The position numbers and the translations under genes were made by a program. Shown piece by piece: positions 1 through 38,311 of a DNA stretch of 38,311 nucleotides. Location of the stretch: the NCBI GenBank assembly GCA_027592645.1, contig JAQCKI010000001.1, positions 1 to 38,311 of the forward strand, given 5' to 3'. The stretch's first letter is position 1, and every line of letters starts with the position of its first letter. Source of the stretch: Chloroflexota bacterium (GTDB lineage Bacteria > Chloroflexota > Dehalococcoidia > UBA2979). The notes below the pieces were generated by a model. It was not told the origin of the DNA. It ran no database searches and was given only the letters and a program-made list of their open reading frames with translations.

Positions 1-650
1 TCGGGCGGGTGCTGCTGCCACGCCTGCTCGCCGAGGGCTACGCCGTGCGCGCGCTGGTACGCCGGCCCGATGCCGTGCTCCCCGCGGGCGTCGAGGCGGC
101 ACCCGGCGACCTCGCAACCGGCGTGGGGCTCGCCGCTGCCGTCGATGGTGTGGGGCACATCGTCCACCTCGCATCCGGCTCCGCCGGCGGTGACACCGAG
201 GCGATCGACATCGCTGGCACCGCCGCGCTGATCGAGGCCGCGCGCGCAGCCGGGTCGCCGCACCTGCTCTACCTGTCGATCGTCGGCGTCGAGCGGGTGC
301 CGTTCCCGTACTACGCGGTGAAGGTGCGCGTCGAAGCGTTGCTCGCCGCCTCCGGCCTGCCATGGACGTCGCTCCGAACGACCCAGTGCCACGAACTGAT
401 CGAAGAGTGGGCGGCGGCGGCGCGCCCTGTGTTCGGCACCGGCGTCTCCTTCCAGCCCGTCGCGACCTCGGACGTCTCGGACGAGGTCGTGCGGCTGCTC
501 CGCGGCGGCGCGGCGAACGCCGTCCTGGAGTACGGCGGGCCCGAGGTGCTGACCTCCGAGGTGATCGCCTCGACGTTCGCGGAGGCCACCGGCGGGGCGC
601 CATTCGAGGTGGTTGAGCCGCGCGCCGGCGGCCCGGGGGCGGCCTGCTGA
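1..650 (+). CDS. Atypical SDR / NmrA-like NAD(P)-binding protein, 5' truncated by window edge
   Basis: The reading frame is open to the left edge, so the true start lies outside the window. The visible part begins in the first beta-alpha unit of a Rossmann fold (GRVLLPRLLAEGYAVRALVR), immediately after where the glycine-rich nucleotide-binding loop should be. It continues with a DL..... VDGVGHIVHLAS segment and a YYAVKVRVEALLAASGLPWT segment, in which Tyr and Lys sit as Y-x3-K. These features are typical of extended/atypical SDRs such as the NAD(P)H-binding NmrA and complex I NDUFA9-like families. The substrate cannot be inferred. About 214 residues are visible, of an expected 240-290. A gap of 129 bases follows before the next gene, with no clear terminator. 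Confidence 0.8.
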   Translation, partial: GRVLLPRLLAEGYAVRALVRRPDAVLPAGVEAAPGDLATGVGLAAAVDGVGHIVHLASGSAGGDTEAIDIAGTAALIEAARAAGSPHLLYLSIVGVERVPFPYYAVKVRVEALLAASGLPWTSLRTTQCHELIEEWAAAARPVFGTGVSFQPVATSDVSDEVVRLLRGGAANAVLEYGGPEVLTSEVIASTFAEATGGAPFEVVEPRAGGPGAAC

Positions 651-779
651 CGCCGGAGCGCCGGCAGGGTCGCGTCACGTGGCGGCAGTACCTGGCGGCT
701 CGTACCTGACCGGCGAGGGGGTCGGCGGGGGCCTCGATGCTAGGATTCGAAGAGTGCGCTGGAACGGGAAGAGGCATTG

Positions 780-3278
780 ATGCCCGGATTACGCGACTCT
801 CACCGGCTCTCGCCGGATCAGGTGACCGCACTCTGCGACCCCGACTGGCTGGGCTTCGACGACACGAACGAACTGGCCACGCTGGAGGCCGTGTTCGGCC
901 AGGAACGCGCCGTCCGCGCGATTGAGTTCGCCCTGGGGATGTCCGCACCGGGCTACAACCTGTACGCCGCCGGGCCGGATGGCTACGGCAAGTCGACGAT
1001 CGTGGAACTGTTCCTCCGCCGCCGTGCAGCCAGCCGCCCCGCACCCATGGACTGGGTCTACGTCTACAACTTCCAGGATCCCGACCACCCGGCGGCGATC
1101 TCCCTGCCGCCGGGACAGGGCCACCCGTTCGCCGAGGCCGTGAAACACGCCGTGGAGGCCGGCACCCGCGAGATCACGGCCGCCTTTGACTCCGACTCGT
1201 ACGTCCGAGAGCGCCAGCAACTGGTCGACGAGGTAGAAGCGCGACGCACCGAGATTTTCGAGGCGCTGCAGGTCCAGGCGCAGGAGGTGAACTTCGCGCT
1301 GCAGTTCGGGCCGGCCGGGATCAGGTCCGCACCGCTGATCGACGGGAAGCCCGCGACCGAAGAGCAGTTCGCTGCCCTGCCTGATGACGAGAAGGCGCAG
1401 GCTCAGGAACGTCGCCGCATCCTGGAGGTCAACCTGCAGGAAGCACTGCTCCGCGCCCGTGCGCTGGAGCGCGAGGCGCAGGAGCAGGCCGACGGCCTCG
1501 ACCTGCGCGTCGCCGCCTACGCCATTAGCGACCTGTTCGAGGCGCTACTGAGGCAGTACGGCGCGGATCAGGAGATCCAGCAGTACCTGGAGACGATCCG
1601 CGACGACATCGCGCGCAATCGCAACGAGTTCCGCACTGAGCAGCAACAGACCTCGCCGATTCCGGGCATGGGCGGCCCGCCGCCCCTTCAACTGCACCGC
1701 TACGAGGTCAATGTGGTGATCGCGAATGACCCACAGCACGGCGCGCCGGTCGTCTTCGAGCGGAACCCCACCTACTACAACCTCATCGGGCGGATTGAGT
1801 ACCAGGGCCAGTTCGGCACCATGGTCACCAATCACACGCTGATCCGCGCTGGTTCGCTGGCGCAGGCCAACGGCGGCTACCTGATCCTGCGGATCCGCGA
1901 CTTGCTCAACAACGGCATCTCGCTGGAGGCGCTGAAGCGGTCGCTCTCCAGCCGGCAGGTGGCGATCGAGAACCTCTCGGACGCCTACCCGCTGGTTCCC
2001 ACCACGGCGCTGCGCCCGGAACCGATCCCGCTCTCGGTCAAGGTCGTGATCATCGGCGACTCGTACCTGTACAGCCTCCTCTACCGGCATGACCCGGACT
2101 TCCGTGAGCACTTCAAGGTGAAAGCGGACTTCGAGGTGGACTACCCGCGCACAGCGGAGAACACCCGAGGCCTGGCGAGCGTGATCAACGCGGAGATCCA
2201 GCGCGGTGGCCTGCGTCCCTTCACCCGCGACGCCGTGAGCCGGCTGATCGAGCACTCATCGCGCATGGTGCAGGATCGCCGGCGGCTCTCCGCGAACATG
2301 TCCGTCTTCCTGGACCTCGTGCGCCAGGCCGACTACTGGGCCACGATGGCCGGCGTCGCCACCGTCGACGACCAGCACGTCGTGGAGGCGCTGGAACAGC
2401 GGACGTTCCGCTCCGGCCTGATCGCTGACCGGATTATGTCTGCGATGGAGGACGGCACGATTCGCGTCGAGACGCAGGGCACCCGCGTCGGGGAGATCAA
2501 CGCGCTCTCCGTGTACGACCTCGGCGATATCTCGTTCGGCCGCCCATCGCGCGTGACCTGCGTGGTCTCCGCCGGGCGCGGCACCATCGTGATGGTGGAG
2601 CGCGAGAGTGAGATGGCGGGGCGAATCCACAACAAGGGCTTCTTGATCCTGCGCGGCTTTCTCACCCACCGCTTCGGACAGGATCGCGCGGCCGCGCTGC
2701 ACGCCAGCCTCACCTTCGAGCAGTTGTATGGGGACATCGATGGCGACTCCGCCTCGTCGACGGAACTGTACGTGCTGCTCTCCGCGCTCTCGGAGCAGCC
2801 GGTCGCACAGCACATCGCCGTGACCGGCTCTGTCGATCAGTTGGGCCGCGTCCAGCCGATCGGCGGCGTGACCGACAAGATCGAGGGCTACTACGACCTC
2901 TGCCGGGCGCGCGGGCTGGACGGCACGCAAGGCGTGATGATCCCTCGCACGAACGTGGCGGGCGTGATCTTGCGGCCGGACGTCGCGCAGGCCGTGGCGG
3001 ACGGGCAGTTCCACGTCTGGGCGATCGACACCGTCGAGGAGGGCATCGAGATCCTCACCGGCATTCCGGCCGGGGACGCGCGCGGCGCGGACCGCCGCTT
3101 CCCGGAGGGCACGATCTACCGGCTGGTGGAGGATCGCCTGGCTGCCTTCGCGGCGTCGCAGGCACCGGCAGCGGGTGGCACGCCCGATCACCACGTGCCT
3201 ATGCCACCGCAGGGCCCGTACCCGACACCTCCGGGCATCCCACCGAGCCCCCCGCCCGACCCGCCGGTGATCGTCTAA
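780..3278 (+). CDS. LonB-type ATP-dependent protease (AAA_32 / Lon C-terminal family)
   Basis: A cytoplasmic ATP-dependent serine protease of the Lon-related family with an AAA_32-type ATPase region, 832 residues. The ATPase begins early: Walker A is GPDGYGKST at residues 65-73. A long charged helical segment follows (about 130-250). The C-terminal protease domain has the Ser/Lys dyad: DGDSAS with Ser657 and GGVTDKIEG with Lys700. The 43-residue spacing equals that of E. coli Lon (Ser679/Lys722). The tail (last ~30 residues) is very proline-rich. I chose ATG 780 over the adjacent TTG at 777 because GAAGAGG lies just upstream at good spacing. It abuts the next gene directly (TAA then ATG), so the two are probably co-transcribed. 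In the usual Walker B position (ANGGYLILRIRDLL) I do not see an acidic residue right after LIL. Confidence 0.93.
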   Translation: MPGLRDSHRLSPDQVTALCDPDWLGFDDTNELATLEAVFGQERAVRAIEFALGMSAPGYNLYAAGPDGYGKSTIVELFLRRRAASRPAPMDWVYVYNFQDPDHPAAISLPPGQGHPFAEAVKHAVEAGTREITAAFDSDSYVRERQQLVDEVEARRTEIFEALQVQAQEVNFALQFGPAGIRSAPLIDGKPATEEQFAALPDDEKAQAQERRRILEVNLQEALLRARALEREAQEQADGLDLRVAAYAISDLFEALLRQYGADQEIQQYLETIRDDIARNRNEFRTEQQQTSPIPGMGGPPPLQLHRYEVNVVIANDPQHGAPVVFERNPTYYNLIGRIEYQGQFGTMVTNHTLIRAGSLAQANGGYLILRIRDLLNNGISLEALKRSLSSRQVAIENLSDAYPLVPTTALRPEPIPLSVKVVIIGDSYLYSLLYRHDPDFREHFKVKADFEVDYPRTAENTRGLASVINAEIQRGGLRPFTRDAVSRLIEHSSRMVQDRRRLSANMSVFLDLVRQADYWATMAGVATVDDQHVVEALEQRTFRSGLIADRIMSAMEDGTIRVETQGTRVGEINALSVYDLGDISFGRPSRVTCVVSAGRGTIVMVERESEMAGRIHNKGFLILRGFLTHRFGQDRAAALHASLTFEQLYGDIDGDSASSTELYVLLSALSEQPVAQHIAVTGSVDQLGRVQPIGGVTDKIEGYYDLCRARGLDGTQGVMIPRTNVAGVILRPDVAQAVADGQFHVWAIDTVEEGIEILTGIPAGDARGADRRFPEGTIYRLVEDRLAAFAASQAPAAGGTPDHHVPMPPQGPYPTPPGIPPSPPPDPPVIV

Positions 3279-4574
3279 ATGTCGGAGGCGGCCGCTCCGC
3301 CCGGACTTGATCGCAAGATCGGCCTGATCGCCGCATCGCTCTCCGGCATTGGGATCGTCCTAGGCGCCGGTATCTACGTCCTGGTGGGCGAAGCGGCGGG
3401 GCTCGCCGGGAACGGCCTGTGGGCCGCGTTCGCGTTGGGCGCGGTGCTGGCAAGCGCCACCGGCCTTTCGTACGCAGAACTGACATCACTCTTCCCGGAA
3501 GCCGGTGCGGCCGCCGCCTACGCGGAGGAGGCGTTTGGCGCGCGCACCGGGTTCCTTGCCGGGTGGATGGATATCTGTGTGAACTTCATCGCTGCGCCGG
3601 CGGTGGCACTGGGCTTCGGCAATTACTTCGCGAGTCTCACCGGCCTGCACTCGCAGGTCGGCGCGATCGCCGCGATCCTCATCTGCGCCGGCATCGTGCT
3701 CGCCGGCGTCACCCAGACCATGGGACTCGCCTCCGTGTTCGCGGTGATCGAGGCGGCCGGGCTAGCCCTGGTCATCGCCATCGGCCTCCCGTACCTGGGA
3801 GACGTACCGCTGGTGGAGATGCACAACGGCTGGAGCGGCATGCTCGGCGCGGCGGCGCTCGTCTTTTTCGCCTACGAGGGGTTCGAGGAGATCGCCACGC
3901 TCTCCGAGGAGGTCATCGATCCCACGCGGAACATCCCGCGCGCGTTCCTGATCGCGATCGGCGCGACCAGCGCGCTCTACGTGCTGGTCGCGGCCGTCGC
4001 CGTCTCGGTCGTGCCGTGGGAGACGCTCGCCGACTCCGGGGCGCCGCTGGCGCTGGTCGCAGAGGTCGCCGCCAACGACCGCGTGGCGGACGGGCTCTCG
4101 GTGCTCGCGCTCTTCGCCACCTTCAATACGGTGCTGCTGGTACTGGCGACCGGCGCCCGGGCGATGTACGGCATGGCCCAGCGGAACCTGCTGCCGCGGG
4201 TCGTCGGACGCATCTCGCGGACGCGCCGCATTCCGTGGGTCGCACTGACGATTGCGACCTCGGTGTCACTCGCATTCGCCGCCACGGGCGACATCGGGTA
4301 CATCGCGCAGGTCACGAACTTCGCGGTCTTTGCCCTGTTCATCTCCGTCAACGGCTCGCTGATCCGACTGCGTTTCACACGCCCGGACCTCGAGCGGCCG
4401 TTCCGGACGCCGGGCTCCCTGATGAACGTCCCGTTGATCCCGGTCGTCGGGTTGCTGGGAGCCGTCGTGCTCTCGTTCTCGATGAGCCGCGAGGCGTTTC
4501 TCACGGGTGTGATCGCGCTGGCGTTCGGGGTGGGGTTGTCGTTCGTAATGCTGCGCCCGCGAGCGGCGCGGTGA
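3279..4574 (+). CDS. APC-family amino acid permease
   Basis: An integral membrane amino-acid/cation transporter of the APC superfamily, 431 residues, the usual length for the family, with about 12 hydrophobic segments. The first helix holds the unwound substrate-binding motif GAGIYVLVG near residues 28-36, and helix 2 carries SYAELTSLFPEAGAAAAYAEE, the conserved region after it. The C-terminal part contains the typical RRIPWVAL loop and LERPFRTPG motif before the last two helices. The ATG follows the preceding protease stop without a gap, and the 3' end overlaps the next gene by GTGA, so the three genes form a translationally coupled unit. The substrate is not predictable from sequence alone; cationic or broad-range amino acids are usual for this subgroup. 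Confidence 0.92.
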   Translation: MSEAAAPPGLDRKIGLIAASLSGIGIVLGAGIYVLVGEAAGLAGNGLWAAFALGAVLASATGLSYAELTSLFPEAGAAAAYAEEAFGARTGFLAGWMDICVNFIAAPAVALGFGNYFASLTGLHSQVGAIAAILICAGIVLAGVTQTMGLASVFAVIEAAGLALVIAIGLPYLGDVPLVEMHNGWSGMLGAAALVFFAYEGFEEIATLSEEVIDPTRNIPRAFLIAIGATSALYVLVAAVAVSVVPWETLADSGAPLALVAEVAANDRVADGLSVLALFATFNTVLLVLATGARAMYGMAQRNLLPRVVGRISRTRRIPWVALTIATSVSLAFAATGDIGYIAQVTNFAVFALFISVNGSLIRLRFTRPDLERPFRTPGSLMNVPLIPVVGLLGAVVLSFSMSREAFLTGVIALAFGVGLSFVMLRPRAAR

Positions 4575-5125
4575 GCGACCCGCGTCCGATCCTCACCGTG
4601 GACATGGACGGCGTCTTCTGCGAGCCGTTCTTCGGGAAGAACCTAGGCATCCATCGCACGTTCCTGGATCCTGACGCGCCCCCACCGTTGGCCGATGTAC
4701 CGCCTCGGTGGCTCGGCACGCCGCTCGATCACCTGCGATTCAACGCCCGCCGGCCGCTCCCCGGCGCGCGCGAGGCGCTGACGCGGCTCCGCGACGTGCG
4801 ACGGCTGGTCGTACTCACCGGCCGGCGCACCCACCCGGGCTGGTGGCTGCGCGTGCACGGCTTCGCGGGCCTGTTCGACGAGGTGCGCGTCAACGACGGC
4901 CCGCTGAAGAGCCCCCACTTCAAACTCGAGGCAATCGCAGCCCTCGGCAGCACCGAGCACGTGGACGACGACCCGCGGACGGCGCAGCTGCTCGCCGAGC
5001 GCTCGGGCGTGCGCGTATTCCTCCGCGACTGGCCGCGTAACCGCGACCTGCCCTACCACCCCCGGGTGGAGCGGGTGCGCGATCTCGCAGACCTTGCGGA
5101 TCGACTCGGTACGCCGCAGAAGTAG
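4571..5125 (+). CDS. HAD-superfamily phosphatase-like hydrolase
   Basis: A 184-residue haloacid-dehalogenase-like hydrolase, probably a cytoplasmic phosphatase. All four HAD motifs are visible: motif I DMDGV (nucleophile Asp11, acid/base Asp13), motif II VLTGR, motif III lysine in PLKSPHFKLEA, and motif IV HVDDDPRTA. A short cap segment rich in Pro follows motif I (DPDAPPPLADVPPRW). The frame stays open far upstream inside the permease gene, but that is a shadow of the permease. The GTG at 4571 overlaps the permease stop in a GTGA tetranucleotide and places motif I ten residues from the N-terminus, as expected. Substrate unknown. It resembles 5' nucleotidase, deoxy (NT5C-type) or polynucleotide-kinase-phosphatase-like small HADs. 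Confidence 0.85.
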   Translation: MSDPRPILTVDMDGVFCEPFFGKNLGIHRTFLDPDAPPPLADVPPRWLGTPLDHLRFNARRPLPGAREALTRLRDVRRLVVLTGRRTHPGWWLRVHGFAGLFDEVRVNDGPLKSPHFKLEAIAALGSTEHVDDDPRTAQLLAERSGVRVFLRDWPRNRDLPYHPRVERVRDLADLADRLGTPQK

Positions 5126-5202
5126 GCATACAAACCCTCCCGTGTACGTCAATCTCGGCATAACATGCGCCATCTACCCGACGGGCGAAGAACGGGGCGC
5201 GG

Positions 5203-6501
5203 TTGGCTACGCACACGCCAGTGCCATCCTCCGAGGATGACGAGGTCCAGGACGGCCCTCGCCCGGGCATGTTCGCGTCCCTGGCGTACCCCGCTTACCG
5301 CCTGCTCTGGGCCGGGCAGGCCTCGCACGCCTTCGGCATCTGGATGGAGCAAATCGCCCGGCCGTGGCTGGTGCTGGAGATCACCGGCGACAACGCCGCG
5401 CACGTGGGTGGCGTCGTCGCCATGCGGACGCTGCCGCAACTGATCTTCGGGCTGTGGGCCGGGGTGATCGCAGACTGGTTCGACCGCAAGACGATCCTGG
5501 TGCTGACCAAGGGCGCCGCCCTGCTCCTGAACCTGGCGTTCGCGATCATCCTGCTCAGCGGGAACATGACGCTGGGCCTGATCTACCTGATGGCCTTCCT
5601 CCGGGGCTCCTCGATGGCTTTCGACCAGCCGGCCCGGCAGACGCTGATCGCCTCCATCGTGCCGCCGCAGATTCTGACCAACGCGGTGGCGCTGATGTCC
5701 TCCACCCAGAACATCATGCGCATGCTGGGCGTGGTGGCCGCCGGTGCGACGATCGCAGCGCTCGGGGTCAACGGTGCGTTCGTCGTGATCGTCTTCATGG
5801 CGCTGTTCGCGTTCATCCCCACCGCCATGCTGGACGTGCCCCGCAACTCCAGCCACAAGGGCCAGCGCGGCCTGGGCGCCATGTCCGGCGGGATGATGGA
5901 GGGCTTCCGGTACGCGGTCAGCAACCCGGTCGTCCTCGGCGTGTTGATTATGTCGCTGTCGTTCTACACGTTCGCGATGTCGTGGTCGCAGGTGTACGCG
6001 CCGATCTTCGCCCGTCAGGTGATGGACATCGGCGCGCTCGGCTTCAGCATGATCGTCGCGACCAGCGCCATCGGAGCGCTCGCCGGGACGCTGCTGATCG
6101 CGTCGCGCTACCCGAAGCGGCTCGGGCTGATCTTGCCGCTCTCGGTCATCGGCATGGGCATCGCGCTGTCCTCGTTCGCACTCGCGAGTTACCTGCCACG
6201 CCCGATGGGCCTGATCATCCCGTTCGCGATCCTGCCGTTCGTCGGCATCATGCAGACGGCGTACTTCTCGCTCTCGAACGCCACCATGCTCACCGCGGCA
6301 CCACCGGAGTTACGCGGCCGCGTGATCTCGCTGCTGTCCCTGGATCGGGCAATGGTGTCGGCTGGGGCCTCGCTCGGTGGACTGCTGGCCGCCGCACAGG
6401 GCGCGCAGATGGCGCAACTGATCTACGGTCTGCTGGTCACCATCGCCGGGGTGGTCGTCATCTTCACGCTGAAGGATCTGCGGCGCTACCGAGCGCCCTG
6501 A
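5203..6501 (+). CDS. MFS transporter (MFS_3 / EntS-like exporter)
   Basis: A 12-helix major facilitator, about 432 residues, in the family of enterobactin exporter EntS and related drug/siderophore efflux proteins. The N-terminal signature FASLAYPAYRLLWAGQ and the loop between helices 2 and 3, GVIADWFDRKTIL, match the MFS A-motif (G-x3-D-x-x-x-R-K). Later segments FLRGSSMAFDQPARQTLIAS and PPELRGRVISLLSLDRAM are typical of this branch. The start is uncertain: TTG 5203 gives a short acidic N-terminal extension (SSEDDEVQDG), while Met at 5269 starts right before the FASLAYPAYR motif. Neither has a strong Shine-Dalgarno. Substrate unknown. Confidence 0.88.
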   Translation: MATHTPVPSSEDDEVQDGPRPGMFASLAYPAYRLLWAGQASHAFGIWMEQIARPWLVLEITGDNAAHVGGVVAMRTLPQLIFGLWAGVIADWFDRKTILVLTKGAALLLNLAFAIILLSGNMTLGLIYLMAFLRGSSMAFDQPARQTLIASIVPPQILTNAVALMSSTQNIMRMLGVVAAGATIAALGVNGAFVVIVFMALFAFIPTAMLDVPRNSSHKGQRGLGAMSGGMMEGFRYAVSNPVVLGVLIMSLSFYTFAMSWSQVYAPIFARQVMDIGALGFSMIVATSAIGALAGTLLIASRYPKRLGLILPLSVIGMGIALSSFALASYLPRPMGLIIPFAILPFVGIMQTAYFSLSNATMLTAAPPELRGRVISLLSLDRAMVSAGASLGGLLAAAQGAQMAQLIYGLLVTIAGVVVIFTLKDLRRYRAP

Positions 6502-6538
6502 CCCGCTCGCTGCGGCTGCCCCTCGCCGTGGCGTCGTT

Positions 6539-6544
6539 TACGCT
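6539..6544 (+). promoter_or_regulatory. Candidate -10 element (TACGCT) giving a leaderless transcript
   Basis: TACGCT ends six bases before the cupredoxin ATG. If used as a -10 box it would start transcription at or next to the A of the ATG. There is no Shine-Dalgarno before this gene, which fits leaderless translation. No -35 is recognisable, so this is only a suggestion. Confidence 0.25.
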
Positions 6545-6550
6545 GGAACC

Positions 6551-7018
6551 ATGACGATCTCCTCGCCCCTCCCCGTCGCCCGAGGCCCCCGATTGCCCGG
6601 CCCGCTCTCCAGTCGGCGCGGCGCGTTGATGCTCATGCTGCTCGCGGCCGTGATCTGGGCGTTCGCGTGGGGCGCCCACGAGCATGGCGCTCCGGTGGTC
6701 AGGCCTGACCTCTCCGCCGTGGAGCCCGACCGCCGCTTCACCATCGACGCTTCCACAGGCACGCTGGACCTGGCCTCCGTGGCCGTGCTGCCCGGCGAGG
6801 TGGTGGAGTTCACGCTGGGCGGTTCCGCCGGAGCGCCGCACGCCTTCGTCCTGACCGGTGCCGAGGGCGCCGAGATGGACCAGACGGCGAACGCCGCGGG
6901 CGACACCGTGACCCGCCTGCGCGTACCGCAGGACGGCGCGGTGTCGTTCATCTGCGCGATCCCAGGGCACGAGGGGCTGCACGGCAGCCTGGTGGTCACC
7001 CCCGGTGCCACGCGATGA
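6551..7018 (+). CDS. Membrane-anchored cupredoxin (blue copper) protein with Leu at the axial position
   Basis: A 155-residue protein with one N-terminal transmembrane or uncleaved signal segment (about residues 24-41, LMLMLLAAVIWAFAW) and an extracytoplasmic cupredoxin domain (about 60-150). Predicted type 1 copper ligands are His97 (GAPHAF), Cys135 and His140 in CAIPGH. The loop after the histidine reads EGLHGSL where many cupredoxins read xGMxGxL, so the axial methionine appears replaced by Leu143. In laccases a Leu or Phe there raises the redox potential. Likely role: periplasmic or outer-face electron transfer. The stop overlaps the next gene's start (ATGA). No Shine-Dalgarno precedes ATG 6551. 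Confidence 0.85.
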   Translation: MTISSPLPVARGPRLPGPLSSRRGALMLMLLAAVIWAFAWGAHEHGAPVVRPDLSAVEPDRRFTIDASTGTLDLASVAVLPGEVVEFTLGGSAGAPHAFVLTGAEGAEMDQTANAAGDTVTRLRVPQDGAVSFICAIPGHEGLHGSLVVTPGATR

Positions 7019-7650
7019 CCTCGGACGGTACGCCGCCCCTCCAGTTCCCCGAGGAGTTCTTCCGGCGTGTGAACGCCTCGCCCGACCGCTTCTTCTATGA
7101 GCAGCCGCGATTCGTCCAGCACATCGACGACCCGACGATCGCCGCGCTCACCGGCCTGTACGGCGAGGTGATCCCACCGGGGTCGCGCGTGCTGGACCTG
7201 ATGTCCTCCTGGGTGTCGCACCTCCCGACCGACCGCGAGTACGCGCGGGTCGCCGGCCTGGGCATGAACGCCGAGGAACTGACCGCCAACAAGCAACTGA
7301 CCGAGTGGATCGTGCGCGACCTGAACGCCGACCCCACGCTGCCCTACGAGGACGAGTCGTTCGACGTGGCGCTCTGCGCGGTGTCGGTGCAGTACCTGGT
7401 CCAGCCCGTGCCGGTGTTCGCGGAGGTCGGCCGGACGCTGGCGCCGGGCGGCGTCTTCGTCGTCTCCTTCTCGCATCGGTGCTTTCCGGAGAAGGCGATC
7501 GAGGCGTGGCGGTCGCTGGCCCCGGCGGATCTGGTGCGGTTGGTCGCCACCTACTTCGGCCTCGCGGGACACTTCGGCGAACCGATCTTCGTGGACCGAT
7601 CGCCGGAGGGCGCAGACCCGCTGTGGTGCGTCGTCAGCCGGCGCGAGTAG
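7015..7650 (+). CDS. SAM-dependent methyltransferase-like protein (type 11 fold)
   Basis: A 211-residue protein with a class I methyltransferase-like fold. VIPPGSRVLDLMSSWVSHLP occupies the motif I position, LPYEDESFDVALCAVSVQYL resembles motif IV/post-I of Methyltransf_11, and EVGRTLAPGGVFVVSFSHRC matches motifs V-VI. Motif I is atypical: DLMSSW replaces the usual glycine-rich D-x-G-x-G-x-G, so SAM binding or activity may differ. This degenerate motif is common in an uncharacterised subgroup. The ATG overlaps the cupredoxin stop (ATGA), so the two are translationally coupled. Substrate unknown. Confidence 0.8.
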   Translation: MTSDGTPPLQFPEEFFRRVNASPDRFFYEQPRFVQHIDDPTIAALTGLYGEVIPPGSRVLDLMSSWVSHLPTDREYARVAGLGMNAEELTANKQLTEWIVRDLNADPTLPYEDESFDVALCAVSVQYLVQPVPVFAEVGRTLAPGGVFVVSFSHRCFPEKAIEAWRSLAPADLVRLVATYFGLAGHFGEPIFVDRSPEGADPLWCVVSRRE

Positions 7651-7720
7651 CGACGCGCGCACGCGAAAAATTTTGTGTCTCAATCCCCTTGCATCGCAAC
7701 TATGTAACGCGCTGCTGCGT

Positions 7721-7726
7721 TCTAAT
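7721..7726 (+). promoter_or_regulatory. Candidate -10 box (TCTAAT) for the small basic peptide gene
   Basis: TCTAAT differs from TATAAT at one position and lies in an unusually AT-rich stretch (7665-7726) of the 173-base gap before the 31-residue gene. An 8-bp AAAATTTT palindrome lies nearby at 7667-7674. No convincing -35 lies 16-18 bases upstream, so support is weak. Confidence 0.3.
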
Positions 7727-7823
7727 GCGTGTGAGCGAAACTAGGGCCCGGGACGCTCACCACCCATGGGTTCCGGCACGGCGCGAGGTACGCGACCGGC
7801 CGGTGTAGTCAAAGGACACATCC

Positions 7824-7919
7824 TTGGCTGCGACGAAGAAGCCTGCCGCGAAGCCCGCGGCGAAGCCGGCTGCAAAGCCGGCGGCCAAGCCGGCCGCTGC
7901 TCCCAAGAAGAAGAAGTAA
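7824..7919 (+). CDS. 31-residue histone H1-like PAAK-repeat basic peptide
   Basis: A very small gene: TTG start, then 31 codons ending in TAA. A perfect AAAGGA ribosome binding site lies at 7811-7816, seven bases before the TTG, and an in-frame TAG at 7806 excludes a longer form. The peptide begins MAATKK, continues with four PAAK repeats (residues 7-22), and ends in AAAPKKKK. This is the composition of histone H1-like and HU C-terminal tails, which bind DNA or RNA non-specifically. The codons of the repeats vary (AAG CCC GCG GCG, AAG CCG GCT GCA, AAG CCG GCG GCC), which suggests selection on protein rather than a simple DNA repeat. A strong hairpin terminator follows 29 bases after the stop, so it can be a monocistronic unit. 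Function is inferred from composition only. Confidence 0.75.
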   Translation: MAATKKPAAKPAAKPAAKPAAKPAAAPKKKK

Positions 7920-7948
7920 TTCCTCTTCTCGGCCAGAGCCGATAGATC

Positions 7949-7980
7949 GAAACCGCCCCTGGGACGCCGGGGGCGGTTTC
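7949..7980. terminator. Strong hairpin terminator between convergent genes
   Basis: An 11-bp perfect stem, GAAACCGCCCC (7949-7959) with GGGGCGGTTTC (7970-7980), and a 10-base loop. A run of A precedes and of T ends the stem, so it can work in both directions. It serves the small basic peptide (+) and the inositol-monophosphatase-family gene ending at 8013 (-). Confidence 0.85.
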
Positions 7981-8012
7981 GTGTCTACCGAAGGATTCTC
8001 GCAAGCCGCGGC

Positions 8013-8846
8013 TTACACCTGCAGCCGCGCGCCCAGGCGCCGGAGCAGCACCAGACAGTCCTCCGATGCTCCCGCGACATACGGCGGGATCTCGATGTTC
8101 TGGGGCGTCAGCCGCAGCGGACGGCCATTCAGCATCAGTAGCGCCCCGCCCGCGCCCTCCAGCACCGCGACCCCACCCGCGACGTCCCACACCGACCGAG
8201 GCCCGGTCGAGAAGTAGACGTCCGCGTCGTTGGTCGCGGCGTGCACCAGCTTCACAGCGGCGGAGCCCAGCGGGTAGACCTGGTACGGGATCTGATACTG
8301 GATCCGCCGGCGCTCGTAGTCATGCCGGGAGACCACCACCCGCTCCACCAGACCATCCTGCGGCAACATCGGCAGCGGGACGCCGTTCTTCCGCGCCTCC
8401 TGCCGGCCCTCCCCCGTCAGGCCGGAGTAGACCTCGCGCTGCATCGGCAGCCCAATCGCGCCCAGCACGAGCCGATCGCGAATGAAGAGGCCCACCGAGA
8501 CGCCGAACTCTGGCAGGCCGCGCAGGAACTCGCGCGTGCCGTCCAGTGGGTCCACCACCCACGTGGGCTCACCGCGGATCAGCGGTGCCACTTCCGACGA
8601 TTCCTCCGAGAGCCACCGTGCGCCATCGATCAGCGGCATCAGCCGCTCGTGCAGCACATCGTCGGCGGCGTAGTCGGCCTCGGTGACCGGGCCCTCGCCG
8701 GGCTTGTGGCCCACGCGCATCGTCGCCTGCGCCATCACGCCACGGATCGCCTCGCAGGCCGCCTCCACGGCGACCTCCAGGCCGTCGCGGAGGGCATCGA
8801 TGTCCAGCGGTTGCAGGTCGGGCGGCGGGGCGTCAGGGGTGATCAT
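8013..8846 (-). CDS. Inositol monophosphatase / CysQ-family phosphatase
   Basis: A 277-residue Mg2+-dependent, Li+-sensitive-type phosphatase fold. It shows the family's metal-site residues: Glu81/Glu82 in WLSEESSE, DPLDGT at residues 99-104 (Asp99, Asp102), and WDVAGG at 220-225. The family includes inositol-1-phosphatase (SuhB), fructose-1,6-bisphosphatase-like and 3'(2'),5'-bisphosphate nucleotidase (CysQ) enzymes; I cannot assign the substrate. The gene is divergent from glcD with only 26 bases between the two ATGs. Both promoters must therefore share or overlap that space, or lie inside the opposite gene. It ends facing a strong bidirectional terminator. Confidence 0.88.
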   Translation of the reverse strand: MITPDAPPPDLQPLDIDALRDGLEVAVEAACEAIRGVMAQATMRVGHKPGEGPVTEADYAADDVLHERLMPLIDGARWLSEESSEVAPLIRGEPTWVVDPLDGTREFLRGLPEFGVSVGLFIRDRLVLGAIGLPMQREVYSGLTGEGRQEARKNGVPLPMLPQDGLVERVVVSRHDYERRRIQYQIPYQVYPLGSAAVKLVHAATNDADVYFSTGPRSVWDVAGGVAVLEGAGGALLMLNGRPLRLTPQNIEIPPYVAGASEDCLVLLRRLGARLQV

Positions 8847-8856
8847 AGTCCGATGC

Positions 8857-8862
8857 TACACT
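8857..8862 (+). promoter_or_regulatory. Candidate -10 element (TACACT) upstream of glcD
   Basis: TACACT matches TATAAT at four of six positions and ends ten bases before the glcD ATG, in the 26-base divergent gap. A start site 6-7 bases downstream would give a leader of only 3-4 bases. No -35 is visible. Confidence 0.3.
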
Positions 8863-8872
8863 CGGGCACGAG

Positions 8873-10327
8873 ATGACGACGACCACCCTGCAGGCGCTGG
8901 TCAGTGACCTCCGGCGCGCACTGGGCCCGCGTCACGTCCTCGACACGCCCGAAGACCTCATCGCATTCGAGTACGACGCCACCATCGAGCGGGCGCTACC
9001 AGACGTCGCCGTCTTCCCCGCGACCACCGAAGAAGTAGCGGCGGCGGTCCTCCTCGCCCGGCGCTACGGGGTGCCGGTGGTGCCCCGCGGCTCCGGCACC
9101 GGCCTCTCCGGTGGCGCCGTGCCGGTGAACGGCGGCGTGATGGTCGTCCTCACCCGCATGAACCGCATCGTGGAGATCGACACGCTCGACCGCGTTGCGG
9201 TGGTGCAACCCGGGGTGATCAACCTCCACCTGCAGGAAGCACTCGCGCCGCACGGGCTGACGTGGGCGCCCGACCCCTCCTCCCAGCGCGTCTGCACCGT
9301 CGGCGGGAACGTGGCGAACAACTCCGGCGGACCGCACACGCTGGCGCACGGCTCAACCGTGAACCACGTGCTCGCGTTGGAGGTGGTGCTGCCGGACGGG
9401 CGCATCGTGAACCTCGGCAGCCGCGTGCCGGACGCCCCAGGCATCGACCTGCGCGGGCTGATGGTGGGGTCGGAGGGCACGCTGGGCATCGTCACGCGGG
9501 CCACGCTGCGGCTGGTGCGCGCGTCCGAGTCGGTGCGCACCTTCCTCGCCGTATTCGACAGCGTCGAGGCGGCGTCCGAGGCTGTCTCCGGCGTGATCCG
9601 TCGAGGCATCATCCCGGTCGCGATGGAGATGCTGGACCAGGAGATCATCCGCATCGTGGAGCCGCGCATCCACGCGGGCTACCCGCTGGACGCCGGCGCG
9701 GTGCTGCTCATCGAGGTCGAAGGCCTCGCGGAGGGCGTCGCGCAGGATGCGGCCACGGTGGAGGCGGCCTGCCTGGAAGCCGGCGCGCGCGAGGTGCGCT
9801 CCGCGGAGGCGAAGGCGGAGCGCGATGCGCTGTGGGAGGGCCGCAAGGCTGCCATCGGCGCCATCGGTGCGGCGGCGCCCGCGTTCTACCTGCTGGACGG
9901 CGTAGTACCTCGGACGCGGCTGCCTGCGGTGATGAAGCAGGTGATGGCACTGACCGCCGAGTACGGCTTCCGCTGCGCCAACGTCTTCCACGCGGGCGAC
10001 GGCAACCTGCACCCCAACATCATGTTCGACCCGGCGGAGCCGGACGCGGAGCGTCGCGTGCTGGCGCTGGGCGAGGCGATCATGCGCGTCTGCGTAGACG
10101 CGGGCGGCTCCGTGACGGGCGAGCACGGTGTGGGGCTGGAGAAGCGCTCCTATATGGAGTGGGTGTTCCGCCCCGCCGATCTCGACGCGATGACGATGGC
10201 CCGAGACGCCTTCGGCGGTGCCGGATTCTTCAACCCGTGCAAGGTGCTGCCGGGCGGCCATGGCTGCGCGACGGGGCACGCCGCAGAACTCGCCGCCGTG
10301 ATGAGCGACCCGCGCGTCTACGTCTAG
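8873..10327 (+). CDS. glcD: Glycolate oxidase FAD-linked subunit GlcD
   Basis: Catalytic FAD-binding subunit of the three-part glycolate (2-hydroxyacid) dehydrogenase, oxidising glycolate to glyoxylate. 484 residues, a normal length. The N-terminal FAD_binding_4 (PCMH) domain contains the VVPRGSGTGLSGGAVPVNGG loop, then VGGNVANNSGGPHTLAHGST and GSEGTLGIVTRATLRL. The C-terminal FAD-oxidase domain contains FHAGDGNLHPNI and GGSVTGEHGVGLEKR, where the metal/flavin-site histidines lie. It starts the glcDEF operon: glcE follows ten bases after its stop with an AGGAGG site overlapping the glcD stop codon. A D-lactate dehydrogenase role is possible, but the adjacent glcE and glcF favour glycolate oxidase. 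Confidence 0.93.
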   Translation: MTTTTLQALVSDLRRALGPRHVLDTPEDLIAFEYDATIERALPDVAVFPATTEEVAAAVLLARRYGVPVVPRGSGTGLSGGAVPVNGGVMVVLTRMNRIVEIDTLDRVAVVQPGVINLHLQEALAPHGLTWAPDPSSQRVCTVGGNVANNSGGPHTLAHGSTVNHVLALEVVLPDGRIVNLGSRVPDAPGIDLRGLMVGSEGTLGIVTRATLRLVRASESVRTFLAVFDSVEAASEAVSGVIRRGIIPVAMEMLDQEIIRIVEPRIHAGYPLDAGAVLLIEVEGLAEGVAQDAATVEAACLEAGAREVRSAEAKAERDALWEGRKAAIGAIGAAAPAFYLLDGVVPRTRLPAVMKQVMALTAEYGFRCANVFHAGDGNLHPNIMFDPAEPDAERRVLALGEAIMRVCVDAGGSVTGEHGVGLEKRSYMEWVFRPADLDAMTMARDAFGGAGFFNPCKVLPGGHGCATGHAAELAAVMSDPRVYV

Positions 10328-10337
10328 GAGGACGCCG

Positions 10338-11570
10338 ATGACCAACCAGCCGACCGAGTCCGTCCGCCACGCGATGCCGGCCAACACCGAGCGCGGCCCC
10401 GAGGCGTACGCCATCGACGGCCTCACGCCGCGCCTCGCGTTTGCGCCCGATAGCCGTTCCGAGGCGGCCATGCTGCTCCGCGCCGCGAACGCCGCCGGCC
10501 TGGTGGTGGCGCCGCAGGGCGGACGCACGGCGACCGGCTTTGGTCGCCCCCTCACCGAGTACGACGTCGCGCTGGACCTCCGCGGCATCCACCGCGTCGT
10601 CGAGTACGTCCCGGACGACCTGACCGTGACGGTGGAGGCGGGGATCACGCTCGCGGAGGTGCAACGCGTGCTCGGCGAGCACGGCCAGTACCTGCCGATG
10701 GATGCGCCGCCGGACGACCACGTCACGATTGGCGGCCTGCTGGCGACGGCGAAGACCGGCGCGTGGCGCGGACACCTCGGCTCGCCCCGCGATCACCTGC
10801 TCGGGGTAGAGGTCGCGCTGCCCTCGGGCGAACTGGCGCGCTCGGGTGGCCGCGTCGTGAAGAACGTGACGGGGTACGACCTGCACCGCCTGCACACCGG
10901 GGCGCTGGGCGCCTTCGGCGTGATCGTGGAGGCGGCCTTCAAGGTCTCTCCCCGCCCCGCGCAGACCATGACGCTGGCGGCACCGGCCGCCGACCAGCAC
11001 GAGGCCATGCGCGTCGCCCGCGCCACCTGGGACGCCTCACTCGCCACGCGAGCGCTCACGTTGCTCGGCGGCGCCGCCGCCGCCCACCTCGGCCTCCCGG
11101 CACGTCCGACGGTGATCGTGGAGTTCGCCGGGCAGGCCGCCGCCGTGGAACGCTCCGCGCGGGAGTTCGAAGGCCTCGCCGGCCGCACGGAGACACCGAC
11201 GGCCGACCTGTGGCGCAAGTTACGGGCGACGCATGGCGACACCGCCACCACCGTCGCCCGCCTCGGTGTGCCGCCGTCACTCGTCGCGGACGTCGTCGCA
11301 TCGGCGGAGGGCGCTGGCGGGCGCGCTTGGGGGCACCTGGCCGCCGGCGCGGTCATCGTCCACGGCGACATCGGCGTGGACGCCCTGCGACGGCTGCGCG
11401 CGATGGCCGAAGAGCGCCAGGGATTCCTGCAACTGGAGCACGCGCCGGTCGACCTCCGTCGCGAGTTCGCGCCGGCCGAGCCGGGCGACGGCGATCTCGT
11501 GCGCGCGCTGCGCGACCGCTTCGACCTGAAGCGGACGATCAACCGCGGCCGCTGGGGCAGTGGCCTGTGA
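10338..11570 (+). CDS. glcE: Glycolate oxidase FAD-binding subunit GlcE
   Basis: Second flavin-binding subunit of glycolate oxidase, 410 residues. It carries a FAD_binding_4 domain: APQGGRTATGFGRP, YVPDDLTVTVEAGITLAEVQ, VTIGGLLATAKTGAWRGHLG, and VVKNVTGYDLHRLHTGALGA, the GlcE hallmark. The C-terminal part is divergent, as usual for GlcE. The ATG at 10338 has a perfect AGGAGG (10326-10331) that overlaps the glcD stop. The gene ends by a GTGA overlap with glcF, which supports translational coupling and a fixed subunit ratio. Confidence 0.92.
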   Translation: MTNQPTESVRHAMPANTERGPEAYAIDGLTPRLAFAPDSRSEAAMLLRAANAAGLVVAPQGGRTATGFGRPLTEYDVALDLRGIHRVVEYVPDDLTVTVEAGITLAEVQRVLGEHGQYLPMDAPPDDHVTIGGLLATAKTGAWRGHLGSPRDHLLGVEVALPSGELARSGGRVVKNVTGYDLHRLHTGALGAFGVIVEAAFKVSPRPAQTMTLAAPAADQHEAMRVARATWDASLATRALTLLGGAAAAHLGLPARPTVIVEFAGQAAAVERSAREFEGLAGRTETPTADLWRKLRATHGDTATTVARLGVPPSLVADVVASAEGAGGRAWGHLAAGAVIVHGDIGVDALRRLRAMAEERQGFLQLEHAPVDLRREFAPAEPGDGDLVRALRDRFDLKRTINRGRWGSGL

Positions 11571-12913
11571 CCGGAACCGCCTTCGTTGGGCCGGACACGC
11601 CATCGGCGGCCGATCTCGCCAACTGCATCCACTGCGGCTTCTGCCTGCCCTCCTGCCCCACGTACCTGGCGACGGGACAGGAACTGGAGTCCCCCCGAGG
11701 CCGGCTGCACCTGATCTCCGCGCTGCACAGCGGACGCATCGAGGCGACCGACGGCGTACTCGGGCACCTCGATCAGTGCCTGCAATGCCGCGCCTGCGAG
11801 ACCGCCTGTCCCTCCGCCGTGCCGTACGGCCGGATCATGGAGGATGCCCGCGCCGCGCTGATGGCGAACGAACCGTCCGAACAGCCCCGCACGTGGCGAT
11901 GGCGCACCTTCGCGCTGCGCCACGTCCTCGCTCGTCCTCGACGGATGCGCGCCTTGCTGACACTCGGACGGCTCTACTCGCGCTCCGGGCTGCAGCAGGC
12001 CGCGCGCGGGCCGCTGCGGAGGCTGGTCCCAGCACGGGTGAGGCGGCTGGAGTCGACCGCGCCTGACCTGCGTGCGGCTCCGTTCCGTCGTACCGGGACG
12101 CTGGCGAGTCCCCCGGCAGCGAACACGCACGTGGCGCTGCTCCTCGGGTGCGTTGCCGGCGAGATCTACCCGGCCACCCACGAGGCGACGGTGCGCGTGC
12201 TCGACCGGCTCGGGTGCGAGGTCGTCGCACCACCGGAGCAGGGCTGCTGCGGCGCGCTGCACTCCCACGCGGGGGACGCGGACACCGCGCGCGCCCTCGC
12301 CCGTCGCAACATCGATGCGTTCGAGCAGGCGGGCGTGGATGCGGTGATCGTCAACGCGGCCGGCTGCGGCGCGGCGATGAAGGAGTACGGGCGCCTGCTG
12401 CGACACGACCCGCACTGGTCTGATCGGGCCGAGCGGTTCTCCGCGAACGTGCGCGATGTGCTGGAGTTCGTCGCCGCCCGAGGCGTCCCGGACGGCCTCG
12501 GCCGGATCGACCGGACGGTGACACTACAGGATGCCTGCCACCTGGCCCACGCGCAGGGCATCCGCGAGGCACCCAGGGCAATCCTGCGCGCGATCCCGGG
12601 CCTGGAACTGCGCGAGCAGGTACACCCGGATCGCTGCTGCGGCTCCGCCGGCATCTACTCGCTGGTGCAGCGGGAGATGTCCGGCCAGGTGCTGGCCGCA
12701 AAGATGGCGGAGATTGAGGCGACCGGGGCGGAGACCGTGTGCACCGCGAACGCCGGCTGCACGATGCAGATCGAGGCAGGCGTGCGCACGTTTGGACTGG
12801 GCGCGGACGTGCGCCACGTCATCGAACTTCTCGACGAGGCGATCCGCGCAGGCGGCTACTCGTCGCCGGCCGGCCCAACGGGAACCGGGCCGTCCCAGGC
12901 GGGCGCCAGGTAG
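11567..12913 (+). CDS. glcF: Glycolate oxidase iron-sulphur subunit GlcF
   Basis: 448-residue electron-transfer subunit. The N-terminus has two 4Fe-4S ferredoxin motifs, CIHCGFCLPSCP and CLQCRACETACP, and the C-terminal half has two cysteine-rich CCG domains (GCCGALHSHAG and CCGSAGIYS) that bind another cofactor. It passes electrons from GlcD/GlcE to the quinone pool or an unknown acceptor. The GTG at 11567 overlaps the glcE stop (GTGA) and puts the first Cys about 20 residues in, as expected; the frame is open further upstream only as a shadow of glcE. The last 58 bases overlap, tail to tail, the convergent substrate-binding protein gene. Confidence 0.93.
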   Translation: MTGTAFVGPDTPSAADLANCIHCGFCLPSCPTYLATGQELESPRGRLHLISALHSGRIEATDGVLGHLDQCLQCRACETACPSAVPYGRIMEDARAALMANEPSEQPRTWRWRTFALRHVLARPRRMRALLTLGRLYSRSGLQQAARGPLRRLVPARVRRLESTAPDLRAAPFRRTGTLASPPAANTHVALLLGCVAGEIYPATHEATVRVLDRLGCEVVAPPEQGCCGALHSHAGDADTARALARRNIDAFEQAGVDAVIVNAAGCGAAMKEYGRLLRHDPHWSDRAERFSANVRDVLEFVAARGVPDGLGRIDRTVTLQDACHLAHAQGIREAPRAILRAIPGLELREQVHPDRCCGSAGIYSLVQREMSGQVLAAKMAEIEATGAETVCTANAGCTMQIEAGVRTFGLGADVRHVIELLDEAIRAGGYSSPAGPTGTGPSQAGAR

Positions 12914-14517
12914 GCGTCGTTGAACTCGTACCCATCGAACTCGTAGCCGCCGACCCCGGGGGCGAGCGACGCGTACTGCAGCGGCGCGCTCAACGGCAGC
13001 AACGCCGGGATGTCGTCCAACAGGATGCGTTGAGCCTCCCGCGAGCGCCGAGCACGGTGAAGCGGGTCGACCTCGGAGAGCGCCGCGTTCACAGCGGCGT
13101 CGTACACCGGATTCGAGTACCCCCACGGCGATCGGTGCCCATCCAGCCCGCCGGAGGTGTGGAGCCGGAGACCGAGATCCGGGGTGTCCAGGCCGTCCAA
13201 CTCTACGAGCGCGCTCTCGAAATCACCGCTGACCAGTGCCGCCTGGAACTCGGCGGCACCGACGGGCTGCAGGCGCGCGTCAATGCCCCCCTGGTGCAAT
13301 TGGTCACCGACCATCTGGGCGAGCGTGAGCATGCCCGTGGTGTCCGAGTGCAGGATGCGCAGCGATAGACCTACCGCCCCGGCCGCCTCCAGCAGCGAGC
13401 GCGCACCGGCCGGGCTGTGCTGGTAGACCGGGTGGCGGAGCAACTCCTCCTCCGCCAGCGCGTCCCCGGCGTGGGCCGGCCCCACCGGGCCACTGAGCAC
13501 CGAGCCATCGATGCCCCGGATCGCCTCGTGGTTGAGTGCCGTGGCGACGGCCTGGCGCACACGCCGGTCCTGGAGCAACTGCGACCGTTGCACTGCCGCC
13601 TCATCGCCGCGCGAGAGCAGCGACAACGCGAAGCCGCGGAGCGAACGGCCCGGCCGGCTCACCTCCACGCGGTCGGAACGCAGCCGTGCCGCCTCGCGAC
13701 TGGCGATGTCCGGGTGGACGCGGACGTGAATCTCGCCCCGTGCGAAGAGAGTGTCCAGTTCGCCCTCCGAGAACGCACCGCGCACGAGCACCTGACTGAG
13801 GTGGGGTGCCAGCGCGGTCTGCACCAGCGGATTCGCGGCGAACAGGCGGTCGCGGCCCTCGGTCAGTGCGGGGACGAATGGCCCGCTGCCCACGGGCGCG
13901 TCCACCCGGCTGTACTGCGCCATCCCACGGACGGAGGCGTCCGGCCGCGCGAGGTACTCGAACAGCAGCCCAAAGGGCGCGCGCAGCCGCAGCACCAGGT
14001 CGCGCTCGCCCCGTGCCTCCACCTGGTGAACGACCTCCGCGAAGAGGAAGACGCCTTCTGACTTCCGCCGCTCGAAGTCCAGCGCTACCGCCTCGGCGGT
14101 GACCGGCCGCGCCTCGCCACCATCCAACGCGGGGTGGAAATAGACGTCCGGTCGCAGTGAGATCCGCACGGTGAGCGGCTCGATCACTTCGATGGTGTTC
14201 GCAAGGTCGCCGAAGACCGACGCTGTCCGAGGGTCAACGGCGACCAGGCGGGAATACGTGAGGTACTCCTCAGCCGGCGCCAGCGTCTCGGAGGTGCCTC
14301 GGAGCGCCCCGATGCTCATGGCGGAGGTCTGGGGCGGCATCCCGGGCGGCGCGCTGCGCGTCCGCAGCCGGACGATGCCGGATGTCACCGAGGTGGGTGT
14401 CGCCGTCGGTGTGGGGGGTTCGTCCGCGTTGCAGCCCCCCAGGATCACGCCTCCGGCCATCCCGGCGCCCAGCGCCAGGAAGCGCCGCCGGGTGAACCGG
14501 CGGGTTGGAACCGTCAT
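12856..14517 (-). CDS. Tat-exported family 5 ABC substrate-binding lipoprotein
   Basis: Extracytoplasmic solute-binding protein of the peptide/nickel/opine family (SBP_bac_5), 553 residues. The N-terminus shows a Tat motif (RRRFLALGAG) followed by a lipobox ILGGC, so it is exported folded and anchored by lipid, then a Thr/Pro linker. The body holds the typical ...AEAVALDFERR..., PVGSGPFVP and RRVRQAVATALNHEAI segments. I chose ATG 14517 because it gives a compact Tat n-region; GTG 14544 would add nine residues. No permease or ATPase gene lies next to it, so its transporter partner must be elsewhere. Its 3' end overlaps glcF by 58 bases. Solute unknown. Confidence 0.88.
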   Translation of the reverse strand: MTVPTRRFTRRRFLALGAGMAGGVILGGCNADEPPTPTATPTSVTSGIVRLRTRSAPPGMPPQTSAMSIGALRGTSETLAPAEEYLTYSRLVAVDPRTASVFGDLANTIEVIEPLTVRISLRPDVYFHPALDGGEARPVTAEAVALDFERRKSEGVFLFAEVVHQVEARGERDLVLRLRAPFGLLFEYLARPDASVRGMAQYSRVDAPVGSGPFVPALTEGRDRLFAANPLVQTALAPHLSQVLVRGAFSEGELDTLFARGEIHVRVHPDIASREAARLRSDRVEVSRPGRSLRGFALSLLSRGDEAAVQRSQLLQDRRVRQAVATALNHEAIRGIDGSVLSGPVGPAHAGDALAEEELLRHPVYQHSPAGARSLLEAAGAVGLSLRILHSDTTGMLTLAQMVGDQLHQGGIDARLQPVGAAEFQAALVSGDFESALVELDGLDTPDLGLRLHTSGGLDGHRSPWGYSNPVYDAAVNAALSEVDPLHRARRSREAQRILLDDIPALLPLSAPLQYASLAPGVGGYEFDGYEFNDAYLAPAWDGPVPVGPAGDE

Positions 14518-14634
14518 CCGTGGCACCCGCGAGCCGCGCGCCACATGACGCGGTCGGCTCGGTGAGCCCGCGTACCCCTCATCGTTGCTCCCGGGTCATG
14601 GCTGCCGGCCGGTCATCGGCGGGTGTGCCCTCAA

Positions 14635-14664
14635 ATCGTAGGCGGACGGCCAGAGGCGAGGCAA
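14635..14664 (-). promoter_or_regulatory. Candidate promoter for the substrate-binding protein gene
   Basis: On the minus strand TTGCCT (14659-14664) and TACGAT (14635-14640) are separated by 18 bases, a normal sigma-70 spacing. The predicted leader to ATG 14517 is about 110 bases. The rest of the divergent gap (14518-14749) shows nothing else recognisable. Confidence 0.35.
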
Positions 14665-14736
14665 TGCACGCCCGCGCCCGGAACCGCCCGCCGCCGATGC
14701 ACCTTGATATCGGGGGACGTACCGTCGGGCGGGCCA

Positions 14737-14742
14737 TAGGAT
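14737..14742 (+). promoter_or_regulatory. Candidate -10 element (TAGGAT) giving a leaderless transcript
   Basis: TAGGAT ends seven bases before ATG 14750, so a typical start point would fall at the ATG itself. The in-frame ATG at 14741 lies inside this element. No Shine-Dalgarno precedes either ATG. The arrangement TAnnnT followed by GGAACC and ATG repeats that before the cupredoxin gene (6539-6553). Confidence 0.28.
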
Positions 14743-14749
14743 GGGAACC

Positions 14750-15391
14750 ATGAGTCGAGACTTCGGCCGGCCGACCAGCAATTCGCGCACCACCGGTGAC
14801 CAACTGGTGGACGCGCCGGACGCCACCCGCCCCGCTAACCCGTGGCCTCGCCTGCTCGCGTTCTTCGCAGGCGTGGTCGCCGCGGTGATCCTGGCGGGCG
14901 TCTGCGTGGTCGCCCTCGCCACCCCGCCAGCGCGCGAGATCAAGGTCGAGGTCGGCACGGTCGACCCGCAGGTGCCGAGGTTCATCCCGATCACCATCTG
15001 GGGGGCGGATCGCAACCACTTCACGTTCGGCGTCTTCCTCTCGCTGGACGCGAACGGGAACCCTCGGGCGGTGCTATCGCGCGACCCGGAGAGCGGCTGC
15101 AACCTGGTCTGGGACGGCGCGGCGGAGGGCGGCGGCGTCACCGGCCTCTACGTGGATCGCTGCTCGGAGTCGCGGTACACCCCCGCCGGCGTCGCCCTGC
15201 ACGAGGGCGCACAACGCGACCTGCATCGCTTCGCGGCTGAGCAGCGGGAGGCCGAATACGTGGTCAGCGTCAGCCGTTACCTGCTGGCGGCCTGCCGCGC
15301 AGAAGGGGCCGTGGCATGTGCGCCGGATGGCGCACTGATCGACCGCAAGATGCCATCCGGCTTCCTGCCGCCCGACTTCGCCAGCCGTTAG
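14750..15391 (+). CDS. Membrane-anchored Rieske-like protein that has lost all [2Fe-2S] ligands
   Basis: 213 residues: a cytoplasmic N-terminus, one transmembrane helix (about 34-58), and an outer domain. The C-terminal half follows the Rieske fold pattern: DPESGCNLVW aligns with CTHLGCNLVW (box 1) and DRCSESRY with CPCHGSRY (box 2), followed by TPAGVALHEGAQRDLHRF, which matches the post-box TxxGxxxxGPAxRxLxRF. The four cluster ligands would be Asp112, Glu114, Asp136 and Ser139 instead of Cys/His/Cys/His. Both cysteines of the conserved Rieske disulphide (Cys117, Cys138) remain. So it probably keeps the fold and disulphide but cannot bind a normal cluster. The family assignment is mine from pattern only. 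ATG 14741 is an alternative start. Confidence 0.7.
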   Translation: MSRDFGRPTSNSRTTGDQLVDAPDATRPANPWPRLLAFFAGVVAAVILAGVCVVALATPPAREIKVEVGTVDPQVPRFIPITIWGADRNHFTFGVFLSLDANGNPRAVLSRDPESGCNLVWDGAAEGGGVTGLYVDRCSESRYTPAGVALHEGAQRDLHRFAAEQREAEYVVSVSRYLLAACRAEGAVACAPDGALIDRKMPSGFLPPDFASR

Positions 15392-15402
15392 CGCCGAAGC
15401 CG

Positions 15403-15420
15403 GGCACGAAGGCCCGTGCC
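15403..15420. terminator. Possible weak hairpin between convergent genes
   Basis: GGCACG (15403-15408) pairs with CGTGCC (15415-15420) around a 6-base loop. It lies in the 28-base gap between the Rieske-like gene (+) and the end of the SUF operon (-), and just touches the sufT stop codon. No T-run follows on either strand. Confidence 0.35.
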
Positions 15421-15749
15421 TACCAGATGCCCAGCGCCATCTTCACCTCGTCAGACGCCATCGTCTTCGGGTCCCACGGCGGGCTCCAGACCAGGTTCAC
15501 CTCTACGTCCATCACGCCGTCCATCTGGGTCAGCGTGTGGAAGATCATGCCCTGGAGCATCGGCCCCACCGGGCACCCGGGCGAGGTGAGCGTCATGTCC
15601 ACGGTGACCACGCCCTGGTCATCGATCTCGGCGCGGTAGACCAGGCCCAGGTCCACGATGCTCATGCGCAGTTCCGGATCCTCCACCTTGCGGAGGGTCT
15701 CGTGAATCTCTTCATTCGTGGGGAATGCGATCGCTTCGGTGTCGGCCAT
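15420..15749 (-). CDS. sufT: SufT-type iron-sulphur assembly factor (MIP18/DUF59)
   Basis: 109-residue DUF59 (MIP18/PaaD-like) protein that helps Fe-S cluster maturation. EEIHETLRKVEDPELRMSIV and DLGLVYR are the family signature, and the reactive Cys lies in LTSPGCPVGPML. The start is decided by the sequence: ATG 15749 has AAAGGAG (15758-15764) at 8 bases, inside the last codons of sufU. The frame is open further upstream, but only within sufU. It is the last gene of the SUF operon, starting one base after the sufU stop. The product is normally an auxiliary factor for cluster transfer, not essential for scaffold function. Confidence 0.9.
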   Translation of the reverse strand: MADTEAIAFPTNEEIHETLRKVEDPELRMSIVDLGLVYRAEIDDQGVVTVDMTLTSPGCPVGPMLQGMIFHTLTQMDGVMDVEVNLVWSPPWDPKTMASDEVKMALGIW

Positions 15750-15750
15750 C

Positions 15751-16224
15751 TCAGGCGCTCCTTTCATCGGTCGTGACGGGGGTGGCAGCGCCACCCTCGT
15801 TCAGCGCTTGCTCCAGCGTCTTCCACGCGAGAGAGGCGCACTTCACGCGGGCGGGGAACTTGGCCACGCCCACGAGGGCATCGATGTCATCGAAGCCCTC
15901 CAGCCCGGCGACTTCACCGGTGGTCATCATCTGTTGGAACGCGCCCACACCGGCGCGCGCCTCTGCCACGGTCCGGCCGCGGACGTACTGCGTCATCATG
16001 CTGGACGAGGCCTGCGAGATGGAGCAGCCGTTCCCGGCGAAGCCGATGTCCGTGATCCGGTCGCCATCGACGACCACGGAGACGGTGACCTGGTCGCCGC
16101 ACAGCGGGTTGGATCCGTCCGCGGAGCAGGTCGGCGAATCCACGGCGTGGCGGTTCCGCGGCTGGCGGTAGTGATCCAGGATGATCTCCCGGTACAGGTC
16201 CTCCATGAGCCCCGCATCGCTCAT
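15751..16224 (-). CDS. sufU: SufU sulphur-transfer protein (IscU-like)
   Basis: 157-residue NifU/IscU-like protein. Conserved zinc/sulphur residues are Cys42 and Asp44 (NPLCGD), Cys67 (GNGCSIS) and Cys129 (ARVKCASL). The region between Cys67 and Cys129 is longer than in IscU, which is the mark of SufU. SufU is a zinc protein that takes persulphide sulphur from SufS and delivers it to SufBCD; it is not mainly a scaffold. The gene overlaps sufS by ATGA and is followed by sufT after one base. The last codons contain the sufT ribosome binding site. Confidence 0.93.
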   Translation of the reverse strand: MSDAGLMEDLYREIILDHYRQPRNRHAVDSPTCSADGSNPLCGDQVTVSVVVDGDRITDIGFAGNGCSISQASSSMMTQYVRGRTVAEARAGVGAFQQMMTTGEVAGLEGFDDIDALVGVAKFPARVKCASLAWKTLEQALNEGGAATPVTTDERSA

Positions 16225-17498
16225 CGCCCACCCCCGAAGAACTTCGAGACCGCCTGGAGAGCCGACGCCAGTTGCTCGACCTCCTCGGTGGTGTTGTAGA
16301 TGTAGAACGAGGCGCGCGCGGTGGCCGGCACGTTCAGCGCGGACATCACCGGCTGAGCGCAGTGGTGGCCCGTGCGGATCGCGATGCCGTACGTGTCCAG
16401 CACCTGGCCGATGTCGTGCGGGTGCACGTCTTCCAGTTCGAATGAGATCACGCCGCCGCGCAGGTCGGCGTCCATGGGACCAAAGATGCTCACCCCCGGC
16501 ACGTCCGAGAGCCTGCGCAGCGCGTAGTCCGTGACCTCACGCTCGTGTGCACGCACGGCGTCCATCCCGAGCGCATCGAGGTAATCGATGGCAGCACCGA
16601 AGGCGATCGCGTCCGCGACGTTGGGCGTGCCCGCCTCGAATTTCGCGGGGACATCCGCCCAGGTCGACCGGTCCATGCTGACGGTCAGGATCATGTCGCC
16701 GCCGCCCATGAACGGGTCCATCGCCTCCAGGAGCGCCATCTTGCCCCAGAGGATGCCGATGCCCGTGGGCCCCAGCATCTTGTGCGAGGAGAAGGCGAGG
16801 AAGTCGATGTCCAGCGCCTGCACGTCCACCGGCATGTGCGGCACGGACTGCGCGCCATCCACCAGCACCGTGGCGCCGTGCGCCTTGGCCAGCGGCACGA
16901 GCACCTCCAGCGGGACGATGCTGCCGAGCGCGTTGGACATCGCCGTGATCGCCAGCAACTTCGTGCGCGGGCCGATGATCTTGCGCGCCACTTCGAGGTC
17001 AAGCGTGCCATCGGGCAGCATCGGGATGTAGCGCAGCACAATCCCGCGCTCGTCGCGCAGCATCTGCCACGGGACGATGTTGGAGTGGTGCTCGATCTCG
17101 GAGATCACCACCTCGTCACCCGCGGCCAGGAACTTCCGAGCCCACGCGTGCGCCACAAGGTTGATCGATTCGGTGGTGTTGCGGGTGAAGATCACCTCTT
17201 CGGTACGGGGGGCGTTGATGAACCGCGCCACCTTCGCCCGCGCCGCCTCGTACAACTCAGTGGACTCCACCGAGAGCGTGTGGACGCCGCGGTGGATGTT
17301 GGCGTTGTGATCGCGGTAGTAGCGGGTCAGTTCCGCGATCACCTGCACCGGCTTCTGGCTGGTGGCGGCGTTGTCCAGGTAGATCAGCGGCACGCCCGGT
17401 GCCACTTCCCGCTTCAAGATCGGGAAGTCGCGACGGATCCGTGCCAGGTCGAACGGCAGCCGCTGCGTCTCGGACGGCGCGTGGTTCAGTCCGGTCAC
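16221..17498 (-). CDS. sufS: Cysteine desulphurase SufS
   Basis: PLP-dependent group II cysteine desulphurase, 425 residues. It takes sulphur from cysteine as an enzyme-bound persulphide for cluster building. The PLP lysine is Lys240 in SSHKMLGPTG and the persulphide-forming Cys380 lies in RTGHHCAQPVM. The N-terminus IYLDNAATSQKP and the H-SNIVPW segment are typical. I chose GTG 17498 because it overlaps the upstream Rieske-gene stop (GTGA) and a GAGG sits eight bases upstream; GTG 17513 would add five residues inside the previous gene. It pairs with sufU, which overlaps its 3' end. Confidence 0.94.
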   Translation of the reverse strand: MTGLNHAPSETQRLPFDLARIRRDFPILKREVAPGVPLIYLDNAATSQKPVQVIAELTRYYRDHNANIHRGVHTLSVESTELYEAARAKVARFINAPRTEEVIFTRNTTESINLVAHAWARKFLAAGDEVVISEIEHHSNIVPWQMLRDERGIVLRYIPMLPDGTLDLEVARKIIGPRTKLLAITAMSNALGSIVPLEVLVPLAKAHGATVLVDGAQSVPHMPVDVQALDIDFLAFSSHKMLGPTGIGILWGKMALLEAMDPFMGGGDMILTVSMDRSTWADVPAKFEAGTPNVADAIAFGAAIDYLDALGMDAVRAHEREVTDYALRRLSDVPGVSIFGPMDADLRGGVISFELEDVHPHDIGQVLDTYGIAIRTGHHCAQPVMSALNVPATARASFYIYNTTEEVEQLASALQAVSKFFGGGR

Positions 17499-17812
17499 TC
17501 GGACGCCTCGCACTCCACGAACACGTCGTCACCGTCCACGGTGACGCGGTAGGCCTGCACGTTGCGCACGGCCGGGAGCGAGAGCACACGGCCCGTCTTC
17601 GCGTCGAAGGCGGCGCCGTGGCGCGGGCAGATCACCCGCCCGTTGCGCAGACGGCCTTCGCCCAGCGGCCCGTCGTCATGCGTGCAGCGGTTGTCGATAG
17701 CGTACAGCTCGCCATCCACGTTGCTCATTGCCATCGACCGGCCGCCGCACTCCACCACGCGAACCTCCCCCACGGGGATATCCGAGGTGGACGCGACACG
17801 CTCATTGCTCAC
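17495..17812 (-). CDS. Rieske-type [2Fe-2S] ferredoxin in the SUF operon
   Basis: 105-residue soluble Rieske ferredoxin. The four ligands are intact: Cys43 and His45 in CTH, Cys62 and His65 in CPRHG. It has the non-disulphide form (CPRHG, not CPCHG), so it is of the dioxygenase/NirD ferredoxin type. It sits between sufD and sufS and is coupled to sufS (GTGA overlap), so it probably serves as an electron carrier for cluster assembly, or is an early client. The start is GTG 17812 with GAGGA five bases upstream; an ATG just inside is out of frame. Chance of being a dioxygenase ferredoxin is low given the context. Confidence 0.9.
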   Translation of the reverse strand: MSNERVASTSDIPVGEVRVVECGGRSMAMSNVDGELYAIDNRCTHDDGPLGEGRLRNGRVICPRHGAAFDAKTGRVLSLPAVRNVQAYRVTVDGDDVFVECEASE

Positions 17813-17845
17813 GCAGTCCTCAAATCCATGGACGCTGCGCGCCGC

Positions 17846-19066
17846 CTAGAAGGCGGCGACGGACAGCTTCCGCTCGACCTCGGCCTCGAGCTCGGCCTCC
17901 AGCACGACATCATCGATGTCGCGCGCGATGGAGGAGAAGAAGCCGGCGACGAGCAGCTTCATGGCGGCACGGTTGTCCAGGCCGCGGCTCTGGAGGTAGA
18001 ACAGCGCCTCCTGGTCCACCGGTCCCACCGTGGCACCGTGGCCGCAGCGGGTGACATCGTTCGTCAGGATCTCCAGCACCGGGTCAGAGTCCGCCTTGGC
18101 GTGCTTCGACAGCAGCAGGTTGCGGTTCTCCTGCACGGCGTCCGCACCCTTGGCCGTCTCTTCCACACGGGTCACCCCGTAGTAGGCAGCGCGCGAGGCG
18201 CCGGCCAGTGCCGTCTTGATCGCGACACTGGAGACGGTGCGCGGGGCGATGTGGTCCTGGTACGTCACGAAGTCGAAGTGCTGGTCGCGGTCGCCCAGCG
18301 CCACGCCACGGATCGTGGAGGAGGCACCCTCGCCCTCCAGCAGCGTCTCGAAGGTCTGCTTCAGCAGCAGGCCACCGAGCGCCAGCGTGTTCACCTTGAT
18401 GTCCGCGCTCTTGCCGGCCATCGCCCGCACAATCGCGAACTCCTGCGTCTGGGGACCCCAGCGCACGTCGAAGGCGAGTCGCACGCGCGAGTCGGCGTCG
18501 GCGACGACCTCAACCACCGTCGAAGCGAGCAGCGCCGCCTCGGTGGAGGTGGCGTGGATCACCACGGACACCTCGCTCCCAGCCTCCGCGACGATCAGGA
18601 CGCGAGGGAAGATTGCCCCCTGCGAGCCCTCGAGCGTGATCGAGACGGGGCCGGCGAAGGTCTTGCCGCGCGGCGCGTGGATGAACGCCCCGCCGGTCCA
18701 GAGCGCAGCGTTGGCGGCCACGAACTTGCCCTCGGTCGCGTGGACGACGCTGCCGAGGCGGGCTTCCACCACCGCGGCCTGCGCGGAGTCCATCAGCGCA
18801 TGGCTAATGGTGCCGGCGAAGCCGCCCTCGGGAGCCTCACCTTCCACCACCGGCGCGAAGTGCTGATCCGGCGCGAACGCGTCGATCTCCAGCCCGGCCA
18901 GTTTCGTGTACTTCCAGGGACGCAGCGCCGGGGTCGGCATCGGCGTCACCTCGAAGGCGCGCGCGGCCTCGGCGCGGGCGTGGCCCAGCCACTCCGGCTC
19001 GCCACGGCCGCGAGAGGCGGTGATCGCCTGCTCCGGCGCGTACTGCGCGGCCTGTGCGCCCGCCAT
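17846..19066 (-). CDS. sufD: SUF scaffold subunit SufD
   Basis: 406-residue component of the SufBC2D scaffold for nascent Fe-S clusters. The N-terminus is short and Ala-rich. The C-terminal beta-helix region is well conserved: LGDRDQHFDFVTYQDH, SRAAYYGVTRVEETAKGADA, and TRCGHGATVGPVDQEALFYL with the conserved His in CGHGAT. It then ends in FSSIARDIDDVVLE. It overlaps sufB by one base (TAATG) and lies 33 bases before the Rieske ferredoxin gene. It is distinguished from SufB by length and by the C-terminal DDVVLEAELEAEVERKL segment in place of SufB's [18 protein letters not shown]. Confidence 0.94.
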   Translation of the reverse strand: MAGAQAAQYAPEQAITASRGRGEPEWLGHARAEAARAFEVTPMPTPALRPWKYTKLAGLEIDAFAPDQHFAPVVEGEAPEGGFAGTISHALMDSAQAAVVEARLGSVVHATEGKFVAANAALWTGGAFIHAPRGKTFAGPVSITLEGSQGAIFPRVLIVAEAGSEVSVVIHATSTEAALLASTVVEVVADADSRVRLAFDVRWGPQTQEFAIVRAMAGKSADIKVNTLALGGLLLKQTFETLLEGEGASSTIRGVALGDRDQHFDFVTYQDHIAPRTVSSVAIKTALAGASRAAYYGVTRVEETAKGADAVQENRNLLLSKHAKADSDPVLEILTNDVTRCGHGATVGPVDQEALFYLQSRGLDNRAAMKLLVAGFFSSIARDIDDVVLEAELEAEVERKLSVAAF

Positions 19067-20484
19067 TAGCCCACCGCCCCTTCCATCTGGAGCTCGATCA
19101 GCCGGTTCAGCTCGATCGCGTACTCCATCGGGAGTTCCTTCACGATCGGCTCCACGAAGCCGGCCACCACCATCTTGGCCGCGGACTCCTCGTCGATGCC
19201 TCGCGACATCAAGTAGAAGAGCTGGTCCTCGCCCAACTTGGAGACGGAGGCCTCGTGGCCGATGTTCACCTGCTCCTCACCGATCTCCATCGTCGGGTAG
19301 GTGTCGGAGCGGGAGAGTTCGTCGATCAGCAGCGCGTCACAGCGCACGGTGGAGCGCGAGTTCGTCGCGCCTTCGTACACCTTCAGCAAGCCGCGGTAGG
19401 AGGTGCGCCCGGCACCGCGCGAGACGGACTTGGAGACAATGGCGCTGGTGGTGTTCGGCGCCACGTGGACGATCTTGCCGCCCGCGTCCTGGTGCTGGCC
19501 GTCGCCGGCAAAGGCCAGCGACAGGATCTCGCCATGCGCACCCTCGCCCATCAGGTAGACGGAGGGGTACTTCATGGTCAGCTTGGAGCCCAGGTTGCCG
19601 TCCACCCACTCCATAACCGCGTTCTCGTACGCGTACGCGCGCTTGGTCACCAGGTTGTAGACGTTGTTGGACCAGTTCTGGATCGTCGTGTAGCGGACGC
19701 GCGCGTCCTTCTTCACCACGATCTCGACCACGGCCGAGTGCAGCGATGAGGTGCTGTAGATGGGGGCGGTGCAGCCCTCCACGTAATGCACGTACGAGCC
19801 CTCGTCCGCGATGATCAGCGTCCGCTCGAACTGGCCCATGTTCTCCGTGTTGATGCGGAAGTAGGCCTGCAGCGGGATGTCCACCTTCACGCCCTTGGGC
19901 ACGTAGATGAACGACCCACCGGACCACACGGCGGAGTTCAGCGCCGCGTAGCGGTTGTCGCCGGCCGGGATGATGGTGCCGAAGTACTCCTGCACCAGTT
20001 CCGGGTACTCAGCGAGCCCCTGGTCCATGCCCAGGAAGACCACGCCCTGCTTGGCCAGGTCCTCCCGGATGTTGTGGTAGACCACCTCTGAGTCGTACTG
20101 CGCACCGGCGCCGGCCAGGAACTGGCGCTCCGCCTCTGGGATGCCCAGCTTGTCAAAGGTGTTCTTGATGTAGTCCGGCACGTCCTCCCAATTGGTGGAG
20201 TCTGTGTCGGTCGCGCGGACGTAGTAGTGGATGCCATCGAAGTTGATCGCGTCCAGCAGTTCCGGGGAGCCGGCCCACTTGGGGTCATCCAGGGTCAGGA
20301 ACGTCCGGTAGGCGTCCAGCCGCTGCTCCAGCATCCACGCCGGCTCGTTCTTCATGGCGGACATCTGGCGGAGGAGGTTCTCGTCCAGGCCCTTGTCGGC
20401 CATGAAGAGCGGCTTCTCGTCGTCGTGGAAGCCCCACTTGTAGTCGCCTACCACCTGGCCCGCAGACGGGTTCACTGGGGTCAC
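19066..20484 (-). CDS. sufB: SUF scaffold subunit SufB
   Basis: 472 residues, the expected SufB length. N-terminal region contains [20 protein letters not shown], the central part [20 protein letters not shown], and the C-terminal [20 protein letters not shown] with [26 protein letters not shown] carries the conserved core Cys. SufB builds the nascent cluster with SufD and SufC. Start is GTG 20484, overlapping the sufC stop by GTGA, with an AGAGGTGG-like site upstream. It is the most conserved gene of the operon; identification is secure. Confidence 0.96.
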
Positions 20485-21260
20485 GATGCCACCTCTTCCA
20501 GGAGCCCAAGCTCCTTCATGATCGGGTCGTAGCCGCCGGCTTCGATCTCCTTGGCGAGCGAGAAGTCACCGGACTTCACGATGCGCCCGGCCACCAGTAC
20601 GTGGACGAAGTCCGGCTGTACGTAGTCCAGGATGCGTTCGTAGTGGGTGATGATCAGGATGCCCATGTCCGGCCGCTTCAGGGCGTTCACGCCCTCCGCC
20701 ACCGTGCGCAGCGCGTCCACGTCCAGGCCGGAGTCCGTCTCGTCGAGGATCGCGAGGTCGGGCTTGAGCATCCCCATCTGGAGGATCTCGGCGCGCTTCT
20801 TCTCACCGCCGGAGAAGCCATCGTTCACGTAGCGGCGGGCGAAGTCTTCCGACATCTTCAGGTTGGCCAGCGTCTCCCGCAGTTCCGCGATGAACTCGCG
20901 GGCGGGCACTTCCTCGCCGCGACGCGCCTTCAGCGCCTCGCGGAGCAGGTTCACCATCGTCACGCCGGGGATCGTGGTGGGGTACTGGAAGGAGAGGAAG
21001 ATGCCCTGGCGCGCACGCGCGTCTGCGGTGAGGGCAGTGATGTCCTGACCCTGGTAGATCACCTGGCCGCTGTCCACTTTGTAGGTGGGGCTGCCGGCGA
21101 TGGTGCTGGCCAGCGTGCTCTTGCCGGAGCCGTTGGGCCCCATGAGCGCGTGAATCTCGCCCGGGCGGATCGTCAGGTCAACACCCTTCACGATCTGGAT
21201 GTCGGGCTTCTCAGTGATGCTGACCTTCAGGTCGCGCAGTTCCAGGATTGGGTTACTCAT
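20481..21260 (-). CDS. sufC: SUF ATPase SufC
   Basis: 259-residue ABC-type ATPase that drives SufBCD. Walker A is GPNGSGKST, signature is [14 protein letters not shown], and Walker B with the D-loop is [17 protein letters not shown], where the ETDSGLD sequence is diagnostic for SufC. There are no membrane segments, and it is a soluble partner of SufB/SufD. It starts at ATG 21260, overlapping the end of sufR by eight bases, and ends in a GTGA overlap with sufB. The order sufC before sufB and sufD differs from sufBDC common in actinobacteria, but resembles sufCBD of Firmicutes-like and cyanobacterial arrangements. Confidence 0.96.
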
Positions 21261-21969
21261 TGGACGTTGCTGTCCCCTTCTGGGCGACGACCGGGATGAT
21301 GCCCCCGGCCCGTTGAATGGATTCGCCTTGCTCGTGTTTGGACACGAGGTATTCGCACACCTGGCCGCCTTCGGCGACCGTCATGACCTGTTCCACCGGC
21401 GCGCCGAGCAGGAGCTCAATCGCGCGACGGTCCGCCGCGCAGCACGCGTGGGTCTCCATCGCCGTGGAGCGGTACGGGCAGCCGCTGTTCCGCAGCCGGA
21501 AGAAGTCGCCTTCGTCCTCCACCTCCTGCAGGATGCCCTCGTCACTCAGCGCGACGATCACCTGGTGGACGCGTTCGTCCAGGCCGAGTGCCGTCACCTG
21601 TCCGCGGTGCTCGTCCGCGACGGACTGCGCCACGTGGTCAAACAAGCGGTCGAGCAGGCCCCGGCCGTCCTGGCCGCCGACCTCCTCCGCCGTCAGATTC
21701 GACAGCGCGGGCGACAGCCGGCCCAGCAGCCGCTGATAGTGGGCGGCGGAGCGTTCCTCTTCGCCGTCCTCGCTCAACGTGTAGAGCGTGACCGGGCGGC
21801 CTCGAGGCTGTCGCTGGAAGCGGGAGACCAGCAGGCCGTCCGCGACCATGATGTCCAGGTGCCGCCGGATGGAGCCTTCCGAGACGCCCACGATCTCTGA
21901 CAGCTCCGACACGGAGGATTCTCCGCGCTCGTGTAGCAGTCGCATGACCTGGTCTCGTGTGCGTTCCAT
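21253..21969 (-). CDS. sufR: SufR-like Fe-S sensing transcriptional regulator
   Basis: 238-residue winged-helix repressor, the likely regulator of the SUF operon it begins. The N-terminal DeoR/ArsR-type helix-turn-helix is RGESSVSELSEIVGVSEGSI, followed by the wing GRPVTLYTL. The C-terminal part has cysteines Cys164, Cys176, Cys177 and Cys205; Cys164 and Cys177 are spaced C-x12-C as in SufR, which binds a [4Fe-4S] cluster and represses when the cluster is present. The third Cys of the cyanobacterial pattern is missing, so ligands may differ. I chose Met 21969: the predicted promoter's -10 box lies two bases before ATG 21996, so a transcript would not contain that codon with a leader, and GGGGA precedes 21969. 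Confidence 0.88.
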   Translation of the reverse strand: MERTRDQVMRLLHERGESSVSELSEIVGVSEGSIRRHLDIMVADGLLVSRFQRQPRGRPVTLYTLSEDGEEERSAAHYQRLLGRLSPALSNLTAEEVGGQDGRGLLDRLFDHVAQSVADEHRGQVTALGLDERVHQVIVALSDEGILQEVEDEGDFFRLRNSGCPYRSTAMETHACCAADRRAIELLLGAPVEQVMTVAEGGQVCEYLVSKHEQGESIQRAGGIIPVVAQKGTATSNE

Positions 21970-21998
21970 ACCGTTCGTTCCCCGCTCGCTCTCCATCT

Positions 21999-22027
21999 AG
22001 CCTATGGCGCACAGGCCCGCCGGTCAA
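21999..22027 (-). promoter_or_regulatory. Promoter of the suf operon
   Basis: On the minus strand TTGACC (22022-22027) and TAGGCT (21999-22004) are separated by exactly 17 bases. The -35 box matches consensus at 5 of 6; the -10 is weaker. It lies directly before sufR. Confidence 0.6.
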
Positions 22028-22043
22028 CATTTCTTGCATTTAT

Positions 22044-22066
22044 TGCGTACTAATCAGAGATACGCA
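22044..22066. promoter_or_regulatory. Inverted repeat upstream of suf promoter (candidate operator)
   Basis: TGCGTA (22044-22049) and TACGCA (22061-22066) are perfect inverted half-sites with an 11-base AT-rich spacer, 17 bp centre to centre, placed just upstream of the suf -35 box. This suits a dimeric winged-helix protein such as SufR or an Fe-responsive regulator. It could instead serve the divergent MaoC-family gene. Confidence 0.45.
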
Positions 22067-22206
22067 CGCGGGCTGCCTCCGCGATGAAGCGTGTACTCAA
22101 TCCGCGGTGCCCGCCCTCGTGGATTTGTCGCCCGGTGAGCGCCCTCGTACGATGCCCGGCGACGCACTGGCGCGCCCCATCGGGCCGCCGCGGATCGGAG
22201 GGCGTG

Positions 22207-22629
22207 ATGGCCGATGACGTTCAGGGGCTGACGGTGGGCTCAGTGGCCACGTTCAGCAAGGCGGTCACGCAGGAGGACATTGACCTCTTCGCCCGGGTGA
22301 CCGGCGATACCAACCCGCTGCACTCGGACGCCGCCTACGCGGCCCGGACGCGCTTCAAGGCGCCGATTGCGCACGGCATGTTCGGTGCCGGCGTGATCTC
22401 AGCGGCGCTGGGGACCAAACTCGCTCCGCAGTCCGTGGTGATCTACATGGCGCAGAACCTGCAGTTCCGCGGCCCGGTGAAGGCCGGCGACACGATCACG
22501 GCGACCGTCACGGTCACCAAGGTCGACGCAGAGCGCAGCCGCCTCTCGCTGGATACGATAGTGACGAACCAGGACGCCGCCGAGGTGATCCGTGGGGACG
22601 CGATGGTGATGGTGGAGGCGCTGGGATAG
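22207..22629 (+). CDS. MaoC-type hotdog hydratase/dehydratase
   Basis: 140-residue single-hotdog protein of the R-specific enoyl-CoA hydratase type. The catalytic motif is GDTNPLHSDAAYAA (Asp and His), and HGMFGAGVISAALG follows in the hot-dog helix. It would add water to a trans-2-enoyl-CoA, or remove it from a 3-hydroxyacyl-CoA. The start is ATG 22207, with GGAGG (22197-22201) upstream; an in-frame ATG at 22084 has no good site. The next gene, an acyl-CoA mutase, starts 49 bases later, so an operon for acyl-CoA interconversion is likely. Confidence 0.88.
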   Translation: MADDVQGLTVGSVATFSKAVTQEDIDLFARVTGDTNPLHSDAAYAARTRFKAPIAHGMFGAGVISAALGTKLAPQSVVIYMAQNLQFRGPVKAGDTITATVTVTKVDAERSRLSLDTIVTNQDAAEVIRGDAMVMVEALG

Positions 22630-22678
22630 CGCCACACCGCGCGCGTCCGCCGCACCTCGACCAACACGGGACCAGCCG

Positions 22679-24367
22679 ATGAGCACTCCAGCCAGTACCG
22701 GGGACAACCTGGCCGCCGTTCGTGCGGCCCGCGACGCGTGGGAGAACGAGGCGGTGGCGAAGGTGCTCGCCCGCTTCCCGGAGCGCCGCAAGCAGTTCGT
22801 GTCGTCCTCCGCCTCGCAGGAGCGCCTCTACACCCCCGATGACGTCGGTGGTGGCGGCTACCTGGAAGACGTGGGCTTCCCCGGCCAGTTCCCCTTCACC
22901 CGTGGCGTGCAGCCGACGATGTACCGCGGTCGCCTGTGGACCATGCGGCAGTACGCCGGCTTCGGCACGGCCGAGGAGTCCAATCAGCGCTTCAAGCACC
23001 TGATCGCCAACGGCCAGACCGGCCTGTCGGTTGCCTTCGACCTCCCCACCCAGACCGGGTACGACTCGGACGACCCGATGGCGATCGGCGAGGTGGGCCA
23101 GGTGGGCGTGGCGGTGGACACGCTGGCGGACATGGAGACGCTGTTCAGCGGCATCCCGCTGGACCAGATCTCCACGTCGATGACGATCAACGCGCCGGCA
23201 TCGATGCTAGTCGCGATGTACCTCGTCGCCGCGGAGAAGCAGGGCCACGCGCGCAGCGTGGCCACGGGCACCTCGCAGAACGACGTGTTGAAGGAGTACG
23301 TGGCCCGCGGCACGTACATCTTCCCGCCGCAGCAGTCCGTCCGGCTGGCCGCGAACCTGATCAACTTCTGCTCCGCGGAGGCGCCGAGGTTCAACTCGAT
23401 CTCCGTCTCCGGCTACCACATCCGCGAGGCCGGCTCGACCGCCGCGCAGGAGATCGGCTTCGCCTTCGCGAACGCCATCGCCTACCTGGAGGAGTGCCGC
23501 CGCCAGGGTGGCGACCTGAACCAGAGCGCGCAGGGCGTCTCCTGGATCTTCAACACCCACAACCACTTCTTCGAGGAGGTGGCGAAGTACCGCGCCCTCC
23601 GCCGCCTCTGGGCGCGACTGATGGTGGAGCGCTTCGGCATCACCAACCCGAACGCACAGATGCTCCGCACCCACACGCAGACCGGCGGCTCCACGCTGAC
23701 GGCGCAGCAGCCGAAGAACAACATCGCCCGCGCGGCGCTGCAGGCGCTCGCGGCGGTCGTCGGCGGGGTGCAGTCGCTCGCGCTCTCCTGCTACGACGAG
23801 GCGCTGGCGCTGCCGACCGAGGAGGCGCAGCAGATCGCGCTCCGGACCCAGCAGATCATCGCGTTCGAGTCGGGCGCGGCGGACACCATCGACCCGCTCG
23901 CCGGTTCGTACTACGTCGAGTCGCTGACCAACGCCCTGGAGGCGGAGGCGCGCAAGATCATGGACCGCATCGATGACCTCGGCGGGGCGGTCGCGGCGAT
24001 CGAGCAGGGCTGGATGCAGGCCGAGATCCAGGAAGCCTCCATGCGCTGGCAGCGCGAGGTGGAGTCGAAGGACCGGATCATCGTCGGCGTGAACGATTAC
24101 ATCGACCCGAACGAGGACGCGACGCCGATCTTCCGCCCGAACCTGGCGGTGGTCGCGAACCAGCTGGACCGCCTGAAGAAGGTGCGCGCCGGGCGCGACC
24201 AGGGGGCGGTGGACGCCTCGCTCGCCCGCCTGCGGGAAGCCTCCCGAGGCGACGAGAACCTGATGGAGCCGATCATCGAAGCCGTGCGGGCGTATGCCAC
24301 CATCGGCGAGATGTGCGGGGTACTGCGGCAGGAGTGGGGCGAGTACATTCCGCCCACGGTCGTCTAG
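22679..24367 (+). CDS. Methylmalonyl-CoA mutase large (catalytic) subunit, without B12 domain
   Basis: 562-residue TIM-barrel subunit of a coenzyme-B12-dependent acyl-CoA mutase. It lacks the C-terminal cobalamin-binding domain (no DxHxxG), so the B12 subunit must be encoded elsewhere. Signature: TMYRGRLWTMRQYAGFGTAE and the SVAFDLPTQTGYDSDDP loop. From memory of the Propionibacterium enzyme, Tyr92, Gln200, Arg210 and His247 match its Tyr89, Gln197, Arg207 and His244. Tyr92 in RQYAGF favours methylmalonyl-CoA over 2-hydroxyisobutyryl- (Ile) or isobutyryl-CoA (Phe) mutases. Gln78 replaces the Tyr75 of that enzyme, as in many two-subunit mutases. ATG 22679 is the natural start. Neighbours MaoC and FabG suggest propionate or branched-chain metabolism. 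Confidence 0.92.
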   Translation: MSTPASTGDNLAAVRAARDAWENEAVAKVLARFPERRKQFVSSSASQERLYTPDDVGGGGYLEDVGFPGQFPFTRGVQPTMYRGRLWTMRQYAGFGTAEESNQRFKHLIANGQTGLSVAFDLPTQTGYDSDDPMAIGEVGQVGVAVDTLADMETLFSGIPLDQISTSMTINAPASMLVAMYLVAAEKQGHARSVATGTSQNDVLKEYVARGTYIFPPQQSVRLAANLINFCSAEAPRFNSISVSGYHIREAGSTAAQEIGFAFANAIAYLEECRRQGGDLNQSAQGVSWIFNTHNHFFEEVAKYRALRRLWARLMVERFGITNPNAQMLRTHTQTGGSTLTAQQPKNNIARAALQALAAVVGGVQSLALSCYDEALALPTEEAQQIALRTQQIIAFESGAADTIDPLAGSYYVESLTNALEAEARKIMDRIDDLGGAVAAIEQGWMQAEIQEASMRWQREVESKDRIIVGVNDYIDPNEDATPIFRPNLAVVANQLDRLKKVRAGRDQGAVDASLARLREASRGDENLMEPIIEAVRAYATIGEMCGVLRQEWGEYIPPTVV

Positions 24368-24462
24368 AGTCGGCCGAGGTTCGATCAGGACAGTGAACAA
24401 CGCCTCGCTCCGGTGAGGATCAATTGGGCCGCCGGCGGCGGGCCACAGGGGGAGGACGACGC

Positions 24463-25212
24463 ATGGCAGGGGCACTGGACGGCCAGGTGGCGGTAGTGAC
24501 GGGCGGCAGCCGCGGTATTGGCCGCGCCTGCGCGGTGGGACTCGCGCGCGAGGGCGCCAGCGTGGTGATCAACTACACCGCCAACGCGGCCGCCGCGGAG
24601 GAAGCCAAGAAGGAGTGCGAGGCCGCCGGTGCCAAGGCGATCATCCTGCAGGCGGATGTCTCCGACGCCGCGCAGGCGAAGGCGCTGATCGAGACGGCCG
24701 CGAAGGAGTTCGGCAAGGTCGACATCCTGATTAACAACGCCGGGATCAACCGCGACCGCACCATCCAGCGGATGTCGGTGGAGGAGTGGGACACCGTCGT
24801 GCAGACGGACCTCTCGTCGATCTTCTACACCACGAACGCGGCACTCGGCGGCATGCGGGAGCGCAACTACGGGCGCATCATCAACATCTCGTCCGTCATC
24901 GGGCAGATGGGCAACGTGGGCCAGGCGAACTACTCGGCGGCCAAGGCCGGCATGATCGCCTTCACCAAGACCGCCGCCAAGGAACTCGCGCGCTTCGGCA
25001 TTACCGTGAACGCGGTCTGCCCGGGCTTCGTGGAGACCGACATGGTGGCGGCGCTCGGCGACGACATCAAGACCACGCTCATCGGCCAGATCCCGCTCGG
25101 CCGCTTCGGCACCGCCGAGGAGGTCGCGGACACCGTGGTCTTCATCTGCAAGCCCAGCGGTGCCTGGTACACCGGCGCGCAGTTCAGCATGAACGGCGGC
25201 CAGTACATGTAG
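24463..25212 (+). CDS. SDR-family 3-oxoacyl-ACP / acetoacetyl-CoA reductase (FabG/PhaB-like)
   Basis: 249-residue NAD(P)H-dependent ketoreductase. N-terminal TGGSRGIGRA (13-22) binds the cofactor, NNAG lies at 91-94, and the catalytic set is Ser144, Tyr157 and Lys161 (YSAAK). The C-terminus GAWYTGAQFSMNGGQYM is PhaB/FabG-like. The start ATG 24463 has GGAGG nine bases upstream; the TTG start further upstream lacks one. Pairing with MaoC-type hydratase and mutase suggests reduction of 3-oxoacyl-CoA, possibly to the (R)-hydroxy form for polyhydroxyalkanoate or acyl turnover; a general fatty-acid FabG is an alternative. It is the last gene before a terminator. Confidence 0.9.
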   Translation: MAGALDGQVAVVTGGSRGIGRACAVGLAREGASVVINYTANAAAAEEAKKECEAAGAKAIILQADVSDAAQAKALIETAAKEFGKVDILINNAGINRDRTIQRMSVEEWDTVVQTDLSSIFYTTNAALGGMRERNYGRIINISSVIGQMGNVGQANYSAAKAGMIAFTKTAAKELARFGITVNAVCPGFVETDMVAALGDDIKTTLIGQIPLGRFGTAEEVADTVVFICKPSGAWYTGAQFSMNGGQYM

Positions 25213-25257
25213 GAGCGCCCGAGGGCTCCCGACGCCTCCGCGGCGTCTGAGATCAGC

Positions 25258-25285
25258 GCGAGGTCACCCGAACGGGTGGCCTCGT
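25258..25285. terminator. Terminator after fabG-like gene
   Basis: A 12-pair stem with a 4-base loop (GAAC): arm 25258-25269 pairs with arm 25274-25285, with two G-T wobbles. It follows two smaller hairpins (25212-25231 and GACGCC/GGCGTC at 25231-25247). T-poor but strong; downstream is TTGCTTCCCCC. Confidence 0.6.
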
Positions 25286-25365
25286 TGCTTCCCCCTTCCC
25301 TCGCGCGGCCGCGTGTGGCATCCTCGGCGGTCTGCGCCCGCACCGGCCCAGGCGAGGAGGACACC

Positions 25366-25965
25366 ATGCCCGCAGCACGCCGCACCTCGCCGATCGGCCG
25401 CCGCATCCACGTGATGGGGAACACCTCCGCAGGCAAGAGCACGCTCGCCGCACGCCTCGCGAGTGCGCTCGATGTGCCGTTCGTGGAACTGGACGCGCTC
25501 AACTGGATGCCCGGCTGGGTCGGCCTGTCTGAGACCGACCCGGACGAGTTCCGCCGCCGCATCGCGGAGGCGACCGCGGGCGACGGCTGGGTGGTCGCCG
25601 GCTCGTACTCGAACTTCTCGCGGGAGGGCTTCTGGGATCGCCTGGAGACGGTCGTGTGGCTTGACCTGCCGCTGCCGCAGATCCTCGTACGCGTCGTCAC
25701 CCGATCGTGGCGTAGATGGCGGTCGAAGGAACTGCTGTGGGGGACGAACACGGAGGACTTCTGGCATCAGTTGATGGTGTGGCGCAAGGAGGACTCGCTG
25801 ATCTGGTGGGCCGTGACGCAGTCAGGCCGTAAGCGCCGCACCATGCTCGCCTGGCAGGCCGACCCGCGGTGGGCGCACGTCCGCTTCATCCGCCTCCGCT
25901 CCTCCGCGGAGATCGAGGCGTTCACGAGAGCGATCGAGGCCGCCATCACCGAGGAGGCATCGTGA
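25366..25965 (+). CDS. P-loop nucleotide kinase-like protein, copy A
   Basis: 199-residue P-loop protein of the adenylate-kinase/topology-modulation family (FlaR-like annotation in databases). Walker A is GNTSAGKST at 18-26, then DALNWMPGW after a strand, and a lid-like Arg/Trp-rich segment RSWRRWRSKELLWGTNTEDF. Start ATG 25366 has GAGGAGG (25354-25360) upstream; the frame is open further upstream with GTG 25276 but that overlaps the terminator. The substrate is unknown. Its stop overlaps the next gene (GTGA), a close paralogue. Both have the same order of motifs, including WGTN and AHVRFIRLRS at the C-terminus. Confidence 0.85.
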   Translation: MPAARRTSPIGRRIHVMGNTSAGKSTLAARLASALDVPFVELDALNWMPGWVGLSETDPDEFRRRIAEATAGDGWVVAGSYSNFSREGFWDRLETVVWLDLPLPQILVRVVTRSWRRWRSKELLWGTNTEDFWHQLMVWRKEDSLIWWAVTQSGRKRRTMLAWQADPRWAHVRFIRLRSSAEIEAFTRAIEAAITEEAS

Positions 25966-26531
25966 CCCCTCCGTCACCGGTGGGTAGCCGGATCCAGGTC
26001 GTGGGGATGACGTGCTCCGGCAAGTCCACGCTCGCCGAGCGGATCGGGCGCATCCTGGGCGTCCCGTACACCGACCTCGACGCGGTCTACTGGCTCCCCG
26101 AGTGGAAGGGCCGCGACGACGACGATTTCCACGCCCGCCTCCGCGCACTCGCCGGCGGCGATGCGTGGGTGATCTCGGGCAACTACCTCCGTCACACCTC
26201 GGTGAACGTCTGGCCGCGCGTGCAGACGATTGTGTGGCTCGACCTGCCGCTGCGCGTGCTGCTGCCGCGCATCCTCGCACGGTCGTTTCGCCGCTGGCGT
26301 ACGAAGGAACTGTTGTGGGGCACGAACCGCGAGAACTTCTGGAGCCACTTCCGCCTGTGGGACTCGACGTCACTGATCCACTACGCCGTCTTCGGTCGTC
26401 GCCGCCAGGACGAGCGCATCTTCGCCGCGATGTCCGACCCAGCCTGTGCGCACATCCGCTTCCTCCGGCTGCGCTCGCGCAGCGAGATCGAGGCGTTCAC
26501 GCAGGCCCTCGAACGCGCCGTGCACGGCTAG
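25962..26531 (+). CDS. P-loop nucleotide kinase-like protein, copy B (tandem paralogue)
   Basis: 189 residues, clearly homologous to the previous gene. Walker A is GMTCSGKST at 15-23, then DAVYWLPEWKG, a lid segment RSFRRWRTKELLWGTNRENF, and C-terminal AHIRFLRLRSRSEIEAFTQA. The start is GTG 25962, overlapping the previous stop (GTGA), with GAGGAGG at 25951-25957. A tandem duplication followed by divergence explains the pair; the two may act on different substrates or form a heterodimer. The function is not known for this family beyond likely nucleotide phosphorylation. Confidence 0.85.
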   Translation: MTPPSPVGSRIQVVGMTCSGKSTLAERIGRILGVPYTDLDAVYWLPEWKGRDDDDFHARLRALAGGDAWVISGNYLRHTSVNVWPRVQTIVWLDLPLRVLLPRILARSFRRWRTKELLWGTNRENFWSHFRLWDSTSLIHYAVFGRRRQDERIFAAMSDPACAHIRFLRLRSRSEIEAFTQALERAVHG

Positions 26532-26586
26532 CGCGCCTGCATCGGGTACGCTCTGCGGGGCTCCCACGCCTCGAAGGGCCAGACCG

Positions 26587-27225
26587 ATGGCGACACGACT
26601 CCGCTTCTCCGCCGCCGCCGCGTACCGTCACCTGCGCGCCGCTGACCCTGTGGTGGGCGAATTGATCGATGCCTACGGCCCGTACCGGCTTCGGCCTGCC
26701 ATGGATCACTACGACTCACTGCTCCGCACGGTGCTGTTCCAGCAGTTGAACGGCCGCGCTGCCACCACGATCCAGACGCGCTGGCAGGCGCTCTACGGCG
26801 GCCGGTACCCGACACCGACTGAACTCCTCGCCACCACCGACGAGGCGTTCCGTGGCACCGGTGTCTCCCGACAGAAGGCCGCGTCGATGCGTGACCTCGC
26901 GGAGCACATCCTCGCCGGTCGCCTCGTCTTCGCGGGCATCGAGGCGCTCGACGACGCCGAGGTGATCGAGCGCATCACGGCCGTGCGTGGCTACGGCGAA
27001 TGGTCCGCGCACATGTTCCTGATGTCGCAACTGGGGCGCCCGGACGTGCTGCCGGTGGGCGACTTCGGCGTCCGCAACGGCATGCGCATCGCCTACAACC
27101 TCACGGACATGCCCACCCCGGCGGAGGCGCGCCGCATCGGCGAGCCGTGGGCGCCGTACCGCTCGGTCGCCTCCTGGTACATGTGGCGCGCCGTTGAGGG
27201 GATGCTGGAGGCCGCACCCGCCTGA
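26587..27225 (+). CDS. DNA-3-methyladenine glycosylase (AlkA-type, HhH-GPD)
   Basis: 212-residue base-excision glycosylase. It has a helix-hairpin-helix at about 121-141 (LDDAEVIERITAVRGYGEWS) with the GxG, followed by the catalytic Asp159 in LPVGDFGVRNG. N-terminal AMDHYDSLLRTVLFQQLNGR is typical. It removes alkylated purines from DNA. Lack of a four-Cys cluster distinguishes it from EndoIII. The gene is 55 bases after the second kinase gene, with AGGG upstream of the ATG. It shows no sign of an Ada-type operator. Confidence 0.9.
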   Translation: MATRLRFSAAAAYRHLRAADPVVGELIDAYGPYRLRPAMDHYDSLLRTVLFQQLNGRAATTIQTRWQALYGGRYPTPTELLATTDEAFRGTGVSRQKAASMRDLAEHILAGRLVFAGIEALDDAEVIERITAVRGYGEWSAHMFLMSQLGRPDVLPVGDFGVRNGMRIAYNLTDMPTPAEARRIGEPWAPYRSVASWYMWRAVEGMLEAAPA

Positions 27226-27251
27226 CCCTCGGCCCTGCGCGGGGCGCTCTC

Positions 27252-27257
27252 TATACT
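27252..27257 (+). promoter_or_regulatory. Candidate -10 element (TATACT) upstream of the formyltransferase-ald pair
   Basis: TATACT differs from TATAAT at one position and is placed 50 bases upstream of ATG 27308. No clear -35. GAGGGGG (27297-27303) provides the ribosome binding site. Confidence 0.35.
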
Positions 27258-27307
27258 CGAACGCGGGGCGCGGCAGACGCGACCACGCGCGGGATCGAGG
27301 GGGCCAC

Positions 27308-28210
27308 ATGCGCATTGTGCTGTTCGGGCAGGCCGCCTTCGGGCGTGACGTGTTCACGGCGCTGCGCGACGGGGGCGAAGAGGTCGTCGGCGTCTCCGTG
27401 CCGCGCCAGACGGGCCGCCCGGATCCGCTCGCCGAGGCCGCGACCGAGGCCGGCGTCGAGGTGATCGAGACGCCCGCGCTGCGCCAGGACGAGCCGTTCC
27501 AGCGCTACCTGGAGTGGAAGCCAGACCTGTTGGTCTTCGCGTTTGTCACGGACATCGTCCGGAAGCGTGTGCTGGACGCGGCCCGGTTGGGCGCGATCCA
27601 GTACCACCCGTCGCTCCTGCCGCGGCACCGCGGGCGTTCCGCCATCAACTGGGCGCTGCTCACCGGCGCGACGCGCACCGGGCTGACGATCTTCTGGGTG
27701 GACGAGGGCATCGACACCGGCCCGGTGCTCCTCCAGCGCGAGGTCGAGGTGGGGCCGGAGGACACCGTGGGTTCGCTCTACTTCCAGCGTCTGTACCCGC
27801 TGGGCGTAGAGGCGCTGGTGGAGTCGGTCCGCCTCGTGCGGGAGGGGACGGCGCCCCGCCTCGCGCAGGACGAAACGCTCGCGACGTACGAGCCGCCATG
27901 CGGCCCGGAGCATGTGGTGATCGACTGGATGCAGCACGGCGAGGTGATCGCGAACATCATCCGCGGCGGCGACCCTCAGCCCGGCGCCTCTGCGCGCTAC
28001 GGCGGTGAAACGATCCGCCTGTACGGTGGTCGCTACCTGCCGGGTCACCCGGAGCAGCCGCCCGGCACCGTGCTCGACATCGAGGATGGGCGTGCCCGCA
28101 TCGCAGCGATCGGCGGCGCGGTCAGGATCGAGCGCGTACAGCGCGATGGTCAGGCGAAGGTAGCCGCCGGAGAAATCCTCCGGCCCGGAGATGTGTTGGA
28201 GCACGGATGA
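27308..28210 (+). CDS. Formyltransferase-family protein, like the hydrolase domain of 10-formyl-THF dehydrogenase
   Basis: 300 residues: formyl-transferase N domain (about 1-185) and C-terminal OB-like domain. It reads IQYHPSLLPRHRGRSAINWA and FWVDEGIDTGPVLLQ. By recall, this matches ALDH1L1 (IIYHPSLLPRHRG, FWADDGLDTGDLLLQ) more closely than Fmt, which has N-x-H-x-SLLP. His100 and Asp136 keep the 36-residue spacing of ALDH1L1 His106/Asp142. Fmt's catalytic Asn is Gln98 here. So it may hydrolyse or transfer formyl from 10-formyl-THF and not act on Met-tRNA; but database labels would be Fmt. It is coupled to ald by ATGA. Confidence 0.82.
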   Translation: MRIVLFGQAAFGRDVFTALRDGGEEVVGVSVPRQTGRPDPLAEAATEAGVEVIETPALRQDEPFQRYLEWKPDLLVFAFVTDIVRKRVLDAARLGAIQYHPSLLPRHRGRSAINWALLTGATRTGLTIFWVDEGIDTGPVLLQREVEVGPEDTVGSLYFQRLYPLGVEALVESVRLVREGTAPRLAQDETLATYEPPCGPEHVVIDWMQHGEVIANIIRGGDPQPGASARYGGETIRLYGGRYLPGHPEQPPGTVLDIEDGRARIAAIGGAVRIERVQRDGQAKVAAGEILRPGDVLEHG

Positions 28211-29331
28211 TTCTGGGCTGTGTCACCGAGATCAAGACCGAGGAGTACCGGGTCGCGATGACCCCGGAATCCGTGACCGCGCTGGTCACGGCGGGCCACA
28301 CCGTGCTCATCCAGGCCGGCGCCGGCGAGGGCTCGCACTACTTCGACGAGGAGTACCACGACGCCGGCGCGACGATTGTGCGCGACGCGGACGAGGTCTG
28401 GGCGCTGGCCGACACGATCTGCAAGGTGAAGGAGCCACTGCCGCCCGAGTTCGGTCGGATGCGGGACGGACAGATCCTGTTCACCTACCTCCACCTGGCA
28501 GCCGCGCCTACGGTGGCGCACGCATTGATCAACTCCGGTGCCATTGGCATCGCGTACGAAACCGTGCGACGCGCCGACGGGTCGTTGCCGCTCCTGGCAC
28601 CGATGTCCGAGGTGGCCGGGCGGATGGCGGTGGAGATCGGGGCGCACTACCTGAAGCGTCCCGGGCCGGGCCGCGGGCTGTTGCTGGGCGGCGTGCCCGG
28701 CGCGCCTCCCGGTCACGTGCTGGTGATCGGCTCCGGCAACGTCGGGGCGAACGCGGTGCGCATCGCCGTGGGCCTCGGCGCGCGGGTGACCGTCGTATCG
28801 ATTGCGGAAGACCAGTTGCGCGCGCTCGACCGCGAGTACCAGGGGCGCATCGAGACGATCCTCTCGTCGCCGAAGGCGATCGCCGACCGAATCCGCACGG
28901 CTGACCTGGTCATCGGCGCGGTGCTGGTGGAGGGCGAACGCGCGCCGGTGGTGGTGACGCGCGAGATGGTGCGGAGCATGCCACAGGGCTCCGTGATCGT
29001 GGACGTGGCTGTCGACCAGGGCGGCTGCATCGAGACGACCCGGCCGACCGACCACACGAACCCGATCTACATCGATGAGGGCGTGATCCACTACGCCGTG
29101 TCGAACATGCCGGGTGCCGTACCGCGCACCTCCTCGCGCGTGCTCGCGGGGCTGACGCTGCCGTACACGCTGCGCATGGCGAACGCCGGGGTGGCGGACG
29201 CGGTGCGACGCGACGAGTCACTGGCCCACGGCGTCAACGTCTGGCGTGGGCGCGTGACGCACCCGGCCGTGGCCAAGGCGCTGGGCGTAGACTACGTCCC
29301 TCTCACCGACGCCATGGCGGCCACCGCCTAG
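28207..29331 (+). CDS. ald: Alanine dehydrogenase
   Basis: 374-residue NAD-dependent alanine dehydrogenase, interconverting pyruvate plus ammonia and L-alanine; in several bacteria it also aminates glyoxylate to glycine. Substrate-site residues: Arg15 (EYRVAMTP), Lys75 (CKVKEP) and His96 (YLHLAAA). NAD domain: [18 protein letters not shown], then [19 protein letters not shown] with the conserved Asp. It lacks the membrane segments that would mark it as transhydrogenase. The ATG overlaps the preceding formyltransferase stop, so the pair is co-made; a link of one-carbon and glycine/alanine metabolism is possible. Confidence 0.94.
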
Positions 29332-29348
29332 GACAGGATCCCCTCGCG

Positions 29349-30602
29349 ATGGTCATGGGGCCGGTGCGCCGCGCGCTGGGGCCGCTGCTCGAACACGAGC
29401 AGTTGTTGATGATCAGCATCTCCACGGTGCTCGTCATGGCCGGCCAGGGCGTGATTGCGCCGATCCTCCCCCTGTTCGCGGACGAGTTCGGCGTCGGAGC
29501 CACCGCGATTGGCCTGACGCTGTCGTTCTTCGCGCTCGCGCGGCTGATCCTGAACGTGCCGCTGGGCGTGCTTTCCGACCGCTACGGGAGGCGGATGCTG
29601 CTCATCGGCGGGCCGCTGGTGACCGCCGTCGGGATGGTGGGCTCGGGGCTCTCCGGCGGGATCGTGGAACTGCTGGCGTGGCGCTTCGTCGCCGGGGCGG
29701 GCTCCGCGATGTACATGACCGGCGCACAGGTCTACCTGACGGACATCTCCACGCCGGAGAACCGCGCGCGCTTCATCGGCACCAACCAGGGCGCGTTGCT
29801 CTTCGGAACGTCGATGGGGCCAGCGGTGGGTGGCCTGCTCGCGGAGTTCTGGGGCATCCGCGTCCCGTTCTATGTCGTCGGCGGTGCCGCGATCGTCGCG
29901 ACGGTGTACGCGTTCCTGCGCCTGCCGGAGACGCGCCACCTGGCGCAGGCCGCTCCCGCACCGACGCCCCCGGTCGCCGGCCAGAAGCAGCGTCGCCCCT
30001 GGCTCACGTTCATGCTCTCGCGCGACTTCTTCGCCGTGTCGTGGGTGACGCTGATGATCTTCTTCACGCGCACCGCCGCCCGCCAGACGATCATGCCGCT
30101 GATGGCGGTCGCCTCGTTCGGGATGGGTGCGGGGTCGCTGGGTGTGCTGTTCACGGTGATGTCCGTGATCAACCTGGTGCTGATCCCGCCGGCGGCGTTC
30201 ATCGCCGACCGCTTCGGCCGCAAGATGGCGATCATTCCCAGCGGCATGGTGGTGGCGCTCGGCCTGCTGGTGCTCGCGCTCTCCACGAACCTGCCGGTGT
30301 TCTATCTGGGCGCGATCATCCTCGCGCTCGGCACGTCGGTCGCCGGGCCCGCCCCGGCCGCGTACGCCGCCGACATCGCACCACCGCACCTTCGAGGGCT
30401 GGCGATGGGCCCCTACCGGTCATCAGGCGACATCGGCTTCCTGATCGGGCCGATCATCCTCGGGCTGGTCGCGGACTCCTCGAACTACTCGTGGGCACTG
30501 GGGCTGAACGCGCTGCTGATCGCGGTCGCGTCGCTGTTCTTCCTCACGGCGCGGGAGACGGTGCGTCGGGGTGGCGTACCGGTAGCGTCGAGCCGCCACT
30601 AA
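29349..30602 (+). CDS. MFS transporter (TetA/multidrug-type)
   Basis: 417 residues with about 12 transmembrane helices. The motif A loop is GVLSDRYGRRMLL (G-x3-D-R-x-G-R-R), repeated in the second half as FIADRFGRKMAI. Motif C-like GTSMGPAVGGLLAEFWG lies in helix 5, a sign of drug/H+ antiporters. It is 17 bases after ald, thus in the same direction but without an obvious ribosome site (ACAGGAT weak). It overlaps the convergent thioesterase gene by four bases at the end. Substrate unknown. Confidence 0.9.
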   Translation: MVMGPVRRALGPLLEHEQLLMISISTVLVMAGQGVIAPILPLFADEFGVGATAIGLTLSFFALARLILNVPLGVLSDRYGRRMLLIGGPLVTAVGMVGSGLSGGIVELLAWRFVAGAGSAMYMTGAQVYLTDISTPENRARFIGTNQGALLFGTSMGPAVGGLLAEFWGIRVPFYVVGGAAIVATVYAFLRLPETRHLAQAAPAPTPPVAGQKQRRPWLTFMLSRDFFAVSWVTLMIFFTRTAARQTIMPLMAVASFGMGAGSLGVLFTVMSVINLVLIPPAAFIADRFGRKMAIIPSGMVVALGLLVLALSTNLPVFYLGAIILALGTSVAGPAPAAYAADIAPPHLRGLAMGPYRSSGDIGFLIGPIILGLVADSSNYSWALGLNALLIAVASLFFLTARETVRRGGVPVASSRH

Positions 30603-31084
30603 TCGTCGGCGGTGGCCCAGCCGATCACGGAGGCCATGCGTGTCTCCTCCTCCGGCGACAGGCGCAGGAAGAGCGCAGCCGCCTCCACGAGCACCTCGCC
30701 CGAGGCGTCCGCGATGCTCGCTTCGACCTCGAAGCGGCGCCCCCGCTGCCGCGCGACGCGACCACGCACCGTCAGCGGCCCATCTGGCGGCACCGGGCGG
30801 CGGTAGCGCATCTCCATCTTCGCGGTGACGCCCAGCGCACGGTCCGCGGCCCACATCGACCATGCCATCGCCTCATCGACGAGGGCGGCGAGGATGCCGC
30901 CGTGCAGCACGCCGGGGAAGCCCTGGTCCACCTCGCGCGGGGTGAAGGTGGCGACGACGGCCGCATCTCCGTCGCGTGCGAAGCGGAGGTGGAGGCCGTG
31001 CGGGTTGCGGTCGCCACAGGCGAAGCAGATCTGGTCGTAGTAGCGCGCGGAGAAGGCGTCGTCGGACGGCTGCACCTCGGGCAT
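30599..31084 (-). CDS. PaaI-family hotdog thioesterase
   Basis: 161-residue single hotdog domain. VLHGGILAALVDEAMAW is the PaaI/YbgC-type motif (HGG with Asp). The N-terminal CFACGDRNPHGLHLRF is common in a subset of these thioesterases. It would hydrolyse aryl- or acyl-CoA. I chose ATG 31084, four bases after the previous gene's stop; an open frame further upstream is a shadow. It is the last gene of a four-gene minus-strand set with two dehydratase halves and an HxlR regulator. Confidence 0.87.
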   Translation of the reverse strand: MPEVQPSDDAFSARYYDQICFACGDRNPHGLHLRFARDGDAAVVATFTPREVDQGFPGVLHGGILAALVDEAMAWSMWAADRALGVTAKMEMRYRRPVPPDGPLTVRGRVARQRGRRFEVEASIADASGEVLVEAAALFLRLSPEEETRMASVIGWATADD

Positions 31085-31088
31085 GACG

Positions 31089-31472
31089 TCAGGCGTACCG
31101 GACGGTGGTGGTGCCGGTGAGCAGCGTCTCGCCGTGCTCGTCCTCCACGGCCACGTCGTAGGTGGCGACGCCATCCACGTCCTTGCGCAGGGTCGCGCTG
31201 GCGGTCACACCAACCGGAGGCAGGGCGGGGGCGCGCCAGCGCACCTTGAACGTGCCGGACTCCGCCCAGGCAAGGCCAAAGGTGGCGCCCATCGCCTCGG
31301 AGACCATCGCCAGCAGGATCATGCCGTGCGCGGCGGGCCGCCCGAACGGGCCGGCGTACGCCTCCGGCGTCTCGCGGTGGATCGGGTTCGGGTCGCGCCC
31401 GGCGACCGCGTAGCGGTCCACCTGCGCCTGCTCGATGCGGCGGGTGATCGGTGCGACGGCGGGCGCGCTCAT
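31089..31472 (-). CDS. MaoC-like hotdog dehydratase subunit (HadB-like)
   Basis: 127-residue single hotdog. Catalytic motif GRDPNPIHRETPEAYAG (Asp, His) and AAHGMILLAMVSEAMGATFG. It is a catalytic half; its upstream partner lacks the motif, so they likely form a heteromeric (3R)-hydroxyacyl-CoA or -ACP dehydratase, as HadA/HadB in mycobacteria. Start ATG 31472 overlaps the partner's stop (ATGA). The longer open frame upstream is a shadow of the partner gene. Confidence 0.85.
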   Translation of the reverse strand: MSAPAVAPITRRIEQAQVDRYAVAGRDPNPIHRETPEAYAGPFGRPAAHGMILLAMVSEAMGATFGLAWAESGTFKVRWRAPALPPVGVTASATLRKDVDGVATYDVAVEDEHGETLLTGTTTVRYA

Positions 31473-31879
31473 ACCGTGACCCCGTCCGGCGCCACCATCA
31501 CGGAGATGCGCATCGTCGCGACCGGCGCGTCCGAGGCGTCCCGTGCGTCCGCCTCGAACGCCGCGAGCGTGACGCCGCGCCGCTCCGAGAGCGATGCGAC
31601 GCGCATCCGCACCGTCAGCGTCTCGCCAATGCGGGCGGCGCGATGTGACTCGTGCTCCTGCCCGGTGTGCATCACGCCCTTCGGAATCTTCACCTGGGAC
31701 AGGAGCTCGGCGACCACCAGCGCGTCCAGGAAGAGCGGCGGCACGTGCTCCGCCCACAGGGCGACGGACTCCCCGGTCGATTCCAGGTAGGCCTGCACTT
31801 CTTCAAGGGTCACGGAGAGCGGGAACTCCGCGAAGGTGTCGTCCTTGCGGAGGTCGGAGAACTGAAGGTCGGTCTTCAA
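31469..31879 (-). CDS. FAS1-like hotdog dehydratase partner subunit (HadA-like)
   Basis: 136 residues, hotdog fold of the MaoC N-terminal (FAS1_DH) type, judged from DTFAEFPLSVTLEEVQAYLE and GEHE-like HTGQEHESHRAARIGETLTV. It lacks the catalytic D-x-N-P-x-H motif, so it would be the substrate-holding half beside the catalytic subunit just downstream. The only good start is TTG 31879; GAGGAG lies 11 bases upstream. It lies eight bases downstream of an HxlR regulator gene, which probably controls it. Confidence 0.8.
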   Translation of the reverse strand: MKTDLQFSDLRKDDTFAEFPLSVTLEEVQAYLESTGESVALWAEHVPPLFLDALVVAELLSQVKIPKGVMHTGQEHESHRAARIGETLTVRMRVASLSERRGVTLAAFEADARDASDAPVATMRISVMVAPDGVTV

Positions 31880-31887
31880 CGCGGGGG

Positions 31888-32253
31888 CTACTCCTCGTGC
31901 GGCAGAGGCGCGACCAGCGCCTCGTCGGCGAGGTGACGCCGGCCCCAGGTGGCGAGCGGTGCCATCGCCTCGGCGAGTTCGCGACCGCGCTCGGTCAGTT
32001 CATATTCCACCCACGGCGGCGTGGTGGCGACGATCTCGCGCCGGACGATACCGACCTCTTCGAGCGCCTTCAGCCGGTCGCGCAGCGTCCGCGAATTGCA
32101 GCCGCCGACACCCTCCGCCAGGTCGTTGAAGCGGCGCTTACCGGTCTGCAGTTCGTACACGATGCGGGGCACCCACTTCTGACCGAGCAGCGCCAGCGTC
32201 GCCCGTACCGGGCAATACTGGCCGTCCGCGCTGCGCAGGATTCGGGCGTCCAT
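31888..32253 (-). CDS. HxlR-family winged-helix transcriptional regulator
   Basis: 121-residue HxlR regulator. The characteristic N-terminus is CPVRATLALLGQKWVPRIVY with Cys14, then RFNDLAEGVGGCNSRTLRDR for the recognition helix region and WVEYELTERGRELAEA for the wing. Cys14 is in the position used as redox sensor by HypR-like members. Start ATG 32253 has GGGAG upstream; the preceding in-frame ATG adds 17 non-conserved residues. It likely autoregulates and controls the three hotdog genes downstream; the signal is unknown. Confidence 0.88.
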   Translation of the reverse strand: MDARILRSADGQYCPVRATLALLGQKWVPRIVYELQTGKRRFNDLAEGVGGCNSRTLRDRLKALEEVGIVRREIVATTPPWVEYELTERGRELAEAMAPLATWGRRHLADEALVAPLPHEE

Positions 32254-32322
32254 CGTCAGGTGCTCCCGAGGCCAAACTAACGCACCGAGCCCATTGGCCG
32301 CCACTTGCGCCCGGAAACACGG

Positions 32323-32349
32323 AGCCCGCGCCGGACTCCGGCGCGGGCT
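32323..32349 (-). terminator. Strong hairpin terminator of the peroxiredoxin gene
   Basis: A 12-bp perfect stem, AGCCCGCGCCGG (32323-32334) with CCGGCGCGGGCT (32338-32349), and a 3-base loop. It lies downstream of the peroxiredoxin stop on the minus strand and upstream of the HxlR gene, followed on that strand by CCGTGTTTCC; A-rich on the opposite side. Confidence 0.8.
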
Positions 32350-32396
32350 TTGCGGGTGACCTCGTGGGCGGCCCCGCGGGGCGCCTGGGTGAGGGG

Positions 32397-32840
32397 CTAG
32401 CCGATGTGCTGCTCCACGGCGGCGTGGTCGCGGGCGTCCGGGATCTTGTTGTGGATGGCGTACGCCACCTTGCCATCGCGGTCGACGACGAACGTGGCGC
32501 GCTCGGCGGCGTGGGCGGCCTCGTTCCAGACGCCGTAAGCCTGGGCGGCCCCGCCCTTGGTGTCGGCCAGCATGGTGTGCTTGAAGCCTTCCTGCTTCTT
32601 GAAGACGCCCTGCACGAAGCGGGAGTCGCGGCTGATCGCGTAGACCTTCGCGCCCTTGTCCAGCCAGGAGTCGTAGTTGTCACGGATGTCGCACATCTCG
32701 GCGGTGCAGGTGCCGGAGAAGGCGAAGGGGTAGAAGACCAGCACCACGGGGGTGCCGCGCAACTCGGAGAGCGTTACCTTCTCGTTGTCTTCGTTCGTCA
32801 GGGTGAAGTCGGGGGCCTGCTGCCCAACGGCAACCGTCAT
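32397..32840 (-). CDS. AhpE/BCP-like peroxiredoxin
   Basis: 147-residue thiol peroxidase of the AhpC/TSA family. Peroxidatic Cys45 lies in FYPFAFSGTCTAEMCDIRDN; a second Cys50 follows five residues later (C-x4-C). The layout resembles AhpE of Mycobacterium, which reduces hydroperoxides and peroxynitrite. Length agrees (Mtb AhpE 153). Start ATG 32840 has AGAGGA nine bases upstream. Monocistronic: it has its own terminator; 124 bases separate it from the flavoprotein gene upstream, where nothing else stands out. Confidence 0.92.
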   Translation of the reverse strand: MTVAVGQQAPDFTLTNEDNEKVTLSELRGTPVVLVFYPFAFSGTCTAEMCDIRDNYDSWLDKGAKVYAISRDSRFVQGVFKKQEGFKHTMLADTKGGAAQAYGVWNEAAHAAERATFVVDRDGKVAYAIHNKIPDARDHAAVEQHIG

Positions 32841-32964
32841 GGGGCATTTCCTCTCAACGGCGGCCTCATGCAGGGGCCGCCTAATACTCGTATCCGGGGT
32901 GTTGGGGGTGACGCCGCTTGCGAAGCGTCCACGGTGGAAATGATAGCAGCGAAGGCGGCGCGAC

Positions 32965-34476
32965 CTACCCGAGTAGCGAGGAGTCGCCGATGAGGGGCCG
33001 CAGTGGGCTCAACGGGCTCTGTGGGGTCGCCAGCACCTTCAGGTACGCATCGATCGCCTCGGCGGCGCGGTGCGCATCGGCCAGCGCGGTCACGACGAGG
33101 TCCGCACCGTTCACGTCGTCACCTCCGGCGAAGACGCCCGGCAGGTTGGTCTGCATGCTCTCCGGGTCCGCCACCAGCCGCGCCCAGCGGTCACGCATCA
33201 TCTCTGGCACGGTCTCGCCCCACTCGGCGTCCACGTTGTAGCCAATGGCCAGCACCAGCATGTCCGCGGCGATCTCGAACTCGCTGCCTTCCACCGGCTG
33301 AGGGCGCGCACGGCCGGTGTCATCCGGCTCACCCAGCGCCATGCGGATGCAGCGCAGACCGGTCACTTCACCGTCGGCACCCGTGATGACCTCCACCGGG
33401 CTGGCGAGGTACTCGAACTGCACGCCCTCTTCCTGCGCGTGCACGCGTTCCTCCACGCGCCCCTGCATCTCCGCCTCGGTGCGGCGGTAGGCCAGCGTCA
33501 CTTGCTCCGCGCCCAGGCGTCGTGCGGAGCGCACGCAGTCCATGGAGGTGTCACCGCCGCCGATCACCACGACCTTCCGAGGGCGCCCGAGTGGCGCCTG
33601 CATCTGGGCGGGCAGGTCTTCGGACGGCAGGTTGGAGCGCACCAGGAACTCGGTCGCCGCGATCACGCCGGGGGCATCCTCGCCGGGGATGCCCAGCCGG
33701 GAGCCCTCGGTCGCACCGATGCCGACAAAGACGGCATCGGAGGCGGAGCGCAGGTCCTCCCACGAGATGTCACGCCCCACGTGGACGCCGCAGCGCACCT
33801 CCACGCCGAGCGCGGCGAGGTCCTCGAACGTGCGATCCACGGCGGCCTTGTTCTGCTTGAAGCTGGGGATGCCGTAGCGCAGGATGCCGCCCGGCTTCGG
33901 CCACGCCTCGTAGATCACGATCGAGTGGCCGCGCTTCGCGAGGCGTTCCGCCACGGCGATGCCGGCCGGGCCGCTGCCGATGATCGCGACGCGCTTCCGC
34001 GTGGGCGCGGGCAACTGGATCACCGGCAACAAGTGCTCGGAGCGCTGCCACTCGGTGACGAACGTCTCGAGTTTGCCGATGGCGACCGGTAGCGCGTTCT
34101 TGCCGACCACACAGTGGCCCTCGCAGAGGCGCTCCTGCGGGCAGAGCCGGCCGCACATCTCCGGCAGTTCACTGGTCTCGCGAAAGATGTTGGCGGCGCC
34201 GTTGAAGTCGCCCTGCTCCAGCAGCCAGAAGGCCGCCGGGATGTCGTTGTGGACGGGGCATGCCTTCTGGCACGGTGCGGCGGGGCACTGGATACACCGC
34301 TCCGCCTCGATCTTCGCGATATCGCCGGTGAAGAGGTCGTAGACCTCGTCCCAGTTCTTCGTGCGATCGACGGGGTCTTGCTTGGAGGGACGGTAGGCCG
34401 GGATGCGGAGGCGGGCCTTCCGATCAACATCGGGGCGCACGGGCTTTGGGTTGGGCGCGTCGGTGGAGTCCGCCAT
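32965..34476 (-). CDS. GltD-like NADPH-dependent FAD/Fe-S oxidoreductase
   Basis: 503 residues. N-terminal Fer4_20 domain with two Cys sets, C61/C64/C69/C73 (CIQCPAAPCQKACP) and C108/C112/C118/C122, binding two [4Fe-4S] clusters. FAD motif is IIGSGPAGIAVAERL, and the NAD(P)H motif is VVVIGGGDTSMDC. Family includes glutamate synthase small subunit, NfnB and PreT; the C-terminal LPGVFAGGDDVNGADLVVT is conserved. No GltB gene is adjacent, so it may work with another oxidoreductase. Start ATG 34476 is preceded by GGCGGGG. Confidence 0.88.
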   Translation of the reverse strand: MADSTDAPNPKPVRPDVDRKARLRIPAYRPSKQDPVDRTKNWDEVYDLFTGDIAKIEAERCIQCPAAPCQKACPVHNDIPAAFWLLEQGDFNGAANIFRETSELPEMCGRLCPQERLCEGHCVVGKNALPVAIGKLETFVTEWQRSEHLLPVIQLPAPTRKRVAIIGSGPAGIAVAERLAKRGHSIVIYEAWPKPGGILRYGIPSFKQNKAAVDRTFEDLAALGVEVRCGVHVGRDISWEDLRSASDAVFVGIGATEGSRLGIPGEDAPGVIAATEFLVRSNLPSEDLPAQMQAPLGRPRKVVVIGGGDTSMDCVRSARRLGAEQVTLAYRRTEAEMQGRVEERVHAQEEGVQFEYLASPVEVITGADGEVTGLRCIRMALGEPDDTGRARPQPVEGSEFEIAADMLVLAIGYNVDAEWGETVPEMMRDRWARLVADPESMQTNLPGVFAGGDDVNGADLVVTALADAHRAAEAIDAYLKVLATPQSPLSPLRPLIGDSSLLG

Positions 34477-34572
34477 TACCCCGCCTGTTCCCTGCCACGG
34501 CGTGCGTTGCCGCTTGCCCTCACTCTACGCGGGGGGATGCCCACCCTCAATTCACGAGACGTGAACGTTGCA

Positions 34573-34995
34573 TCATTCCCGATCGATGACCACGAACGTG
34601 CCACCACCGGTGCCCACCCGTCCACCGCCATCGTCGAAGCACTCCACGGTCGTGTGCCAGACCTGGCGGCCGCGGCGCAGCACCCGTCCCACTGCGCGCA
34701 GCGAGTCGCCTTGCAACGGGCGCAACCAGCGGAAGTCAGACTGCGATGTCACCGCGCGTTGATTGCGCTCAATCATCGAGCGCACTGCGCCGCCCATCGC
34801 GGAATCGGCGACGACGAGCCAGATGCCGCCGTGCACCACACCGTCCGCATTCATCACCACCGGCGTGATCTGCAGCGTCACTTCCACCCAGCCCTCGCCA
34901 CCATCGGTGATGTCGAAGCCCAGGTGGTCGTAGATCTCGGACTTCATCGCCCGAGGGTGCGCCAGCCAGTCGTGGTCGCTCGGTGGTGTCGTCAT
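34573..34995 (-). CDS. PaaI-family hotdog thioesterase (second copy)
   Basis: 140-residue PaaI/YdiI-type thioesterase. Motif VVHGGIWLVVADSAMGGAV has the HGG signature and the active-site Asp. C-terminal RGRQVWHTTVECFDDGG completes the fold. It is a separate unit, not part of the 30599-32253 cluster, and less than 45% alike by eye. The start is uncertain: ATG 34995 or 35028. The latter lies six bases after a hairpin terminator of the upstream gene, which favours neither; no ribosome site is clear. Confidence 0.82.
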   Translation of the reverse strand: MTTPPSDHDWLAHPRAMKSEIYDHLGFDITDGGEGWVEVTLQITPVVMNADGVVHGGIWLVVADSAMGGAVRSMIERNQRAVTSQSDFRWLRPLQGDSLRAVGRVLRRGRQVWHTTVECFDDGGGRVGTGGGTFVVIDRE

Positions 34996-35033
34996 GGTGG
35001 GATCGTAGTGCACACCGGCGGCCCCCATGATCA

Positions 35034-35069
35034 GGGTCGCCCCCGACGGCGACCCGTCGAGGGCGACCC
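35034..35069 (-). terminator. Long hairpin terminator after the helical-repeat protein gene
   Basis: Perfect 9-bp outer stem GGGTCGCCC (35034-35042) with GGGCGACCC (35061-35069), and an inner 5-bp stem CGACG/CGTCG. It lies 21 bases after the stop of the secreted helical-repeat gene on the minus strand. It lacks a T run. Confidence 0.6.
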
Positions 35070-35089
35070 GATGCGATCAGCGAATGGGG

Positions 35090-35563
35090 CTAGCGGCGCG
35101 AGCGAATCGTCGCGAGGCGCGTGCCGCCGAGCAGCAGCACCGTGACCCCGACGAGACCGAGTGCCATTGCCAGGCCGCTGCCAGCGCGAACGGGCGCGGC
35201 GTTCCCGGCGGCCGCCGGAACGAGCGGCACAGGCGCAGCCACAGCCGGGATCGTCCCGTGCAGCAGGCCCTCGATCACCTCGAGCGCTTCCTCGGCGGTC
35301 AGTTCGCCGTCCTCCCAGTCGTGAACCGCGGTATCGACCGCGCGGATGAGGTCGTTGCGGTCAGCAGCAGTGAGGTCGTGGACGATCTCCTCGATCGCTT
35401 CGAGCGCCGCCTCGGCCTCGATTTCGCCGTCCTCCCAGTGGTGGACGATCTCGTCGATCGCCTCGAGGGCGTCGTCAGCCGGCGCCGCGTGCAGAGCGTT
35501 GGCGGGCGCAACGGCGAACAGGGCGATGGCAATGGCTGGAGCCAACAGCGTTCGAATCTTCAT
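35090..35563 (-). CDS. Secreted, C-terminally anchored helical-repeat protein next to metal ABC transporter
   Basis: 157 residues, unknown family. Signal peptide at 1-26 (TLLAPAIAIALFAVAPANA), then a four-unit acidic helical domain (32-103) with units starting ALEAID, ALEAIE, IRAVDT and ALEVIE; units 1 and 3 share the motif VH[HD]WEDGE. A Pro/Ala linker (104-129), one transmembrane helix (131-149) and an Arg-rich tail RSRR follow. The helical domain aligns without gaps to the metal-binding protein encoded at the far end of this operon (28 of 72 identical). The His/Asp/Glu content fits metal binding. GGAGG precedes ATG 35563 at five bases. Own promoter likely. A role as metal reservoir or delivery protein is inference. 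Confidence 0.78.
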   Translation of the reverse strand: MKIRTLLAPAIAIALFAVAPANALHAAPADDALEAIDEIVHHWEDGEIEAEAALEAIEEIVHDLTAADRNDLIRAVDTAVHDWEDGELTAEEALEVIEGLLHGTIPAVAAPVPLVPAAAGNAAPVRAGSGLAMALGLVGVTVLLLGGTRLATIRSRR

Positions 35564-35618
35564 GGTTCCTCCGGGGATGTGCGACGGAGCCGCTCGGCTC
35601 TCGATGGGTACTGGGAGG

Positions 35619-35653
35619 ACTCTATCTGCGCCTCAGTCTCAATTGCAAGAGAC
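35619..35653 (-). promoter_or_regulatory. Promoter with overlapping inverted repeat for the helical-repeat gene
   Basis: On the minus strand TTGCAA (35643-35648) and TAGAGT (35619-35624) are 18 bases apart. The inverted repeat GTCTC-N8-GAGAC (35636-35653) covers the -35 box, as an operator for a repressor would. A metal-responsive regulator such as Zur or MntR is a guess from context. Confidence 0.5.
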
Positions 35654-35668
35654 AAAGTATCACTACGG

Positions 35669-35687
35669 GGCCGGCGGCCCTCCGGCC
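35669..35687 (-). terminator. Possible weak hairpin after the permease gene
   Basis: GGCCGG (35669-35674) pairs with CCGGCC (35682-35687) around a 7-base loop, just behind the permease stop on the minus strand. No T run, so read-through is possible. Confidence 0.3.
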
Positions 35688-36547
35688 TACTCGGTGGCCG
35701 CGGCGATGGAGGGCATGCGTAGCGGCCGCCGCGCACGGCTCACCGCGAGCGAGGCGAGGAAGATCGTGCAGCCCGTCAGTACGATCGCGGGGCTGGCGGC
35801 GACGCCGGCGTGGAACGAGATGTGCATCCCCACCACCGACGAGGTGAGCGCGAATGCCACGGAGAGCAACATGATCCGCCGCAGGCTCGTCGCGAGGAGG
35901 GACGCCGAGGCGGGCGGGATGATCAGCATGGCGTTGACGAGGATGATCCCGATCGCTTTCAACGCGACCACGACTGAGATCGCGACCACCACGAGCATGG
36001 CGTACTCGAAGAACCTCGCGGGGACGCCCGTGGTGCGCGCCATTGCGGCGTCGTACGAGACGAAGAGCAGTTCACGCGAGAACGCCGCCAGGAACAGCAG
36101 CACGAGTACGCCGAGTACCCCGGCGTTCACGATGTCACCCCGCGCGATCCCCAGGATGTCGCCGAAGACGAACGAGAACAGGTCCGGCGTATATGACTGG
36201 CGCGTGGAGAGCACGAGCACGCCGAGCGAGAACATGGCGACAAAGAGGATGCCGATGGCGGTGTCGTACGAGACGCGCGCGCGGTCGCGCGTCCAGGCGA
36301 TGCCGAGCGCGGTCACCACCGCGGCCCCCAGCGCGCCCAGCGAGATGCTCATCCCCGAGACGAACGCGATCGCAACCCCCGCCAACGTGGAGTGCGCCAG
36401 CGCGTCCCCGGAGAACGCCAGCCCCTTGTGCACCACAAACGTGCCGACGACCCCGCTCACGACGCTGATGATCGCCAGCACGACGATCGCGCGTTGCATG
36501 AACGTGAACTCGTAGGGGCCGATCAGCCAGTCCAGCGCGGCGTCCAT
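35687..36547 (-). CDS. Metal (Zn/Mn/Fe) ABC transporter permease, ZnuB/MntB family
   Basis: 286-residue ABC-3 permease with about eight transmembrane segments. Conserved parts: GDALAHSTLAGVAIAFVSG near residues 47-65, SYDAAMARTTGVPARFFEY, and VALKAIGIILVNAMLIIPPA. It forms the channel of a divalent-metal importer. Its ATG overlaps the ATPase stop by one base (TGATG). With the ATPase and substrate-binding protein it makes a complete importer. Zinc versus manganese cannot be settled from the permease alone. Confidence 0.92.
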   Translation of the reverse strand: MDAALDWLIGPYEFTFMQRAIVVLAIISVVSGVVGTFVVHKGLAFSGDALAHSTLAGVAIAFVSGMSISLGALGAAVVTALGIAWTRDRARVSYDTAIGILFVAMFSLGVLVLSTRQSYTPDLFSFVFGDILGIARGDIVNAGVLGVLVLLFLAAFSRELLFVSYDAAMARTTGVPARFFEYAMLVVVAISVVVALKAIGIILVNAMLIIPPASASLLATSLRRIMLLSVAFALTSSVVGMHISFHAGVAASPAIVLTGCTIFLASLAVSRARRPLRMPSIAAATE

Positions 36548-37425
36548 CAGCGACCGCCTTCAGCAGAGCCGCCGTCGCCATCGCTCATCACGCCGTGCTC
36601 ATCGTTGATCACCTGGATGACACCGTGGCGCGGCACGGCGAGGAGGTGGCGCTGGAAGGTCTGCGACAGGACCTCCTCGGTCAGCACGTCGGCTGAGGGC
36701 CCCTGCGCGATGATCCGGCGGTTGAGGCAGATCGCCTCGTCACAGGAGTTGGCGACGCAGGACAGGTCATGCGTGGCGACCAGGATCGCCTTCCCCTCAC
36801 GCGCCAGACCATCCAGGATCTCGACCAGGTCGTGCTGCACCGCGGCATCGAGGCCGGCGAACGGCTCATCGAGCAGCAGCAGCCCCGCGCCGCGCGCGAT
36901 CGCGCGCGCCATCAGGACGCGTCGACGCTGACCACCTGAGAGTTGGCCCACCTGGCGGCGGGCGTATGGCGCGAGTTGGACGCGCTCCAGCGCCGCCATC
37001 GCCGCCTCGCGGTCCTCGGCGGACCAGCGTGCGAACGGGCGGAACTTCTTGTAGCGGCCCATCAGCACCACATCCAGCACGGAAACCGGGAAGTCCCAGT
37101 CGACCTCCTCCACCTGCGGCATGTAGGCGATCTGTTCGCGCGCCTTCGCCACGGGGCGGCCAAAGGCGAGCACTTCGCCCTCGATCGGCGTGATCAGGCC
37201 CAGCATTGCCTTGAACAGCGTGGACTTGCCGGCGCCGTTGGGGCCGATCAGCCCTACCAGTTCCCCGACCGGGACGCGCAAGTTGATGCCCTCGATGGCA
37301 GGTGGGAAACCCGGGTAGCCGGCAGCGAGGTTGCGCACGACGAGCGCGAAACCGTCATGCTCGTGCTCCGGCGCCAGCGGCTCACGTGGAGCCACATGGA
37401 CGGGCGCGGGCGCAAGTTCAGCCAT
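36547..37425 (-). CDS. Metal ABC transporter ATPase, ZnuC/MntA family
   Basis: 292-residue ATPase of the ABC-3 metal importer. Walker A GPNGAGKST, signature LSGGQRRRVLMARAIA, Walker B LLLLDEPFAGLD, and switch histidine in VATHDLS. It has an N-terminal extension of about 25 residues with a HEHD motif, and a C-terminal tail (about 20 residues) rich in Asp/Gly. Both are outside the usual domain and may affect metal sensing. ATG 37425 has GGAG five bases upstream. It lies 68 bases after the binding protein gene. Confidence 0.93.
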   Translation of the reverse strand: MAELAPAPVHVAPREPLAPEHEHDGFALVVRNLAAGYPGFPPAIEGINLRVPVGELVGLIGPNGAGKSTLFKAMLGLITPIEGEVLAFGRPVAKAREQIAYMPQVEEVDWDFPVSVLDVVLMGRYKKFRPFARWSAEDREAAMAALERVQLAPYARRQVGQLSGGQRRRVLMARAIARGAGLLLLDEPFAGLDAAVQHDLVEILDGLAREGKAILVATHDLSCVANSCDEAICLNRRIIAQGPSADVLTEEVLSQTFQRHLLAVPRHGVIQVINDEHGVMSDGDGGSAEGGR

Positions 37426-37493
37426 GATCGCTCCGTACCGTCCGAGTCATGCCGCCGGGCCGTGGCAGGCCAGAATCTCTGGAAGGCCAGAGT

Positions 37494-38311
37494 CTACGGC
37501 TGCCCCGCCAGACCCTGGACCAGTGCCTGAGCGTTTGCCCGCATCATCGCCGCGTAGGTGGGTGCTGTCTCCGATGGGATCGAGTGGATGATCGCGACCT
37601 CTGCCTCTGAGTCGCGCGCGATCAGGTCCAGCGACTGGCTGCTGTACTGCGGCTCCCGGTAGATCGTGGGGACGCCTGCGGCACGCACGGTTCGGATGAT
37701 CTCCGCAATCGCCGCGGCGCTGGTCGCCTGGTTCGGGTTCGCCGGCGCGACTGAGGCGATCACCTCGAAGTCATAGGCGGCAGCGAAGTACTGGAACGCG
37801 TCGTGAAACACGACCATCTTGCGGCGCTCCGTCGGGATCACGGCGAGCGTGGCGACGAGTTCCTCGTGGAGCGCGTTGAGTTCCGCGATCAGCGCGCTGG
37901 CCCGCTCGCGGTAGCCCTCCGCCCCTTCTGGGTGGACTCGAATGAGCGCGTCACGAATGTTGGCTGCGTACCCGGCCATGTTCCGCGCGTCCAGCCACAG
38001 GTGCGGATCGCCCTCCGCAAAGGCGATGTCATCGACCAGCACAGCCGAGTCGCCCGGAGCCGTCATGCCCTCCCCGTGCAGCGCCGCATCGATCGCCTCG
38101 ATGGCAGCGGCTGCATCGAGGCGGGACGCCTTCCACTCCGCCATCGCGGCATCCACGGCGCGGATTGTGTCATCGCGCTGATCCAGCGAGAGGCCGTCCA
38201 GCAGGCCGTCGATGGTGGCGAGTGCCGCCTCCGGGGCCACGCTCCCCGACTCCACGTCGTGGGCCAGCGCCTCGATCGTCTCGATCACGGCTTCCGGGCC
38301 GGTCGCCGGCT
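37494..38311 (-). CDS. Zn/Mn ABC transporter substrate-binding protein (ZnuA-like), 5' truncated, with inserted helical domain
   Basis: Cluster A-I metal-binding protein; the N-terminal lobe lies beyond the right edge, as the frame is open to base 38311. Numbering from Val at 38288: residues 1-72 form a four-unit helical domain, then GDPHLWLDARN (His96), VVFHDAFQYFAAAYDF (His162) and YREPQYSSQSLD (Glu212), the usual metal-ligand motifs. At the fourth position, normally Asp (LDPL), I read IHSI, so His235 may replace it. The helical domain sits where ZnuA proteins usually have a His-rich loop and is homologous to the secreted protein at 35090-35563. Apparent GTG 38288 is not the true start. Confidence 0.87.
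   Translation of the reverse strand, partial: PATGPEAVIETIEALAHDVESGSVAPEAALATIDGLLDGLSLDQRDDTIRAVDAAMAEWKASRLDAAAAIEAIDAALHGEGMTAPGDSAVLVDDIAFAEGDPHLWLDARNMAGYAANIRDALIRVHPEGAEGYRERASALIAELNALHEELVATLAVIPTERRKMVVFHDAFQYFAAAYDFEVIASVAPANPNQATSAAAIAEIIRTVRAAGVPTIYREPQYSSQSLDLIARDSEAEVAIIHSIPSETAPTYAAMMRANAQALVQGLAGQP

Follow-up and report, generated by a model that had tools for sequence, protein, structure and literature searches.

Why do a zinc-type substrate-binding protein (SBP) and a neighbouring secreted protein carry the same small helical domain, and do the two work together? The window analysed here is a stretch of 38,311 nucleotides, positions 1–38311 of a 103,455-base contig (G000:C73, where G000 is the genome under study, that of a Dehalococcoidia-class bacterium). 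It cuts the SBP gene, whose complete ORF encodes 490 amino acids (contig 37494–38966, minus strand); judging from the contig beyond the window, the GTG at 38288 is not the start of this gene. On the minus strand the order is a Fur-family regulator (P0005; Pfam FUR 3.6e-28), the SBP, an ATPase, an ABC-3 permease, the gene for the secreted protein (hereafter the stand-alone gene), and a thioesterase-like gene. The features are collected in Table 1.

Table 1. Features of the zinc-uptake locus and of related loci (window positions unless a contig or locus is named)
Feature	Position	Strand	Basis or remark
SBP gene (zinc-type), 3' part	37494..38311	(-)	Pfam ZnuA 2e-65; full ORF read
Module copy Z2 in SBP, residues 227-298	38073..38288	(-)	28/72 identity to stand-alone copy
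Other SBP module copy, residues 144-218	contig 38313-38537, just outside window	(-)	full SBP ORF
SBP second metal ligand His322 in GDPHLWLD, directly after insert	38001..38003	(-)	ligand positions H72, H322, H388
ABC transporter ATPase	36547..37425	(-)	Pfam ABC_tran 7.7e-29
ABC-3 family permease	35687..36547	(-)	Pfam ABC-3 4.5e-65
Fur-type operator-like site before stand-alone gene	35626..35648	(-)	twin of site before SBP gene, contig 39010-39032
Stand-alone protein (157 aa; secreted, anchored at its C-terminus; one module copy)	35090..35563	(-)	hydrophobic ends; AlphaFold
Stand-alone module copy (two hairpins, four helices), residues 28-102	35258..35482	(-)	pLDDT 94-98
Small His/Cys-repeat ORFs	L057:3239-3640; L058:3229-3555	(-); (+)	G016, G030

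The SBP, which looks lipoprotein-like, matched the ZnuA domain PF01297 in both lobes (221 bits, cut-off 29), in two stretches that flank an insert. From this match we assign it to the ZnuA-type (cluster A-I) metal SBPs, in keeping with the ZnuA-like label of the preliminary description. Zinc is the likely metal because the third ligand, H388, is a histidine where the manganese protein MntA has Glu; from what is known of the family, such a three-His site points to a zinc protein more than to a manganese one. The insert comprises about 185 residues between the two ZnuA lobes. The preliminary description had reported one domain immediately before the GDPH motif, where a His-rich loop would be normal. 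The domain and its site held, since genus-mates have a His-rich loop at that position, while the copy number did not: two copies stand between the N-lobe and GDPH, and the one at residues 144–218 lies outside the window.

We recounted the gapless alignment on which that description rested, with residues counted from 38288, and again found 28 of 72 residues identical between Z2 and residues 32–103 of the stand-alone protein. BLASTP gave the pair an E-value of 2e-8 (39% gapless identity over 71 residues), and the alignment score of 141 was reached in 0/2000 shuffles, whose maximum was 62. All three module copies were related in every pairing, beyond shuffles. Because the two hairpins of the stand-alone copy are 18/35 identical to each other, we regard the hairpin as the unit and the hairpin pair as the domain. 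An AlphaFold2 model of the stand-alone protein bears out the helical repeats that had been read from the letters, with helices at residues 28–44, 50–62, 71–84, and 90–101 modeled at high confidence (Table 1) and the signal peptide, linker, and anchor at low confidence; the module is thus modeled as two alpha-hairpins. The module is acidic, and comparison with Pfam, NCBIfam, PDB sequences, and Foldseek returned no significant family match, in agreement with the earlier impression that it is undescribed. Matches to XseB, SHOCT-like, and DUF2150 families fell below their cut-offs and covered part of one hairpin, and we rejected them as identities. The best Foldseek rows were designed zinc-bound helical proteins at E 0.6 and worse, to which we gave no weight.

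The stand-alone copy has five histidines near helix ends (His 41, 42, 62, 81, and 102). The first SBP copy retains the equivalents of His 62 and 81 and the second those of 41 and 102, so that each SBP copy has two, poorer than the stand-alone copy as first described. This placement fits a metal-handling module, as far as residue positions can indicate.

The stand-alone protein had been described as secreted and anchored; both points hold, the C-terminus being the anchored end. Its tail (window 35090–35230) reads PAAAGNAAP, a TM segment, and RSRR, and resembles the tail of another secreted protein (L098; PAGTGNTAP, TM) at E 0.09. Three genes of the sortase family are present in this genome; the stand-alone protein has no clear LPXTG, and wall anchoring is possible.

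When did this arrangement arise? Two genus-mates (G001 and G002) have the Fur–SBP–ATPase–permease–thioesterase order seen here and lack the stand-alone gene, the thioesterase gene directly following the permease. Identity to this locus is 89% for Fur, ~82% for the ATPase, ~70% for the permease, and 45–57% for the SBP. Their SBPs have a short His-rich loop (ADDHDHDGDGEQDHAAEDHVDE) and no module at the insert site, and their first and second ligands are 92 apart, as they are in G022, compared with 250 here (H72–H322). The simplest reading is that the branch leading to this species gained both the SBP insert and the stand-alone gene, with loss elsewhere as the alternative. An assembly chimera was considered and ruled out because synteny with the genus-mates extends over both flanks, to Fur on the upstream side and to the thioesterase, oxidoreductase, and further genes on the downstream side. 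The SBP of G008 (L029), another family member, has a longer loop region: 106 residues separate the N-lobe mark from DPH, and they include a hydrophobic stretch of helical appearance flanked by His-rich parts. The module profile did not match this region.

The two genes had initially been placed in the same operon. We prefer "same locus and probable regulon", because a 123-bp gap with its own operator-like site precedes the stand-alone gene. This gap and the one of 115 bp ahead of the SBP gene have TTGCAA(C/T)TGAGAC-G-GGC-CAG in common. Their best common 24-mer has 19 identities, a number reached in 0/1000 dinucleotide shuffles. In the 2.15-Mb assembly (87.5% complete), the pattern, derived from these same two sites, occurs at these two places only when ≤3 mismatches are allowed. 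The sites resemble the Fur-type 7-1-7 palindrome, also seen upstream of the SBP genes of the genus-mates, and we infer joint control of the SBP and stand-alone genes by the adjacent Fur-family protein. A promoter/terminator scan returned no match.

Is the module found elsewhere? A profile of the three copies matched one SBP among 60 relatives (G030) and one among 393 genomes of the class (G265), each with a hairpin pair at the insertion site used here; adding these two to the profile brought in further SBPs in G016, G267, and G334. A first GTDB contig scan with the three-copy profile gave no match. A scan of 84,980 GTDB genomes with the second-clade profile yielded ten loci, all of them SBPs and all from Chloroflexota/Dehalococcoidia/SAR202 MAGs. 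We refer to L085–L094, G016, G030, G265, G267, and G334 as the second Dehalococcoidia zinc-SBP clade. Matches in G055, G038, G211, and G293, and two phylum-level matches whose surroundings we read (L080 and L082), were unrelated helical proteins. Comparison of the three G000 copies with the second-clade inserts in hhalign gave a probability of 93.4%, E 2.4e-7, and a score of 42.8; controls reached at most 14.6 in 100 column-permuted profiles and 10.6 in the reversed one. On this profile evidence we conclude that the second-clade inserts are homologous to the module. In most of them a linker that is long, variable, and acidic/His in character parts the hairpins. The first hairpin contains VHEVE-G, whose His is invariant in 5/5 aligned inserts, and an AlphaFold model of one second-clade SBP reproduces the four-helix layout with lower confidence.

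Every homolog found is a zinc SBP with the insert at the same site, which upholds the suggested link to metal transport. Of the two outcomes named beforehand as counting against the preliminary description, a non-significant profile comparison and a wide spread of the domain away from metal-transport genes, neither was observed. Fur, SBP, ATPase, and permease occur together in most GTDB loci with enough contig; L090 had no ATPase or permease ORF match. The stand-alone protein was found in none of the 393 class genomes, 400 phylum genomes, or GTDB scans, the last being pattern-based and liable to miss divergent stand-alone proteins, and the gene is known from one MAG. No stand-alone partner was seen directly downstream of second-clade operons. 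Two genomes from a different genus in the family, G016 and G030, encode a possible metal-storage protein immediately after the second-clade zinc permease, in a small ORF bearing His/Cys repeats of the HECDDHEHH type.

How does the locus compare with known zinc-uptake systems? In the actinobacterial anchored-repeat system (TIGR03769–TIGR03772; C. diphtheriae ZnuAECB with ZnuF/ZnuG), an SBP likewise shares a motif with anchored proteins of its cluster, and the SBP is Zur/zinc-controlled. By the NCBI family description its insert presumably contains the TIGR03769 repeat, the support here being that this model is 41 positions long and the motifs of ZnuA are spaced by 45 residues. In C. diphtheriae the HxD/HxH motif is common to ZnuA and the membrane- or wall-anchored ZnuE/F/G, and ZnuA has an H63–H317 ligand spacing of 254 and a motif spacing of 45 residues (PMC12445094). 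The ligand spacing nearly equals the 250 found here, and therefore points to an insert of similar size at the same site. Zinc binding by ZnuE/F/G is indicated by thermal shift, the role of the motif in binding being called unproven by the authors, and deletion or overexpression of these proteins changes growth in low zinc (PMC12445094). ZnuE and ZnuF resemble the stand-alone protein in having a C-terminal TM segment and a charged tail. Unlike in that system, the module here is unrelated, is present twice in the SBP and once in the anchored protein, and is not accompanied by a clear LPXTG. TIGR03769 had no match in this genome at E up to 1 and none in P0001 or P0002, and TIGR03770/3771/3772 scored 179.7, 221.3, and 163 bits, all below the cut-offs of 296.8, 268.8, and 350. 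The working principle of the anchored-repeat system is present, namely the same domain in the SBP insert and in an anchored neighbour; because the domain differs, we treat this as analogy and not as membership.

The best NCBIfam matches of the SBP and permease are AztC and AztB, AztC being an SBP whose zinc chaperone, AztD, works in the periplasm or at the surface. The D-loop of AztC lies ahead of the second His ligand, and transfer of zinc from AztD, a beta-propeller, requires this loop together with its three His (PMC7463823). The site at which AztD docks is the one replaced here, and the partner differs in being a four-helix module. The NCBIfam comparison at the locus gave no AztD match in the stand-alone protein, and AztA/B/C scored 181.7, 207.1, and 188.5 bits, all below the equivalog cut-offs of 220, 280, and 350. 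With these cut-offs not reached, a neighbour unlike AztD, and no TIGR03769, we place the locus outside both AztABCD and the anchored-repeat family. Streptococcal AdcAII and polyhistidine-triad (Pht) proteins, between which zinc transfer has been studied (PMC3842936), are alike in that a surface zinc-binding protein is encoded with a zinc SBP; they apparently differ in having no domain common to both proteins and another fold. The second Dehalococcoidia clade is also comparable, since its insert occupies this site and consists of homologous hairpins; it has one pair, usually linker-split, compared with two here, and no stand-alone partner was seen.

Together, these observations suggest that the SBP and the stand-alone protein cooperate in gathering zinc. 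The reading we favor, at about an even chance, is a capture and hand-over pair that uses the D-loop site of the SBP. The flexible His-rich D-loop beside the metal site has been replaced by two four-helix modules, and a third copy, richer in His, is carried by a secreted protein whose C-terminus ties it to the membrane or wall. Under zinc scarcity the anchored protein would collect zinc outside the membrane and meet the SBP through the common module at the D-loop site, and zinc would pass first to the three-His site, which has high affinity, and from there to the permease. Here we infer zinc binding by the module, the contact, the direction of transfer, and control by zinc. We favor this reading because the same module is in the SBP and its neighbour and both are absent from two syntenic genus-mates; because all homologs found are SBP inserts at one site, most in visible Fur–SBP–ATPase–permease loci; because the twin operator-like sites are unique in the assembly; because the stand-alone copy carries five His, placed at the ends of helices and divided between the SBP copies, and the third ligand is His; and because AztC/AztD and C. 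diphtheriae Znu offer precedents by analogy. Against it, the SBP copies keep only two His each, the second-clade insert can evidently work with no stand-alone partner seen nearby, and the stand-alone gene comes from a single MAG.

A rather unlikely alternative is that the hairpins are a scaffolded loop replacement that buffers zinc near the SBP site in cis, the stand-alone protein being an independent surface buffer that never touches the SBP. Relatives do have His-rich loops at the insert site, C. diphtheriae ZnuF/G can be zinc sinks (PMC12445094), and in the second clade a hairpin pair frames acidic/His linkers with no stand-alone partner seen nearby, so that the insert can work alone. However, the G000 SBP copies have few His, and contact more readily explains why neighbouring, co-regulated genes would share one module. 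We think it improbable that the module is a metal-free dock that never binds zinc and, near the permease, links the SBP with the anchored protein (or with itself): a helical, acidic, duplicated module that has lost most of its His from the SBP copies would suit such a role, but helix-end His are kept in all copies at complementary positions, the first-hairpin His is invariant in the five aligned second-clade inserts, and the module is linked exclusively to zinc SBPs. Mere likeness between acidic amphipathic hairpins of separate origin, whether in the two proteins or the two SBP clades, is very improbable, for although the weak XseB, SHOCT-like, and DUF2150 matches show the pattern to be easily mimicked and the three-row profile alone gave the G265 insert E 6e-4, behind two unrelated helical proteins, the gapless identity between neighbouring genes, a profile score well clear of the permuted and reversed controls, and the fact that two of the few weak profile matches are SBP inserts at the same site all disfavor it.

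Extending the hand-over reading to the class, we tentatively consider, at well under an even chance, that the duplicated alpha-hairpin is a class-specific zinc module at the Dehalococcoidia D-loop, also placed on an anchored protein to give a module-to-module relay whose origin was separate from those of the actinobacterial anchored-repeat system and AztD. We conclude that the locus represents real module sharing and a variation on a known zinc-uptake arrangement, for which the mechanistic case is moderate. It defines an unannotated module in the zinc SBPs of Dehalococcoidia/SAR202-type bacteria and offers a small two-protein pair that is testable in vitro. Hand-over of zinc from a surface protein to an SBP has been studied for AztD–AztC and, less fully, for Pht–AdcAII and corynebacterial Znu. 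The locus points to a further solution, in which an unrelated helical module would serve at the same SBP site; if this is true, the D-loop position would be a recurrent docking port.
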